From assembly GCA_016458225.1 (NCBI GenBank), contig JAEMGR010000001.1, positions 992,001-1,056,000 on the forward strand: a DNA stretch of 64,000 nucleotides. The letters run 5' to 3'. Source of the DNA: Myxococcaceae bacterium JPH2 (GTDB lineage Bacteria; Myxococcota; Myxococcia; Myxococcales; Myxococcaceae). Below the pieces are notes generated by a model that saw only the letters and a program-made list of their open reading frames with translations, did not search any database and was not told the DNA's origin. This document shows positions 1 to 64,000 of the stretch, piece by piece (the stretch's first letter is position 1; each line of letters starts with the position of its first letter). The position numbers and the translations under genes are program-made.

Positions 1-3000
1 CATCTCGGCGGGCCAGCTCCGCGAGCGCGAAGAAGGCGTCGCAGCGCTCCTCGGCCGGCGGCTCCAGGTCGATGGCCGCCCGCAGCGCCTCACGCGCGGG
101 GCCTCGCGAGTCCTTGCGCAGCAGCACGGCGGCCAGCGCCATCATCCGCTCACGCGCCCTCGCGCCCAGGGAGGCATCGGCGGCCACGGCGCGGCGCCAC
201 GCCTCCAGCTCAGAGGACTCCTCCTGCGCCTCGTGCGCCAGCTCAGCCAGCGCGAGCCACAGCGGCGCGGGGCGGTGCGACAGCGACGCGGCCTCGGCGT
301 AGTCCTCGCGGGCGACATCCAAGCGCCCCGCGCTTCGATGCAGCGCCGCGCGACGGGCCAGCAACTCCGCGCGGGCCTCACCCGTGGACGCGGACACCAG
401 CGTGCCCAGCAACTCCAGGCGCTCGGCCTCCTCGTCGGGCGTCCCGGTGCCGGCGGGCGGCAGCAGCTCCAGCAGGGCCTGCGCGGCCCAGGTGTCCTCG
501 GGCTCGTCGCGCAGGAGCCCGCGCAGCGAGTCCGCCGACGTGGTGGTCCGCCCCAGGGCGAGGCTCAGCTCCGCCAGCTCGCGCCGCACCTGACGCCGGG
601 CTTCTCCCGTGAGGCGCGGCCACAGCTCCACCAGCAGGTCCGCCAGGGCCTCGCGTGCGCCCGCCTTGCGGTGCAGCGCGGCCAGCTCCAGGCGCGCGTC
701 CAGGTCCTCCGGCGCGCGCGCGCAGTACTCCGCGAGCAGTCGTCGCGCGGCGTCCGTGCGTGACGCCCGCACCGCGGCGGTGGCGGCCTTGCGCGTGAGG
801 GCCACCCGCTCCGTCTCTCGGGGCGCGTCCGCGTCCGAAGGCGGCAGGGCCAGCACGGCCTCGAAGTCCTCCAACGCGGCGCGCGCGTCGGTGACGAGGC
901 GCAGCTCGCCCCGGTGCACCCGGGCCGGCGCGTAGGTGGCGTCGCGCTCCAGCGCCTCGGCGAGGAACGACTCCTCGCGGCTCGTTCCCGCGGCCAGGAG
1001 CGAGGCACGGAAGAGGAGCTTCGCGCCCTCTCGCGCTTCCGGCACCAACAGGGCGCGGCGCGCGTACAGGCGCGCGGCCTCCAGCTTCTCGCCGCGCTCC
1101 AGCTCCAGCTCGGCCAGCAGCTCCAGCACTTCGGCGGCCAGCGGCCCCTTGGGGCTGGCCTCCAGCGAGGCCGTCAGGCGCAGCAGCGCCGCGGGGCGCT
1201 CTCCTCGCTCCAGCAGGACCCGAGCGCTCTGGAGATAGAGCGGCGCGGCTTCTTCCGCACGGCTCGCGCCCACCAGGGCCTGGGCACGCGTGGCCCACAG
1301 CTCCGCGAGCGCCTGCGCCTCACCCGCCTCGGTGTAGAGGGCTTCGAGCCGCGCGGCCAGGGCGTCATCCAACCGACGCAGCGGGAAGGCCTGCGCGTAG
1401 GCGGCGATGGCCCCCTCGCGGTCGCCGAGCATCTCGCACGCGCGACCCAACCGGGAGCGCACGTCCGCCAGCTTCTCGGGCGCGGCCGTGCGCGGCATCA
1501 TCGCGAGCAGTCCCTCCAGCGCGCGCCGGGCATGCTCGGGCCGCTCGCAGCGCAGGGACAGGTCCGCCAGGTCCAGCAGCACCGCCGAGTCGGGGGCCAG
1601 CCGCGCCGCCTTCTCCAGCGCCACCAGCGCCTCGCCCACGCGACCCAGGCGGGCCTCCAACACGTTGGCCAGCTCGCGCAGGGCCGCCGCCCCGAGCCGC
1701 TTGTCGCCCTGCGCCTCGGCCACCCGCGCGCGCTCCTCCAGCGCCGTGGCCAGCCCCGCCATGTCCGAGCGCTTGCGCTGCAACGCGCACAGCTCGCCCA
1801 GCGAGGGCAGGTCATCCGGCTCCGCGCGCAGCACCTCTTGCAGCGCGTGCGCCGCGAGGTCCAGGTCGAACGCGAGGTCGCGCGCGGCCACCGACAATCG
1901 CCGATAGCGCTGCGCTCGCTCCTTGGGCTCCGTCGTCAGCCGCGCCAACGAGGCCAGGCACCGCGTCAAGAGCGCGCCATCCCGCCGCGCCTCCGCCAGC
2001 GACAGCAAGGACTCCAGCGCGGGGCGGTGGTCACCCTCGGCCTCCAGCGCGAGCGTGAGCAGTCGCTCTGCTTTCTCTGGCTGCTGGAGCCGACCGCGAT
2101 ACAGCTCGCCGGCCTCGGCCCACAGCGCGGCGCGCGCCTTGGGCTCCTCCTTCAGCGCGGCGGCCTTCTCCAGCGCCTCGGCCAGCTCCTGCCCGCGGCC
2201 CGTGCCCCGGAAGTACGGAATCAGCTCGTCCAGCGCCACGCCGTCGCGCGGATCCAACGCCAGCGCGGATTCCAGGTGCTCACGCGCGCGCGCCGGGTCA
2301 CCCAGCCGCGAGCGGTACAGCCGAGCCAACGCGTGGTGACTCTCATGCGCGGCCTTGCGCACCCCTTCCGAGCGCGGCGCCGGGCCCGCCAGCTCCAGCG
2401 CCTGCTGGTAACCGGAGAGCGCCTCTTGGAGCCGCCCCAGTCCCTCGGCGACGCGCGCGGCGGCGAAGAGCGGCTCGGGCTCGCCGGGCAGCAGCGACAC
2501 CGCCTCGCGGTAGCGCAAGAGCGCGTTCTCGGGCTGGCGCAGGCCCTCTTCCCACACGCGGCCCGCGAGCAGGTTGGACTGCCCCACCCGGTCCAGTTCG
2601 TGCCGCGCCAGCGCCACGTCGCGCAGGCGGTCCAGCGCCTTGAGCGCGCGCAGGTGCTCGCCGCCTCGGTGGCACAGCTCGCCCAACAGCAGCAGCGCAT
2701 CGGGCTGATCGGGCGACAGCCGCAGCGCGGCCTCGCAGTGCAGCCGCGCGCCGGCCACGTCGTCATCCGTCTGGGCGCACAGCCGCGCGAGGTGCACGTG
2801 CGCATCGGCCGCCTCGATGGGGTCGCGCGCCAGGGCCGCCAATCGGCGATAGGCCCGCACCGCGCCCGCCCGGTCCCGCGCCTGATCCGACGCGCGCGCC
2901 AGGGCCTTGAGCGACGGCAGGTGGTCCGGCTTCAGGCCGAGCAGCTCATGCAGCGCCTTCACCGCGACCTGAGGCGCCGTGTCGCGCGACGAGCGGGCAG

Positions 3001-4084
3001 CGGCCTCGGCGGCGAAGAAGGCCGCGGCGTCCTCCGACACGCGCCGAGCCTGCGCGCACAGCGCCAGATAGCGCTCCGCCGCGCGAGCCCCCTCGCCGCG
3101 TCGCTCGCGCACCACCGCCTCGCCCCACAGCGCCGCCGGGCTGCGGTCGCGTCGGCGCAGGAGCGTGGCCGCCACGTCCAGCGCGAGGTCATGCGCCTGC
3201 GGATCCGCCACCAACAGGGACAGCAGTCGCTCCGCGGCGAAGGGGTGCGCGTCCTGCGCGTCCCCTGCTTGGAGATAGGCCTGACGCGCCTCGGCCAGTC
3301 GCCCCTGCGCGACGAGCGCCTCCGCATCCGCGAAGGCCCGCGCGCCCTCCAGCGTGAGCATCAGCTCCTCGTCCGGAGGGGACGGCGGCGGCAAGCCTCC
3401 CGCCGAGAAGCGCAACCGGAGCCCGCTGGGAGACACCTCGGCGGCGGACAGGCGCGCGGTGTCCAGCGTGGGCATCTTGTAGCCCCGGCTCAGCGCCGCG
3501 AGCTGACACAGCGCCGGCAACACGCGCGTGGAGAAACCCGTGGCGCCGCGCACCTCCACGTCGGGCAGCAGCGCCAGCGCGCCCACCGCCGTGGACAAGA
3601 GCCCCGGCACCTGCACCGACGGCGTGGCGCAGAAGCCATACAGCCGCACGTCGTAGAGGTAGACGGCGAGCTTGTCCCCATCCGCGTCGAAGGCGACCTT
3701 GAACGTGAACGGCGTGCGCTCCGGCGCGGGCAGCCGCCCCTGGCCCTCCAGGTAACCCGGGCGGAAGTGGAGCCGCAGGTCCTCGATGCCCGCCAGTCGT
3801 CCGGCCAGCTCCGCCACCTTGCGGCCCACGAGGTCCGCGTCGACGGACAGCTCCAGGAAGCCGAACAGCAGCTTCTTGCGCTGGTAGCGCGTGGCGCCCG
3901 CGCTGACGTTGAACGGGAAGCTGACGTCCGGAATCTGGAGCGCGAAGTCGGAGATGCGCAGGCCGGGCTGCACCTCCAGCGCCGGGAAGCCCACGAAGGC
4001 GCGCCGGTCCAGCAGACGCAGCTCGGGTGCGGCGGCACCCGCCGAGGACGCGGCGGGCTTGGAGGAGTCGCTTTCGGTGGCCAT
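1..4084 (-). CDS. Large tetratricopeptide-repeat protein (C-terminus outside window)
   Basis: The reading frame is open from an ATG at 4084 to the left edge, giving at least 1361 residues with no stop seen. The first ~230 residues are not TPR-like: they are a beta-rich region with alternating hydrophobic residues. From about residue 260 onward the protein is a continuous run of helix pairs with the TPR pattern (Ala/Leu/Tyr/Ala spacing, frequent AL..A...DP, as in LLSLLVADP near residue 300). The frame carries no signal peptide and no membrane segment, so a cytoplasmic scaffold or partner protein is likely. It is divergent from the kinase gene, sharing a 153-bp intergenic region, which hints at joint regulation. 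No upstream Shine-Dalgarno is obvious. Function is unknown; TPR scaffolds beside Ser/Thr kinases are common in myxobacteria. Confidence 0.85.
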   Translation of the reverse strand, partial: MATESDSSKPAASSAGAAAPELRLLDRRAFVGFPALEVQPGLRISDFALQIPDVSFPFNVSAGATRYQRKKLLFGFLELSVDADLVGRKVAELAGRLAGIEDLRLHFRPGYLEGQGRLPAPERTPFTFKVAFDADGDKLAVYLYDVRLYGFCATPSVQVPGLLSTAVGALALLPDVEVRGATGFSTRVLPALCQLAALSRGYKMPTLDTARLSAAEVSPSGLRLRFSAGGLPPPSPPDEELMLTLEGARAFADAEALVAQGRLAEARQAYLQAGDAQDAHPFAAERLLSLLVADPQAHDLALDVAATLLRRRDRSPAALWGEAVVRERRGEGARAAERYLALCAQARRVSEDAAAFFAAEAAARSSRDTAPQVAVKALHELLGLKPDHLPSLKALARASDQARDRAGAVRAYRRLAALARDPIEAADAHVHLARLCAQTDDDVAGARLHCEAALRLSPDQPDALLLLGELCHRGGEHLRALKALDRLRDVALARHELDRVGQSNLLAGRVWEEGLRQPENALLRYREAVSLLPGEPEPLFAAARVAEGLGRLQEALSGYQQALELAGPAPRSEGVRKAAHESHHALARLYRSRLGDPARAREHLESALALDPRDGVALDELIPYFRGTGRGQELAEALEKAAALKEEPKARAALWAEAGELYRGRLQQPEKAERLLTLALEAEGDHRPALESLLSLAEARRDGALLTRCLASLARLTTEPKERAQRYRRLSVAARDLAFDLDLAAHALQEVLRAEPDDLPSLGELCALQRKRSDMAGLATALEERARVAEAQGDKRLGAAALRELANVLEARLGRVGEALVALEKAARLAPDSAVLLDLADLSLRCERPEHARRALEGLLAMMPRTAAPEKLADVRSRLGRACEMLGDREGAIAAYAQAFPLRRLDDALAARLEALYTEAGEAQALAELWATRAQALVGASRAEEAAPLYLQSARVLLERGERPAALLRLTASLEASPKGPLAAEVLELLAELELERGEKLEAARLYARRALLVPEAREGAKLLFRASLLAAGTSREESFLAEALERDATYAPARVHRGELRLVTDARAALEDFEAVLALPPSDADAPRETERVALTRKAATAAVRASRTDAARRLLAEYCARAPEDLDARLELAALHRKAGAREALADLLVELWPRLTGEARRQVRRELAELSLALGRTTTSADSLRGLLRDEPEDTWAAQALLELLPPAGTGTPDEEAERLELLGTLVSASTGEARAELLARRAALHRSAGRLDVAREDYAEAASLSHRPAPLWLALAELAHEAQEESSELEAWRRAVAADASLGARARERMMALAAVLLRKDSRGPAREALRAAIDLEPPAEERCDAFFALAELARRD

Positions 4085-4237
4085 CGCGGAGGCGTGGAGG
4101 GTACCACGCAGGCTAAGCCCTCGAAATTTTTGCCAATCCCCCGCTTGTCGGGCAGGCGGCGGGGCGAGGGAGACCCCTTTCACGGCCCCCATAGAACGCG
4201 GTGCGCAACGAACCGAAGCCGTGCAAGATGTCGCACC

Positions 4238-6769
4238 GTGCTGGCCAACGACTCCCTCGTGCTCGACGGTCGCTTCCGGGTGCTCCGTCCACTGGGCTCC
4301 GGCGGCATGGGCGAAGTCTACCTGGGGGAGCAAGTCTCCCTGGGCCGCAAGGTCGCCATCAAGGTGCTGCACCACGACCTGCACGCGCAGGCGGGCATGG
4401 CCGAGCGGTTCAAGCGCGAGGCGCGCCTGCTGTCCGCGGTGGAGCATCCCGCCGTGGTGCGCATCGTCGACTTCGGCGAGTCCGGCGACGCCGCGTGTCT
4501 GGTGATGGAGTTCGTCGAGGGCACCAGCCTCCACGACATGCTCAATGCGGGGCCGCTCGCTCCGATGCGCGCGCTGCCGCTGCTGCAGCAGCTCGCGGAG
4601 GGACTGGCCGCCATCCACGACAAGGGCATCATCCACCGCGACCTCAAGCCGGAGAACGTCTTCGTCTCCCAGGGCGGGCGCGGCGAACAGGCCCGACTGC
4701 TCGACTTCGGCATCGCGCGGCTGGTGGAGCCGGACGCCGCCAGCAACCTGAGCCAGATTGGCGTCGTGCTCGGGACGCCCGAGTACCTCTCGCCGGAGCA
4801 GGCCGTGGGCGCGCGGGTGGACACGCGCAGCGACCTCTACTCCTTCGGCGTGCTGTGCTACCGCGTCCTGTCCGGGCGCCTCCCCTTCGATGGCCCCGCG
4901 CCGCGCCACTATCTGGCGCAGCACGCCTCCGCCGCGCCCCTTCCGCTGGACCGCGCCGCGCCCGGGCTGTCTCGCGCCGTGGGCCTCTTGGCCTTGGTGA
5001 TGCGCCTGCTGGAGAAGGACCCCTCCCGCCGCGTGCAGTCCGCGCATGAGCTGGCGGACGCGCTCACCGCCGCGCATCAGGCGCTGCTGTCCCTGTCGCC
5101 CGCGACCGCGTCACCGCCCTCGGGCAGCCACACGCCGGCGTCCAGCACGTCCATGTTCGGCGCGGGCGCGGCCGTGCCTTCACCTCCGAGCGGCACGGCC
5201 ATGTTCGGTGGCGCCGGCTCGATGCCGATAACGCCGGGCTCGGGGACGGCCGTGTTCGGCACCACGCCCGCCCCCGCCGCTTCGCAGGCCCCCGCGCCCT
5301 CGGGACGCTCGGGGACCGCGGCGTTCGGCACGCGCCCCTCGGGAAGCAACGCCGCGGTGACGGGCGGATCCGCCCTGGTGGCGAAGCCGCAGAACCTCAC
5401 GGTGATGCTCACCGACCTGCAGGGCTTCACCGAGCGCACCAGCCGGCAGACGCACGAAGAGAACGCGCGGATGCTGGAGACGCATGACCGGCTGCTGCTG
5501 CCGCTCGTGCGCGAGCATGACGGCCGGCTCATCCAGAAGCGCGGCGATGCGCTGCTCGTCGTGTTCCGCTCGCCCACCGCCTCCGTGCTGTGCGGCATGG
5601 CGATGCAGGATGCGCTGTGGCGCCACAACCAGACCGTGCCCGCCGAGCAGCAGCTCCACGTGCGCGTCTGCCTCCACGCGGGCGAGGTGCTCGTCACCCA
5701 GGACTCGGTGATGGGCGAGCCCATGGAGGTCGTGAAGGCCGTGGAGCACGTGGCCTCCGCGGGCGAGGTCACCTTCACCGAGGCGGTGAACCTGGCCCGC
5801 AACCGCGTGGAGGCTCCCGCCGACCCGTGCGGCACCATCCCCCTGCCCGGCCGCGAGGAGCAGCTCCAGTTGTATCGCTGCGTGCGCGCCGCGGAGGGAG
5901 CCCCCTTCGGCGAGCGCTTCGCCTCCAAGCCCCGGCCCTCACCGCTCATCGCGATTCGCGAACAGGCCCTCGCGGTGCTCTCCGCTGGCGTGGCGCGCGC
6001 TCGCGCGGTGCCCTTCAAAGAGCTGCTGCGCACCTTGCCTGGGCGCCTGCGTGAACTCGCCGTCCACTTGCGCCGCCAACCTCGACAGCTCGGCGCGGTG
6101 GCGGGCGCGGCGGTGCTCCTCGTCGGCGGCATCGCGTGGGTGGTGCACTCGCGCGACGCGGTGGTCCAGTCGCGCGCACTGCTCGCGGAGGGCAAGCCCG
6201 CCGAGGCCCTCAAGCGCCTCAACGCGCTGGCCGAGCCCGAGAAGTCCAGCCCCTCCGTGAAGCAGGCGCGCGCGGCGGCCATGCACGCCCTGGGGAAGCA
6301 TGATCCGGAGCACGACCTGCTCGCCACGCTGGGCGAAGCGGACCGGACCGACGTGCGCGACTGGGTGCTGGACGGGCTGGCCGAGGACTTCGGTGAGTCC
6401 GAGAGCGATCGCGGCCTGCGCCGACTGCTCGACTCGCTCCCCGAGAAGCATGTCCTGGCGCGCTTCGAGGACCTGGCCGCGGAGAAGTACTCCGCTCGCC
6501 AGTGGGGCGCGCTGCGCTACCTGGAAGCCTCGCAGCACACCGAGGGGCTCAACCTCGTGAAGATGTACTCGGCTTCGCTGGAGTCCCGCGACTGCGGCGT
6601 GCGCGCGCGGGCCGCACGGCGACTCGCGGCCCTGGGAGACGCGGACGCCATCCCCGCCCTCACCCGCCTCACGGAGCAGCCGCGCGACAAGGGCCTGCTG
6701 GGCCTGAAGAGCTGTGGCCACGACGAGGCCGAGGACGCGCTGCGCCAGCTCCGCAAGAAGTCCGGCTGA
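4238..6769 (+). CDS. Ser/Thr protein kinase fused to a nucleotidyl-cyclase-like domain
   Basis: 843 residues from a GTG start. A Hanks-type kinase occupies about residues 12-275: glycine loop GSGGMGEVY (20-28), ATP lysine K42, catalytic loop HRDLKPEN (133-140) and DFG at 156, so it should be active. A Pro/Ser/Thr linker (about 285-375) carries four spaced motifs (TSMFG, TAMFG, TAVFG, TAAFG). Next comes a class III adenylate/guanylate-cyclase-like domain (about 388-560) with both metal aspartates, D393 in TDLQGFT and D437 in KRGDAL. A single membrane helix lies near 618-640, followed by a ~200-residue helical tail that may sense the periplasm. It is divergent from the TPR gene. Fusion of kinase, cyclase-like domain, membrane helix and tail makes this a membrane signalling hub; whether the cyclase part makes cNMP or only binds a ligand cannot be told. 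Confidence 0.92.
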   Translation: MLANDSLVLDGRFRVLRPLGSGGMGEVYLGEQVSLGRKVAIKVLHHDLHAQAGMAERFKREARLLSAVEHPAVVRIVDFGESGDAACLVMEFVEGTSLHDMLNAGPLAPMRALPLLQQLAEGLAAIHDKGIIHRDLKPENVFVSQGGRGEQARLLDFGIARLVEPDAASNLSQIGVVLGTPEYLSPEQAVGARVDTRSDLYSFGVLCYRVLSGRLPFDGPAPRHYLAQHASAAPLPLDRAAPGLSRAVGLLALVMRLLEKDPSRRVQSAHELADALTAAHQALLSLSPATASPPSGSHTPASSTSMFGAGAAVPSPPSGTAMFGGAGSMPITPGSGTAVFGTTPAPAASQAPAPSGRSGTAAFGTRPSGSNAAVTGGSALVAKPQNLTVMLTDLQGFTERTSRQTHEENARMLETHDRLLLPLVREHDGRLIQKRGDALLVVFRSPTASVLCGMAMQDALWRHNQTVPAEQQLHVRVCLHAGEVLVTQDSVMGEPMEVVKAVEHVASAGEVTFTEAVNLARNRVEAPADPCGTIPLPGREEQLQLYRCVRAAEGAPFGERFASKPRPSPLIAIREQALAVLSAGVARARAVPFKELLRTLPGRLRELAVHLRRQPRQLGAVAGAAVLLVGGIAWVVHSRDAVVQSRALLAEGKPAEALKRLNALAEPEKSSPSVKQARAAAMHALGKHDPEHDLLATLGEADRTDVRDWVLDGLAEDFGESESDRGLRRLLDSLPEKHVLARFEDLAAEKYSARQWGALRYLEASQHTEGLNLVKMYSASLESRDCGVRARAARRLAALGDADAIPALTRLTEQPRDKGLLGLKSCGHDEAEDALRQLRKKSG

Positions 6770-6877
6770 GCGCCCGCGCGGCTCCTGCGCCACACCTCGC
6801 GGCGCATTCACGAGGTACGCGCATTGCACACGGCCGAGCACCGCGCGCTGCCCGCGCGCCTTGGTCCCGGAGCCTCC

Positions 6878-7654
6878 ATGTCCTCGTTGTCCCTTCGCTC
6901 GCTCTGCGTCTGGCCCCTGCTCGCGCTGAGTTGGGCCTGCGCGTCCGTCCCCACCGCGGCGCCCTCCTCCACCGCGACCGAGCCCGTCGCGGCCGAAGAC
7001 ATCGTGCTGGCTCCGGACGTGCGCGTGCGCCGCATCGCTCCGGGCGTCTGGCTGCACGTCACGCTCACGCCCGCGTTCCCGGACGCACCCGCCAACGGTC
7101 TGCTCATCGAAGAGGGCGCCACCTCCGTGCTGGTGGACACAGGCTGGGACGTGTCCCAGGCGGAGCACCTGCTCACGTGGGCTCGGGACACGCTGCACCG
7201 CCCCGTGCGCGCGGCCGTGGTGACACACTTCCACCTGGATCGAACCTCGGGCATCCCCGCGCTCACGGCGCGGGGGATTCCCGTCTACGGCTTGGAGGAG
7301 ACGGCGCGGCTCGCCGCTTCACATGAGCAGCCGATCCCCACCACCACGTTCGCTCATGCGCTGAGCCTGGCGCCCGTGGAGCTGTTCCACCCGGGCGCCG
7401 CGCACACGGCCGACAACCTCGTCGTGTGGCATCCGGCCAGCGGCATCCTGTTCGGGGGCTGCGCGGTGAAGGACGCGAGTGCCCAGGACCTGGGCAACAC
7501 GAAGGACGCGAACCTGGCCGCGTGGCCCGCGAGCCTCACCGCGCTGCGCGAGCGCTTCCCCGCGATGCGCACCGTGGTGCCAGGCCATGGGCAGCCCGGC
7601 GGACCCGAGCTGCTCACGCACACCGATACGCTGCTGCGCACCGCGATGCCCTGA
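6878..7654 (+). CDS. Subclass B1 metallo-beta-lactamase (putative lipoprotein)
   Basis: 258 residues. The full B1 zinc set is present: HFHLDR gives H117, H119 and D121; AHTADN gives H176; GGCAVKD gives C195; PGHG gives H237. These match standard B1 positions H116/H118/D120, H196, C221 and H263. K198, three residues after the cysteine (Lys224), and N207 in LGN followed by DANLAAWP (Asn233) are also typical of B1 enzymes and bind the beta-lactam carboxylate and carbonyl. The family hydrolyses penicillins, cephalosporins and carbapenems in the periplasm. A signal peptide ends in SWAC near residue 21, a weak lipobox. Start ATG 6878 is preferred over an in-frame ATG at 6824 because it places the signal peptide at the N-terminus. 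It lies just downstream of the kinase gene, with no mobile element nearby, so it looks like a resident chromosomal gene. Confidence 0.9.
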   Translation: MSSLSLRSLCVWPLLALSWACASVPTAAPSSTATEPVAAEDIVLAPDVRVRRIAPGVWLHVTLTPAFPDAPANGLLIEEGATSVLVDTGWDVSQAEHLLTWARDTLHRPVRAAVVTHFHLDRTSGIPALTARGIPVYGLEETARLAASHEQPIPTTTFAHALSLAPVELFHPGAAHTADNLVVWHPASGILFGGCAVKDASAQDLGNTKDANLAAWPASLTALRERFPAMRTVVPGHGQPGGPELLTHTDTLLRTAMP

Positions 7655-7663
7655 GCGCGCGAC

Positions 7664-8092
7664 TCAGTCGTCCCACTTCGCGTGGCCGCGCTTCTTGCCG
7701 CGGCCACGTCCGTGGTCGTCATCGTCGTCGTCGTCCCAGTCGCCGCGCCCCTTCACCTTGTCGTCCACCCGGAGCAGGTTGCGAGAGTACGCGTCGTAGT
7801 CCAGGTGCAGGTGGCCCTTGCCGCCCTGCGCGAAGGCGCGGAACTTCACCTTCCACACGTTGTTGCCCGTCAGGTGCGCTTCCTGGAGCTGGCAGTCATA
7901 GCCGCGCGAGCGGCACTGCCCCCACCCCAGGTTGACGGCTTCGTCGTACGACATCGCCGAGGGACGGGAGGGCGGCGGAGGCGGTGGCCGCGAGGGGCCC
8001 GGACGATGGACGACCACGGGACCACCGGGCCGGGCCACGATGCAGCCGGAGCCACCCACCAGCAGCACACCGAGAAGCAGGGGGATTCGCAT
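7664..8092 (-). CDS. Putative lipoprotein with Asp-rich and basic C-terminal tail
   Basis: 142 residues with a clear lipoprotein signal peptide ending in GGSGC (Cys17). A proline-rich stretch (about 27-44) links to a ~60-residue globular part with two cysteines (about 60-67), consistent with a disulfide, and a beta-strand pattern with many aromatics. The C-terminus is extreme: seven consecutive aspartates followed by a Gly/Arg/Lys/His-rich run. The protein should sit in the envelope. It is convergent with the lactamase gene (stop codons 9 bp apart) and in line with the peptidase gene upstream on the same strand. Family not recognised. Confidence 0.8.
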   Translation of the reverse strand: MRIPLLLGVLLVGGSGCIVARPGGPVVVHRPGPSRPPPPPPSRPSAMSYDEAVNLGWGQCRSRGYDCQLQEAHLTGNNVWKVKFRAFAQGGKGHLHLDYDAYSRNLLRVDDKVKGRGDWDDDDDDDHGRGRGKKRGHAKWDD

Positions 8093-8164
8093 GACACCTC
8101 ATTACGGTGTCAGGCCCTGCCTCTTCAAACGCACCACGAGTGCAGACACAGACAGGCTGGAAGG

Positions 8165-9091
8165 TTACAGGCCGCCCGGCGACGCGAAGGCCGCGAACAG
8201 CTCGCCCGCGAGGTAGGCGCGACTGCCCTTGGCGGCGGGACGGATGAAGTCGTTGAGCACCGTGCCGTTGGACGCGAGCCGATGCGTGGTGGGGAAGGAC
8301 AGATTCATCCGACCGCGCGCCACGCCCTTGCTGCCGCGGTGGATGAAGGTGACGGTGCCGTCGGCATCCACGCCCTCGACGACAGCGATGTGCGTCATCC
8401 CGTCGTTGCGCTTGCCATCGCGGTTGCGGTCATACGTCTCGCGGAAGAAGACGAGGTCGCCGGGGTTCGGGTTCTGGCGGTGGACCGAGCCCACTTCCAA
8501 CGCGCGGCGGAAGATGCCGGAGACCGCGTTCTCGCCCGCGAGGAAGCCGTGCGCCACCAGGTCGATGCCCACCTGGAGATACGCCAGTCGCACGAAGCCC
8601 GAGCAGTCATTGGGCACTCCGCGGCTGACGCGGCCCAGGTTGCGCACGCCCACGAGCTGCGTCGCGCGCTTCACGATTTGCAGCCCGGGCGCCGTGTGCG
8701 TCAGCAGCTCATCCCAGAACCGGCCGGTGCCGCTCGCGGGCCCCGTCAACAGCGTGGCGGCCTCCAGCGCGGCGGAGATGACGCCGGCCACGGGCTGGAG
8801 CAGCGCCTGCGTGTCGGACGCCACGGCCTCCGCGTGCGTCGCCACCGGGCGAGCGGGCTCAGCAGGCGGTGCCTCTTCCACCTTGGCGCCCAGCTCGCCC
8901 ACGGTCGACACAGGCGTCTCCGCGGGAGAGGGAGCCTGCACGGGCGGTGGGACCTGGAGCGCGACCTCGGGCGAAGGAACCGGCCGCACGGTGGCGCAGC
9001 CGACGAGGGCACAGAGCGGGATGAGGACCAGCAGGCTCGGACGGCTCAACAGACTTCCTCCCAGGGGTGAGGCGGGCGCATTCAACCTCAC
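8165..9091 (-). CDS. NlpC/P60-type lipoprotein peptidase with an EF-hand-like loop
   Basis: 308 residues. The signal peptide ends in LVGC (Cys32) and is followed by a Pro/Ala/Glu linker. The C-terminal half is an NlpC/P60-like domain: NDCSGFV gives catalytic Cys163, MTHIAVV gives His234, and His251 in FIHRG is a candidate third residue. Such enzymes cleave cell-wall peptides (D-Glu to diamino acid bonds). Between Cys and His lies DRNRDGKRND (221-230), an EF-hand-like calcium loop. The ATG at 9091 has a perfect AGGAGGTGA six bases upstream; a TTG at 9049, also behind a GGAGGAAG, is a second possible start giving a shorter n-region. The protein probably acts in the periplasm from the outer membrane. 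Confidence 0.85.
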   Translation of the reverse strand: MRLNAPASPLGGSLLSRPSLLVLIPLCALVGCATVRPVPSPEVALQVPPPVQAPSPAETPVSTVGELGAKVEEAPPAEPARPVATHAEAVASDTQALLQPVAGVISAALEAATLLTGPASGTGRFWDELLTHTAPGLQIVKRATQLVGVRNLGRVSRGVPNDCSGFVRLAYLQVGIDLVAHGFLAGENAVSGIFRRALEVGSVHRQNPNPGDLVFFRETYDRNRDGKRNDGMTHIAVVEGVDADGTVTFIHRGSKGVARGRMNLSFPTTHRLASNGTVLNDFIRPAAKGSRAYLAGELFAAFASPGGL

Positions 9092-9121
9092 CTCCTAGGA
9101 CCGTTGCACGTCCAACTTTGC

Positions 9122-12100
9122 TCAACCTTCCCAGGTGGACAGCAAGTCCTTCACCCGCTCGTACCGCTGGAGCAAAGCCGCGCGGTGCGCGCTGAGCAGC
9201 ACCATGAAGCCCACCACCAGCAAACCGAGCAAGGACAGGAACGCCGCGCCCACGCGGTGGTCGCGCATGCCGAAGCGCACCAGGTTCGCGGCCACGCACG
9301 TCACCAGGAAGCCGGTGCCCAGGTACACGTAGGAGCGGATCCGCAGCGCGATGCCCGCGCCCACGCCCACCAGACACAGGAAGACGCACAGAATCATCGC
9401 GCTCCCATTGCTGAACTGGAGCGGCTCCCAAGCGCCGGCCATGTAGATGACGGACGCCGCCACCGCGCGCAGGCGAGCGTAGGTGTCCTCCTCCACTTCA
9501 TCGCGGAACACGCGCAGGAGCGCGAGCAGCGAGAGGCCCGCGGGGATGGCGTAGTACTGGAGCTGGCCCACGCCAGTCCCGAACCACACCAACACCAGCG
9601 CCGCGTTGAAGGCCACCACGGACGCCAGCGACGCGAGTCCTCGACGCTCCGGATGCGTGGCCAGCGCCGCGAAGTGGGCGGCATGCCCCACGAGCAGCGC
9701 CGCGGCCACCAGCGGCGACGACGCCCACGGCACCGCGAGCAACCCCAGGACGGGGAAGAGGTACGCGCCCACCAACGCGGGCCGCCGGAAGGCCGGGAGG
9801 TCCGCGCCCTCGCGCATCGCGAAGGCGTGCAGCCCGTTGAAGAGCGCGCCTCCCACCAGCGCCGCGAGGCTGTCCTCCATGCCCGGCACCGCGCCCTGCC
9901 CCATGCGCCGCACGCACAGGTAGCCCACCGTGAGGGCGGCTTGCGCCAGCCACGCGAAGACCTCGTCACGCTTCGTCACGGCCCGGTGCACCAGCGCGAA
10001 CAGCAGCACCGCGAGCGAGCCCGAGGCCACCAGCGCCTCGCGCACCGCGCCGCCCGCGACCTCCATCCACATCAGCCCCAGCCCCAGCTCGGTGAGCGAC
10101 ACCAGCGTGAACAGCTGGCCCATCCGACCGCGCTCACGCTCGCTCGCCACGAGCAACGCCACCGTGGCCAGCACCGCGCTCGACGCGCCGAAGTACGGGA
10201 GGATGAACTCCGGGCCTCGGCCCGTGGAGTACACCGCGCCCAGGTGCACCCACGCGCCATGCGCGGCCACGAGCGAGGCCAGCCACCCCACCCACTCCCG
10301 CTCCCGGCGCCGCACCACCACCGTCCACGCACAGCCCAGACCGAACGCCAGGCACAGCGGGAGGCTCGAGTGGCGAGGGTCCCTCAGCCCACCGAAGGCC
10401 AGCAGCGCCAGCACCCACCCGCCGTGGTGGAGCACCTCGCCCACCTCCATGTCGCGCGCGTCCAGCAACAGCCCCGCGATGCACAACACCAACCCCGCGC
10501 CCCCGAGCACGGCGGGAGCCCAGAGCAGCGGCACCGCCGCGACAATCGACGCGGCCAACAACCCCTGCGCCACGCCCGCCATCCACCGCGTGCGCGTCAC
10601 CATCAGGACGAGCGCCGTGAGCGCCGCCATCCCCGCCATCATCGGCGTCAGCGCGCCCGGCCCCTCGGCCAGGAGCCGCGTGACCACCACCCCGGCCAGC
10701 ACGAGCGCTCCACCCACCCACAGCGGCTCACTCCAGGTGTCTTCCAAGCCCGGCGTCAGCCGCTCGGACCACCGCGAGAGCGCGCCCTGCACGGACTCGG
10801 ACTGGCACACGGCGGCGAGCAACGCGGCGAACAGCGCCACACCCAACACCCACGGGCCCGCCTCGGGACGCCACACCCCGCGCGCGAAGTCAGCCGTCTC
10901 TCCCAGCGGCGCGCAGGCGAGCACCACCACCGCCGCCGCCAACAACCACCGCTGCGAGAGCAGGAAGGCCGCCGCGAGCAGCACGCCCGCGACCGACGCG
11001 ATGGCCCAAGGCGTGCTCGACTCGGCCGCCGGCAGCACGGTCAGCACGAACGCCATGCCCACGGCCGCGGGCCGCAAGGCGCCATCCCGAGGCGCGCGGA
11101 AGAAGCGATGCAGCGCGGCGGACACATGGTGCTCCGCCAACGCCAGCCCCAGGAGCAGGACCGTGGCGAACGGCCGCGCCGAAGGAACGGTGAGCACGAG
11201 CAGCGCCGCACCGGACACCCGCAGCGACGGGAGCGGTCCGGGCAGCAGCGCGAGCGACACCGCGACCAGGATGAGCGCCAGGGGAGACGACCAGGGCACC
11301 ATCCACAGCACCGCGCCCAGCAGGCCGAGCTGCACCTGCATCCACAAGGACAACGCGCGCCGCGGCGCCTCATCGGTGGACCGCAGCAGGGCGCGAGACG
11401 CCGCGGGCACATGCTCCACGGCGCGCACGAGCAGGAGCACGAACAACGACAAGCCCGAGGCCCACTCGAGCGGGTGCCCCACCACCATGATGCCCGCGAG
11501 CGAGAACACCACCATCAGGCTCGCGAAGAACGGCTGCCGCGTCGCGCGGGTCCACAGGAGAGGCAACAGGCTGGTCCCCACCATCAACAGGGTCAGCCGG
11601 GAGTCGCTCCAGCGCACCGTGGCGAGCGCGAGCACGCCCACCGAGCCCAGCGTCCCCACCCACGCGAAGCGCTGACCACCCGCGGCGACGCGCAGCACGG
11701 CGGGCACCTCCTCCAGCACCGCGAGCACCGCCAGCACCGTGGCCAACCCCAGCAGCGCCACGGGGCCCGAAGCCGTCAGGCCCGCCACCGCGTACACGGT
11801 GGCCATGCCGAGGCTGAGCGACGGATGCAGGCTGCGCGACGTGAGCAGCGCCACGAACGCGGCGGCCAGCAGGTGCCACTCCATCCGAGCCGTGGCACCC
11901 ACCGCGACAGCGCAGAGCGGGAACACCAAGGCCACGAGCCCCGCGGCGATGGTGCTCGGACTGCGGCCCCGGCGTGCGGAGAGGACCGAGCTGCCCAGGG
12001 CCCACACGGCGAACAGCGCCTGAGACATCCACGGCGTCATCCAGCCATGCCATGGGCGATACAGCGAGGGCATGTCAGGCAACAGCGCGAACGCGGCCAT

Positions 12101-14968
12101 CACCACCGCGAGCGGCCGAATCGCCGGGAAGCTGCGCGACGCCACCGCCACGGCCGCGGCGCACACGAGCACCACCGCGCCCAGGAGCGTCACCTGCGCG
12201 GTCATGCCCCAGATGAACGCCACGACGGCATACACGACCGCCGGAACACCGAGCCGCTTGAGGAGGCCACCGCGCTCGCCCAGCACCGCGAGCCCCAGCG
12301 CCACGGCCGCCATCACCGGAGCCACCGTGCGATGGCCGTGCATGAAGGCCAGCTTCGGCAACGTGGCGGCCAGCAGGAACGCCGCGAACGCGAAGGCCGG
12401 CTCGCTGCGGACCGTCCACGCCGCCACGAGCGCGGCCGTGCCACCCAGGCCCATGCCCACGACCTCGGCGACGCCCGAGCCCGCGAACCCGCCCAGCAAG
12501 AAGACGATGGTCGACACCACCCCCACGGTCGACGCGAGGAAGGTGCGCGTGCGCTTCGTGCACAGCGTGCTCACGCCCGCGAGCGCCAGCGCAACCGCGC
12601 CGCACACCACCGACGCGACTCCCGTCCCGTAGGCCCCCACCGCGGAGAAGGGCAGGAGGAAGAACACCGCCGCGCCCACCACCACCAGGTAGAAGCGCTC
12701 CAGCAAGAGGCCCGCGCCCAGGCCCACCAGGGACAGGCTCAGCGCCGCCCAGAACGCGGGGCGCGCATCCGTGCCCAGATGTCCGTAGAGGACGAAGCTC
12801 GGGATGGCCACCGCGGTGGCGCGCAGCAACACCTCCGAGAGCCCCAGGTCTCGCGCCTCCTTCGTGCGCTCGCCTCGCCACCGAGCCCGGGCCGCCAGCA
12901 CGAGGCCCGCGAGGATGAAGGGCACCGCGGAGAGGGCGCCGTACTGGAACGGCAACACGTTCTCGGGCGCGTAGCCCATGCGCTGCTTGATGGCCGCCAG
13001 CAGCGAGCGCGCGGGCCCCGGGACCAACTCAACGGTCGAGGCATACGCGAGGTACGCCGCGCCATACGCGGGATAGAGCCACGGCAACCGCTCGATGGGA
13101 CCACGAGCCAGGGTCCACAGCGTCCACGTGACAACCCCGGCGGTGAGGAACAAGGCCGGCGCGGCCCCCGCGGCACCCGCCGCGAGACACGCCACCTGAA
13201 GGGCCACCACGATCAGGGACAGCGGATCCGCCACGCTCGCTTCGTCTTCATCGCGGAAGCGCAAGCAGGTCGCAAGCACGAACGCAGCGAACGGCGCGTA
13301 GGTGCCCACCGAGGGAGCAACCTCCGCCGACGCGAGCGCCACGTGCAGGCGCACGGCGAAGACCACCGTGAGGAACAGCGGAGCCGCGATGACGAAGGCG
13401 AGCGCGCCGCTCTCGCGCGGAGTCGGAGGCGCCTTGCGCGACAGGAGGAAGAAGAGGGCGCAGGGCAGGACATTGAGCCAGACAGCGAACGAACCCAGCC
13501 GAGCCACCAGCGGCGCCAGGCCCATCATCAGCGTGGTGGCGACCAGGGCCACCTGCACATGGAGGCGAGATGGCGCGTCGAAGGCCTCGAGGGGCTTGCG
13601 CGCGAACACCGCGGCAACACCCGCCCAGCCGAACAGCAACGGGACGAGGAGGACAGGCGATACGCCATCGAGCTGGAGCGAATCCCCGAACCCCATGGGC
13701 CCCAGGGCAATCCCCACCAGCGGAGCCACCGCCGAGCCGATCAACCCCAGGATTTTTCCCGGCTGACGCAGCGCCTCGCGGCGAGACAGGAAGTTGCCCC
13801 AGATGGAGAAGCCCGCCGAGTACCCCGCCGTCATCAAGAACACGACGAGCGAGCGGGTGACGGACGTCATCCCCGCCCACGACTCGAAGACGAGATAGAG
13901 CGTGCCCGAGAGGATGAGGAACGCGCCGAGGAACCACGCGATGCTCTCGTAGAGGAACGGCCGCCACATCCGATTCCACGAGGAGGCCTCCTCGACGATG
14001 CGGACCGTCTTTCCCTTGGGCTGCGGAGGCTCGCTGAACGGGTCTCCAGGCCGCATGGGCAGCGAGGACGGGCGCCCTGCTCCCCGAGCCGGCGGCTTGC
14101 CCCGAGGCGGCAAGCCCTTCCCCGGAGGAGTCCCAGGACGCGGCACCTGCTGTCCCGCACCGACCGAGGCCGACTTCGACGCTGGCGCGTTCGGCGAAGC
14201 CGAGCCTTCCGCTCCAGCGGATTGCCCGAGTCCCCGCGCGGTGGCGTTCGCTCCCGTCGTGGCCGCGGACGCCCTCCCTGCCGAAGCAGCGTCACCCTGC
14301 TGCGCGACATCGCGCATCGACGCCGTATCACTCACGGCCCCGACCGACTCACCCGGCGACGCGGTGTCCACCTCATCCGCCGCACTCCGCGCGGCCACAT
14401 CCGAAGCGCCAGCAACAACCCCATCCGCCGCGCTCAACGTTCCCGGCGCGGACACATCCGAAGACTCAGAAACACGACCTTCCGCCGCGTCCCACCCTGC
14501 CCGCGCGGACTCACCCGAAGACTCAGCAACACGTCCTTCAACCGTGCCCGTCTGCGCAGCCCCCGCTGCGCCCGACATGTCCGCGTCCGCTCGCGCAACC
14601 ACCGCCGCATCGGCCGCGGTCACGGAGTCGGCCAAGCCCGCGCGAACCTCGTGCGCCGCCACTCGCGCGGCCACGCTCAGCGAGCCGGCCTCGTGCCCCG
14701 TCGCGCCCGCGGCCACCGGCTCCGGAGGCAGCTCACTGATCACGGACAGCAGGATGCGCGCTTGCCGCTCGTAGCGCTCCGACAGGAAGCGACGGACGTG
14801 AGCGGGGACCTCGGAGGGCTCCCAGCGCTGGAGTTCGTCGAGCAGGAAGTGGACGTGGGCCAGTTCGGCCTCCAGCACCGGCCGGGTTCGCGAGCCCATG
14901 CGTGAGCCACACATCACGCACGACTTCGCACTCCCGAGCCGCTCCTGGCGACATGCGGAACAGTACAT
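9122..14968 (-). CDS. Giant zinc-ribbon multispanning membrane protein, function unknown
   Basis: 1948 residues from an ATG preceded by GGAGGGG. The N-terminus is a zinc ribbon with two CxxC pairs (C3/C6 and C17/C20). A short helical region (to about 90) follows, then an Ala/Ser/Asp-rich low-complexity linker (about 90-300) made of degenerate repeats such as VAESSGESA and VSESSDVSA. From about residue 335 to the C-terminus nearly the whole chain is hydrophobic helices, by eye several dozen membrane spans joined by short Arg-containing loops. No catalytic motif was recognised. It resembles the very large uncharacterised polytopic proteins of some Gram-negative genomes, but no family is claimed. 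It is divergent from nth across a 238-bp region with inverted repeats. Confidence 0.85.
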   Translation of the reverse strand: MYCSACRQERLGSAKSCVMCGSRMGSRTRPVLEAELAHVHFLLDELQRWEPSEVPAHVRRFLSERYERQARILLSVISELPPEPVAAGATGHEAGSLSVAARVAAHEVRAGLADSVTAADAAVVARADADMSGAAGAAQTGTVEGRVAESSGESARAGWDAAEGRVSESSDVSAPGTLSAADGVVAGASDVAARSAADEVDTASPGESVGAVSDTASMRDVAQQGDAASAGRASAATTGANATARGLGQSAGAEGSASPNAPASKSASVGAGQQVPRPGTPPGKGLPPRGKPPARGAGRPSSLPMRPGDPFSEPPQPKGKTVRIVEEASSWNRMWRPFLYESIAWFLGAFLILSGTLYLVFESWAGMTSVTRSLVVFLMTAGYSAGFSIWGNFLSRREALRQPGKILGLIGSAVAPLVGIALGPMGFGDSLQLDGVSPVLLVPLLFGWAGVAAVFARKPLEAFDAPSRLHVQVALVATTLMMGLAPLVARLGSFAVWLNVLPCALFFLLSRKAPPTPRESGALAFVIAAPLFLTVVFAVRLHVALASAEVAPSVGTYAPFAAFVLATCLRFRDEDEASVADPLSLIVVALQVACLAAGAAGAAPALFLTAGVVTWTLWTLARGPIERLPWLYPAYGAAYLAYASTVELVPGPARSLLAAIKQRMGYAPENVLPFQYGALSAVPFILAGLVLAARARWRGERTKEARDLGLSEVLLRATAVAIPSFVLYGHLGTDARPAFWAALSLSLVGLGAGLLLERFYLVVVGAAVFFLLPFSAVGAYGTGVASVVCGAVALALAGVSTLCTKRTRTFLASTVGVVSTIVFLLGGFAGSGVAEVVGMGLGGTAALVAAWTVRSEPAFAFAAFLLAATLPKLAFMHGHRTVAPVMAAVALGLAVLGERGGLLKRLGVPAVVYAVVAFIWGMTAQVTLLGAVVLVCAAAVAVASRSFPAIRPLAVVMAAFALLPDMPSLYRPWHGWMTPWMSQALFAVWALGSSVLSARRGRSPSTIAAGLVALVFPLCAVAVGATARMEWHLLAAAFVALLTSRSLHPSLSLGMATVYAVAGLTASGPVALLGLATVLAVLAVLEEVPAVLRVAAGGQRFAWVGTLGSVGVLALATVRWSDSRLTLLMVGTSLLPLLWTRATRQPFFASLMVVFSLAGIMVVGHPLEWASGLSLFVLLLVRAVEHVPAASRALLRSTDEAPRRALSLWMQVQLGLLGAVLWMVPWSSPLALILVAVSLALLPGPLPSLRVSGAALLVLTVPSARPFATVLLLGLALAEHHVSAALHRFFRAPRDGALRPAAVGMAFVLTVLPAAESSTPWAIASVAGVLLAAAFLLSQRWLLAAAVVVLACAPLGETADFARGVWRPEAGPWVLGVALFAALLAAVCQSESVQGALSRWSERLTPGLEDTWSEPLWVGGALVLAGVVVTRLLAEGPGALTPMMAGMAALTALVLMVTRTRWMAGVAQGLLAASIVAAVPLLWAPAVLGGAGLVLCIAGLLLDARDMEVGEVLHHGGWVLALLAFGGLRDPRHSSLPLCLAFGLGCAWTVVVRRREREWVGWLASLVAAHGAWVHLGAVYSTGRGPEFILPYFGASSAVLATVALLVASERERGRMGQLFTLVSLTELGLGLMWMEVAGGAVREALVASGSLAVLLFALVHRAVTKRDEVFAWLAQAALTVGYLCVRRMGQGAVPGMEDSLAALVGGALFNGLHAFAMREGADLPAFRRPALVGAYLFPVLGLLAVPWASSPLVAAALLVGHAAHFAALATHPERRGLASLASVVAFNAALVLVWFGTGVGQLQYYAIPAGLSLLALLRVFRDEVEEDTYARLRAVAASVIYMAGAWEPLQFSNGSAMILCVFLCLVGVGAGIALRIRSYVYLGTGFLVTCVAANLVRFGMRDHRVGAAFLSLLGLLVVGFMVLLSAHRAALLQRYERVKDLLSTWEG

Positions 14969-15080
14969 GGGCCCCCCTCCTACAACGGACGTGCCAGGAA
15001 GAATGCCTTGAAACCACAAGGGATTGAAACTTGCGCCCCGCCTCGCCTGCACAACCCGACCGCATCGCACCGGTGGCACC

Positions 15081-15098
15081 TGTGCAAGGACCTGCACA
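15081..15098. promoter_or_regulatory. Inverted repeat TGTGCA-N6-TGCACA in divergent promoter region
   Basis: A perfect 6-bp inverted repeat with a 6-bp spacer lies between the giant membrane protein gene and nth. The same intergenic region holds a 13-bp direct repeat CCTGCACAACCCG (15046 and 15091), whose second copy overlaps the inverted repeat, and two TTGAAAC copies 16 bp apart (15008, 15024). It could be an operator acting on either divergent promoter. No regulator is assigned. Confidence 0.35.
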
Positions 15099-15206
15099 AC
15101 CCGCCCAGCCCTCGCCACATCGCCCGCCCATCAAGCCAGCATCAGCGCGGGCATCACCCCACCCGCATCGCCACCTTCGAGGCAGCCCGAGCCCACGGAG
15201 CCGGAC

Positions 15207-15902
15207 ATGCCCACCACCCCCGAGCCACGCGCGCACACCTCGAAGCGCCCGTTCGACATCGACACCGTGCTCGCCCGCATCCGCGAACAGGTCCGCGCCT
15301 TCGCGGACGCAGCCATGTTCGCGCTGGCCGAGCGAGGCCACGCCACCCTCTTCGAACAGCTCGTGGGCTGCATCCTCTCCATCCGGACGCCGGACGAAGT
15401 GAGCCTGCCCGCCTCCCTCGCGCTGCTCTCCCGAGCCTCGACGCCGGAGGCACTCGCGCGCCTCTCCACCCCGGACCTCGACGCCCTCATCCAACCCGTC
15501 ACGTTTCATGAAGCCAAGGCCCGACAACTCCACGCGCTCGCCGTGCGCACGCGCGATGAGTTCGGCGGCGTGCTCCCCTGCGACGCGGACGTGCTCCAGT
15601 CCTTCCAGGGCGTCGGCCCCAAGTGCGCGCACCTCGCGCTGGGAATCGCGTGCGGCCACGAAGCCATCAGCGTGGATGTCCATGTGCATCGCGTGACGAA
15701 TCGCTGGGGCTACGTGGAGACGCGAACGCCCGAGGCCACGCTCAGGGCCCTCGAGTCCCGCTTGCCTCGCGCATACTGGGTCGAGCTGAACCGGCTGCTC
15801 GTGCCCTTCGGCAAGCATGTCTGCACGGGCTCGCGCCCCCGCTGCTCCACGTGTCCCGTGCGCGAGTATTGCCAGCAGGTCGGCGTCACCTCGGCGCGGT
15901 GA
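15207..15902 (+). CDS. nth: Endonuclease III (DNA glycosylase/AP lyase)
   Basis: 231 residues. A bifunctional base-excision repair glycosylase for oxidised pyrimidines. The helix-hairpin-helix reads FQGVGPK with catalytic Lys139, and the catalytic aspartate is Asp157 in SVDVHVHR. The 4Fe-4S cluster motif is complete: C206-X6-C213-X2-C216-X5-C222. The usual SAQATD element reads SIRTPD, so the DNA-intercalating glutamine of the E. coli enzyme is an arginine here. Start ATG 15207 has GGAG seven bases upstream and drops 61 Pro/Thr-rich residues that an upstream in-frame ATG would add. The neighbour downstream is the acyl-CoA oxidase gene, 97 bp away. Confidence 0.93.
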   Translation: MPTTPEPRAHTSKRPFDIDTVLARIREQVRAFADAAMFALAERGHATLFEQLVGCILSIRTPDEVSLPASLALLSRASTPEALARLSTPDLDALIQPVTFHEAKARQLHALAVRTRDEFGGVLPCDADVLQSFQGVGPKCAHLALGIACGHEAISVDVHVHRVTNRWGYVETRTPEATLRALESRLPRAYWVELNRLLVPFGKHVCTGSRPRCSTCPVREYCQQVGVTSAR

Positions 15903-15999
15903 GTACGTCATCACCGTGGACAGCCCCCCCGGCTTCCGCCATTGCGGTGGCCCGCCGCGCTGGCCAGACTGCGCGGACCTCGCCACCTGGAGAGACGCC

Positions 16000-18333
16000 A
16001 TGAAGGATGACGCCGCCCGCCCGTCCGCGCAGGAGCTGCTGTCCCTCCCCCGCCTCATGCCGCTGGTCCCCATGCTGTACATGGCGTGGACGGATGGCGA
16101 GCTGACCGCCGACGAGTTGCGCACGCTCGGCGCCGCGGCCCGCGCCCAGCGCTGGTTGGACCTGCGCTCCACCGCGGTCCTCGCGAAGTGGGTGGATCCG
16201 CTCATGCCCCCTTCCGCGCGCGAGCTGGCCCTGCTCCGTGAGCACATCCGCCGCACCGCCGAGCGCCTCACCCACAGCCAGCAGCAGAACCTCGCGGAGC
16301 TGGGCGCACAGCTCGCGCAGGTCATCTCGGGAGACGAGGCCCTCCCCGCGCCCATGCCCGAGCTGACCCACGCCCTCCTCGGGCTGGAGGAGTCGCTCGG
16401 AGTCTCCGGCCGGGAAGCGGTGCGCGCGCTGGTGCCCGACACGACGCTCCCGCCCAGCTCCGTCAGCGCGTCCTTCGAGCCCGTCGCGATGAACGCGCTG
16501 CTGGACGCCACGTACCCCCACATCCGAGCCCAAGTGCGCGAGTGGCTGAAGGACCCGGCCTTCCGCTACACGGACACGCGCAGCACGACGACCTATCGCG
16601 AGCAGGTCTTCGCGTGGCTGAAGCGACTGGCGGACCAGGGACTCGGCCGCATCGCGTATCCCGAGGGACGCGAGGCCGGCGCGGACCTGGGAGGCTTCAT
16701 CGCCGCCTTTGAGACGCTGGCCTTCTTCGACCTGAGCCTCGTCGTGAAGGCAGGCGTGCACTTCGGCCTGTTCGGCTCGAGCATCCTCTTCCTCGGCACG
16801 CGCCCGCATCACCGGGACTATCTGGCGCGCGTGGCCTCGCTGGAGCTGCCCGGCTGCTTCGCCATGAGCGAGCTGGGCCACGGCTCCAACGTGCGCGACG
16901 TGGAGACAGTGGCGCGCTACGACGCCGCGACCCAGGAGTTCGTGGTGGACACGCCCTCCGAGGCCGCGCGCAAGGAGTGGATCGGCAACGCCGCATGCCA
17001 CGCGCGGATGGCCACCGTGTTCGCGCAACTGGAGGTCGGCGGTGAGCGCATGGGCGTCCACGCGCTCCTCGTGCCGCTCCGAGATGAGCAGGGCCAGGTG
17101 CTGCCCGGCGTCCACATCGAGGACTGCGGCGAGAAGATGGGCCTCAACGGCGTGGACAACGGGCGGCTGTGGTTCGACGGCGTCCGCATCCCGCGCGCGA
17201 ACCTGTTGGACCGCTTCGGCCGGGTGAGCGAGTCGGGCGAGTACACCAGCGCCATTCCCGGAGACTCCAAGCGCTTCTTCACCATGCTGGGCACGCTCGT
17301 GGCGGGGCGCGTGAGCGTGGCCTGCGCGGCGCTCAGCGCGGCCAAGAGCGGGCTGACCATCGCGGTGCGCTACGGAGACCTGCGCCGTCAGTTCGGCCCC
17401 GCTGGAGCGCACGAGATTCGCCTCCTGGACCACCAGGCCCACCAACTGCGCCTCGTGCCCCTGCTCGCGAAGACCTACGCGCTCGACTTCGCGCTGAAGT
17501 ACCTGGTGGACCGCTACGTCCACCGCACAGAGGAGGATGCGCAGGAGGTCGAGGCGCTCGCGGCCGGCCTCAAGGCCCACGCGTCCTGGCACACCACGCA
17601 CGCGCTCCAGGTGGCGCGAGAGGCGTGCGGTGGCCAGGGCTACCTGGAGCAGAACCGCCTGCCCACGCTGAAGGCGGACACGGATGTCTTCACCACCTTC
17701 GAGGGCGACAACACCGTGCTCATGCAGTTGGTGGCCAAGAGCCTCATGACGGGCTACCGCCAGCGCTTCGAGGACGACCGCGTCCACACCTTGCTCAAGC
17801 TCATCCTGGACCGGGCCGCGGGAGCGGTGACGGACCGCAATCCGTTCACCACGCGGCGCACCGACAGCGGGCACCTGCGCGATGACGACTTCCAGCTCCG
17901 CGCCCTGCGCTTCCGCGAGGAAGAGCTGCTCACCTCGGTGGCGCGGCGCCTGCGCAAGCGGCTCGCCTCGGGAGTGGAGGCCTTCGAGGCGTTCAACCAA
18001 TGTCAGGCGCACCTGCTCGCGCTGGCCCACGCGCATGTCGAGCGCGTGGTGCTGGAGCGCTTCCGCATCGCCGTGTCCGCCGTGAAGCAGGTCGCGCTCC
18101 GGCACGTGCTGGAGCGCCTGTGCGACCTCCACGGCTTGTCCTGTCTGGAAGCTGCCAGTGGCTGGTTCCTGGAGCACGGCCACCTGGAGGGCACCAAGGC
18201 GCGCGCCATCCGCAAGGAGGTCGTTCGCCTGTGCGCGGAGCTGCGCCCGGATGCGGTCGCGCTGGTGGACAGCTTCGGGATTCCGGACACCTGTCTGGCC
18301 GCGCCCATTGGTCTGGGGCGCCTTGCGCCATGA
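16000..18333 (+). CDS. Acyl-CoA oxidase-like flavoprotein
   Basis: 777 residues. Residues about 180-600 follow the acyl-CoA dehydrogenase/oxidase fold: the first part reads AMSELGHGSNV and is the flavin-contacting loop, and TFEGDNTVLMQ near 566-576 carries the candidate catalytic base Glu568, as in peroxisomal acyl-CoA oxidases. The C-terminal ~170 residues match the second helical domain of oxidases rather than the shorter dehydrogenases. The reaction would be acyl-CoA to trans-2-enoyl-CoA with FAD, electrons going to oxygen or another acceptor. The first ~140 residues form a helical domain with an acidic TDGELTADEL motif resembling TerB-like domains. ATG 16000 is preceded by GGAGAG. Confidence 0.9.
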   Translation: MKDDAARPSAQELLSLPRLMPLVPMLYMAWTDGELTADELRTLGAAARAQRWLDLRSTAVLAKWVDPLMPPSARELALLREHIRRTAERLTHSQQQNLAELGAQLAQVISGDEALPAPMPELTHALLGLEESLGVSGREAVRALVPDTTLPPSSVSASFEPVAMNALLDATYPHIRAQVREWLKDPAFRYTDTRSTTTYREQVFAWLKRLADQGLGRIAYPEGREAGADLGGFIAAFETLAFFDLSLVVKAGVHFGLFGSSILFLGTRPHHRDYLARVASLELPGCFAMSELGHGSNVRDVETVARYDAATQEFVVDTPSEAARKEWIGNAACHARMATVFAQLEVGGERMGVHALLVPLRDEQGQVLPGVHIEDCGEKMGLNGVDNGRLWFDGVRIPRANLLDRFGRVSESGEYTSAIPGDSKRFFTMLGTLVAGRVSVACAALSAAKSGLTIAVRYGDLRRQFGPAGAHEIRLLDHQAHQLRLVPLLAKTYALDFALKYLVDRYVHRTEEDAQEVEALAAGLKAHASWHTTHALQVAREACGGQGYLEQNRLPTLKADTDVFTTFEGDNTVLMQLVAKSLMTGYRQRFEDDRVHTLLKLILDRAAGAVTDRNPFTTRRTDSGHLRDDDFQLRALRFREEELLTSVARRLRKRLASGVEAFEAFNQCQAHLLALAHAHVERVVLERFRIAVSAVKQVALRHVLERLCDLHGLSCLEAASGWFLEHGHLEGTKARAIRKEVVRLCAELRPDAVALVDSFGIPDTCLAAPIGLGRLAP

Positions 18334-18396
18334 GCTGAACGATTCGCCCGAGCGACCCCTGCCGCGCCAGGTGCCCGGACGCAGACTCCGGGCGCC

Positions 18397-18912
18397 ATGA
18401 CGAAACGCCTGACGCTGTCCCTCCTGCTCGCGGCCTGCCTCGCTGGGTGCGCCACCACCGCGCCCGCCGAGCGGACCGCCTCGCCCGGCGAGCAGAACAA
18501 GCTGCGCGCGCGGCAGTTCACCGAGGAGGTCTACAACCAGAAGCGCCTGGACCGAATCCCCGAGTACATCGCGGCCGACTTCATGGACCGCACCCTGGAT
18601 TCACCCCCGAACAAACAGGGGCCCGCGCTGCTGCGCCAGCAGGCCGAGGCCAGCTTCGCCGCGTTCCCGGACCTGCGCTTCGACCTGCTGCACGTGATGG
18701 CGGATGGAGACCTGGTCTCCTTGCACTGGCGCGCCACGGGGACGGACGCGAAGGGCCCGCGAGACCCCCACGGCCAGCTCCGGCGCGTGACGCTGCAAGG
18801 GCAGTCCCTCTGGCGCATGCGCGACGGACAGGTGGTGGAGGCGTGGGACGTCAGCGACCGGCTCGCGCCCTTGTTGCAACGCGGTTACTCGGTGGTCCCG
18901 CCCACGCCGTGA
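18397..18912 (+). CDS. Lipoprotein with SnoaL/NTF2-like domain
   Basis: 171 residues. The lipobox is LAGC (Cys18). Residues about 35-160 have the SnoaL-type NTF2 fold pattern: a first helix with F.EEVYNQ, then IPEYIAADFMDR, a region with AFPDLRFDLL, a strand LVSLHWRATGT and the strand pair ending VVEAWDVSD. Members of this fold act as polyketide cyclases, isomerases or simple binding proteins; no catalytic triad could be assigned, so substrate is unknown. It follows the acyl-CoA oxidase gene by 63 bp on the same strand and may be co-transcribed. Confidence 0.82.
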   Translation: MTKRLTLSLLLAACLAGCATTAPAERTASPGEQNKLRARQFTEEVYNQKRLDRIPEYIAADFMDRTLDSPPNKQGPALLRQQAEASFAAFPDLRFDLLHVMADGDLVSLHWRATGTDAKGPRDPHGQLRRVTLQGQSLWRMRDGQVVEAWDVSDRLAPLLQRGYSVVPPTP

Positions 18913-18915
18913 GGC

Positions 18916-19542
18916 TCACTGCACGGGCACTGGCGCGCGGAACACCTCGCCGTCATTGCCCTCGAGGATGAGGCTCGCGTTGTCGGAGGGAGACACGCGC
19001 AGGTTCACCCGGGCCTGGCCCTTGCGGTCCACCAGCAGCAGCCCCGGAGAGCCCTGCTCATCCGCGCCGAGGATGACGCGCGGCCGACCATCGGGATCCG
19101 ACAGCTCCAGCCGCGACGAGCCATCCACCTGGAGGCCCACCGCGAACAACTCCACGCCGCCGGGCTTGGCCAGCGTCAGCCGCGGCGCCTCGTCGGAGTA
19201 CACGGTCAGCTCCGCCAGCATCTCGCCGCCCTGCGCGGAGAAGCGCAGCCGCGGCGAGCCATCCCCATCCACGCCCAGGAGCGCGCGAGGCCGCCCCGCG
19301 TTGTCCCGCAAGACGAGCTGGGTGGCGCCGTTCTCCTCCACGCCCCACGTGGCGCGCGCGCGGCCCTGGGCATCGGTGAGCACGAAGCGCGACGCGACCA
19401 GCTCACCGCTCGGCATCGACTCCTCGCGCAGCACCGTCGCGCCCATCCCCAGCCCCGCCAGCACGAGCGCCGTGAGCGTGACTCCCTGCAACCGCCGGTA
19501 GCGCTGCTCCAGCCGCTCCAACCGCGTCTCGTGCGACTCCAT
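18916..19542 (-). CDS. Single-pass membrane protein with tandem beta repeats, unknown function
   Basis: 208 residues from an ATG with AGGAGGT upstream. A short charged coiled N-terminus (ETRLERLEQRYRRLQ) leads into one membrane helix (about 21-39). The rest is a run of ~23-25-residue units with the pattern GRxRxxLGxDxxGxPxLxxxDxxG, for example GRPRALLGVDGDGSPRL and GRPRVILGADEQGSPGL, at least five copies of varying fidelity. Such Asp/Gly-rich units suggest a beta-solenoid or propeller-like outer domain. It is convergent with the SnoaL lipoprotein gene. No family recognised. Confidence 0.8.
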   Translation of the reverse strand: MESHETRLERLEQRYRRLQGVTLTALVLAGLGMGATVLREESMPSGELVASRFVLTDAQGRARATWGVEENGATQLVLRDNAGRPRALLGVDGDGSPRLRFSAQGGEMLAELTVYSDEAPRLTLAKPGGVELFAVGLQVDGSSRLELSDPDGRPRVILGADEQGSPGLLLVDRKGQARVNLRVSPSDNASLILEGNDGEVFRAPVPVQ

Positions 19543-19787
19543 CGCGAAGACCTCCTGCCAACCCAGGAACGCTAGCGGAAGACGGCGCCGAGCGCGCGTC
19601 CACGGCAGCATCCTGGACCTCCCACCGCGTCCCCGCTACGCCAGTCTGATGCGCGCGGACGCCTTTCAACGGTTGGAGGCGCGGAGTGGAAGGCCCCGCC
19701 GAGCAACGCCCCGGTCCGCCCACCTCGTGACGCAGCCCTCGTGCGCTGGCTCGCCGCCAGCTCGCCACGCAGGCCGAGGCGCCCCGC

Positions 19788-20183
19788 TCAAGGCGGAGGC
19801 TGGGTCGTGGGGCCCCCGGCCGCGCTGGAGGGGTTGACCGGAATGGCCTCGCCGGAGACGACGTCGATCTCCTGCACGCGCGTCACGTGCCGGGCCAACG
19901 AGTCGAACTCCAGCTCCAGCACCTTGCCGGAGCCCTTCTCCGGCAGGCCGAAGCGGACACGCCAGTAGTTGGGCCGAATCTGCACGGCCTCGCCCGGCTG
20001 CGACAGCACCAGGCTGTTCTGCTGGGCATAGGCCTGCCCCGCTTGGATGACGTCCCGCTCGCCCAGCTCCTCCTGGACTCGCGCGGAGTTGGGTGGCTCG
20101 GGAGGACGTCCAGTGGGACCGATGCACGCGGAGCCCAGCAGCGAGGACGCGGCGAGAAGGAATGCCAGGGTGCGAGGCGCCAT
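19788..20183 (-). CDS. Small lipoprotein, unknown function
   Basis: 131 residues. The signal peptide ends in LLGSAC (Cys20). The mature part holds a helix (residues about 34-55), then two or three beta strands (PNYWRVRFGL, VLELEFDSL, VTRVQEIDVV), and ends in a Pro/Gly/Ser-rich tail. The ATG at 20183 is chosen because upstream sequence in the same frame is the antisense and out-of-frame reading of the clpP region. It lies 221 bp downstream of clpP behind a hairpin. The 245 bp between this gene and the repeat membrane protein gene show nothing recognisable. Confidence 0.75.
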   Translation of the reverse strand: MAPRTLAFLLAASSLLGSACIGPTGRPPEPPNSARVQEELGERDVIQAGQAYAQQNSLVLSQPGEAVQIRPNYWRVRFGLPEKGSGKVLELEFDSLARHVTRVQEIDVVSGEAIPVNPSSAAGGPTTQPPP

Positions 20184-20328
20184 ATCCGCACGTTGGCCAC
20201 GCGCCGCGCCCCTCGCAGGAGCCCGAGCGGCCCGCCTCGCCCGAGGCCACTGCGCCTGCCCACTGCACCAGCACGGGACCGCGCCACCGTTGGGCGTGCG
20301 GAATGCCCCGGGCTTCGCACGAAACAGA

Positions 20329-20360
20329 AGGGCCACCGCCCGTCCCGGAGCAGTGGCCCT
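20329..20360 (-). terminator. Hairpin downstream of clpP
   Basis: Perfect 8-bp arms AGGGCCAC/GTGGCCCT around a 16-nt loop lie 45 bp after the clpP stop. On the minus strand the hairpin is followed by TCTGTTTCGT. This fits an intrinsic terminator with a modest U-run, separating clpP from the small lipoprotein gene. Confidence 0.55.
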
Positions 20361-20404
20361 GTCTCTGCATTCCCGTTCGCGAGGCAAGTCGCCCCGGCGG
20401 GTAC

Positions 20405-21004
20405 CTAGCGGGTGGGCAGCGGAACGCCCTGCTTCTCCACCACCTCGTCGATGAGGCCGTACTGCCGGGCCTCCTCGGCGCTCATGTAGTAGTCGCGCTC
20501 GGTGTCCTTCTCGATGCGCTCCAGGCTGTGGCCGGTGTGCTTCACGATGAGGCCGTTGATGTAGCTGCGCAGCCGGAGGATCTCCTTCGCCTGGATGGCG
20601 ATGTCGGAGGCCTGGCCCTGCGCGCCGCCCAGCGGCTGATGAATCATGATGCGGCTGTTGGGGAGCGCGGCGCGCTTGCCCTTCGAGCCCGCCAGCAACA
20701 ACAGCGCGCCCGCGGAGGCGGCCTGTCCGATGCAGATGGTCGACACCGGACACTTGACGTACTGCATCGTGTCGTACATCGCGAGCGCCGCGGTGACCGA
20801 GCCGCCCGGCGAGTTGATGTAGAGGTTGATGCCCTTGTCGGGGTCCTCGGACTCCAGGAAGAGGAGCTGGGCGACGATGACGTTCGCGACGTCGTCGTTG
20901 ATGGGCGTGCCCAGGAGGATGATGCGGTCCTTGAGGAGCCGGCTGTAGAGGTCGTACGCCCGCTCGCCGCGGTGCGTGGTTTCAATGACGAAGGGGACGT
21001 TCAT
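20405..21004 (-). CDS. clpP: ATP-dependent Clp protease proteolytic subunit
   Basis: 199 residues, the usual ClpP length. The catalytic triad is intact: Ser97 in [10 protein letters not shown], His122 in MIHQPLGG and Asp171 in DTERDYYM. The INSPGGSV segment (64-71) is also present. ClpP forms a tetradecameric chamber fed by ClpA/ClpX-type ATPases. There is no trigger factor, clpX or lon gene next to it, so this is a stand-alone copy, possibly a paralogue of the tig-clpP-clpX locus usual in this group. It precedes the small lipoprotein and follows the frameshifted NHL gene on the same strand. Confidence 0.95.
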
Positions 21005-21087
21005 GGCGTCCCTACCCTAATCGTCCTCGCGGCGTCGTGCCCGTCTCTTTGGCACGGAGCGTGCGCTGCCCCACGGTTGCGCCGGCC

Positions 21088-22334
21088 CTACCGCGCCGCG
21101 TCCACGCCGCCCAGGGGCAGGCTCAGCACCTGGGACGCGGAGAGTGGCTCGCGGGGCGGATGGCCCTCCGCCACCCACTCCCGGACATGGCTGTTGGCGA
21201 TGTAGACGAACCGCCCCTGGGCCACCACGCCCGTGGTGGGTGTCTCGAAGAGGGCATTGCCCGTCTCCAGCACCTCCACGCGCTCCACCCGCGCCGGGTC
21301 CGAGCCCAGCATCAGGCGGAGGACGCGCCCTCGCCCCAGGCCGTTCTGGATCGCCACGAGCGCCCCGCCCTCCCCTTGGGGAATGAGCCCGTCGATGCCG
21401 CCCAGCGTGGTGCCCGGAGGCGACTGCACCGGACTCGCTCGACCGCTCGCGAGGTCCACCCACCACAGGCCCCGGTAGTCCGCCACGTACAGCCTCGCGC
21501 CATCCTCGGAGAGCGCGAGGCCGTTGGCCCCCACCACCGTCCCCGGCGGAACCAGCGGCACGAGGGCGTCACTGCCCGCGCGCAGCACGTGGACCTGCCC
21601 CGCGTCGGTGTCGGAGACGTACACGTCGCCGTTGGGATGCAGCGCCAGGTCGTTGAAGAGGTGCTCACCGAGCTTCCCTGTCCACGTCACCTTGCGAAGG
21701 AGCGCGCCCGAGTCCAGGTCGTACTGGAAGATGCCCGTGTGGCCGCGCTGCGCCTCGGGGATGTCCTTGCCCATCGTGCCGGCCCGGCTGGCCAGCCACA
21801 GGTGGCGGCGCGCGGTGTCCACCTTGATGCCGAGCACGCTCCAGAGTCCGTCACGCGCCTCGGAGATGAAGTCCCGCGCGACGCCGTCCGCCCCGAACGC
21901 CACCACCTTGCGATGACGGAGGCTGCCCACGAAGAACGTCCCCGTGCGCGCGTCCCAGGCGATGCCCTCGGGGAGGAAGTCGCGCTCGGCGAGGGTGAAC
22001 AGGGGCTGGCTGCGGGCCACGACGACCTCGCGAGCGGCGATGCGCTTCGCGACCGCTTGGAACTCCGCGCTCGCGCTCCACGGGCCGAAGTCGAGCGGCT
22101 CCAGCGCATGGCCCCAGCCCAGCGCATCGAGCCGCTCCAGCGTCCGCCGCGACTGCGCCAGCGCGCCATTCCCGCCTCCACCGCGGCGAGCGAGTAGAGC
22201 ACCGCGACATCGTCCGGCGTGGCCGCCGCCTGTCGATGAAGCGCCTGGAGAATCGGATCGCCCGACGCCACCGTCCGGCATCCCGCGAGCAACGCCAGCG
22301 CGAACAGCCGACCGACCCACAAGGTCCGCGTCAT
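21088..22334 (-). pseudogene. NHL/SMP-30-like beta-propeller lipoprotein, frameshifted
   Basis: Two overlapping frames together encode one protein. Frame one runs from ATG 22334 (GAGGAGG upstream) with a lipobox LLAGC (Cys19) to VEAG; the second frame continues with NGALAQSRRTLERLD to the stop at 21088. Restoring one G in the GGG run at 22171-22173 joins them into a ~415-residue product. The propeller (about 110-410) has NHL-type blades such as GIAWDARTGTFFVGS, LALHPNGDVYVSD and LALSEDGARLYVAD, as in SMP-30/strictosidine-synthase-like sugar lactonases or binding proteins. The break could be a real mutation or a homopolymer sequencing error. The ATG lies one base after the TGA of the TfoX-like gene, so the two are an operon. 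Confidence 0.8.
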
Positions 22335-22335
22335 C

Positions 22336-22707
22336 TCAAGCCTCCTCACCGGCCACGAAGTCCAAGGCCTCGCGAGCGAGCGCGGGCCAGCTCCGCGCCG
22401 GACTCACCACGACCACCCACTCCTTCATCACGCGCCCACCGCCCGCGGTGAACGCCTCGCCCTTGCCAGCCCCGAGCATCGCCTCGACGCGCGCCTTCGG
22501 CAGCTTCACCACCAGCCGCTCCTTCACGAGCATGGCGAAGATGCGGCCCTCCACCTTGAGGGCCGTGGACCCGAACGCGCGCCGCGAGGGCTGAGGCGCC
22601 TGCACGCGCGGGTCGTCCGCGAACTGGGAGATGAGCGCGCCAAAGGACTTCGACGCACCCGTCGACGACGACTCCTGCGGAACCGGCTTCGCCTGCTTCG
22701 CGCTCAC
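22336..22707 (-). CDS. TfoX N-terminal-domain-like protein
   Basis: 123 residues from a GTG. The core reads ALKVEGRIFAMLVKERLVV, then VKLPKARVEAMLGAGKGEAF and GGRVMKEWVVV, which is the pattern of the TfoX/YjbR-like N-terminal domain family. The full competence regulator TfoX has a second domain that is missing here. Single-domain members are common and have no settled role. The stop codon is one base from the start of the propeller lipoprotein gene. Confidence 0.8.
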   Translation of the reverse strand: MSAKQAKPVPQESSSTGASKSFGALISQFADDPRVQAPQPSRRAFGSTALKVEGRIFAMLVKERLVVKLPKARVEAMLGAGKGEAFTAGGGRVMKEWVVVVSPARSWPALAREALDFVAGEEA

Positions 22708-22763
22708 GCGGGGCCCCCCGGGGCTCGACTCGAGGGGCCGCAGCCTACCTCACGCGCGGGGCG

Positions 22764-24161
22764 CTACCGAGGCCCGGTCATCTGCTCGGGGCGCACCCAC
22801 TGGTCGAACTGCTCGGGCGTGACGAGCCCCAGCGCGACCGCGGCCTCCTTGAGCGTGGTGCCGTCCTTGTGCGCCTTCTTCGCGATGCGCGCGGCGTTGT
22901 CGTAGCCGATGTGCGGATTGAGGGCCGTCACCAGCATGAGGCTGCGCTCCAGGTTCTCCTTCAGGCGCGGCAGGTTCGGCTCGATGCCCACGGCGCAGTG
23001 GAGCCGGAAGCTGCGCATGCCATCCGCGAGCAGCCGGCAGCTCTGCAGGAAGTTGTGGATGAGCAGCGGCTTGTAGACGTTGAGCTCGAAGTTGCCCGAG
23101 GCCCCGCCCAGCGAGATGGCCACGTCGTTGCCCATCACCTGCGCGCACAACATGGTGAGCGCCTCGCTCTGCGTGGGGTTCACCTTGCCCGGCATGATGG
23201 AGCTGCCCGGCTCGTTCTCCGGGATGGTCAGCTCCCCAATGCCCGAGCGCGGCCCGGACGCCAGCCACCGTACGTCGTTGGCCAGCTTGAACAGCACCGC
23301 CGCGAGCCCCTTGAGCGTGCCGTGCGCGTGCACCAGCGCGTCGTTGGCGGCCAGCGCCTCGAACTTGTTGGGCGCGGTGCGGAACACGTGTCCGGTCAGC
23401 CGACCAATCTCTCGCGCCACGCGCTCCGCGTAGCCCGGCGGGGCGTTGAGGCCCGTGCCCACCGCGGTGCCGCCCAGCGCCAGCTCGGACAGGTGCGGCA
23501 GCGACGCCTCCACGTGCGCGCGCGCGTGCTCCAGCTGCGCCACGTAGCCGCTGAACTCCTGGCCCAGCGTGAGCGGCGTGGCGTCCTGGAGGTGCGTGCG
23601 GCCAATCTTGACGATGTCCTTGAACGCCTCGGCCTTCTCGGCGAGCACGTCGCGCAGCGACTCCAGCTCGGGCAGCACCTGCCGCGTCAGCGCCTCCACC
23701 GCGGCCACGCTCATCGCGGTGGGGAAGACGTCGTTGGAGCTCTGCCCCTTGTTCACGTCGTCGTTGGGGTGCACGCGTCGGCTCTCGCCGCGCTCGCCGC
23801 CCATCAACTCCGAGGCGCGGTTGGCCAGCACCTCGTTGCAGTTCATGTTCGTCTGGGTGCCGCTGCCCGTCTGCCACACGAGCAGCGGGAACTCCTCGTC
23901 GTGCCCGCCCGCGAGCACCTCGTCCGCCGCGCGCACGATGGCCTCCGCCTTGTCGCCCCCGAGCGAGCCGTTCTCCTGATTGACGAGCGCCGCCGCCTTC
24001 TTCACCAACACCAGCGCCTGGATGAGCGCCAGGGGCATGCGCTCCGTGGAGATGGCGAAGTTCTGGCGGCTGCGCTGCGTCTGCGCGCCCCAGAGCCGGT
24101 CCGCGGGGACCTCGATGGGACCAAAGGTGTCTTTCTCGATGCGAACGTTCTTCGTGCTCAT
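22764..24161 (-). CDS. fumC: Fumarate hydratase, class II
   Basis: 465 residues, standard FumC length. The fumarase/aspartase signature [11 protein letters not shown] sits near residue 317 and contains the catalytic serine. Other conserved segments are [28 protein letters not shown] and [17 protein letters not shown]. It interconverts fumarate and malate in the TCA cycle, without an iron-sulfur cluster. ATG 24161 has GAAGGGA upstream; 36 extra in-frame residues before it are unlike FumC. The divergent 301-bp region toward the Cache-like gene carries paired repeat sites. Confidence 0.96.
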
Positions 24162-24279
24162 GGCATCCCTTCTTCCCGAGCCCACCCCTCCTCCCAGCGG
24201 GCGAGCCTCGGCCTGTCCGCCCGAGTTAACACGCCCCCTGCGCCCCGGCAGCACGACCGTGCGAAACATTTAATTCCCG

Positions 24280-24293
24280 TGAAACATGACACA
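24280..24293. promoter_or_regulatory. Paired TGANACA half-sites, site A
   Basis: The 14 bases are two abutting direct copies of TGA(A/C)ACA (TGAAACA then TGACACA), followed by TCCCC. A related GAAACATTTAATTCCC lies just upstream at 24263. Site B is its mirrored partner 108 bp away. Both lie in the 301-bp gene-free region between fumC and the Cache-like sensor gene. A role as an operator for one or both divergent genes is inferred only from symmetry and position. Confidence 0.45.
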
Positions 24294-24387
24294 TCCCCAT
24301 GCGAGTCCGGAGGCACCCGGGCCCCTGCGTTTCCCTCGGGCGACGCGCGGCGGAGAGCAGGCAGGCGCATCGGGTTGGAAGGGGAAA

Positions 24388-24401
24388 TGTTTCATGTGTC
24401 A
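24388..24401. promoter_or_regulatory. Paired TGANACA half-sites, site B (inverted)
   Basis: On the minus strand this reads TGACACA then TGAAACA followed by TTTCCCC, the same two half-sites as site A in swapped order. It lies 61 bp before the Cache-like gene start. The mirrored pair with centres 108 bp apart (about ten helical turns) would suit looping by one regulator, but that is inference. Confidence 0.45.
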
Positions 24402-24462
24402 CACTCCGTGGGACGCCCGGCAGGCCGAGTCCCGCCACCGAGGCGCGTCGGGGTGCGCGTGC

Positions 24463-25011
24463 ATGTCGATGGTGTGGCTGAGTCTGGCGGTGGCGGTCCT
24501 GGCGCAGATGCCTCCGGAGGGCGTCGCGCAGGTGAAGAAGGTGGATGCGCTGGTGCCGGAGCTGCGGAAGCTGGCCGCGGATCCGGAGGTGGTGAAGGCC
24601 GTGCGGGCGCAGAACGCGCGACACGTGCCGAGGGCCACGGTGCTCCAACGGGATGGCGAGTGGACCGCCGCCACCGCGCTGACGCCCTTCCAACAGGCGC
24701 TGCTGGACAACACCTGCTCGCGCGCGCTGCGGCGGCTGCGTCAGCCCTGGGGCTTGAAGGTGGCGGAGTCCTTCGCCATGGATGATCAGGGCGCGCTGGT
24801 GGGCGCCACGGGCCGCACATCGGATTACTGGCAAGGCGACGAGCCCGCGTGGCAACGGGCGTACGCGGGCGGCCGAGGCGGAGAGCATCGCTCGGAGGTC
24901 GTCTTCGACGAGTCCACCCAGGCCTTCGTCGTCCAGGTCTCGCTCCCCATCCGCGACGGTGCGCAGGTCATTGGCGCGGTCACGTTCGGCATCTCCCTCC
25001 TCGACCTCTGA
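24463..25011 (+). CDS. Secreted Cache/PDC-like sensor protein
   Basis: 182 residues. A signal peptide (MSMVWLSLAVAVLA) is followed by a helix and a single PDC-type fold: FQQALLDNTCSRALRRL, FAMDDQGALVG, TSDYWQGDEPAWQRAYAG and VSLPIRDGAQVIGAVTFGIS. The SDYWQGDE box is typical of small-molecule Cache sensors. There is no transmitter domain, so it would be a periplasmic binding partner. The MCP gene starts 12 bp downstream, strongly suggesting that the two work together. ATG 24463 is chosen because the signal peptide begins there; about 60 in-frame residues upstream lack any such pattern. Confidence 0.78.
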   Translation: MSMVWLSLAVAVLAQMPPEGVAQVKKVDALVPELRKLAADPEVVKAVRAQNARHVPRATVLQRDGEWTAATALTPFQQALLDNTCSRALRRLRQPWGLKVAESFAMDDQGALVGATGRTSDYWQGDEPAWQRAYAGGRGGEHRSEVVFDESTQAFVVQVSLPIRDGAQVIGAVTFGISLLDL

Positions 25012-25023
25012 AGCCCCCCTCCC

Positions 25024-26916
25024 ATGCGCCTGCTGGCTGGAATGAAACTGCGCGGCCGCCTCACGCTGTCCGTCTCGCTGCTGCTGCTCGTGGCCATCGT
25101 CCCCCTCGTCACGCTGGGCGTGTCCTTCTCCCGGCGCGACCTCCAGAAGCAGATCCACGCCACGCTCCAGGTGGAGGCCGAGGGCCTGCGCGACGTGGTG
25201 GAGGGGACGCTCGCCGAGCGCGAAGCGAGCGTCCAGAGCTGGGCCGAGGACTCCGTGATGCGAGGCTCGCTCCTCTTCGACACCTACGCGAAGAGCGACG
25301 CGGTGCTCGCCTCGCTCCACCGCCGGCACCCGTCCTTCGCCGGCCTGGCGCTCTTCACTCCGGACGGCAGAGCGGTGTCCTTCAGCACGCCCGCGCTGCG
25401 TGACGCCTTCGCCGGACACCAGCGCGAGGTGCTCGCCGCCCCCTGGTTCCAGGCGACGCGCGAGGGCCACTTCGACGCGCACACCCTCACCCAGGTGGAC
25501 CCCTTCTTCGGCAAGCGCGTGCTGTCCCTGGCCGTACCCGTGGTCAGCCCCATCACCGGCGAGCGCATCGGCCTGTTGCTGGCCGCGTATGACTGGGCCC
25601 AGGTGGGCGACGTGGTGTCCACCGTCATCCAGCGCGCCCACGCGCGCGGCCAGGAGAGCTTCGCCCTGGAGGTGCTCGCCGCGGACGGTACGTCGCTCTA
25701 CGACTCGCGTGACGCCGCCACCGCGCGCCCCACCTCCCCCATCCGCGAGGAGGCCGCCAACGACTCCCACCTGCACGACGTGGGAGACGGCTGGCGCTTC
25801 GTGGCCACCGTGGACTCCGCCGAGGCCTACGCGGTGGTGGCGAACTCCATCCAGGTGGCCTCCCTCATGGTCGTCATCTGCCTGACGCTGGGCGCGCTCG
25901 CGTCCTCGTGGCTCGCGCGCGGCATCACCCGCCCCATCGCCACGCTGAGCGACGTGGTGGGCCGCATCGTGCGCGAGGGAGACCTCACGCAGAAGGTCGA
26001 GTTCCACAGCCGACAGGACGAGGTGGGCGAGCTGGCCACCGCCTTCTCCCGCTTGCTCGCGCACCTGCGCGAGTCCACCACGAGCCTCCAGCAGGGCACG
26101 CGCGTGCTCGGAGAAACCGTGGAGGCGCTCACCTCCGCCGCGGCCCAGCAGGAGCGCACCCTGGCGCAGCAGTCCGCCGCCATCCAGGAGACCCAGGTGA
26201 CGGCGCAGGAAATCAAGCAGACGTCGATGATGGCCGCCGAGCGCTCACAGGCGGTGCTCGGCGTGGCCACGCGCGCCCGCGAGGTGGGCCAGTCCGGCGA
26301 GAGCACCGTCGGCGAGAGCCTCCAGGGCTTCGAGCAGCTGCGCGAGCAGGTGACGCGCATGGCCTCCAGCATCGCCCAGCTCAACGACCGCACGCAGCAG
26401 ATTGGCGGCATCACCCAGACGGTGAAGGACCTGGCGGACCAGTCCAACATGCTCGCGCTCAACGCGGCCATCGAGGCGGTGCGCTCGGGCGAGCACGGCA
26501 AGGGCTTCAACGTGGTGGCGCGCGAGATTCGCAGCCTCGCGGACCAGTCCATCCAGGCGACCGGCCGGGTGCGGGAAATCCTCGACGACATCCGCGGCGG
26601 CATCCACGCCACGGTGGCGCTGTCCGAGGAGGGGCAGCGCCGCACCGAGACGGGCCTGGCCCAGGTGCGCGCCAGCGGAGACAGCCTGCGCGAGCTGGCG
26701 GGCATCATCCAGGACAACGCCTCCGCGGCGCACCAGATTGCCGCCGCGGTGACCCAGCAGAACGCCGGCATCGCCCAGATTTTCACCTCGGTGACGGACC
26801 TGTCCCGGGTGATGGAAGAGACGATGCAGGGCCTCCGCGTCACGCAGCAGATGACTCAGCAGCTGCGTGACGTGGCCGGCCGCATGGAGGCCGTGGCCCG
26901 CGCCTGGCGCGTGTAG
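25024..26916 (+). CDS. Methyl-accepting chemotaxis protein with periplasmic Cache domain
   Basis: 630 residues. Membrane helix one spans about 13-35, a double-Cache-like periplasmic region about 40-280 (SWAEDSVMRGSLLF, GLALFTPDGRAV, APWFQATREG, GLLLAAYDW), and helix two about 285-305. A HAMP domain with RPIATLSDVVGRI follows. The cytoplasmic signalling hairpin tip is intact: DQSNMLALNAAIEAVRSGE (about residues 473-491). Receptors of this type control a CheA kinase through CheW. No CheA or CheW gene is nearby. An alternative start MKLRGRL lies six codons in. The stop codon directly abuts that of the convergent PspC gene. Confidence 0.93.
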   Translation: MRLLAGMKLRGRLTLSVSLLLLVAIVPLVTLGVSFSRRDLQKQIHATLQVEAEGLRDVVEGTLAEREASVQSWAEDSVMRGSLLFDTYAKSDAVLASLHRRHPSFAGLALFTPDGRAVSFSTPALRDAFAGHQREVLAAPWFQATREGHFDAHTLTQVDPFFGKRVLSLAVPVVSPITGERIGLLLAAYDWAQVGDVVSTVIQRAHARGQESFALEVLAADGTSLYDSRDAATARPTSPIREEAANDSHLHDVGDGWRFVATVDSAEAYAVVANSIQVASLMVVICLTLGALASSWLARGITRPIATLSDVVGRIVREGDLTQKVEFHSRQDEVGELATAFSRLLAHLRESTTSLQQGTRVLGETVEALTSAAAQQERTLAQQSAAIQETQVTAQEIKQTSMMAAERSQAVLGVATRAREVGQSGESTVGESLQGFEQLREQVTRMASSIAQLNDRTQQIGGITQTVKDLADQSNMLALNAAIEAVRSGEHGKGFNVVAREIRSLADQSIQATGRVREILDDIRGGIHATVALSEEGQRRTETGLAQVRASGDSLRELAGIIQDNASAAHQIAAAVTQQNAGIAQIFTSVTDLSRVMEETMQGLRVTQQMTQQLRDVAGRMEAVARAWRV

Positions 26917-27273
26917 CTAGACGCGCCGCTCGTAGCGCGGCGCCTCGTCCACCGGGGCGTTGCCCACGCGGGCCAGCCAGTCCACCAACCGCTGCAGCGG
27001 GGCCGTGCCGCCCTGCGCCGCCGGCGTGAAGCCGCACAAGAGCAGGTACACGAGCAGGGCCGTCCCGCCCGAGACGGCCAGCGTCACCATGAAGGCCACC
27101 CGCACGAGCGCGGGGTCCACGTTCAGCTCCCGCGCGAGCGCCGCGCAGGCGCCCAGCAACGTGCGGCCTTCGCCTCGGTGCATCGGAATCAGGCGCTCGT
27201 GGCACTCCGGGCAGCGCACGACCCGCGCGCCGAGTTCCTTCGAGCAAGCCGTGCAGCGCTTCGTTCCCTCCAT
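26917..27273 (-). CDS. Zinc-ribbon PspC-domain membrane protein
   Basis: 118 residues. Two CxxC pairs (C7/C10 and C21/C24) make an N-terminal zinc ribbon. A PspC domain follows: GEGRTLLGACAALARELNV (about 34-52), then DPALVRVAFMV and the hydrophobic segment to GGTALLVYLLLCGF. PspC proteins sense or relay envelope stress. The gene stop is adjacent to the MCP stop with no gap, so the two transcripts converge tail to tail. Confidence 0.85.
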   Translation of the reverse strand: MEGTKRCTACSKELGARVVRCPECHERLIPMHRGEGRTLLGACAALARELNVDPALVRVAFMVTLAVSGGTALLVYLLLCGFTPAAQGGTAPLQRLVDWLARVGNAPVDEAPRYERRV

Positions 27274-27356
27274 GGCGTGACCCTCCGAGGGCCGGCTTCC
27301 GCGTGGAGCCGAGCCTCATCCTGGCTTACGGGCCCGCCGCGACCCCATTGCGCAAG

Positions 27357-27420
27357 TCTGTTGATTTACAGATTTAATCCACTAGGTGTTGACAACCTTA
27401 CAGCCAAGCGGCTTCTAATT
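27357..27420 (+). promoter_or_regulatory. AT-rich promoter region of aceB
   Basis: An AT-rich patch, unlike its surroundings, sits 85-150 bp before aceB. A perfect -35 hexamer TTGACA (27389-27394) is followed at 18-19 bp by TTCTAA/TCTAAT (27413-27419), one mismatch from TATAAT. Just upstream is CTGTTGATTTACAG (27358-27371), whose ends CTGT/ACAG are inverted. The 10-mer TCTGTTGATT recurs in the lanthipeptide promoter region at 42577. This fits a housekeeping-type promoter with a possible operator. Confidence 0.5.
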
Positions 27421-27504
27421 CACCAAGGCTTCCAATTCGCACTCTGGCGAAGCATTTTCGGACCCGGCAGAGCGCATTTACAACGCGGCATGTCAGGAGC
27501 ACGG

Positions 27505-29130
27505 ATGAGCGCGACCGTCCCGACGCAGAAGAGCCCGACCTTCGGTCCGGGCGTGAGCCTCCAGGGCCCGTGGCAGCCGGATTACGCGGAGGTCCTGACG
27601 CCCGAGGCGGTGGCCTTCGTGGCGCGGCTCGTCCGGGCCTTCGGGGCGCGGCGCGAGGCGCTGATGGCGCGGCGCCAGGAGAAGGCGGCGGCCTGGCGCC
27701 GGGGTGAGCGCCCGCACTTCCTGCCGGAGACGCAGGCCATCCGGGAGGGCGACTGGACGGTGGCCCCGCTGCCGGCGGACCTCCAGGACCGGCGGGTGGA
27801 AATCACCGGCCCGGTGGACCGGAAGATGATCATCAACGCGCTGAACTCGGGCGCGAACGTGTTCATGGCGGACTTCGAGGACGCCAACAGCCCCACCTGG
27901 GACAACGTGGTGCGCGGGCAGCTCAACCTGCGCGACGCCGTGCGCCGCACCATCGACTTCACGGCCGAGGGCGGCAAGCACTACGCGCTCCAGCCGAAGA
28001 CGGCGGTGCTCTTCGTGCGGCCCCGCGGCTGGCACCTGCTGGAGCGGCACCTGACGGTGGATGGCCAGCCGGTGTCCGGCTCGCTCTTCGACTTCGGGCT
28101 CTTCTTCTTCCACAACGCGCGCGCGCAGTTGGAGCGCGGCACGGGCCCGTACTTCTACCTGCCGAAGATGCAGAGCCACCTGGAGGCGCGCCTCTGGAAC
28201 GACGTGTTCCTGGAGGCGCAGGGCGCGCTGGGCATCCCGCGCGGCACCATCAAGGCCACGGTGCTCATCGAGACGCTGCCCGCCGCGTTCGAGATGCACG
28301 AAATCCTGCACGAGCTGCGCGAGCACTCGGCGGGGCTCAACTGCGGTCGGTGGGACTACATCTTCAGCTTCATCAAGACGCTCCAGTCGGACGCGTCCGT
28401 GGTGCTGCCGGACCGCGGGCAGGTCACCATGGACAAGGCGTTCCTCAACGCCTACTCGCAGCTGCTCATCCAGACGTGCCACCGCCGCCGCGTGCACGCC
28501 ATGGGCGGCATGGCCGCCTTCATCCCCATCAAGGGTGACGCCGCCGCCAACGACGCGGTGATGGAGAAGGTCCGCGTCGACAAGCTGCGCGAGGTGAAGA
28601 ACGGCCACGACGGCACCTGGGTGGCGCACCCCGGCCTCGTGCCCCTGGCGCGCGACATCTTCGACGCGAACATGAAGGGCCCCCACCAGCTCGACAATGC
28701 GCGCGCCGACGTGCGCATCACCGAGGCCGAGCTGCTCAAGGTCCCCTCCGGCACGCGCACCGAGGAAGGGCTGCGCCACAACATCCGCGTGGGCATCCAG
28801 TACATGGCCGCGTGGCTCGGCGGACTGGGCTGCGTGCCGCTCTACAACCTCATGGAGGACGCGGCCACCGCGGAGATTTCCCGCGCGCAGGTGTGGCAGT
28901 GGATCCACCACGGCGCCACGCTCGAGGACGGCCGCAAGGTGACGCCCGCGCTGTTCCGCGAGCTGCTCGCGCAGGAGATGGCCCGCATCGAGAAGGAAGG
29001 CGCGAAGGAGCGCTACGGCGCCGCGCACCTGGAGCGCGCGCGCGGCCTCTTCGAGCAGCTGTCCACCGCCGACACCTTCGAGGACTTCCTCACCCTCCCG
29101 GCCTACGAGGCCCTCGACACCGCTTCCTGA
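27505..29130 (+). CDS. aceB: Malate synthase A
   Basis: 541 residues, the length of the A-type enzyme. The signature LREHSAGLNCGRWDYIFSFI (about 272-291) is nearly canonical. Other conserved parts are ADFEDANSPTWDNVV, YFYLPKMQSHLEARLW and HAMGGMAAFIP. It condenses glyoxylate with acetyl-CoA to malate, the second step of the glyoxylate bypass. ATG 27505 has AGGAG at correct spacing; the ATG at 27490 does not. Isocitrate lyase follows 43 bp downstream in the same operon. Confidence 0.96.
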   Translation: MSATVPTQKSPTFGPGVSLQGPWQPDYAEVLTPEAVAFVARLVRAFGARREALMARRQEKAAAWRRGERPHFLPETQAIREGDWTVAPLPADLQDRRVEITGPVDRKMIINALNSGANVFMADFEDANSPTWDNVVRGQLNLRDAVRRTIDFTAEGGKHYALQPKTAVLFVRPRGWHLLERHLTVDGQPVSGSLFDFGLFFFHNARAQLERGTGPYFYLPKMQSHLEARLWNDVFLEAQGALGIPRGTIKATVLIETLPAAFEMHEILHELREHSAGLNCGRWDYIFSFIKTLQSDASVVLPDRGQVTMDKAFLNAYSQLLIQTCHRRRVHAMGGMAAFIPIKGDAAANDAVMEKVRVDKLREVKNGHDGTWVAHPGLVPLARDIFDANMKGPHQLDNARADVRITEAELLKVPSGTRTEEGLRHNIRVGIQYMAAWLGGLGCVPLYNLMEDAATAEISRAQVWQWIHHGATLEDGRKVTPALFRELLAQEMARIEKEGAKERYGAAHLERARGLFEQLSTADTFEDFLTLPAYEALDTAS

Positions 29131-29173
29131 AGTTCCACCCCAACCTGACTGACCTGCAGCGAGGAGTCCCGGC

Positions 29174-30460
<1,287 letters not shown>

Positions 30461-30480
30461 GCCGGCCCGTTTGACGCCCG

Positions 30481-30533
30481 AGGCCGCGGCCCGTGTGGGG
30501 AAATCCCCAGTGGGTTCGCGGCCTTCGGCTTTT
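30481..30533 (+). terminator. Nested hairpin terminator after aceA
   Basis: Arms AGGCCGCG (30481-30488) and CGCGGCCT (30517-30524) enclose a second small hairpin GGGGAAATCCCC (30497-30508). The outer stem is followed by TCGGCTTTT. It begins 20 bp after the aceA stop and fits an intrinsic terminator for the aceBA operon. Confidence 0.6.
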
Positions 30534-30631
30534 CAGTCGGGGCGCGCAACTTCGGGCCCGGCCGGGCGATAATGGGGATCAGACGCCCCAAAAGCGCGTG
30601 GTGTGCCCACGGGGTCGTGACGGGAGCAGCC

Positions 30632-31018
30632 ATGAACAGCATCACGTCCCTCGGTGGTCCTCGGGTGCAGGCCCCCACCACCAACACGGGCAGCTCGGTG
30701 GGCGGAACGTCCGGTGCCCGCTTCGGCGCGCTCGTGCAGGGCTCCAGCGCCCAGGCTCCGCGCCCGGGGGACCCGCTGTCCGGCAGCTCCGTGGTGGCGT
30801 CGGCGCTATCCCAGGTGGGCGCGTCCCCGCACGGCGCGCTGCTCGGCTCCTACATGATGAACGCGGTGAAGGGCGGCCAGGGTGGCAAGGCGGGCGCGGC
30901 GCCCTCCGCGGATGACACCAAGGCGCTCAACGACCTGGCCATCATGTCCTCCGTGTCCATGTCCCAGGCCATCCTCGGCATGGGCAACGACATGAAGATC
31001 GACCTCGAGCGCGAGTAG
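30632..31018 (+). CDS. Small hypothetical protein
   Basis: 128 residues, start ATG with GGGAG upstream. No signal peptide or membrane span. The first ~60 residues are Ser/Gly/Thr/Pro-rich and probably flexible; the last ~60 are helical with many Met (LNDLAIMSSVSMSQAILGMG) and end in acidic residues. A GATAAT near 30567 may be its -10 element, as the gene follows the aceA terminator. Family not recognised; the length and codon use support a real gene. Confidence 0.65.
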   Translation: MNSITSLGGPRVQAPTTNTGSSVGGTSGARFGALVQGSSAQAPRPGDPLSGSSVVASALSQVGASPHGALLGSYMMNAVKGGQGGKAGAAPSADDTKALNDLAIMSSVSMSQAILGMGNDMKIDLERE

Positions 31019-31111
31019 CGCACGCGGCGCACGACGCGAGTCTCGAGGGGCGGCTCCACTTTCGCGGGTGGGCCCGCCCCGTTTCATTTCCGAGGCTTCA
31101 TTTCAGAAGCT

Positions 31112-31456
31112 TCAGTTGAGGTACTTGGGGCGGGCGGGGACGCGCGGCTGGGGCTCGGACTGGCGCATCAGCTCCAACCCCTGCTGCGTGAGGACGAAGC
31201 GCACCATGCCCGAGCCTCGCTCCGTCTCGATCTCCGCCTCGAAGGCCGGTCCCGCCACGCCTCCGAGCGACACGTCCTTGCGCAGGTTGCGCACCCGCCC
31301 GCTGAGCAGGTCGCCGGACACCTCGCGCGAGCCCTCGCCGCGCTGATGCAGCTCATAGGCGGCCTCGTGCAGCGTCATCGCCAGCGCCGGCGTCAGCGGC
31401 TGGGAGCTGAACAGCACGGAGATGAGGACCCAATAGGGCGGCGTCTGGTCTGCCAT
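31112..31456 (-). CDS. Hypothetical protein of 114 residues
   Basis: No signal peptide or membrane helix. The region up to residue 50 is helical (ALAMTLHEAAYELHQRGEG), followed by beta-like GPAFEAEIETERGSGMVRFVLT and a final helix QQGLELM, then a basic Pro-rich tail. AGGATGG lies upstream of the ATG at 31456; an in-frame ATG nine bases earlier is also possible. It sits 23 bp downstream of the radical SAM gene on the same strand and is probably co-transcribed. Function unknown. Confidence 0.7.
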   Translation of the reverse strand: MADQTPPYWVLISVLFSSQPLTPALAMTLHEAAYELHQRGEGSREVSGDLLSGRVRNLRKDVSLGGVAGPAFEAEIETERGSGMVRFVLTQQGLELMRQSEPQPRVPARPKYLN

Positions 31457-31479
31457 CGCATCCATCCTAACGGCGCCCG

Positions 31480-32763
31480 CTACCGCGCGCGTGGCTGTCT
31501 TCGGGCGGCAATCTGCTCGGCGAGCGCGCCCTGCTGCTTCCAGTGTCCGTACAAGCGCCCCTGTGACGCGAGCCAATCCAGTCGCTGCTGGGCTCGCGCA
31601 TCCACCCGTCCCGGGGGCGCGTCTCGATAAGGCGTCCCGGGCAAGGGCATGAACGTGTGCCCATGCACCCGCGCGCCCAGCTCCGCCAGCCGCTGCATCA
31701 AGTCCAGCGTGGCGTCCACGTCCTCCGGCTCCTCGCCCGGCAGCCCGAGGATGAAGTCCACGTTGGGCACGAAGCCACCCTCCACCGCGAGGCGTGCCGC
31801 CCGCACCACCGTCTCCACGTCGTGTCCCCGACGCGTGGCCTGGAGCATGCGCTCGGAGCCGGACTGGCCTCCGATGATGAGGTTGTCGTTGTGCACGTGG
31901 CGCTTGAGCAGCGCCAGGGCCTCGGGCGTCACATGCTCCGGGCGGACCTCCGAGGGAAAGGTGCCGTAGAAGATGCGCCCGTCCGGCCCCATGGCCTCGC
32001 GCACCGCGACGAGCAGCTCCTCCACCGCGGCCAGGTTCATCGTCTCGTCCGCCGTGCCGTAGGACATGGACGTGGGCGTGATGAAGCGGATGTCCCGCCG
32101 ACCCGCGCGTCGGAGCTCTCCCGCCCACCGCGCCACGTTGGCCACCGAGCGATGACGGAAGCGCGCCTTGCTCATGAAGGGCGTCTGACAGAAGCGGCAG
32201 GCGTAGATGCAGCCTCGGGTGATTTCCACCGCGCCGAACTTCGCGTGCCGCGCGGCGAAGGGCGGGAAGTCATCCAGCCGCACGCCCTCGCCATGGCCTC
32301 GCTGCACCAGCTTGCCCGCGTCCAGATACGCCACGCCATGCGTCCCGCGCGGGTCCTCGCCGCGGAGCACGCGCAGGAGCAGGGCGCGCAGCGTGTGCTC
32401 ACCCTCGCCCACGGCGATGAGGTCGAAGCCGGCCTGGAGCGTCTGGAGCGGCTCGGCCGTGGCGTGCACCCCGCCCGCGATGCACAGCGCCTGACGACCC
32501 TCCAGCCGTGCGCGAACCCAGGCCAGCTCCTCGGCGGCGGGGCCGAAGCTGGCCGAGTAGAACGACCAGGCGACCACCACCACGTCGCCCGCGTCCACCC
32601 GCTCGCGCACGGTGGTCAGCAGGGACTCGCGGTCGCGCGGGAAGTGCAGCGACACGTCCGCGAGCGCCGGGTCCGCCTCCACGGCCCCAGCCAGCACGGT
32701 GAACGCGTACTTGCCGGGGTACTGATAGCTGAGGACGAGCGAGACCTGAGGGCGCGAGGACAT
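31480..32763 (-). CDS. B12-binding-domain radical SAM protein
   Basis: 427 residues. The N-terminal ~150 residues form a cobalamin-binding-like Rossmann domain (VVVAWSFYSAS, CIAGGVHATAEP, FDLIAVGEGE). The radical SAM domain carries RGCIYACRFC with cluster ligands Cys185, Cys189 and Cys192, followed by the expected barrel segments (GGQSGSERML, PNVDFILGLPGEEPED). The family (B12-binding/radical SAM proteins) includes methyltransferases and ring-forming enzymes; the substrate here is unknown. ATG 32763 is used; an in-frame GTG at 32784 preceded by AGGGG is an alternative. It is followed by a 114-residue unknown gene. Confidence 0.88.
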   Translation of the reverse strand: MSSRPQVSLVLSYQYPGKYAFTVLAGAVEADPALADVSLHFPRDRESLLTTVRERVDAGDVVVVAWSFYSASFGPAAEELAWVRARLEGRQALCIAGGVHATAEPLQTLQAGFDLIAVGEGEHTLRALLLRVLRGEDPRGTHGVAYLDAGKLVQRGHGEGVRLDDFPPFAARHAKFGAVEITRGCIYACRFCQTPFMSKARFRHRSVANVARWAGELRRAGRRDIRFITPTSMSYGTADETMNLAAVEELLVAVREAMGPDGRIFYGTFPSEVRPEHVTPEALALLKRHVHNDNLIIGGQSGSERMLQATRRGHDVETVVRAARLAVEGGFVPNVDFILGLPGEEPEDVDATLDLMQRLAELGARVHGHTFMPLPGTPYRDAPPGRVDARAQQRLDWLASQGRLYGHWKQQGALAEQIAARRQPRAR

Positions 32764-32906
32764 GCGGGGCCGCGATGATGCCACAGCCCCTCACGCGCTC
32801 CGCCGCTTCCTCGCGGGCATCGCCCCCTCGTCCGCAGAGAGGGCGGGTTCCCCAACGAAGCGGCCCCCGATGCCCCATGGCTGGGAACACCGGGGGCCCG
32901 GGGACC

Positions 32907-33962
32907 TCAGGCGCGACGGCGCGCGCGCGCCAGCCCCAGCAAGCCCAAGAGGGACAGTGCCGCGAGCGAACCTCCCGTGGAGGAGCAGCCATCCGGCGCA
33001 GCCACGGGCTGCGGGGTCGTCACGCCCGCATCCGGCGTGACCGTGGGCGGAGTCGTCCCCGCATCCGGCGTCGCGGTGGGCGGCGTGCCCGCATCCGGCG
33101 TCACGGTGGGCGGAGTCGTCCCCGCATCCGTCGTGGGGGGCGTGCCCGCATCCGGCGTCACGGTGGGCGGAGTCGTCCCCGCATCCGGCGTCACGGTGGG
33201 GGGCGTGCCCGCGTCCACCGGCGTGGGCGTGCCCGCATCCGGCGTGGGCGTCGGCGTCGAGGGGAAGACATCCTCGGCGCGCGTCGCCTGGATGAACCCG
33301 TCATGGTAGACGACGCCTGTCTGGGACACGGTCTCGTTCCGATACAGGCCCAGCTTCAGGTAGTTCTTCATGCCCGAGTACATCGTCCCGACGTTGCGCT
33401 TGGGCAGGACGAGCTGGCCGTTGTGCCACAGCTCCACGAAGCCCACCTTCGGGTCCGACGACCACTTCACGTGGAAGATGAACTCGTGCCACACGCCACG
33501 GGTCAGCTTGGTGGTCCACGGCGTCTCGCTGTCATTCAATGACAGACGAATCTCCTCGCCATAGACGAAGAACTCCACCGGCGGCGAGCCACAGCAGCCG
33601 TCATGGTGCCACTGCGTGAAGAGCTGCCAGGTTTCCTCGCTCGGGAAGTCCGGAGCGAACATCACCTTCCAGCGGTAGTAGTACTCCGAGCCCACCGCCT
33701 CGTCCCCCATGTAGACCAGCTCATTGCGATTCCCGCTGGACCCGATGGGGTCGTCCCCTTGCTTCACCGTGGCCTTGAGCGCGTATTTGCCCTCGGCCAC
33801 CGGTGACGTCACCACCTGGAGGCGATCCGCGCTGACCATCTGGGTGCTGCTGTACTGCGACCGGTCCCCCGTCTCGAAGTCGCCTTTCCAGACGATCTCC
33901 GCGGACGCCAGAGCCGGTACCACCGACATCGCAAGCCAAAGGGGCAGAACTCTCAATGACAC
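32907..33962 (-). CDS. Heparin-lyase-I-like secreted protein with MYXO-CTERM tail
   Basis: 351 residues. A signal peptide (1-21) is followed by a ~210-residue jelly-roll domain of the heparin lyase I/polysaccharide lyase type (IVWKGDFETGDRSQYS, NRNELVY, YYYRWKVMFAPDFP, WQLFTQWHHDG, VWHEFIFHVKWS). About 80 residues of 11-residue Pro/Thr/DAG repeats make a stalk. The C-terminus is a sorting tail: Gly-Cys-Ser, a hydrophobic helix and an Arg cluster (ARARRRA), the MYXO-CTERM plan that anchors proteins at the myxobacterial surface. The protein would bind or cleave an acidic polysaccharide outside the cell; lyase activity is not proven by the sequence. Confidence 0.88.
   Translation of the reverse strand: MSLRVLPLWLAMSVVPALASAEIVWKGDFETGDRSQYSSTQMVSADRLQVVTSPVAEGKYALKATVKQGDDPIGSSGNRNELVYMGDEAVGSEYYYRWKVMFAPDFPSEETWQLFTQWHHDGCCGSPPVEFFVYGEEIRLSLNDSETPWTTKLTRGVWHEFIFHVKWSSDPKVGFVELWHNGQLVLPKRNVGTMYSGMKNYLKLGLYRNETVSQTGVVYHDGFIQATRAEDVFPSTPTPTPDAGTPTPVDAGTPPTVTPDAGTTPPTVTPDAGTPPTTDAGTTPPTVTPDAGTPPTATPDAGTTPPTVTPDAGVTTPQPVAAPDGCSSTGGSLAALSLLGLLGLARARRRA
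33020..33255. repeat. 33-bp tandem repeat encoding the DAG stalk
   Basis: Imperfect units of about 33 bp built on GCATCCGGCGTCACGGTGGG, some shortened to 21-24 bp. On the minus strand they encode the PTVTPDAGTTP-type stalk of the heparin-lyase-like protein. Copy number is likely variable between strains. Confidence 0.8.
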
Positions 33963-34271
33963 ATCCTTGCGAAGGTTTGACAGCCAACGATTGACAAACC
34001 CTATCGCAATGCATTCCAGCCTTCATTCCTCTTGAGAAGTCATCCCGGTTGTCTGACAACAGGGCATCCACTCAGCCGGGCGGATGTCTGTCTTCAGCAT
34101 GTTTCACAGGGCGGCGCGCGGCGAGCCCACACCCTCCGTCCGGGCGTCCAGGCCACCACCAACGCGGTGCGTCATGGCGGACATGCATCCAGGTGGCTGG
34201 CGGCCCGCAGGCGTGGTGTATGGTCCACACCCCTACCGGCGGCCCCACTCCGGGGCCGTCCCGGGTGCCCC
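33963..34271. promoter_or_regulatory. Divergent promoter region with two symmetric elements
   Basis: This 309-bp gene-free stretch separates the heparin-lyase-like gene from astA. It holds GGTTTG-N15-CAAACC (33974-34000), which overlaps two TTGACA hexamers, and a perfect 13-bp palindrome GTTGTC-T-GACAAC (34048-34060). The first element sits where a minus-strand promoter for the lyase gene is expected. The remainder nearer to astA is GC-rich with no recognisable motif and no strong ribosome-binding site. Confidence 0.45.
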
Positions 34272-35297
34272 ATGCTCGTCCTGCGTGACGTCCAGAAGAC
34301 CGACCTTGCTGGCCTGAAGCGGCTGGCCGCGGTGCTCAACACCGTGAACCTGCCGAACAATGAAGAGACGCTCGAAGCCATCATCGACAAGTCGGTGAAG
34401 AGCTTCGCGGGCAAGGTGAAGGACCCCTTCGGACGCGAGTACCTCTTCGTGCTCGAGGACGTGCGGAACAACCTCATCATCGGCACGTCGATGATCATCG
34501 CGCAGCACGGCACGTACGAGGCCCCGCACATCTATTACGAGGTGAGCGAGCGCGAGCACTACTCGGCGTCGCTCGAGCGCCACCTGCGGCACAAGGTGCT
34601 GTCCATCGCCTACAACTACGAGGGCCCCACGGAGATTGGCGGCCTGGTGGTGGACCCGCCCTATCGCGCCACGCCGGACAAGCCCGGCAAGCAGCTGTCC
34701 TTCGTGCGCTTCCTCTTCATCGCCATGCACCGGCGGCTGTTCCGCCCGCGCGTGCTCGCGGAGCTCTTGCCGCCGCTGTTGCCGGACGGGCGCAGCCTCC
34801 TGTGGGAGGCGTGCGGCAAGAAGTTCACCGGCCTGACGTACCTGGAGGCGGACCGCCTGAGCCGGCAGAACAAGGAGTTCATCAAGGAGCTGTTCCCCTC
34901 CTCGGACATCTACGCGTCGCTGTTCCCGGACCGCGTGCAGAAGGTGCTGGGCGAGGTGGGCCCGGCCACGCGCGGCGTGCAGCGCATGCTGGAGCGCATC
35001 GGCTTCCGCTACGTGGAGCGCATCGACCCGTTCGACGGCGGCCCCCACTTCGAGGCGAACACCGGCGACGTCTCGCTCGTGCGCCGCTACCGCACCGTGA
35101 AGCTCGCGGAGGAGGACTTCGAGATGGAGGGCGATGACGTGCTCGTCGCCATCGAGAACGACTCGGGCCGCAACCGCTTCCGCGCCGTGCGCTGCCAGGC
35201 GCGCCTGGACAACCAGGTCGTCTACCTCCCCGCTCGCGCCAAGGAAGTGCTCGACGTGGAGCCCGGCGCCCGGCTGTCCATCATTCCCTTCGAGTAG
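34272..35297 (+). CDS. astA: Arginine N-succinyltransferase
   Basis: 341 residues, the AstA length. The sequence follows the family throughout: [64 protein letters not shown] and [13 protein letters not shown]. It transfers succinate from succinyl-CoA to the alpha-amino group of arginine, the first step of the AST arginine-degradation pathway, and has an acetyltransferase-like fold. No other ast gene is adjacent. The ATG has only a weak GGGTG upstream. Its last 17 bases overlap the 3' end of the convergent transglutaminase-like gene. Confidence 0.93.
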
Positions 35298-36300
35298 CGC
35301 CCCGCACCACCCGGTGCGCCCCGCGCAGGAGCGCCAGCCAGCGCTCCCCCGCCTCCAGGCCGGGCCCCTCCGCGGACACCAACGCCACCGCCACGTGCGT
35401 GGCCGGCGACACGGCGTCCAGCGAGGTGGGGTCCAGGTCCAGCGTACCGCCTCCCGCGAGCGCCACCCGCACCCACGCGTGCGGGCGCGCCGGGCCGCCA
35501 TCCACCACCAGCAGGCCGTGCACCACGCCCACCCGCTTCCCCTGCCGCGCCGCCAGCGTCGCGAAGCGCAGCGCGTGCGCCAGGCACCCGCCCGCCTCCG
35601 CGTCCGCGCCCACGCGCCAGTCCGCCGCGGACGGCCCCTTGCTCGGAAACGCGGCGTGCACCCGCGCCGCCAGCGCCCGCGCGGGCCCGGCGGTCCACGC
35701 CGTCATGTCCGGCAGCCGCTCCGGCACCTCCAGCGCGGGCTCCAACCGCAGCGGCCCGCTCCCCTGCCCCTCCACCTGGAGTCCGGCGGAGAACAGCTCC
35801 GGCGGCGCGCGCAGCCGCTCTCCCGGCGCCGCCCGGGTGAAGCGCGAGTCCCCCACCTCCAGCGCCACCAGTCCCCCGTCCTCGCCGTAACGCGCGCGGA
35901 ACGCCGCCCCCAGCAGCGTGCCCTCCACCTGCGCCCCGCGCACCACCGTCACGCAGTGCGGCCCCTCCTGGCCCGACAGCTCCTCGCGCCCCGTCACGCA
36001 CCCCACCGGCGGCGGCCCGTGCCACAGCCACAGCGCTTGCGGCACCGCGTCCGTCCCCTCCACGCGCCCCGCGGCATCCACCCGCAGCGGCACCTCGCGA
36101 ACCCGCTCGCCCACCTGCCCCTCACGCGTGTGCAGGTGACGGCTCTCGTACGTGAAGCGCCCCGCCTCCCAGCGCAGGCTCACCGTGCCCACCGGAACCC
36201 CGCGCCACGCGAAGACATAGCGGTCCGAGCGCGCAGGAGGCTCCGTGTTTACAGGCTTATCTGGGAGAGCGAGGAGCAGAGCGACCAGGAGGGCGTTCAC
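35281..36300 (-). CDS. Transglutaminase-like protein
   Basis: 339 residues from a GTG. A hydrophobic start ([12 protein letters not shown]) may be a signal peptide. Residues about 20-200 are beta-rich. The transglutaminase-like core follows: [18 protein letters not shown] (candidate Cys), [18 protein letters not shown] (candidate His in HAW) and LDLDPTS (candidate Asp), a full Cys-His-Asp triad. Such bacterial proteins are mostly peptidases or amidases of the envelope. The start is 63 bp from the divergent chemoreceptor gene; its 3' end overlaps that of astA by 17 bp. Confidence 0.8.
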
Positions 36301-36363
36301 GGGCGGAGAGTGTGTGTCGATTTGAGGACCGGAGCCAGAAGGCGGGATAGCGTGGAGGGGCCC

Positions 36364-39300
36364 ATGGGAGCCAAACGGTACCTCTTCGCGTTCGGGGTCG
36401 CGGCGGGCCTCCCGTCCGCCCTCGTGCTGGGCCTGCTCCTGCGGGCCGTGACGGGAGAGCCGCACGGCGTGGAAGGGTGGGCCGTGCTGCTGCTGGGCGT
36501 GCCCGCGCTCTGGTTGGTGGGCGGCTACCTGGCGTGGTTCCGGTGGGCGGCCTTGCGGCGCCATGCCCGGCGCGCGGTGATGGGCCGGCTGGCGGAGGGA
36601 GACCTCGCCACGCCCATCCGGCAGGAGTTCGAGGGACAGGAGGACGTGCGCCGGCTGGTGCTGTCGCTGCGGCGCGCGCTGTCCCAGGTGCAGCGCGTGA
36701 CGGCGAACCTGCACCGCACCTGCAACGGCGTGGGCGAGCAGGCCACGCAGCTGCTCGAGGCGGCGCGGCGGCAAGGCAGCGCGGTGGAGCGCACGCTCAC
36801 CGCGGTGGGCAGCAGCGGGGACAGCCTCCAGACCGCGGTCAAGCGCGTGCAGCACCTGGAGACCTTCGCCCATGAGACGACGGGCGCGCTGCTGGAGATG
36901 ACCGAGCGGCTGCACCAGGTGGTGGCGGGCATGGCCACCGTCAACGACTTCGGCCAGAGCACCAGCTCGCTCATGGAGGCGATGAGCGAGCGGCTGGCGC
37001 ACATCGCCGCGTCCGGCGACGAGCTGGGCCGCTTCGCCAGCGAGGCCGAGGACTTCGTGGCCATGGTGGAGGGCGGCATCGACGCCGTGCGCCGCCGCGC
37101 CAACGAGACGAACCAGCTGGCCCACGCGGTGACGGCCACCGCCGAGCACGGTGAGCTGCTGGTGGGCGACAGCGTCCAGGGCATGTACCGGGTGGAAGAG
37201 ACGGTGCGCAAGGCGGCCGAGCTGATGGGCACGCTCGGCGCGCGCTCCACCGCCATCGGCCGCATCGTGGACGTCATCCAGGAGATCGCCGACCAGACGA
37301 ACCTGCTGGCCCTCAACGCCGCCATCATCGCCGCGCAGGCCGGCGAGCACGGCCGCCCCTTTGGCGTGGTGGCCAACGAGATTCGCAGCCTCGCCGAGCG
37401 CACCACGCGCTCCACGCGCGAGATTGGCGCCATGGTGACGGGCATCCGCGACGCGGTGCAGACCGCCGTGACGCTGGTGCAGGAGGGCCGCGAGCAGGCC
37501 ACCGCGGGCGTGCAGCTGGGAGACCGGGCCTCCGAGGCGCTGGCCGAGATTCGCACCATCACCCAGCGCACCTTCGCCGCCGTCGAGGCCACGGTGGCCG
37601 AGACGCAGCGATTGGAGGCGCAGGGCTCCACCGTGGTGGAGGCGAGCCGCCGCGTGGCGACGCGCGTGGAGGACGTCACGCGCATGGCCATCGAGCAGTC
37701 CGGCCATGCCCGCGAGCTGGTGCGCCAGACGCAAGAGATGGCGCGCGTGGGCCAGGGCGCCGCGCAGAAGGCCGAGGCCCAGGCCCACACTGGCCGCGAG
37801 CTGTCCGAGGCCGTCATGCGGCTGAGCGCGGCCATCGACGAGCTGCGCATGGCGCACGCGGTCCTCACCCGAGGTGACGCCGCCATCCGCGAGGAGGTCG
37901 CCCAGGTGCGTGAGGACGCGCGCCGGGTCATCCGCATCGGCGATGGGTTGGACCGCACGGTGGAGCAGCTGGGCCACGAGGCGCGCAGCCTGGAGGCCGA
38001 GGTGTTCCGCTTCCAGCTCCCCAGCCCGCGCGTGGGCGGCAGGCTGCGCGTGGCGCTGCACCAGACGGCCTCGCTGCGCAACCGGCAGGCGGTGGATCCG
38101 CTGTTCACGGTGGAGAACCAGATGGCGGAGCTCACCGCCTGCGTGTTCTCCGGGCTCTTGCGGCTGGAGGACGGCCTGCTCGTGCCGGACCTCGCCGAGC
38201 GCTGGGACGCGGACCCCTCCGCGCGCCGCTACCGCTTCTATCTGCGCCGCGGCGTCACCTTCCATGACGGCACGCTGCTCACCGCCCAGGACGTGAAGCG
38301 ACACCTGGAGCGCTTGATGGACCCCGCGGTGCGCTCGCCGGACCGCAGCCTCCTGGAGGACGTGGAGGGCGCGCTCGAGTACGGCCAGGGGCTGGCGCGC
38401 GAGGTGACAGGCATCGAGGTGCTGGACGAGGGCACGCTGGAGATTCGCCTGCGCGAGCCCAAGGCCTTCTTCCTCCAGCTCATGGCGCTGACCGCCACCA
38501 GCGTGGCCCGCGTGGACACCACGGGACGGCTGGTGGGCACCGGGCCCTTCCGCCTCATCGCGCTCGAGCCCGACCGCGTGGTGCTGGAGCGCAACCCCAC
38601 CTACTGGCGCGGCGGCTCGCCCATGCTGGACCGGCTGGAGTTCCAGCTCGTGGACTCGCGTCAGGCGGGCATCACGCGGCTGCTGACCGGCGACGTGGAC
38701 CTGGTGTCCTTCCTGCCCACCGAGCACACCGAGGAGCCTCGGCTGGAGGCCTTCCAGGTCGTGGCCAGCACCACGCCGTCCACCGCGTTCGTGGGCCTCA
38801 ACCTGCGCGAGCCGCCCTACGACGACGTGCGCGTGCGCCGCGCGCTCCGGGCCGGCATGGACGTCCCCGGCATGGTCGAGCAGTTCCACCCGGGCGCGCG
38901 CGTGGCCCGCACGCTCACCCCGCCGGAGCTGCTCGACACGGGCGACCTGGGCCCCGCGCCTGGGCCCGACGTGACGCTCGCGGAGCAGCTCTTGCGCGAC
39001 GCCGGGGTGCGCCGACTCCAGCTCACCATCCACCATCCCGCGGGCCGCGACACGTCCGCCGAGGACGCCGTGCTGTTCCGCCCGCTGGTGCAGGCGGGCC
39101 TGCTGGAGCTGCGGCACCTGGAGATGCCGTCGCTCGAGTACACGGCGCGGCTGCGCGAGGGGAAGATTCCGGCCTTCCGCACGCTGTGGCTGGCGGACTT
39201 CGCGGACCCGGACTCCTTCCTCCACTTCCTGCTCAACTCGGGCGCGCAGACGGTCTACCCGGTGGGCTACCGCAACCCGGAGCTGGACCGCATCACCGCC

Positions 39301-39510
39301 GAGGCGCGCGTCTCCATCGACCCGGAGCTGCGCGACCAGCTCTACCGCCGCGCCGAGCGCATCTTCCACGACGACTGCCCGCTCATCCCGCTGTTCCACG
39401 ACCGCATCCACGCGGCCGCCTCGCCCGCCATCCAGGGACTGCGCCTGCACCAGACGCCGCCCCAGGTCCGCTTCGAGGACCTGTGGGTGGACCCCAACGC
39501 GGGCTTCTGA
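36364..39510 (+). CDS. Chemoreceptor signalling domain fused to a family 5 solute-binding domain
   Basis: 1048 residues; GGAGGGG lies four bases before the ATG. Two membrane helices (about 7-27 and 38-58) with a ~10-residue loop leave no periplasmic sensor. A HAMP-like segment and long coiled coil lead to the MCP hairpin tip [12 protein letters not shown] near 309-320. The usual NAAIEAARAGE reads [12 protein letters not shown]322 and Q325 replace Glu and Arg at positions that match trimer-contact residues of E. coli Tsr. From residue ~559 to the end is a complete SBP_bac_5 oligopeptide/solute-binding domain ([48 protein letters not shown]). It lacks its own signal peptide, so by topology it should be cytoplasmic and act as an internal ligand sensor. 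Confidence 0.9.
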
Positions 39511-39519
39511 GGCGAACCG

Positions 39520-41703
39520 CTACGGCCCCGCGCGGCGTGCCCCAGACGCACCGCCGTGGCGCTGCGGCCAGCCGCGCGTCTCCGCGACGGCCCCGTGGTC
39601 GAGCGCATAGGACTCCAGGCGCCAGACCCCATCGCGCTCCAGCACCACGCTCAGCGCGCCGCCCGCGAACACCGCGCCCGCCACGTGCGGCAGGCCCGGC
39701 AGCGGACACATCGACACGCGCTTGCCCGCGGCGAACATCTCCAGCCACGTGCGGCGGCCTCCCGACACCTCCGAGTCCGCGAGCACGCCCACCCGACCGC
39801 CATCGAGGAGCGCCGCCTCCAGGAGCGCGCCGGGCGAGGTGTCGAAGGGGCGCACGTCCACGTCCCACAAGCGGCGCCCGTCATCCGAGTCGAACGCGCG
39901 GAGGACGACGCGCACCTCCTCGGGAGGACAGGGCACGCCGGGCGGGCGCCCACACGCCAGCGCGAAGGCATAGCCCGTGGACGTCGGGGACATCAGCGCG
40001 GGCTCGCTCCACGGCGAGAGCTGCTGGCTCGGCTCCGTCCAGTCCGCGCGTCCTCGCACGCCACCATCCGTGTCGGTGAAGGCGCTCGCGCCCAGCCACA
40101 ACCGCCCCGCCGCCACCGACAAGGACAGGCCCGCGTCGGGCACCCCGTCGCCCAGCGTGACGAGCCGCAGCGCCGCGGCCCCCGCATCCGAGTCCTCCGC
40201 TTCGGCCAGCACCAGCCGGCCCTCGGGCGTGAAGAGATAGGCACGACCGGTGGCGTCCACCGCGAGCCGCCCCGCGCCGAGCCCCGGCTCCAGCGGCCCC
40301 GCGCGCAGCACCGTTCCGCCATCCGCGCTCAGCTTCACCAGTCGCGCGGCGCGGGGCGAGGTGGAGACACCCCCGTCCGCCTCGGGAGCCGTCCACGTGA
40401 CGTACGCGAGGATGTCCCCCTCGGAAGTGAGCGCCACCTGGCCCGCGCCCGTCTCCGCGCGCCACCCCTCCAGGCCCGCGTCCTCCGGCGACATCGCGCC
40501 CAGCGACGCGGCCCACTGCCGCGCCCCACCCGCCGAGAGCGCATAGGACTCCAGCGCCTCCGGCGCGCGCAGCAGCACTCCGCCATCCGAGCTGGCCACG
40601 AGCGTGCGCGGGCCGCCATCGGGATAGGGCGACTCGAAGCGCAGGAGTCCCTGAGACGTGTACGAGACCAGGCGGCAGCCCGCGTCCGCATCGCAGACCG
40701 AGGCCAGCAGCGCGCCTCCCTGGGACAGCAGCACCGGGCCGCCGCCCTCCGCCACGGGGGCACCGCCCAGCACCTGACTGAACGTGGGCGTCAGGTCACC
40801 CGCGTCGGGACGGGCACACTCGCCGCTGGCGCAGTGCCCCTCGCCCTGACAGGCGGTGGCGGGCGCGCAAAGAAAGCCCTCCGGCGTGGGGACGCTCTTG
40901 CACGCGCCGGAGAAGCACACGTTGGCGTGCTTGCAGTCCACCGAGCCGCAGGGCTGGAAGTCCTCGGCATCCGACTCGACGCAGCCTCGGTTGCGATTGC
41001 ACACGCCCACCTTGCAGGGGTTGCTCGACGCGGGGCACACCACGTCCGTGTTCACGCACCCGCGCGTGGGCGAGCACGAGTCCACGGTGCAGGGGTTGTC
41101 GTCGTTGCACGAGCGCGGCGTGCCCACGCAGACGCCCGCCAGGCAGCGCCCGTGCTCCTGACAGCGACTGGAGGGATTGCACGACGCGCCGTCCTCCTGC
41201 GACGTCTCGATGCAGGTGCCCGTCGCCAGGTCGAAGCGGGACTCACGGCACTCGGCCGAAGGCAGACACGTCAGCGGATGCACGCCCAGGCCCTTCAAGC
41301 GCACGGACACCGACGTGGAACCCGAGGTGAGCACCAGCGTGCCCGTCTCGGCGCTGCCGCCCGCGGTGAACACCACGTCCACCGCCGTCTCCCCGGCCCC
41401 CGGCACCATCACGCTCGCGGTCACCACTGAAAAGGGCCCGCCCTCCACCGAGGCCGTCACGGACGCGCTGGCGCGCCCGGTGGCCACCAGCGTCACGGAG
41501 CGGCGCTCCTGGGTGCCCTCCAGCACGCGGCCGAAGTCCACCTCGCCCTCGTCGCGCACGCGGAAGCCGCCGCGCGAGCCGCTCACGCCTCCGTCACCGC
41601 AGTGACATCCGCCAGCGAACACGAGCGCCACGAGGAGCAGCCACCAGGAGCGGGCACGAACCATGGCGGGACTCAAGCGCGCAACCTGGAGACGCGCAAT
41701 CAT
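39520..41703 (-). CDS. Cys-rich lipoprotein with Hydin-like domain and beta-propeller
   Basis: 727 residues. The lipobox is FAGGC (Cys33). Residues about 45-140 form an Ig-like ASPM/SPD-2/Hydin-type domain (EVDFGRVLEGTQERRSVTL). About 140-300 are Cys-rich repeats (SCNDDNPCTVDSCSPTRGC, VCNRNRGCVES, CQEHGRCLAGVC) of the kind seen in myxobacterial surface proteins. About 310-700 look like a PQQ-type propeller with DAG-rich loops. A surface role in adhesion or binding is inferred. The ATG at 41703 has AGGTGG upstream; the ATG at 41664 would give a shorter, more typical signal peptide. Same strand as the DedA gene. Confidence 0.83.
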   Translation of the reverse strand: MIARLQVARLSPAMVRARSWWLLLVALVFAGGCHCGDGGVSGSRGGFRVRDEGEVDFGRVLEGTQERRSVTLVATGRASASVTASVEGGPFSVVTASVMVPGAGETAVDVVFTAGGSAETGTLVLTSGSTSVSVRLKGLGVHPLTCLPSAECRESRFDLATGTCIETSQEDGASCNPSSRCQEHGRCLAGVCVGTPRSCNDDNPCTVDSCSPTRGCVNTDVVCPASSNPCKVGVCNRNRGCVESDAEDFQPCGSVDCKHANVCFSGACKSVPTPEGFLCAPATACQGEGHCASGECARPDAGDLTPTFSQVLGGAPVAEGGGPVLLSQGGALLASVCDADAGCRLVSYTSQGLLRFESPYPDGGPRTLVASSDGGVLLRAPEALESYALSAGGARQWAASLGAMSPEDAGLEGWRAETGAGQVALTSEGDILAYVTWTAPEADGGVSTSPRAARLVKLSADGGTVLRAGPLEPGLGAGRLAVDATGRAYLFTPEGRLVLAEAEDSDAGAAALRLVTLGDGVPDAGLSLSVAAGRLWLGASAFTDTDGGVRGRADWTEPSQQLSPWSEPALMSPTSTGYAFALACGRPPGVPCPPEEVRVVLRAFDSDDGRRLWDVDVRPFDTSPGALLEAALLDGGRVGVLADSEVSGGRRTWLEMFAAGKRVSMCPLPGLPHVAGAVFAGGALSVVLERDGVWRLESYALDHGAVAETRGWPQRHGGASGARRAGP

Positions 41704-41757
41704 CGCCCACCTGGGCGTCCGCGAGCCGACGCGCCCCTGCGTCCCACGGGCGCCTCG

Positions 41758-42381
41758 TCACGGCCCCGTGGGCGCCGCGCGGCGCCGGGCCAGCGCGCGC
41801 ACCGTCAGCGCCACCACCGCGACGACCACCAGCCCCATGACGGCGTACTGGTAGCGGCTCATGAGGAAGGTCAGCCGCTCCAGGTTGCCTCCCACCGCCA
41901 TGCCCAACCCCAGCACCAGCGCGGTGTGCGCCATCGCGGACACCGCGCCGAGCAGGAGCGCGTTGAAGCGCGGCATCTCCGCGGCGCCCGCGGCGATGAA
42001 GATGACGCCGCGGATACCGGGCAGGAAGCGATTGATGATGAGCAGCCACGGCCCGGTGGTCCGCATCCGCGCCTGCACCTGCACCAGTCGGGCGTGGGTG
42101 AGGCCGAAGAAGCTCCACTCGGGATGGGCATCGAACCGGCGGGCCAGCCACCGGCCCACGGAATAGTCGATGGCCGCGCCCACCACGCTGCCCACCGTCA
42201 CCACCAGGAACACCAGCGGCCACGGCTGAGCACCGCGCACCGCGTACACCCCGCCCAACAAGGTGATGGTGTCCCCCGGAAAGGGCGGCACCACGTACTC
42301 CAGCGTCGCCGCCATCCCGAGCACGAGCAGCCCGAACGGCCCCAGCGTCCCGATGAGCTTGTCGATGAATGCCACCACCAT
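41758..42381 (-). CDS. DedA-family membrane protein
   Basis: 207 residues with four to five membrane helices. Family landmarks are the early VPPFPGDTI element, GAAIDYSVGRWLARRF and the motif NRFLPGIRGVIFIAAGAAEM with conserved Arg and Gly-Arg-Gly-like spacing. DedA proteins are undecaprenyl-phosphate or other lipid flippases/transporters in the inner membrane. ATG 42381 is preceded by AAGGAAGGA. It is divergent from the lanthipeptide precursor gene; the 277 bp between them contain the precursor promoter and nothing else recognised. Confidence 0.9.
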   Translation of the reverse strand: MVVAFIDKLIGTLGPFGLLVLGMAATLEYVVPPFPGDTITLLGGVYAVRGAQPWPLVFLVVTVGSVVGAAIDYSVGRWLARRFDAHPEWSFFGLTHARLVQVQARMRTTGPWLLIINRFLPGIRGVIFIAAGAAEMPRFNALLLGAVSAMAHTALVLGLGMAVGGNLERLTFLMSRYQYAVMGLVVVAVVALTVRALARRRAAPTGP

Positions 42382-42576
42382 GGCGCGTCCTTCCTTCCGC
42401 TCGGACCAGACATAAGTCGCCCGGGCCCGCCACAAAAGGCTTTCGCGCACCGCGGAAACTGTTGGCTTCACAACACCCGCCCGCCCTCGGGCAGCGCATG
42501 ACGCACAAAGACAGACAAACGAGACCCAGACCGTGTCAATCGCTACCCATTCACGTATTTCAATAATTCACTGCCA

Positions 42577-42617
42577 TCTGTTGATTCTTAGAAACTCAAC
42601 AACATAGACTTTTCAAC
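42577..42617 (+). promoter_or_regulatory. AT-rich promoter and imperfect palindrome before the precursor gene
   Basis: The stretch 42530-42620 is much richer in A and T than the surrounding genes. It contains TGTTGA-N11-TCAACA (42579-42601), symmetric at 8 of 11 paired positions, overlapping a TTGATT -35-like hexamer (42581-42586). A -10-like TAGACT follows at 42605-42610. A repressor site covering the promoter is plausible. TCTGTTGATT is shared with the aceB promoter region. Confidence 0.45.
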
Positions 42618-42658
42618 GCTTCACCCGCCGTACTTCACCTACAACCGAGGAGTCAGCC

Positions 42659-42790
42659 ATGAAGAAGATTCTCGACCTTCAGAAGCTTCCGACCGAGGAG
42701 ACCACCGCAGTTGCCGCGAGCGGCAGCAGCGTGATGTGTATCGTGGTGAGTGGTGGCAACAGCGGCTGCAGCGTCGGCTGCGGCAGCTAG
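42659..42790 (+). CDS. Class III lanthipeptide precursor (LanA)
   Basis: A 43-residue ribosomal peptide precursor, start ATG behind GAGGAG. The leader (1-20) contains KKILDLQKL, matching the conserved (I/L)LxLQ recognition motif of class III leaders, then acidic TEETTAVAA. The core (21-43) has seven serines and three cysteines and no threonine. It contains two S-x2-S-x2-C motifs, SGSSVMC (S21, S24, C27) and SGCSVGC (S35, S38, C41), the arrangement that gives labionin rings in class III products; S31 and C37 could form one further ring. Synthetase genes follow directly. Third codon positions are AT-richer than in neighbouring genes. Cleavage site is not certain; Pro11 in the leader would suit a prolyl oligopeptidase. 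Confidence 0.88.
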   Translation: MKKILDLQKLPTEETTAVAASGSSVMCIVVSGGNSGCSVGCGS

Positions 42791-42843
42791 TCATTGCCCG
42801 TGTGCCCCTGGCGACCCCATGGACACACGCGTGATGTGAAGTG

Positions 42844-42896
42844 CACGGCCACCCCTTCCGGTCTGTTCAAGCTTTCCGCCTGAACGGGTGGCCGTG
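42844..42896 (+). terminator. Strong hairpin between precursor and synthetase genes
   Basis: Perfect 11-bp arms CACGGCCACCC (42844-42854) and GGGTGGCCGTG (42886-42896) enclose an inner 5-bp stem GTTCA/TGAAC, with a 10-nt bulge on one side. GTTTCT follows. This is 53 bp after the precursor stop. It is placed to act as a partial terminator or processing/stability element that yields more precursor mRNA than synthetase mRNA. It would also bury the GTG at 42888, supporting the downstream start of the synthetase. Confidence 0.65.
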
Positions 42897-42935
42897 GTTT
42901 CTCAGACAAGCCCCCACCCGGAGCCGGAGCGCCTC

Positions 42936-44450
42936 ATGGAGGAGTTCTCGTTCTATACGCTGTGCGACCCCGAATACTTCGAGACGCTGAGCCGCTTTCC
43001 GGCCACCTCGGGCTACGCGGAGTTGCTGAAGTCCCTGCTCCCGCCGGACTGGAGCGTCAACCGCTTCGACATCTTCCTCCAGGCGGGCTCCGAGCGAACC
43101 ATCCTGAAGCCACAAGGCTTCAAGATTCACCTGTCCGCGCCCGTGGCGGAAGCGGCGACGCTGCTCCAACGGGTGGCGCCCCTGTGCGCGCGCGCCGAGG
43201 TGATGTTCAAGATCATCGCCGCGCCCATGCTGCTGCGCTTCCTCAATTCCAAGCGCTACTCGCGCAACGGCTCCGGCAAGTTCATCACCCTGTACCCGAA
43301 GGATGAGCCCACCTTCCTCGCGCTCATCGAGCAGCTCTATCAGGCGACCCGAGACCTCACGGGCCCTTACATCCTGTCGGACAAGCGCTATCGGGACAGC
43401 AAGGTGGTCTTCTACCGCTACGGCGGTTTTCAGCGCATGTATGACCTGCGCGTGGATGGCATGCGCAACCTCATGGTTCGCAAGCCGGACGGCACCTATG
43501 TCCAGGACGACCGTCTGCCTTACTTCCAGCTCCCAGACTGGGTGAAGGATCCGCTGCCGGACCCCGAGCCGGAAGGGGATGACGACTCCGGCCTGCTCCA
43601 CGGGCGCTACGAGGTCCGAGAGGCGCTCGCCTTCACCAACACCGGAGGGGTGTACAAGGCAGTGGACCGGACCACCGGGGCCACCGTGGTCATCAAGGAG
43701 GCCCGGCCCTACACCGAAGCGTGGATGGGCGCCGAGCTGTCCGTGGACGCCACCGTCGCGCTCCGCCACGAGCACGACATCCTCCAGCGCCTGGACGGAC
43801 TGCCTTTCGTCCCTCGCGCCCTCGACATGTTCCAGGAGTGGGAGCACACGTTCCTGGTCATCTCGCACGTGGGCGGAACGCCGCTCGCCACGCTGCGCGC
43901 CAACGATGACTTCATCGTCATGACGGACATGGACGACCCCGAGCGCGTCCTCCGCTTCTGCGTCACGTGGCGCACCCTCGCGCTCCAACTCCTCGACGCG
44001 GTGGACGCCATCCACGCGCGCGGCATCCTCGTGGGCGACATCTCCCCGGGCAACGTCCTGCTCGACCGGGACACGGGCGCGCTGGGCCTCATCGACTTCG
44101 AGGCCGCGCTCGCCCAGGGCGGCACGTCCCCCTTCTCCGCGCAGTGGTTCAACCCCGGGTTCCGCAATCCCTCGCGGCGACAGGCCCATGCGCTGGAGTC
44201 GTCCGACGACTTCTACGCGTGCGGAATGCTCCTCTACAACCTGGTCTGCCCCATCCAGAACCTCTTCGAGTTGGACAAGGCCCAGCCCGTCTTCCGCGTG
44301 TTGGACCACTTCATCGAAGGCGGCCTGCCCTCGCCCATCAAGGACATCATCCAGTCCCTGCTGGAGGGCCACCCGGACACGGCACGCGCCCAGGCCCGAG
44401 CGTGGGATCCCCTCGGAGCCGGAGCGGCCAGTCCTCGTCCTCTCGGCTGA
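42936..44450 (+). CDS. Class III lanthipeptide synthetase, lyase and kinase domains (N-terminal half of LanKC)
   Basis: 504 residues. Residues 1-215 match the LanKC lyase region (FKIHLSAPV, FITLYPKDE, GPYILSDKRYRDSKVVFYRYGGF). The kinase (about 220-480) has Lys254 in VVIKEARP, the loop GDISPGNVLL with D368 and N373, and D387 in LIDFEAA. Kinase phosphorylates Ser/Thr of the precursor, lyase removes phosphate to give dehydro residues. A normal LanKC continues into a cyclase domain; this protein stops after the kinase C-lobe and a short Ala/Pro tail. ATG 42936 has GGAG upstream; the GTG at 42888 lies in the hairpin. The cyclase is the next gene, 30 bp on. Confidence 0.9.
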   Translation: MEEFSFYTLCDPEYFETLSRFPATSGYAELLKSLLPPDWSVNRFDIFLQAGSERTILKPQGFKIHLSAPVAEAATLLQRVAPLCARAEVMFKIIAAPMLLRFLNSKRYSRNGSGKFITLYPKDEPTFLALIEQLYQATRDLTGPYILSDKRYRDSKVVFYRYGGFQRMYDLRVDGMRNLMVRKPDGTYVQDDRLPYFQLPDWVKDPLPDPEPEGDDDSGLLHGRYEVREALAFTNTGGVYKAVDRTTGATVVIKEARPYTEAWMGAELSVDATVALRHEHDILQRLDGLPFVPRALDMFQEWEHTFLVISHVGGTPLATLRANDDFIVMTDMDDPERVLRFCVTWRTLALQLLDAVDAIHARGILVGDISPGNVLLDRDTGALGLIDFEAALAQGGTSPFSAQWFNPGFRNPSRRQAHALESSDDFYACGMLLYNLVCPIQNLFELDKAQPVFRVLDHFIEGGLPSPIKDIIQSLLEGHPDTARAQARAWDPLGAGAASPRPLG

Positions 44451-44480
44451 GTCCCCTCGCGAACGAACCAGGACCTTCCC

Positions 44481-45650
44481 ATGTCGCACGCTCCTTTCGC
44501 CTCCGCCCCGGCCCTGCCAGAGGCGGACTCGTTCCAGGAAACGCTCCGCGAGCTGGCCCGGCACATGGTCGGCACCATGGACCCGAGCCGCGCGGACCGC
44601 CTCTTCCCTCCGGACGCCATGGCGTTCCAGACGAACGCGCTGAACCTGGCCTATGGCGCCTGCGGGCCCGCGCTCTTCCTCCACGACGTGCTGGGAGAGC
44701 TTCCCCAGGTCGCGAGGGAGTGGCTCCTCGCGCAGCCCGTGGAGCCCTCCGCGTATCCTCCGGGCCTCTACTCCGGCATCGCGGGAGTGGCCTGGACCTT
44801 CGCGGAGCTGGGCTTGCTCGAGCACGCCCAGGCGCTCTTCGAGAAGGTCTCCACCTCACCGCTCGCCTTTCGCGCCGTGGACATCTTCGATGGCGTCGCG
44901 GGCTGGGGGCTGACGGCGCTCGCCTTCCACCAGCGAACCCGGGATGACCGGTACCTCGCGCTCGCGGGCCGCGCCGCGGACCACCTGCTCGCCAACGCCC
45001 AGTCCCACGAGCACGGCCTCTGGTGGCGCAACGAAGGGGAGTCCGTGGCGCGGCTCGGCTTCGCGCTCGGCGGCAGCGGCGCGGCGCTGTTCCTGCTCTA
45101 CCTCGGGCGCGCCACCGGCGAGGCGCGCTACCTCGCCGCGGCCCGCGGCGCGCTGGACTTCGAGATCGCCCACGCGCAAGAGCGAGGGGCCGCGCTCGTG
45201 TGGGGTGTCACCGCGGGCGCCACCGGCCACCGCCCCTACTGGCTGCGCGGCGGCGCGGGCGTGGCGTCCACCCTCATCCGCTTCTTCGCCGTCCTCCAGG
45301 ACGAGCGCTACCTCCAGGTGGCCCGCCGGGCGGCGCGCGGCTGCGGCGTGTTCTTCTCCGCGGCGCCCCACCTCTTCGAGGGGCTGACCGCCATGGGCGA
45401 GACGCTCCTGGACATGTACCAGGTGACGGGCGAGCCGCAGTACCTGGAGCTGGCCCGACAGAAGGCCCGGCAGACGCTGCTGTTCCGCATCGAGCGCCCC
45501 ACGGGACTCGCCTTCCCGGGGCGCTACCTGCTGCGCGTCAGCCACGACTACGGCATGGGCGGCGCGGGAATCGGGATGTTCCTCCACCGCCTTCTGAAGA
45601 ACTCACCCCGGCGCTTCCACGACCTGCCCGGGCTCACACCGCCGCACTGA
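44481..45650 (+). CDS. Stand-alone LanC-like cyclase lacking zinc ligands (C-terminal half of LanKC)
   Basis: 389 residues. The alpha-toroid pattern of LanC domains is clear: LAYGACGPALFLHD, PPGLYSGIAGVAWTFAELGL, IFDGVAGWGLTAL, FALGGSGAALFLLYLG and HDYGMGGAGIGMFLHRLL. The zinc ligands are gone: the WC(H/Y)G site reads WLRG (L255, R256) and the CHG site reads LFEG (F299, E300). Absence of zinc ligands is typical of class III cyclase domains and rules out class I, II and IV. It begins at the position where the linker between kinase and cyclase lies in full LanKC enzymes. AGGA precedes the ATG. It probably pairs with the upstream protein to form rings in the precursor. Confidence 0.87.
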   Translation: MSHAPFASAPALPEADSFQETLRELARHMVGTMDPSRADRLFPPDAMAFQTNALNLAYGACGPALFLHDVLGELPQVAREWLLAQPVEPSAYPPGLYSGIAGVAWTFAELGLLEHAQALFEKVSTSPLAFRAVDIFDGVAGWGLTALAFHQRTRDDRYLALAGRAADHLLANAQSHEHGLWWRNEGESVARLGFALGGSGAALFLLYLGRATGEARYLAAARGALDFEIAHAQERGAALVWGVTAGATGHRPYWLRGGAGVASTLIRFFAVLQDERYLQVARRAARGCGVFFSAAPHLFEGLTAMGETLLDMYQVTGEPQYLELARQKARQTLLFRIERPTGLAFPGRYLLRVSHDYGMGGAGIGMFLHRLLKNSPRRFHDLPGLTPPH

Positions 45651-45659
45651 GGCGGCGTG

Positions 45660-46715
45660 TCACTCACCGGGCGGAGCGAGCACCGTGCCGCCGTACTGGC
45701 TGGCCGCCAGCGTGCCGCAGGCCGCGCCAATCTCCTTGCCGCCCGAGTACCGCCGCGCGATGGGCGCCTTGAGAATCTGGAGGTGGTCGCGAAACGCGCT
45801 CAGCTCCTCGGCCGTGGGCGGCAGGTACTTCCCCGTGGGGTCCGTCACGTCGATGAGGTCCACCTTGATGGGGATGCCCTCGAAGGCCACCTTCAGCGCC
45901 TCGGCGTCCTCGCGCCCCAGGTTGAAGCCCTGGATGGCCACGTAGGCAATCATCGCCCGCTCGCGCCGCGCCTCGCTGTACTCGCGGATGGCCTCGATGA
46001 GCTCCGGCAACGGGTGCGTCTTCTCGATGGGCAGCACCTGCGCGCGCTTCTCCGCGATGGCGCTCGTCACCGAGAAGGCCAGCCGGTACGGGTGCCCCTC
46101 GCGCGTGTAGCGCCGGATGGCCGGCACATGCCCCGCGGTGGAGAAGGTGATGGACTGCCCGGAGATGGAGAAGCCCGCCGGGTTGGACAGGATCTGCGCC
46201 GCCCGGAGCGTCTCCTTGTAGTTGAGCAGCGGCTCGCCCATCCCCATGAACACGACGCCGCGCACGGGCCGGTCCGCCTCGGCGCGCACCTGGAGCACCT
46301 GGTCCAGAATCTCCCAGGTCTGGAGGTTGCGCTTGAAGCCCAGCTTCCCCGTCATGCAGAAGTCGCACGCCAGCGCACAGCCCACCTGGCTGGAGACGCA
46401 GACGACGTACTTCTCGTCGAAGATGGGGATGCGCACCGCTTCAATCTGTCCGCCCAGCGGCGACTCGAAGAGGTACTTCACGAAGCCGTCGTCCGCCTTG
46501 CGCCGCTCCACCACCCGGAGGCTCGGCATCTCGGCGTGCGCGCGCAGGTGGTCCGCGACGCGGCGCGGCACCTGGGGCGCCCGGCAGATGGCCTCCACCG
46601 AGGGCAGGCCATGGGCGAACACCGCCGCGAACACCTTGCGGACGGCCACCGGCGTGGGGGCGAGCGGAGCCAGCGCCTCGTGCAGCTCCGGCAGGGACAA
46701 TTGCTTCAGGTTCAA
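45660..46715 (-). CDS. rlmN: Dual-specificity RNA methyltransferase RlmN family
   Basis: 351 residues. The radical SAM motif CALACDFCMTG has Cys113, Cys117 and Cys120, and the methyl-carrying cysteine lies near the C-terminus in GAACGTLA. RlmN methylates C2 of A2503 in 23S rRNA and of A37 in some tRNAs. The start is a TTG whose last bases form TTGA with the anti-sigma stop, a 4-base overlap, so translation is probably coupled; no ATG exists nearby in frame without passing through the upstream gene. This places RlmN in an ECF sigma/anti-sigma operon, an unusual context. Convergent with the lanthipeptide cyclase gene (9-bp gap). Confidence 0.92.
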   Translation of the reverse strand: MNLKQLSLPELHEALAPLAPTPVAVRKVFAAVFAHGLPSVEAICRAPQVPRRVADHLRAHAEMPSLRVVERRKADDGFVKYLFESPLGGQIEAVRIPIFDEKYVVCVSSQVGCALACDFCMTGKLGFKRNLQTWEILDQVLQVRAEADRPVRGVVFMGMGEPLLNYKETLRAAQILSNPAGFSISGQSITFSTAGHVPAIRRYTREGHPYRLAFSVTSAIAEKRAQVLPIEKTHPLPELIEAIREYSEARRERAMIAYVAIQGFNLGREDAEALKVAFEGIPIKVDLIDVTDPTGKYLPPTAEELSAFRDHLQILKAPIARRYSGGKEIGAACGTLAASQYGGTVLAPPGE

Positions 46716-46951
46716 GACGCGGGCTTGATCTTCGACCGCAGGAACTCGGTCAGCTTGGCCGAGACTTCCTGGGGAATCCGCTGAGCCAACGCCCGTTTGC
46801 ACATCCCGGACGTGGCCCGGTAGGTGCTCAGGAACTCCTCGCACGGCCTGCAGCCCGCGAAGTGCTCCTTCAAATGGCGCGCTTCCTCCGGCGTCATCTC
46901 GCCGTCGAGGTACTCCAGCAGGAGGTTGATGGAATCTTTACACGTATACAT
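46712..46951 (-). CDS. Zinc-finger anti-sigma factor
   Basis: 79 residues. The zinc-binding anti-sigma motif reads HLKEHFAGCRPCEEF, i.e. His-x3-His and Cys-x2-Cys spaced as in ZAS/zf-HC2 proteins. The rest is helical, with no membrane segment, so it would be a soluble anti-sigma factor that holds the sigma factor encoded 81 bp upstream. A zinc finger of this type can respond to redox change. Its TGA overlaps the rlmN TTG. Confidence 0.87.
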   Translation of the reverse strand: MYTCKDSINLLLEYLDGEMTPEEARHLKEHFAGCRPCEEFLSTYRATSGMCKRALAQRIPQEVSAKLTEFLRSKIKPAS

Positions 46952-47032
46952 CCGAACCTCGGCTGGCTGCGGCGCGCATCATCCTCTTTCTACGAAGATG
47001 CCGAGCCCCCCGGCGGGTTTCAAATCCCGCGA

Positions 47033-47635
47033 TCATCCCGGCTGGTAGAACTGCTCGATGGCCTCGCGAAGCGCAAGCCGGGCCCGGTGCAGACGACTCT
47101 TGATAGCAGGGATGGAATCCCCCGTTGCCTCTGAAATCTGTTCGTAACTGAGGCCGTCCACGTCTTTCAAGAGGAAGACCTCCCTGTAGCCCTCGGGCAG
47201 CCGGTCGGTCGCCTGCTGGATGGCCACGCCCAGCTCGGCGTCCAGGGCCTTTTCCTCGGCGTTCTGGCCCCAGTCGGAGAGGGGGTAGTCCGCCAGGGTG
47301 CCCCGCTCGGTGAACTCGGGGCCCTGAAGCTCGGACTCGACGGCCTGGGCCACCCGCCGGTGGCGCAGGCGCATGAGCGCGTGGTTGGCCGCGATGCGAT
47401 GCACCCACGAGCCGAAGGCGGCCTCTCCCCGGAAGTCCTTCAGGTGTTGATAGGCGGACAGGAAGGTGTCCTGCGTGATTTCGGCGGCGTCCGCCTCGGA
47501 GCGGGTCATCCGCAGCGCCAGGCCGTACACCTTGTCCTGGTGGGCCTCCACCAGCGCCTCGAAGGCGGCGATTTCGCCGTCCTGCGCCCGCGCCAGCAGT
47601 CGGCGGTCGTCTCCTGTGTCGACCTGGTCGGACAT
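47033..47635 (-). CDS. RNA polymerase ECF sigma factor
   Basis: 200 residues. Region 2 is clear: FEALVEAHQDKVYGLALRMT, then AEITQDTFLSAYQHLKDFRG and FGSWVHRIAANHALMRLR. Region 4 has LPEGYREVFLLKDVDGLSYE, then ISEATGDSIPAIKSRLHRAR with its helix-turn-helix. The pattern is RpoE-like. It starts an operon sigma, anti-sigma, rlmN, suggesting a stress response that is self-regulated and includes RNA methylation. No ribosome-binding site is obvious before ATG 47635. Confidence 0.93.
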   Translation of the reverse strand: MSDQVDTGDDRRLLARAQDGEIAAFEALVEAHQDKVYGLALRMTRSEADAAEITQDTFLSAYQHLKDFRGEAAFGSWVHRIAANHALMRLRHRRVAQAVESELQGPEFTERGTLADYPLSDWGQNAEEKALDAELGVAIQQATDRLPEGYREVFLLKDVDGLSYEQISEATGDSIPAIKSRLHRARLALREAIEQFYQPG

Positions 47636-47682
47636 GGGAGGGCGCACCCAACCAGTCGCCGCGCTCCGCGTCAAGGCCGACC

Positions 47683-48255
47683 TCATGCCCGCTTGGCCGG
47701 AGCCCGGCTGACATGTCGGCTGTCGCGAACCCAGAGCCGGAAGGGCTCGGCGGCCCAGGCCCCCGCGTAGTCCACGCCGATGCGCGGCCCCCGGGACACC
47801 TGGGACTCGGGCACCGGCGCGCCGGGCAGCAAGTGGAGCGCCGGGGAGAACAGCGGCGTGCGGTTGTGCGCCATGGTCAGCCCCAGCGCCTTGCACAGCC
47901 GCCCCGGGCCATCCGTGCGAGCCTCCGGGGGCAGGCCCTCCACCGGCTCCACCGCGCGCACCAGCACCGCGGCCCCGTGGCCCGGCGTGTCCGTGGTGAC
48001 GTTGAAGCAGTGGTGCATGCCGTAGATGAGGTAGACGTACGCGCGGCCCGCGGGGCCGAACATCACCTCGGTGCGCGGGGTGAGGCCCTTGGACGAGTGG
48101 CTCGCCAGGTCGTGCGGCCCCACGTAGGCCTCCGTCTCCACGATGCGCCCCACCCGCCGCCAGCCGCCCTCCTCCACGACGAGAAGCGCGCCCAGCAGCT
48201 CGCGCGCGACCACCAGCGCGGGGCGGGCATAGAAGGCCTCATCGAGCGGGTCCAT
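47683..48255 (-). CDS. Alkyladenine (3-methyladenine) DNA glycosylase
   Basis: 190 residues, typical of the AAG/MPG family. Landmarks are FYARPALVVARELLG, IVETEAYVGPHDLASHS with the catalytic Glu, GPAGRAYVYLIYGMHHCFNV and the LGL.M..N element (KALGLTMAHNRTPL). It removes 3-methyladenine, hypoxanthine and ethenoadenine. ATG 48255 has GAAGGTG upstream. Divergent from malQ, with 87 bp between. Confidence 0.93.
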   Translation of the reverse strand: MDPLDEAFYARPALVVARELLGALLVVEEGGWRRVGRIVETEAYVGPHDLASHSSKGLTPRTEVMFGPAGRAYVYLIYGMHHCFNVTTDTPGHGAAVLVRAVEPVEGLPPEARTDGPGRLCKALGLTMAHNRTPLFSPALHLLPGAPVPESQVSRGPRIGVDYAGAWAAEPFRLWVRDSRHVSRAPAKRA

Positions 48256-48342
48256 GGACACCTTCTGTCTCCCGCCCACCAGGGAACGTCAACCGCGGCG
48301 AGGCAGTTCACACCGGCGCGGGGCTGGGGCAGATTGCGCGGC

Positions 48343-49893
48343 ATGTCCACGCCTGGCCGGCTCTCCGGTCTTCTCCTTCCTCTTTTCTCGCTGCGCTCCC
48401 AGACGGACTTCGGCATCGGCGACTTCGGCGCCCTCCCCGGACTCTTCGGGTGGATGCGCGCCGCGAGGCAGCGGCTGCTGATGGTGCTGCCGCTGTTGCC
48501 CACGGCCCCGGGCGACTCCAGCCCCTATGCCACGCGCTCGGCGTTCGGACTCAACCCGCTCTTCATCGACCTGTCCCAGGTGCCCGAGTACCAGGCCACT
48601 GGCGGCGAGGGCGCGCTCTCCGAGGCCGAGCGCCATCAGCTGCGGGAGGCCCGCGCCGCGCCGCGCATCCGCTACGACCTGGTGTTCCCGCTGAAGGACG
48701 CCGCCTTCGCGCGCGCGTTCGAGCACTTCGAGGCCCAGGCGTGGGCCCCTCGCACCGAGCGCGCCCGCCAGTTCCAGCAGTGGCGCGAGGCGCAGGGCGA
48801 GTGGCTGGAGGACTACGCCCTCTTCACCGCCATCAGCGAGCAGGAGTCCCGCCGCGCGTGGTGGGAGTGGCCCGAGGGGCTGCGCGCGCGCCACCCGGAG
48901 GCCCTGCGCGGCAAGGCCCAGGAGCTGGAGCGCCGCGTGCGCTACCACGCGTGGCTCCAGTGGCTGGCCGAGGCGCAGTGGAACGCGATGCGGACCCAGG
49001 CGCGCGCGCATGACGTGCTCTTGTGCGGCGACGAGCCCTTCATCATCGGGCAGGACAGCTCGGACTGCTGGGCCCACCCGGCCATCCTCCGCCGCGACGC
49101 GCGGCTGGGCGTGCCGCCGGATGACTTCTCCGCCACGGGCCAGGACTGGGGTCTGCCCTACTTCGACTTCGCGGCCATGGAGCGCGAGGACTACCGCTGG
49201 CTCAAGCAGCGCGCCGCCAAGGCCGCCAGCTACTACGACCTGCGCCGGGTGGACCACGCGGTGGGCTACTTCCGGCAGTGGATCCGCGACGGGCACACGC
49301 CCACGGGCCGCTTCACGCCCCCGGACGAGGACAGCCAGCGGCGCCTGGGCGAGCGGAACTTCCGGCTCCTGTCCGAGGGCGCCGGCATCGTCGCCGAGGA
49401 CCTGGGCGTCATCCCGCCCTTCGTGCGCCACATCCTCGCGAACCTCCAGCTGCCCGGCTACCGGGTGATGCGCTGGGAGCGCGACGACCACACGTACCGC
49501 GACCCGCACCAGTTCCCCGCCGTGTCGCTGGTCACCACCGGCACCCATGACACCGACACCGTGGCCGAGTGGTGGGAAGGCGCCCGCGACGACGAGCGTC
49601 ACGCCGCCGCGCGCGCGTGGCCGGAGTTCCACGGCGTCCCGCTGACGCGCGAGTTCACCCCGGACATCCACCGCGCCACGCTGGCCGCCACGCTCAACGC
49701 GGGGAGCGACCTGTGCGTGCTGCCGTGGCAGGACGTGCTGGGCACGCGCGATCGCATCAACCTGCCGGGCTCGATGAGCGACGCCAACTGGGCGTACCGC
49801 ATGGCCCAGGATGCATCCGAGCTCTTGACGAACCCTCAGACGAAAGAGGCCGCCGAGCGGCTGGCGTGGCTCACCGCGTCCGCTCGGCGCTGA
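48343..49893 (+). CDS. malQ: 4-alpha-glucanotransferase (amylomaltase, GH77)
   Basis: 516 residues. The GH77 residues are present: nucleophile Asp304 in RRVDHAVGYFRQW, acid/base Glu352 in AEDLGVIPPFV, and Asp403 in GTHDTDTVAEWW. The N-terminus LLPLFSLRSQTDFGIGDFG and the SSPYATRSAFGLNPLF motif are conserved. It moves alpha-1,4-glucan segments between maltodextrins and serves glycogen or trehalose metabolism in the cytoplasm. No other glycogen gene is adjacent. Confidence 0.95.
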   Translation: MSTPGRLSGLLLPLFSLRSQTDFGIGDFGALPGLFGWMRAARQRLLMVLPLLPTAPGDSSPYATRSAFGLNPLFIDLSQVPEYQATGGEGALSEAERHQLREARAAPRIRYDLVFPLKDAAFARAFEHFEAQAWAPRTERARQFQQWREAQGEWLEDYALFTAISEQESRRAWWEWPEGLRARHPEALRGKAQELERRVRYHAWLQWLAEAQWNAMRTQARAHDVLLCGDEPFIIGQDSSDCWAHPAILRRDARLGVPPDDFSATGQDWGLPYFDFAAMEREDYRWLKQRAAKAASYYDLRRVDHAVGYFRQWIRDGHTPTGRFTPPDEDSQRRLGERNFRLLSEGAGIVAEDLGVIPPFVRHILANLQLPGYRVMRWERDDHTYRDPHQFPAVSLVTTGTHDTDTVAEWWEGARDDERHAAARAWPEFHGVPLTREFTPDIHRATLAATLNAGSDLCVLPWQDVLGTRDRINLPGSMSDANWAYRMAQDASELLTNPQTKEAAERLAWLTASARR

Positions 49894-49930
49894 GCCACAC
49901 GCCCCGGGGAAGTGCTCACCGGGGAAGTGC

Positions 49931-50233
49931 TCACTTGATGCACTTCACCTGGCCCGGGAAGCCGTCGAACACGGCGCAGCGCCGGCCGTCGTTGGCGCAC
50001 TGGAGTCGCGCGCAGATGTCATCCCCCACGCAGATGGGGGGCGAGCGGCCGAAGTCGAAGAACAGCTCCGCGCAGAACTTGTAGGGGTCCTCGCAGCCGA
50101 GGGAGCCGCAGTAGGGCGCATCGCGCAGGCTCTCGCCCTCCTTGAGGATCACCACCTCGTCCTCGCTGACCCCGCAGGCGGTGCCGAGCAGCGCCAGGGA
50201 GGCCGACAGCAGCAGCGTGATTCGCCATGACAT
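49931..50233 (-). CDS. Small Cys-rich lipoprotein
   Basis: 100 residues. The lipobox is LLGTAC (Cys20). The mature 80 residues contain eight cysteines (positions 42, 47, 54, 68, 74, 79, 86 and 98), enough for four disulfides, in a compact disulfide-rich fold. The stop lies 37 bp after the malQ stop (convergent). The start is 97 bp from the divergent TamA-like gene. No family recognised. Confidence 0.78.
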   Translation of the reverse strand: MSWRITLLLSASLALLGTACGVSEDEVVILKEGESLRDAPYCGSLGCEDPYKFCAELFFDFGRSPPICVGDDICARLQCANDGRRCAVFDGFPGQVKCIK

Positions 50234-50329
50234 AGAGCCCCAATCTGGCGCACCCCGAGCCGGGTTGCACGTCCTCTGGCGCCCGAGCGAGAGACACCCG
50301 ACACTGAGCAAGGAGTTTTCAGGGGCGCA

Positions 50330-52546
50330 ATGCGACAGAGTCTCGTGGCCGAAACGAAGGGAAACAGCTCAGCGCGCGGACTTCCGGCTAGAAACGGCCC
50401 CGTGGCCGCCGTCGTCCCGCTCCGCTCCCTTCGCCTTCTGTTCGCCACCGCCCTCCTGGCGCTGGTGACGGCCTGCGCCACCGTGTCCGAGCCCCCGCCG
50501 GGCCCCAAGGTGGAGGCCCTGGACATCGAGGGCACGAAGCAGGTCTCCGAGGGGGCCCTCAAGGACCGCATCCTCACCTCGGCCACGCCCTGGTACGCCT
50601 TCTGGCCGTTCGGCAAGCCGCACTACTTCGACCCCAACGCGTGGCAGGCGGACCTGCGCCGCATCGAGCGGTACTACGCGGCCGAGGGCTTCTACCAGGC
50701 CGAGGTCGTCGCCAACGAAGTGCAGGAGGTTGGCAAGGACACGGTCCGGCTGGAGGTGAGCGTCCAGGAGGGGAAGCCCACCCGCATCGCCGCGATCCGC
50801 ATCGAAGGGCTGGAGTCCCTGTCCCAAGGAGAGTCCGCGCCCACCCCGCTGCAGCGCGAGCGGCTGCTGGCGAACCTGCCCGTGCGCGAGGGCGACATCT
50901 TCCGCGAGGAGGCCTGGGCCACGACGAAGGAGGACCTCAAGCAGCGCCTGCGCGAGCTGGGCTACGCGGAGGCGGAGGTGACGGGCGAGGTGCAGGTGGA
51001 CGTGGCGACGCAAGAAGCCACCATCCACCTCCAGGCGAAGCCGGGCCTGCGCTATCGCTTCGGCAACATCTTCGTCGCCACGGACGCCAACCCGCAGGTG
51101 CCGCCCAAGCGCATCATCGAGCAGGCCCAGGGCGCGGTGCACAAGGGCGCGTACTACAGCGAGTCCGCGCTGGCCGAGGCGCAGGCCCGCGTGTTCCGCA
51201 TGGGCGTGTTCGGCGCGGCCAAGGTGAACCGCGGCGCGCCGGACCGGACGAACGCCACGGTGCCCATCGTGGTGGACGTGCGCGAGGCGCCCTTCCGGTC
51301 CATCCGGCTGGGCGGTGGTATCGGCGTGGATGCCGCGCGACAGGAGGTGCGCCTGCTGGGCGAGTGGACGCACCGCAACTTCCACGGCGGCCTGCGCCGA
51401 CTGACGCTGCGGGGACGCGCGGGCTACGCGTTCATCCCCAACGTCATCGCCGCGCTCAAGAGCTCGGACAACTCCAGCGCCAAGAGCGGCACCATCTTCA
51501 ACCTCACCGCCGAGTTCGAGCAGCCGCGCTTCCTCCTGCGCGACCTGCGCTTGCAGTCCTCGCTCACGGGCGAGAAGGGCGTGGAGCAGGCGTATGACTA
51601 CCTGGGCGGGCGCCTCCAGGCGGGCGTCATCTGGCAGCCGCACCCCAGCTTCAGCGTCTTCCCCTCGTACAACCTCCAGGTGTACCGGCTCAACGGCAGC
51701 GTCGCGGCGGACGCGACCGTGCCGCCCATCGTCCTCGGCTGCGCTGCGAGCGCCTCCAGCAAGTGCACCCAAGCGCTGAGCTTCCTGGAGGTGGCGTTCG
51801 CCTGGGACCGGCGAGACGACCCCGTGGAGCCGCGCGACGGCTACTACCTGGGCCTGAGCGTGCAGCGCGGCGGCGGGCCGCTCTTCGGGGACTTCAACTA
51901 CGTGCGCCTCTTGCCGGACCTGCGCTTCTACGAGTCCTTCGGTGAGCGCCGCCGCGTCACGATGGCGGCCAAGCTGCGCATGGGCACGCTCAACACGCTG
52001 GGTGGCAGTCAAAGCTCCATCGTCACGCGCTTCTTCTCCGGCGGCGCCAACTTCATGCGCGGCTTCAACGGCAACCGGCTGTCCCCCATGGTGGCCGTGG
52101 GCTCTCCGGACAACGGCGAGTTGCAGACCGTCCCCGTGGGCGGCAACAGCCTGTTCGAAAGCTCGCTGGAGCTGCGCTATCAGATCTCCGAGAGCTTCGT
52201 GCTCGCCAGCTTCTATGACTCGGGCTTGGTGGGCGTGAACGGCTTCTTGAGCAAGGACTCGCCCAAGCTGTTCGGCCCCGACCACTACCACGCGGTGGGC
52301 TTGGGCATGCGCTACCTCACCGTGGTCGGCCCCATCCGCCTGGACATCGCGCGACGGTTGAACATCGGGCGGGGATTGCCCGTCGCGACCGACGGCTACA
52401 CCTATCCCACCGCCGGAGGTTGCTTCGGCATCGGACGGAAGGTCGTGAAGGCGCCCCTGTCCGGCCCCACGTCTCCAGAAGGCACCTTCGCGGGCTCGCC
52501 CGAGGGGATGTGCGCCCTGCAGATTTCCATTGGAGAGGCGTTTTGA
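50330..52546 (+). CDS. TamA/BamA-like Omp85 protein with lipoprotein signal
   Basis: 738 residues. The N-terminus is a long n-region then LLFATALLALVTAC, a lipobox at Cys49. POTRA-type domains run to about 320 (VEALDIEGTKQVSEG, YYAAEGFYQAEVVANEV, RIAAIRIEGLESL, LRELGYAEAEVTGEV). The C-terminal part (about 325-738) is an Omp85 16-strand barrel with LGGGIGVDA, WTHRNFHGG, FAWDRRDDPVEPRDGYYLG and FFSGGANFMRGFNG with the conserved lid-lock-type Arg-Gly-Phe. It inserts outer-membrane or surface proteins with TamB. ATG 50330 has AGGGG upstream. Lipidation of an Omp85 protein recalls TamL of Bacteroidetes. Confidence 0.9.
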   Translation: MRQSLVAETKGNSSARGLPARNGPVAAVVPLRSLRLLFATALLALVTACATVSEPPPGPKVEALDIEGTKQVSEGALKDRILTSATPWYAFWPFGKPHYFDPNAWQADLRRIERYYAAEGFYQAEVVANEVQEVGKDTVRLEVSVQEGKPTRIAAIRIEGLESLSQGESAPTPLQRERLLANLPVREGDIFREEAWATTKEDLKQRLRELGYAEAEVTGEVQVDVATQEATIHLQAKPGLRYRFGNIFVATDANPQVPPKRIIEQAQGAVHKGAYYSESALAEAQARVFRMGVFGAAKVNRGAPDRTNATVPIVVDVREAPFRSIRLGGGIGVDAARQEVRLLGEWTHRNFHGGLRRLTLRGRAGYAFIPNVIAALKSSDNSSAKSGTIFNLTAEFEQPRFLLRDLRLQSSLTGEKGVEQAYDYLGGRLQAGVIWQPHPSFSVFPSYNLQVYRLNGSVAADATVPPIVLGCAASASSKCTQALSFLEVAFAWDRRDDPVEPRDGYYLGLSVQRGGGPLFGDFNYVRLLPDLRFYESFGERRRVTMAAKLRMGTLNTLGGSQSSIVTRFFSGGANFMRGFNGNRLSPMVAVGSPDNGELQTVPVGGNSLFESSLELRYQISESFVLASFYDSGLVGVNGFLSKDSPKLFGPDHYHAVGLGMRYLTVVGPIRLDIARRLNIGRGLPVATDGYTYPTAGGCFGIGRKVVKAPLSGPTSPEGTFAGSPEGMCALQISIGEAF

Positions 52547-55500
52547 AGCGCGCGCGCTGGCGACGACGACTGGCATGGGGACTGGGCGGCCTGGTGGCCC
52601 TGCTCGTGCTGCTCGTCGCGGGCGCCCTGCTCTTCGCGACCAGCCGTCCGGGAGAGGCGTGGCTCCTGCGCCAGGGACTCGGGATTGCGGGTGAGCAGCT
52701 CGCGGGGCGCCTGGAAGTGGGCAGTCTGGACGTGGGTCTGGGCCACGTGGCCCTCACGGACGTGAAGCTGTACACGCCCGAGGGCGAGCTGGTCGCGGAG
52801 GTCGCCCGCGTGGAGGCCCACGTGCGGCTCTCCAGGCTGCTGAAGCACTCCGTCGACCTCACCTCCGTGAAGCTCGACACGCCTCGCCTCTATCTCGCGC
52901 AGGACGAGCGGGGGCTGAACCTCTCGCGCGCGGTGGCGCCGCGACACCCCAAGCCCGAGGAGCCGCCCTCCCCCACACCCAACCGCCTGCGGCTGTCGCT
53001 GAGCGCGCTCCAGCTCACCCACGCGTACGTCGACTTCCAGCAGGAGCTGCCGGACGGTGGCCAGCGGCAGGCGCGCTTGGAGGAGTTCTCCGCGACGGGC
53101 TCGGGCACCTACGCGCTGGCGAACCAGGCGTTCACCGTGATGTTGGACGCGGCGGGCGCGCTCAGTCGTCCCACCGCGGGCCCGGTGAAGCTGACGGTGA
53201 AGGGCTCGGGACAGGAGGACGCGCGCGAGGTGGATCTCCAGCTCACCGTGGCGGGACTGGAGCTGGACGCGGCCGCGAAACAGTCGGGGCCCAAGACGCT
53301 CGCGCTGGACCTGCGGCGGCTCACGGTGGCGCCAGCCCTGGCGCAGGGGCTGCTCTCCTCCTGGCCGCTGAGGGTGCCGGTGACGGTGCGCGGGACGGCG
53401 GGCCTGGACGGCGACACGGTGAAGGCGAAGCTCGCCGCGGGCGCGGCGAAGGCCACGCTGGACGTGGACGGTGACTTCGACCTGGAGCGCCTGCGCTCGA
53501 GCGGGCTCACCGTGAAGGCGCGCGCGGTGAATCTCGCGGAGCTGATGGACGAAGGCATCGCCACGGACCTGTCCGCGGACCTCGTCGCGAAGGGCGGCGG
53601 CACGAGCCTGGAGACCCTGGACGGCGACGCGGTCCTCACCGTGTCCCCATCCGAGTACCGCGGCCAGTCGGTGGGCCCCGTGGAGGTGCGCGCGAGCGCG
53701 AAGGAAGGACGCTATCAGCTCGCGAAGCTGCGGGTGCTCGTGCCTGGAGCGTCACTCGTGGCCACGGGCGAGGGCACGACCAAGGCCCTGCGCGCCACGG
53801 GCACGCTGCAGGCGACGAACCTGGAGCAGCTCTCGCGCGCACTGAATCGGCTGGTGCCGGGCGGCGTGGTGCCACCCCTCGCGGGCGGCGGCGCGCTGGA
53901 CCTGAAGCTGGATGGCCCGCCTCGCACGCCTCACTTGAAAGCGGACGGAGACTTCGCCGCGCTCACCTACGGCGACTTCGCCATGAAGGGCCTGCGCCTG
54001 CACGTGGACATCCCCGACGTGACGCGCCCCCTCACCACCGACGCCAATCTGGCCGTGGCCGAGCTGCGCACCGGGGGCCGCGCCTTCCGCGACCTCTCCG
54101 CCGTCATCGCCACGCAGAACCAGGACCTGGAGGCGCACATCAACCTCGCCGGCGACGCGCAGTTCGCGCTCGGGCTGCGCGGACAGGTGGACCCAAGCGG
54201 CGACGGGCTGGACGTGCGCACGCTGTCGCTGTCCTGGCCCGAGGCCACCTGGACGCTGCGGCACCCCACGCACGTGCGCTTCGGCGGTGGTCGCGTGGCC
54301 GTGGAGCCGCCGCTCGCGCTGGCCTCCGAGTCGCAGTCGCTCTCGGTGGGCATGTCGAAGGTGGGCTCGCGCTTGGACGCGCGCGTGGAGCTGGGCGCGG
54401 TGGACCTCGCGAAGCTGCCGCGCCTCTTCGTGCCAGAGTCGCTGGGCCTGGGCGGCACCGTCACGGGCCACGTGGCCACGCGCGGCGCGCTGTCTCGCCC
54501 CGACGCGGATGCGGACCTCGCGTGGAAGGACGGTCGCGCGAAGGGATACGAGCACCTCGCGCTCGGGCTGAAGGCTCGCTCGTCCGGAGACCGCGCCACC
54601 GGCACGCTGAGCGCGGGGCTCCCTGCGGCGCACGCCACCGCGGACTTCGACGTCCCCATCCAGGGCCTCCTGCGGCGTCGGCGCGAGCCCGTGTCCCTGC
54701 GAGTCAACCTGGAGGATGTCGACATCGCGGGCGCCATGGCGCTCGTCCGCCCCCCCGCGCCGGAGTCCGAGTCCGACGCGCCACCAGCCCCGAGCCCCAC
54801 CGGACACCTCGCGGGCCTGCTGGAGGTCACCGGCACCGCGAAGGATCCGCGCGTGGCGCTCACCTTGCGCGGGCGCGAGCTGCGCTACACCGGCCGCCCC
54901 GAGGAACTCTTCGCGCATCCGCTCTCCTTCGAGCTGCGCGCGGGCTCGGATCCAGAAGACCAGACGCTGGACGCGCGCGTGGACGTGCAGGGCCTGGGCT
55001 CGCAGACCTACGCGGTGCTGCGCACGCCCTTCACGCTGAACGGCATGCTCTCGCGTCCGCCCACCGTGGCGCAGGCCTTGGACACCCCCGTGCAAGTGGA
55101 GGCACGGCTGGCGGACCTGTCGCTGGCGCTGCTCCAGGGCATGCCGGGTGTGGAGGCGCCCGGGGGCACGGTGTCCGTGCAGGTGGCGGCCTCGGGTTCC
55201 CTGGTGACGCCCGTGGGCCGGGTGGACGTGCTGGCCAAGAACGCCACGCTCAACGGCGCGCCGCCCATGGACGGACAGCTCGCCATCGTCGCCAGCACCG
55301 AGGACGTGAAGCTGACGCTGAACGCGCAACGGCAGCAGGAGGCGCTCGCGGAGCTGACGCTCGTGCTCAAGGCGCCCCTCGCCGCGCTGCAGGACCGCGA
55401 CGTGTTCGCCCACGTGCCCTTCGAGCTGAAGGGCCACGCGGGCCCCGTGCCTCTGCACGAGCTGCATCCGCACCCGGGCGGCGAAGCGCGCGGGCTGCAA

Positions 55501-57147
55501 GGCCTGCTCGCCCTGGAGATGCTCGCCCACGGCACGCTGGAGGCGCCGCAGGTGGACCTCACCACCACCGTGCAGAAGCTGGGCGTGGGCTCGCTCGCGC
55601 TCGGGCAGGCGCGCGCGCACTACACCTATGCGTCGCAGCGCTCCACGGTGGACGCGATGTTCTCCGGCGCCAGTGGCGGCACGCTCCAGGTGAACGGCGG
55701 CCTGACGTTGGACCTGTCACTCCCGGCGCTCCAGGCCCCATCGCTGCCCATCGCCAGCGCGCCGCTGGAGGTGAACCTGCGCGCGAACGACTTCGACCCG
55801 TCGTTCCTCTCCGGCGCCTCGCAGGCCGTGCGCACGTTGGGCGGCATCCTCCAGGCCCAGGCTCGGCTGGGCGGCACCGTGGGCGCGCCCACGTTCCAGG
55901 GCACGCTGCAGTGGACGGACGGCAAGCTGGGGCTTCAAGGGTTCGGCGAGTACCGCGGCATCCAGCTCGACCTGGATGCGACGCGCGAGAACATCCAGCT
56001 CAAGCGGCTCTCGGCGCAGGCGGGCAACGGCTCGCTGGAGCTCACCGCGCAGGCCCAGCGCGCCCAGGGCGACGAGTACGCGCTCGAAGGCAAGGGCACC
56101 ACGAAGAACTTCCCCATCGTGGTGGACGACCAGCTGCTCGCGCTCTTGAGCATGAACATGACGATGCGCGGGAGCCTGTCGGATCAGCTCGTGCACCTCA
56201 CCGACCTGTCCATCCCCGAGGCCCACGTCGAGTTGCCCGAAATCAAGCGCAAGGACCTCCAGTCGCTCGACCGTCCCACCGACGTGGTGATGGTGCGCAA
56301 CGGCGTCCCGGTGGAGCGGCGCAAGCGCAAGACCGCCACGCAGTCGCCAGCCCCCGGCACCGCGACGCCCGAGGGCGCGACCCCGACTCCCGAGCCCGAA
56401 CCGGCGCGCCGCGCGTACTGGGTCAACGTGCACGCGCCCCGGAACATCTGGGTGAAGGGCTCCGACTTGAACCTCCAGCTCGGCCTCTCGGATGACTTCC
56501 GGCTGGAGTACACGGACGAGGCCCGCATGTTCGGCGAGGTCACCGTGCTCTTCGGCCGCGTGGACGTGCTGGGCCGCCGCTTCGACGTGCAGAAGGACAG
56601 CCAGGTGCGCTTCACCGGCCCGGCCCTCGCGCCGTACATCAACGTCACGGCCGAGCACCGCAACGACTCGGCGCAGGTCACGGTGTTCGTCACCATCCGC
56701 GGCCAGGGCAAGGACATCACCCTGAAGACGAGCAGCGAGCCGCCCCTGCCCGAGTCCGAAATCTACACGCTGCTCGCCACGGGTCGCCGCACGCTGGAGC
56801 GCAACTCCGGCGCGTCCATGACGGCGGGCGCGCAGGCCGCCTCGGTGGTGGGCTCGTACATCGCCAACCAGGCGCGCAAGACGCTGGCCTCCAAGCTGCC
56901 CTTGGACGTGCTCTCCATCGAGGCCGGTGGCGCGGGGCTCGCGGGCACGAAGCTGGAGGTGGGCACCTACGTCACGGACAAAATCTACGTGGGCTACACC
57001 GGCCGCGTCGGCGCCAACCTGCAACAAGGCGAGAACGCCAACGCCGTGCGCTTCGAATACCAGTTCGGCCCTCGGTGGAGCGTGGAAGGCCAGTATGGCG
57101 ATGCGCGCCACGGCGGCCTGGACCTCATCTGGACCAACGAATACTGA
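52543..57147 (+). CDS. tamB: Translocation and assembly module protein TamB
   Basis: 1534 residues. A basic N-terminus and one membrane helix (about 12-40) anchor a very long beta-rich, taco-shaped periplasmic chain with AsmA-like early motifs (EVGSLDVGLGHVALTDVKL). The C-terminal DUF490/TamB domain ends in the usual GPRWSVEGQYGDARHGGLDL. A Pro/Thr-rich loop of about 30 residues lies near 1265-1295. Start TTG (52543) overlaps the TamA TGA as TTGA and has GGAGAG upstream, so the pair is translationally coupled. TamB bridges inner and outer membranes and is implicated in phospholipid transport and barrel assembly. Confidence 0.93.
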   Translation: MKRARWRRRLAWGLGGLVALLVLLVAGALLFATSRPGEAWLLRQGLGIAGEQLAGRLEVGSLDVGLGHVALTDVKLYTPEGELVAEVARVEAHVRLSRLLKHSVDLTSVKLDTPRLYLAQDERGLNLSRAVAPRHPKPEEPPSPTPNRLRLSLSALQLTHAYVDFQQELPDGGQRQARLEEFSATGSGTYALANQAFTVMLDAAGALSRPTAGPVKLTVKGSGQEDAREVDLQLTVAGLELDAAAKQSGPKTLALDLRRLTVAPALAQGLLSSWPLRVPVTVRGTAGLDGDTVKAKLAAGAAKATLDVDGDFDLERLRSSGLTVKARAVNLAELMDEGIATDLSADLVAKGGGTSLETLDGDAVLTVSPSEYRGQSVGPVEVRASAKEGRYQLAKLRVLVPGASLVATGEGTTKALRATGTLQATNLEQLSRALNRLVPGGVVPPLAGGGALDLKLDGPPRTPHLKADGDFAALTYGDFAMKGLRLHVDIPDVTRPLTTDANLAVAELRTGGRAFRDLSAVIATQNQDLEAHINLAGDAQFALGLRGQVDPSGDGLDVRTLSLSWPEATWTLRHPTHVRFGGGRVAVEPPLALASESQSLSVGMSKVGSRLDARVELGAVDLAKLPRLFVPESLGLGGTVTGHVATRGALSRPDADADLAWKDGRAKGYEHLALGLKARSSGDRATGTLSAGLPAAHATADFDVPIQGLLRRRREPVSLRVNLEDVDIAGAMALVRPPAPESESDAPPAPSPTGHLAGLLEVTGTAKDPRVALTLRGRELRYTGRPEELFAHPLSFELRAGSDPEDQTLDARVDVQGLGSQTYAVLRTPFTLNGMLSRPPTVAQALDTPVQVEARLADLSLALLQGMPGVEAPGGTVSVQVAASGSLVTPVGRVDVLAKNATLNGAPPMDGQLAIVASTEDVKLTLNAQRQQEALAELTLVLKAPLAALQDRDVFAHVPFELKGHAGPVPLHELHPHPGGEARGLQGLLALEMLAHGTLEAPQVDLTTTVQKLGVGSLALGQARAHYTYASQRSTVDAMFSGASGGTLQVNGGLTLDLSLPALQAPSLPIASAPLEVNLRANDFDPSFLSGASQAVRTLGGILQAQARLGGTVGAPTFQGTLQWTDGKLGLQGFGEYRGIQLDLDATRENIQLKRLSAQAGNGSLELTAQAQRAQGDEYALEGKGTTKNFPIVVDDQLLALLSMNMTMRGSLSDQLVHLTDLSIPEAHVELPEIKRKDLQSLDRPTDVVMVRNGVPVERRKRKTATQSPAPGTATPEGATPTPEPEPARRAYWVNVHAPRNIWVKGSDLNLQLGLSDDFRLEYTDEARMFGEVTVLFGRVDVLGRRFDVQKDSQVRFTGPALAPYINVTAEHRNDSAQVTVFVTIRGQGKDITLKTSSEPPLPESEIYTLLATGRRTLERNSGASMTAGAQAASVVGSYIANQARKTLASKLPLDVLSIEAGGAGLAGTKLEVGTYVTDKIYVGYTGRVGANLQQGENANAVRFEYQFGPRWSVEGQYGDARHGGLDLIWTNEY

Positions 57148-57330
57148 AGCACCCAGGTCAGCCCACACCCGCCCCAAAGGCAGACATCCCATCTTTCGAG
57201 AGAGTGGAAACTGACCGGGGCTCCACAGACGAAATGTCTGCTCATGAGACGGAGCGCGGCGAACACTCGCTGCCCTTGGGTGCCATTGCCGCGTCGGCGT
57301 CACAAAGCCGGGGTAGCGTGCACGGCAACC

Positions 57331-58641
57331 ATGCGGACCTCCTCAATCTCTCGACAGAAGCCGTGGCTGTGTCTCGTGCTCGGGCTGGTGGTGCTGGCCG
57401 GCTGCTCCGACCCGGGACCGACGGAGCCCAATCCCAATACCGACGGTGGCACGGAGAACCCGACGGACGGTGGCACGCAGCCCTCGGGCTGCATGGAGTC
57501 GCGCTTCCTCTCGCAGCTCGGCAAGGACCGGTTGATTGTGGGCGCGCAGATGGAGGACGCCACCGCGAAGGCGGCGCCCTTCGACCTGCGCTACCTGTAC
57601 GTCGCGGCGGGCATCTTCGACTCGAAGGACGCCTGCACGTCGTGCGCGTCCGGCTGCACCGCGGCGGGCACCTCGTGCGCGGGCGGGGCGTGCGGTTGGT
57701 GGGGCTGCTGGCAGTGGGACCAGGACCCTCCAGGCGCCTACGTGCGCGACTTCATCAAGACCGCGCGCGGCAACCACCAGATTCCCTTCATCACCTACTA
57801 CGAGGAGTTCCAGGCCAGCGGCTACACCGAGGGCCAGGCCCAGCTCGCCGCGCTCAACGACGTGAACTTCCTGCGCCGCTACCTGGCCGACTGGCGCTTC
57901 CTGTTGAAGCAGGTGGGCAGTGAGCAGGTGCTGCTGCAAATCGAGCCGGACCTCTGGGCCTATCTCCAGTTCTTCTCTCCGGACGGGACGCCGCGCGCCA
58001 TGCCCGCGGCGGTGGCCGCCGCCAACCCCACCGACTGCGCCTCGCACGAGAACAACGCCGCGGGCCTGAGCAAGTGCATGATCGCCATGGCGCGCAAGTA
58101 CGCGCCGAACGCGAAGGTGGGTCTGCACGCCAGCGCGTGGGCCACCAAGGTGGACGTGTCCATCAACACCAACGCGTCCTTCAACGTGGCGGGCGAGGCG
58201 AACAAGGTGGCGGACTTCCTCTCGCAGCTCGGCGCCACGGAGATGGACTTCGTCACCGTGGAGGCGTCCGACCGCGACGCAGGCTGGTACGAGAAGCAGC
58301 AAGGCAAGGCCACGTGGTGGGACACCAACAACACCAAGCTCCCCCACTTCCGTCAGGCCTTCACGTGGGCCAAGGCCGTGTCCGAGCGCCTCAACAAGCC
58401 GAACTTCTGGTGGCAGCTCCCGTTGGGAAACATGTCCCTCAACAACACGGACAACCACTGGAAGGACAACCGCGTGGACTACTTCTTCGCGCACGCGGAC
58501 GAGGTGGCCGCCGCGCACGGGGTCGGCTTCGCGTTCGGCGCGGGCGCCCTGGGCCAGACGACGCCCGAGACGGACAACGGCAACCTCGCGAAGAAGATGA
58601 ACGCCTACAAGGTCGCGGGCGGACAGCGCCCGTGCCCGTGA
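57331..58641 (+). CDS. Lipoprotein with TIM-barrel-like, glycosidase-like domain
   Basis: 436 residues. The lipobox is VLAGC (Cys25), followed by an Asn/Thr/Asp-Gly-Gly linker (TDGGTENPTDGGTQ). The domain (about 55-436) has alternating strands and helices with acidic strand ends typical of glycoside hydrolases: IPFITYYEEFQASGY, VLLQIEPDLWAYLQF, AKVGLHASAW, MDFVTVEASDRDAG, FWWQLPLGNMS. A Cys-rich loop (CTSCASGC, CGWWGC) lies near residue 105. E..D pairs on barrel strands are candidate catalytic acids. The family could not be named; an outer-membrane polysaccharide-degrading or binding role is inferred. Confidence 0.75.
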   Translation: MRTSSISRQKPWLCLVLGLVVLAGCSDPGPTEPNPNTDGGTENPTDGGTQPSGCMESRFLSQLGKDRLIVGAQMEDATAKAAPFDLRYLYVAAGIFDSKDACTSCASGCTAAGTSCAGGACGWWGCWQWDQDPPGAYVRDFIKTARGNHQIPFITYYEEFQASGYTEGQAQLAALNDVNFLRRYLADWRFLLKQVGSEQVLLQIEPDLWAYLQFFSPDGTPRAMPAAVAAANPTDCASHENNAAGLSKCMIAMARKYAPNAKVGLHASAWATKVDVSINTNASFNVAGEANKVADFLSQLGATEMDFVTVEASDRDAGWYEKQQGKATWWDTNNTKLPHFRQAFTWAKAVSERLNKPNFWWQLPLGNMSLNNTDNHWKDNRVDYFFAHADEVAAAHGVGFAFGAGALGQTTPETDNGNLAKKMNAYKVAGGQRPCP

Positions 58642-58649
58642 GGAACGAC

Positions 58650-60362
58650 TCAGAAGAGGCGTGAGAAGGTCGCGGGCACGCCGGGACGCGGATGCCAGCG
58701 CTGGCCGTCGCGAGGCAGCCAGAGCAGGTGGAAGCGTCCGGCGGGCCCCTCGTAGCGCACCGTGTGCTCGCCCCGGGACAGCGAGAACTCCGGGGTCGTC
58801 ACGCGCGCGCCGTCGATGACGAGCGTGCCGTGTGCGAGCACCTGGGCCGGCTCCACGAAGTACCGGTCCTCACGCACGGCGAGGAAGCGGTCCTCCAGGG
58901 GTTCGGCGCCCGACGCGTCGTAGCGCTGGCCCCAGAGGTACAGGTCGCCATCGAGCGGCTGGTAGTGCGCGTCCAGGAAGGCACGCAGCGTGGGCGGCAG
59001 GCCCGGGGTGCGCAGGTCGTCCACGCGCAGCACGCAGCCGCGAGACACCAGGGCCTCGGGCACCTCGCGCGCGAGCTGCTCCGCGATGGAGCCGCGCAGG
59101 TACGCGTCCGTGTAGAAATAGAAGTGCGCGTGCGGACGACTCACCGCGCCGCCCGCGTTGTCGTAGACGACGTCCTCGGGATTCGTGAGCGTCCCGATGC
59201 GCGCGAGCACCTCGCGCTGCCGGGCGTTGTCCCCACCGTCCAGCAAGTGCTCCAAGCCCGTCGCCTGGAGCGCGAGCAGCGCGCCCAACCCCACCGCCGC
59301 CTCGATGCGAGGCCCGAGCGTGCGCGGCCACATCAGCGCCAGCATCGCGCCACGCGCGGCCAACGGCGCCAACACCCCGAGGAAGGGCAACAGGCTGTAC
59401 GGGAACGGCGCGCGCTGGAGCGCGTACGCGCCAAACGTCGCGGGCACGGCGAGCACCAGCACCGCGTCCGGATGACTCCAGCGCGCCGGCCCCTCACGCA
59501 CGAGCGTCCAGACGACACGCGCGAACCCCAGCGCCGCCAAGATGAAGAACACCGGCTGCTCGCGCACGGCCGGCACGAAGAAGTCGCGCCACGAGAAGCC
59601 CGGGTAGTGGCGTTGATGCTCGGCGGCCCACGCGAAGCACCACCGCCACGTCGCGCCCCAGGACGCCGTCAGCGTGAGATACACGGCGACCAGCGCCAGC
59701 ACACTCCCCGCGCCCGCGAGGAAGGCCCGAGGCGAGCCCAACCGCGCCGGAGGACGTCCCCGTCGCCACGCGGCATCCCCCCATGAAACAAGGCCCACGA
59801 GGCCACCGTGGAACAGCACCTTCTGCGAGGCCCACGCCGCCGCGACCAGCAGCGCCCCGGACGAGAAACAGGCGCCCTTGCCGAGCGTGCGCGACGACAG
59901 CGCCGCCAGCGCGCCGAGAAACAGCGCGGTGGAGAGCGCATCCGGCCGCACCTCGGTGGCGAACCGGACGTAGGACGGCAGCGACAGCAACAGCACGGGC
60001 GCGAGCAGCGCCGCGACCGAGCCCTCACGCCGGTTGATGCCCCAGACGGCCAGCGCCGCGCCCGCCAGTGGCACGAGCATGGCCGCGCGCAGGACGAGCA
60101 TCGTGCTCGGTGCATCCCCCCACACCCAGAACAGCGGCGCGAGGAGTTGGTAGACGAGCGGGAGGTGCACCTCGAAGAAGTCGCGGTACGGCACCTGCCC
60201 ATGCGCCATCAGCCATGCCGAGTGCGCGTACTGGAACTCGTCGATGCTGAAGGACTTGTGCAGCGCGAGCCGCGCGGCCTCGAACGCGAGCAGGACCAAC
60301 GCTCCGCCCAACCAACCCCACGCCACTCGCGTCCAGCGGGACTCCGTCATCGGCGGCGTCAT
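58650..60362 (-). CDS. GT39-type membrane glycosyltransferase
   Basis: 570 residues with about 10-12 membrane helices. After the first helix the acidic pair in FSIDEFQYAHSAWLMAHG matches the Asp-Glu of ArnT/PMT-type enzymes that take sugars from polyprenyl phosphate. A C-terminal ~140-residue periplasmic domain is soluble (VVYDNAGGAVSRPHAHFYFY). Sugar and acceptor are unknown; lipid A, glycoprotein or exopolysaccharide are possible. AAGGAG lies nine bases before the ATG. It ends 8 bp from the convergent lipoprotein gene and is separated from the VWA gene by 20 bp, so may be its operon partner. Confidence 0.85.
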   Translation of the reverse strand: MTPPMTESRWTRVAWGWLGGALVLLAFEAARLALHKSFSIDEFQYAHSAWLMAHGQVPYRDFFEVHLPLVYQLLAPLFWVWGDAPSTMLVLRAAMLVPLAGAALAVWGINRREGSVAALLAPVLLLSLPSYVRFATEVRPDALSTALFLGALAALSSRTLGKGACFSSGALLVAAAWASQKVLFHGGLVGLVSWGDAAWRRGRPPARLGSPRAFLAGAGSVLALVAVYLTLTASWGATWRWCFAWAAEHQRHYPGFSWRDFFVPAVREQPVFFILAALGFARVVWTLVREGPARWSHPDAVLVLAVPATFGAYALQRAPFPYSLLPFLGVLAPLAARGAMLALMWPRTLGPRIEAAVGLGALLALQATGLEHLLDGGDNARQREVLARIGTLTNPEDVVYDNAGGAVSRPHAHFYFYTDAYLRGSIAEQLAREVPEALVSRGCVLRVDDLRTPGLPPTLRAFLDAHYQPLDGDLYLWGQRYDASGAEPLEDRFLAVREDRYFVEPAQVLAHGTLVIDGARVTTPEFSLSRGEHTVRYEGPAGRFHLLWLPRDGQRWHPRPGVPATFSRLF

Positions 60363-60382
60363 ACCTTGAATCTCCTTGGGCC

Positions 60383-63139
60383 TCACTGTCCCAGGCGTCG
60401 GCGGGCACGCGCCCGTGCCGCTTCCAGCGCGGAGTCCACGCCGGCCGGTGCGGCCTTCGCCTCGCTCGCGGCGGGCTTCTCGGACGACGTAGGCGCTTCG
60501 CTCGGCACGGCCGGGGTCTTCGCGCGCTCCGGCGCGGCCACTTGCCACACTGCCGCTGGAGACGAGGCCGGGGTGCGCGGCGGCGTGGCGCGGACGGCCT
60601 TGCGCAGCCGTGGTCCGGAGAGGAAACGACGCACGGTCACCTCCGCCAGCAGCACCGCAATCGCCAACCCCACCAGCCACGGCGCCAGCGAGACGAGCCC
60701 CGCCGACGCGGGGGCATCCTGGAAGAGCCCCGTCATGGACAGACGCTCCACGCCACTGCCCACGGCCGCCAGCGCGACCAGCAGCTCGCGTCCCTCCTTC
60801 ACGCCGCCGGGCTCGAACTCCGGCGCGTAGGGCAGCACCACGGGCGGCGCGCGGAGCACCCGCGCGCCCAGCTTCACCAACGGGAACCAGGTGCCACTGC
60901 CGCTCAGCGGGACTTCGACGACGAGGCGGTCCTCGTCCTCCCAGTGCAGGGTCTGCTCGACGGGCGCGCTCCGCCCATCCCCCGACACCAGCATCATGGT
61001 GGGGCTCGCTCCGGGCATCGGCTCTCCCTCGGGCAAGTCCAGCGTGACGCGCAGCAGGTTGCCGCGCCGCTCGGAGCGCACCACGGACTGGCTCGCGGGA
61101 GCACCACCGCCCAGCGTCCAGCGCACCATCGCCTCCAGCGTGGGGCGCAGGGAACTCCACTCGCGCAGCTCGCCGGTGTACGGACCATCCACCTCCGCGG
61201 TGAACGCCACCACGCGACCCGCGCCTCGCGACCAGAGCGCCAGCACGGGCGCGCTGCTGTCATCGAGCGTGCGCAGCGCCACGTTCGCGCGCGGCTTCAA
61301 GTACGTGAGGTTGTAGCCCCCCAACTGCGGCAGCCCTTGCGTGGGCAGCGGGCCCAGCAAGGACAGGTCCGGAGCCGCCTCCATCGACGTGGGCTCGTCC
61401 ATGAAGGTGGCGCGCGCGACCGCGATGGTCTCCTGACTGAAGATGCGCGGAAGGCTGAGCGCGTCCTCGGCGAAGTAGATGCGTCCACCTCCGCGCTGAG
61501 CCACTTCGCGCAGCAGCGCCGCGTCCGAGTCCTTCGCCGTCCCCAGCCCGATGACGGACACGGTGACGTTGCGCGAGCGCAGGTCCGAGAGGACGCGCTG
61601 GTAGTCCTCGGGGTTGGTCGAGTCCGAGGCGTCCGCGAAGAGCAGCACGTGCCGCGTCGCCTTGTCGCTGCTCAATATCTGCTCCTTGCCCGCGCGCAGG
61701 GCCTCGCCCACGTAGATGCCGCCGCCCCCGCTGAAGCCGCGCGCGACCTTGCCCACGGGCAGCCCCTCTTCCACGCGCTTCATCGGAAAGATGACGTGGG
61801 GCTCCGTGTCGACCATCAGCACGGAGGCCTCGTCCTGCTTGTTGAGCAACGTCAGCGCGCCGACCACGCCCTCCGCGGCCACCTCCATCTTCGTGCGCCC
61901 ATCCGGGACGGTGGCGCCCATGGAGCAACTGCAATCCATGAGTACGCTCAGCGCCACGGCGGCCCGGCGCTGCTCCTCGCGCAGCTCCAGCGACACGGGC
62001 AATAGGGGCTCGACGGGTGACTTCCGGTAGCCGCCCTCGCCGAAGCTCTCACGCCCGCCCGTCATCACCAGCCCGCCCCCGAGCTGATCCACGAACGTCG
62101 CGAGCGCGTTCAGCCCGCGCTCCCCCAGCGCGTTCGCGTCCACGTTCTCCAGCACCACCGAGCCCACGCCATCCAGGTCATCGAGCGACACGACGAACGG
62201 CGTCCGCACGCTCACGTTCATCCCTGACGCGGTGAGCGCGCGCGCCAGCGTGCCGCCGGGCTGGTGCGTGAGCAGCAACACGCGCGGAGGTCCCTCCACG
62301 CGAACCACACCGAGGCCCCGATCGTTCTCCACCACCGTGTCGCCAGGGGCCTCCACCACGAGCCGATAGCGCGCGAGCCCTGGCTCCTCGACGAGGTCGC
62401 GCAAGGACAACACGTTCGCCCCTGGCACGAGGGAGAATGGTCCCTTCACCAACGGCCGACCATCGCGCTCCAACCGCACGGTGGCGGTGACCGCGGCGGT
62501 GGCGTGCACGACGGCGGAGAACTGGAACGGCTCGCGCACGGAGACCGAGGGCGGAACATCCAGCGAGACGACCGCGACATCCAACGGCGCCTCGGGCCGA
62601 GAGACCTGACGGTAGTCCACCGCGATGCCACGCGCGGCGAGCCGCCGTGCCGCGCCTCGCGCATCCGCGCCGGTGGCCCGCCCATCCGAGATGACGAGCA
62701 CGCGCCCCGCCCGCTCCTCCGGAATCAACCCGCCCGCGGCATCGAGCGCGGCGGACAGGTCCGAGGCCTCCGCGTCCACGGGCCGCAAGAATCCGCCGAG
62801 GTGCCCAGGGTCCGTGAGCGCCTTCTCCACGTGCGCCTCGCGACCGAAGGTGACCACGCCCAGGCGGTCCCCCGGACGGCGCTGGGACTCGACCAGCGAC
62901 ACGAGTTCCTGCGCGGTCCGGTCCACGTCGGACGGCATGGAGCGCGAGCGGTCCACCACGACCACCACGTCGCTGCCCGCGTCCGCGAAGCGCAGCTCGG
63001 GCCCAGACAGGGCGCCCACCGCGAGCACCAGCAACACGGCCCGCAGCCATTGGGGCGCTCCCGGACGGCGACCGTAGCGCCACAGGAAGAGTCCGAGCGG
63101 CAGCAGCAGGATCCACGCTTGGGGAAGAGTGAAGGTCAT
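60383..63139 (-). CDS. Membrane protein with two VWA domains (Bat/glutamine-amidotransferase-like type)
   Basis: 918 residues. Two N-terminal membrane helices precede a first VWA domain with MIDAS DRSRSM (about 61-66). A beta domain and a class I glutamine-amidotransferase-like segment (PRVLLLTHQPGGTLARAL) come next. A second VWA domain has MIDAS DCSCSM near 404. A late membrane helix (WLVGLAIAVLLAEV, near 830) and an Ala/Pro/Glu/Lys-rich tail end it. VWA proteins of this layout are encoded with MoxR ATPases and DUF58 proteins and may aid metal-dependent assembly. It starts 13 bp after the upstream gene, so the two are in one operon. Confidence 0.87.
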   Translation of the reverse strand: MTFTLPQAWILLLPLGLFLWRYGRRPGAPQWLRAVLLVLAVGALSGPELRFADAGSDVVVVVDRSRSMPSDVDRTAQELVSLVESQRRPGDRLGVVTFGREAHVEKALTDPGHLGGFLRPVDAEASDLSAALDAAGGLIPEERAGRVLVISDGRATGADARGAARRLAARGIAVDYRQVSRPEAPLDVAVVSLDVPPSVSVREPFQFSAVVHATAAVTATVRLERDGRPLVKGPFSLVPGANVLSLRDLVEEPGLARYRLVVEAPGDTVVENDRGLGVVRVEGPPRVLLLTHQPGGTLARALTASGMNVSVRTPFVVSLDDLDGVGSVVLENVDANALGERGLNALATFVDQLGGGLVMTGGRESFGEGGYRKSPVEPLLPVSLELREEQRRAAVALSVLMDCSCSMGATVPDGRTKMEVAAEGVVGALTLLNKQDEASVLMVDTEPHVIFPMKRVEEGLPVGKVARGFSGGGGIYVGEALRAGKEQILSSDKATRHVLLFADASDSTNPEDYQRVLSDLRSRNVTVSVIGLGTAKDSDAALLREVAQRGGGRIYFAEDALSLPRIFSQETIAVARATFMDEPTSMEAAPDLSLLGPLPTQGLPQLGGYNLTYLKPRANVALRTLDDSSAPVLALWSRGAGRVVAFTAEVDGPYTGELREWSSLRPTLEAMVRWTLGGGAPASQSVVRSERRGNLLRVTLDLPEGEPMPGASPTMMLVSGDGRSAPVEQTLHWEDEDRLVVEVPLSGSGTWFPLVKLGARVLRAPPVVLPYAPEFEPGGVKEGRELLVALAAVGSGVERLSMTGLFQDAPASAGLVSLAPWLVGLAIAVLLAEVTVRRFLSGPRLRKAVRATPPRTPASSPAAVWQVAAPERAKTPAVPSEAPTSSEKPAASEAKAAPAGVDSALEAARARARRRLGQ

Positions 63140-63152
63140 CGGCCCGCCCGCC

Positions 63153-64000
63153 TCACGTGCGCCTCGTGACGTAGAAGTCCGCCAGCAGCGCCGCCAACAG
63201 CAACCACAGCGGCCAGCGCGCGCGCCCCGAAGTCGCCCCCGTGTCCGAGGAACCGCGCGTCTCTTTCGCGGCGAGGTCCACGCTGCCGCGACCGCGCAAG
63301 TCGGACTCACGGGCATCCAGCGCCAGGACCTCGGTCGCGTCCACCGCGTCGCCGTCGCGCTCCAGCACGTAGCGGCCCGGCGCGGCGGGAGCAGGCAGGG
63401 TCAGCGGCCCGGCGCCGAACACAGGCTTCGTGCCCAACGGTCCGCGCAGTGCGTAGCGCTGGCCTGGGTTCGTCACCACCGGCAGCGGCTCACCCAAGGC
63501 GAGTTGGTGACGCGGGAAGCCTTCGCGCCTTCGCCTTGCTTCGCGCAGCACGTTGCTCCACAGCACGGGCCACGCGGTGGTGCGCTGCACGTTGGAGCGC
63601 GACACGTCCAGGTTGAGGTGCAGCCGGCCCTCCTCCTCGGACACCAGCACCGCGTCACCCGCGGCGATGAGCGGTCGGCCCGGCGGATTCTCTCCCGCCG
63701 TCCAGCGCACGCCCGCGAGCTGCACGTCGTCGAGCAGCGCATCCCCCTTCTGGGAGAAGAAGGGACCGACGAACGTTCGCAGCGGGCCACTCGCGCCCAC
63801 CGTCACCTTCGCGTTCGTGCCGTGCGGCCCCACGTCCACGTCGGCAATCCCAAGGCCCGAGCTCCCGCGCGCCACGTCGGGAGACACCGCCAGGAAGCGA
63901 TCCAACGCCGCGCGCTCGGCGGGCCCCAGCCCTGGCACGAGCCCCACGACCAGCGGCGCCATGGGGGCGGGCGGCAAGAGGACGTGTCCGTCCTCGGGCA
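63153..64000 (-). CDS. BatA-like membrane protein, C-terminal part (N-terminus outside window)
   Basis: The frame is open to the right edge (at least 281 residues of C-terminus seen). Much is beta-rich, with a repeat-free Gly/Ala/Pro composition; the last ~25 residues hold a membrane helix (WPLWLLLAALLADFYV) followed by a basic end. Position directly upstream of the VWA protein and its layout resemble BatA/VWA-domain proteins of the MoxR-DUF58-VWA operons, but the N-terminal half that would show the family is missing. An internal TTG at 63977 is not the true start, as the frame continues in register beyond it. Confidence 0.7.
   Translation of the reverse strand, partial: PEDGHVLLPPAPMAPLVVGLVPGLGPAERAALDRFLAVSPDVARGSSGLGIADVDVGPHGTNAKVTVGASGPLRTFVGPFFSQKGDALLDDVQLAGVRWTAGENPPGRPLIAAGDAVLVSEEEGRLHLNLDVSRSNVQRTTAWPVLWSNVLREARRRREGFPRHQLALGEPLPVVTNPGQRYALRGPLGTKPVFGAGPLTLPAPAAPGRYVLERDGDAVDATEVLALDARESDLRGRGSVDLAAKETRGSSDTGATSGRARWPLWLLLAALLADFYVTRRT

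Follow-up and report, generated by a model that had tools for sequence, protein, structure and literature searches.

A compact class III lanthipeptide cassette in a myxobacterium whose LanKC synthetase appears to be encoded as two proteins

A 64,000-nucleotide stretch of the Myxococcaceae bacterium JPH2 genome (contig JAEMGR010000001.1, 992,001–1,056,000; hereafter the window) contains, at positions 42659–45650, what is very probably a compact class III lanthipeptide cassette in which two separate proteins make up the LanKC synthetase and cooperate in trans like the domains of the fused enzyme. Its three genes encode a precursor of 43 aa, a lyase-kinase of 504 aa and a LanC-like protein of 389 aa, in agreement with an earlier note made from the sequence alone. 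At the level of sequence, the analysis establishes the order and domain content of the genes, the conservation of the split and purifying selection on both halves; the mode of action proposed below draws on the homologous synthetase ThurKC.

The cassette and its genes

The features of the cassette are collected in Table 1. In the window, 30 nt separate lanK from the LanC-like gene, and an AGGA lies 6 nt 5′ of the ATG at 44481. A longer lanK product of 520 aa starting at GTG 42888 is possible on paper and was rejected, since homologues all start at a conserved [M/L]EE[F/I] and the spacer hairpin covers this GTG. Only one RamC_N and one LANC_like match occur in the whole genome, which leaves the pair without an alternative partner in this strain.

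Table 1. Features of the cassette, in window coordinates.
Feature	Position	Strand	Basis
AT-rich cassette leader, presumed promoter	42448..42658	+	~51% GC vs 71–72% in flanks; absent at same-genus empty site
lanA, 43-aa precursor	42659..42790	+	class III precursor model, conserved precursors elsewhere, AGGAG ribosome-binding site
lanA–lanK spacer hairpin	42844..42896	+	18-nt arms, 89% complementary
lanK, lyase-kinase of 504 aa (RamC_N lyase and Ser/Thr kinase)	42936..44450, ATG start	+	profiles, motifs
lanC-like, 389-aa class III cyclase without zinc ligands, as a separate subunit	44481..45650	+	profiles, motifs

An AT-rich stretch of 200 nt (50–61% GC) precedes lanA in all eight related loci, i.e. 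seven split loci and one fused homologue, L047; no sigma-70 consensus was found in the leader of the window (42448..42658). The description of a minimal cassette of only three genes holds, as neither a transporter nor a protease is conserved among the loci. A tailoring role was considered and rejected for the radical SAM protein encoded downstream (45663–46844): this is RlmN, which occupies the same place in relatives that have no cassette. Elsewhere in the window (35134–39507, + strand), a 1458-aa ORF combines a chemoreceptor signalling domain (MCPsignal) with a peptide-binding domain (SBP_bac_5) placed C-terminal to it, an unusual domain order for a chemoreceptor fusion.

Hairpins were also observed in the lanA–lanK spacers of L037, L038 and L040–L043, as in the window, despite their differing sequences. 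Spacers in five other split loci are strongly structured (z −3.2 to −5.0), and so is that of the sixth, L043, against mononucleotide shuffles (z −4.0); the window spacer is less structured (z −1.6) and that of the fused L047 is not structured (z −0.1). It is possible that the hairpin is an attenuator or a stabiliser of lanA mRNA. It may let the precursor be made in excess of the enzyme.

Class III identity of the encoded proteins

Assignment to class III, also proposed in the earlier note, is borne out by the RamC_N lyase, the kinase, the zinc-free cyclase and the class III-type precursor. The two enzymes correspond to the first and second halves of the NCBIfam LanKC model NF038151 (833 positions), the lyase-kinase matching it over 3–436 (E 1.5e-130) and the LanC-like protein over 479–833 (E 1.2e-76), which places the split at the kinase–cyclase linker, as stated in the earlier note; neither protein reaches the whole-protein cut-off of the model, as expected of halves. 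In LanK, the lyase domain (Pfam PF25816, RamC_N; E 9.4e-57) has conserved KIH, SGKF and FYRYG motifs, and the kinase domain (PF00069; E 6.4e-19) conserves VVIK, GDISPGN and IDFE. The cyclase matches PF05147 (LANC_like; E 4.3e-24) and scores 258.7 bits with the class III model versus 199 bits with the class IV model. As first noticed from its motifs, it carries WLRG and FEG at the zinc positions, and this absence of zinc ligands separates it from the zinc-binding cyclase of class IV (LanL). Lyase and kinase form one RamC-type chain, which separates the system from class V, where a HopA1-like lyase stands apart from the kinase. The three domains are found on two ORFs in seven loci and not in one polypeptide: there is no LanKC protein here, and the system is a two-protein version of class III.

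In sequence searches of the PDB, ThurKC (8sao, E 6.8e-56) is the nearest match of the lyase-kinase, while the cyclase comes closest to similar synthetases, among them CuvL (8car). AlphaFold models of the cyclase are weak (pLDDT 60 from a single sequence, 63 from three sequences) and only agree with these assignments; the best fold matches of the low-confidence single-sequence model (pLDDT 60) are CuvL and LanCL2, which are LanC-type cyclases.

The precursor has the LQ-type helical leader and the Ser/Cys core with SxxSx(2–5)C by which such precursors are recognised; its leader begins MKKILDLQKL and its core contains SxxSxxC (S21, S24, C27) followed by SxxC (S38, C41). Against the class III precursor model NF038154 it scores 21.9 bits, just under the cut-off of 22. 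A precursor adjoins the enzyme genes in every related locus, in the same position in the seven others, and all share the MKK...L.LQ.L leader and invariant core Cys residues. Two types can be distinguished, SxSSxxC...SGCSVGC in five loci and an SxSSxxCSxxC-like core in L040 and L041, that of L047 being one residue longer. SxxSx(2–5)C has been used as a labionin motif (PMC11251773), and related motifs can yield plain lanthionine too (PMC7268733); the SxxSxxC of lanA fits the former, and its rings could possibly be lanthionine or labionin.

Occurrence of the split in related genomes

The check for split homologues in related myxobacteria that the earlier note had called for revealed six further split loci. 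A RamC_N profile search of 96 Myxococcaceae genomes gave 23 places above the cut-off: 15 lie in one long frame (884–989 aa), including L047 in genome G099, seven lie in frames of 516–545 aa followed by a LanC-like gene, and one (G018) is a 555-aa lyase-kinase open frame in a genome with no LanC-like gene. The seven split loci comprise the window, five from Corallococcus and one from another genus, i.e. three genera and six genomes, three of which are single-contig assemblies; besides the window they are C. llansteffanensis L037/L045, Corallococcus sp. AS-1-6 L038/L046, G080 L041 and L042, G079 L043 and G099 L040. Identity to the window is 62–72% for lanK and 66–73% for lanC. No split LanK–LanC pair was recognised outside Myxococcota among the plasmid matches examined, which do not amount to a systematic survey.

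Two kinds of junction occur. Five loci have a gap of about 24–65 nt between stop and start, depending on the start chosen, and in L040 and L041 the genes overlap by 22 nt, with AGGAGGCGGAG 5′ of an internal ATG. That each enzyme gene has its own start and ribosome-binding site, as was claimed for the window, recurs across the split loci. In the compared pairs, dN/dS is low for both lanK (0.14–0.43) and lanC (0.17–0.38), which indicates purifying selection on both.

These data bear on the most mundane explanation of the split, that a sequencing or assembly frameshift, or a recent inactivating mutation, has broken a normal fused LanKC gene. The existence of a close fused homologue could be read in its favour, and the earlier note had named such a gene as something that would refute the split; L047 (880 aa, 69–70% identical) is literally such a gene. 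It does not, however, refute a real split, because seven split loci are present in three genera. The recurrence in six genomes, with differing spacings and with separate starts and ribosome-binding sites, and the low dN/dS on both sides make error or recent damage extremely unlikely; frameshift was rejected as a general explanation by the seven conserved splits, and the variety of junctions together with low dN/dS in both halves excludes it.

Two lyase-kinases were observed on their own. LanC-like genes are absent near the lyase-kinase of G018 (L044:8458–10122) and throughout that genome, and the Salipiger sp. CCB-MM3 plasmid NZ_CP014600.1 (L060:4836–6407) encodes a RamC-type lyase-kinase, annotated as 524 aa, with no LanC-like gene nearby. 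It is possible that both are dehydratases without a cyclase.

Fission, fusion and the fused homologue L047

In a tree of concatenated proteins the eight related loci group together with full support, far from other fused LanKCs, and L047 is nested among the split loci. The AU test rejects topologies that place L047 basal to the split loci as a whole, at p of 0.015 or less (0.0147, 0.0073 and lower); several other topologies are not rejected. One simple fission is thereby rejected, and the gene must have undergone fission or fusion two or more times: either one split was followed by re-fusion in L047, or two or more splits occurred, the root being uncertain with so distant an outgroup. L047 (G099:C1:5350689–5353502, minus strand) has an out-of-frame ATG, within TCATGG, where L040 and L041 begin lanC. 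This ATG hints at re-fusion, and the evidence is weak because codons ending in A make up about 5% of the gene. Two genomes were seen to hold two cassettes of the clade each, G099 (split L040 and fused L047) and G080 (L041 and L042).

Such a history raises the question of whether the split, although real, means anything for function. We give somewhat less than even weight to the view that a modular enzyme has undergone neutral fission and fusion between interchangeable states, a view which is compatible with a two-protein mechanism. The coexistence of split and fused cassettes in G099, the requirement for at least two events and the ATG retained by L047 all suit it. Against this, most members have kept the split while diverging to 62–72% identity; separate chains could be advantageous for expression or stoichiometry.

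Proposed mechanism and parallels with ThurKC

In the two-protein synthetase, the ILDLQKL leader helix would dock on the lyase-kinase, and the cyclase subunit would associate non-covalently and be needed for the kinase to work, as in ThurKC. The kinase would then phosphorylate core Ser residues, the RamC-type lyase would form dehydroalanine by eliminating the phosphate, and Cys thiols would be added by the zinc-free cyclase to form lanthionine or, at SxxSxxC, possibly labionin. Removal of the leader and export would fall to proteins encoded elsewhere.

The model for this scheme comes from Hernandez Garcia and Nair, who showed that the excised ThurKC lyase-kinase is inactive alone and that the cyclase domain, supplied as a separate chain, restores dehydration in vitro; no stable complex of the separated halves was seen, and most mutations in the cyclase domain damage dehydration (PMC10604976). 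The earlier note had expected the split to permit dehydration and ring formation to be tested separately, which is doubtful given the inactivity of the ThurKC lyase-kinase without its cyclase (PMC10604976): by analogy, the natural pair should need both proteins even for dehydration, a step that probably cannot be tested in the absence of the cyclase. The existence of cyclase-less lyase-kinases in G018 and Salipiger makes dehydration without a partner conceivable.

The equivalent of NisC His212 is missing from the cyclase and is kept by all 12 aligned fused Myxococcaceae LanKCs; its loss was dropped as a unique oddity because it is also absent in ThurKC and in several Gram-positive and other LanKCs. 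With the zinc ligands gone as well, and with the effect of ThurKC cyclase mutations on dehydration (PMC10604976), it could be argued that the LanC-like protein makes no rings and only activates or scaffolds dehydration, Cys addition being spontaneous or absent. This we regard as unlikely: the pocket is strongly conserved in all eight loci (PYWL, PHLFEGL), the core Cys residues are invariant, and ring formation by a class III cyclase that has no zinc is known (PMC10604976). Nor are the missing zinc ligands and histidine decisive against the two-protein model, since ThurKC makes labionin without the His212 equivalent. At the positions of the FEG motif ThurKC has Phe770–Asp771, both needed for ring formation (PMC10604976); the window cyclase has Phe–Glu there (Phe299 and Glu300).

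Portability of the cassette

Apart from the orthologous pair L038/L042, the loci have no recognisable similarity beyond the cassette, i.e. the AT-rich leader, ribosome-binding site, lanA, spacer, lanK and lanC. An empty site is present in the same-genus genome G001: its flanks match the window at 94% as far as 42447 and at 96% from 45651 onwards, with 46 nt in place of the 3203 nt (3.2 kb) between. The cassette is also absent from this site in G031 and G099, and its gain in the lineage of the window is the simplest reading of these three sites. No mobile-element ends or target duplication were recognised at the empty site. On sequence grounds we count portability as shown.

A wider proposal, tentative and on balance rather doubtful, is that of a mobile minimal cassette with an obligate two-subunit synthetase, in which the cyclase is both trans-activator of dehydration and ring-former and the gene pair has been repeatedly split and re-fused; if it holds, natural split and fused enzymes could be compared directly.

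Comparison with known systems

No natural LanKC split was found in the open-access literature searched; an earlier report, for instance in papers on myxococin, boletupeptin or the melittapeptins, is possible. A large survey assigns class III only if LanC and kinase domains share one protein (PMC7268733), so split cassettes would be set aside there as unclassified. Class III enzymes have been described as single chains, and the separated ThurKC halves cooperate although no stable complex was seen (PMC10604976); the natural pair and its fused close relative offer a ready system in which to ask why, and by what means the kinase is controlled by the cyclase. A two-protein synthetase is nevertheless a modest step within class III, if a useful natural test case, because classes I and V already have dehydratase and cyclase on separate proteins and the halves of ThurKC function together in vitro.

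ThurKC of Bacillus thuringiensis (andalusicin; PDB 8sao, 8sap, 8sam) has the same order of lyase, kinase and zinc-free cyclase, an LELQL-like leader motif and F–D in place of the Cys–His zinc ligands (F–E here), and its artificially separated halves work in trans (PMC10604976). The natural protein is, however, one chain, its cluster adds a methyltransferase and several precursors, and the His212 position is Asp, versus Leu, Tyr or Arg in loci of the window type. Other fused Myxococcaceae LanKCs (e.g. L049 and L051) have the same domains in a single chain and, except for L047, share at most ~40% lyase-kinase identity and keep an AHG-type histidine; L047, itself a single chain, shares the FEG motif, and its precursor is related. 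Boletupeptin from Melittangium boletus is cited as a myxobacterial class III peptide in a passage of PMC12328550.

The SapB/AmfS systems of Streptomyces likewise combine a RamC_N lyase, kinase and zinc-free cyclase with a short precursor with a Ser/Cys core, but with a fused synthetase and adjoining ABC transporter genes (e.g. L062). In class V, separate kinase and lyase proteins (LanK and LanY; CaoK–CaoY of cacaoidin) assemble into the dehydratase (PMC9486802), whereas here these two are fused and only the LanC-like cyclase is separate. Dehydratase and cyclase are also separate proteins in class I (LanB and LanC), which differs in its tRNA-dependent glutamylation, zinc LanC and unrelated dehydratase.
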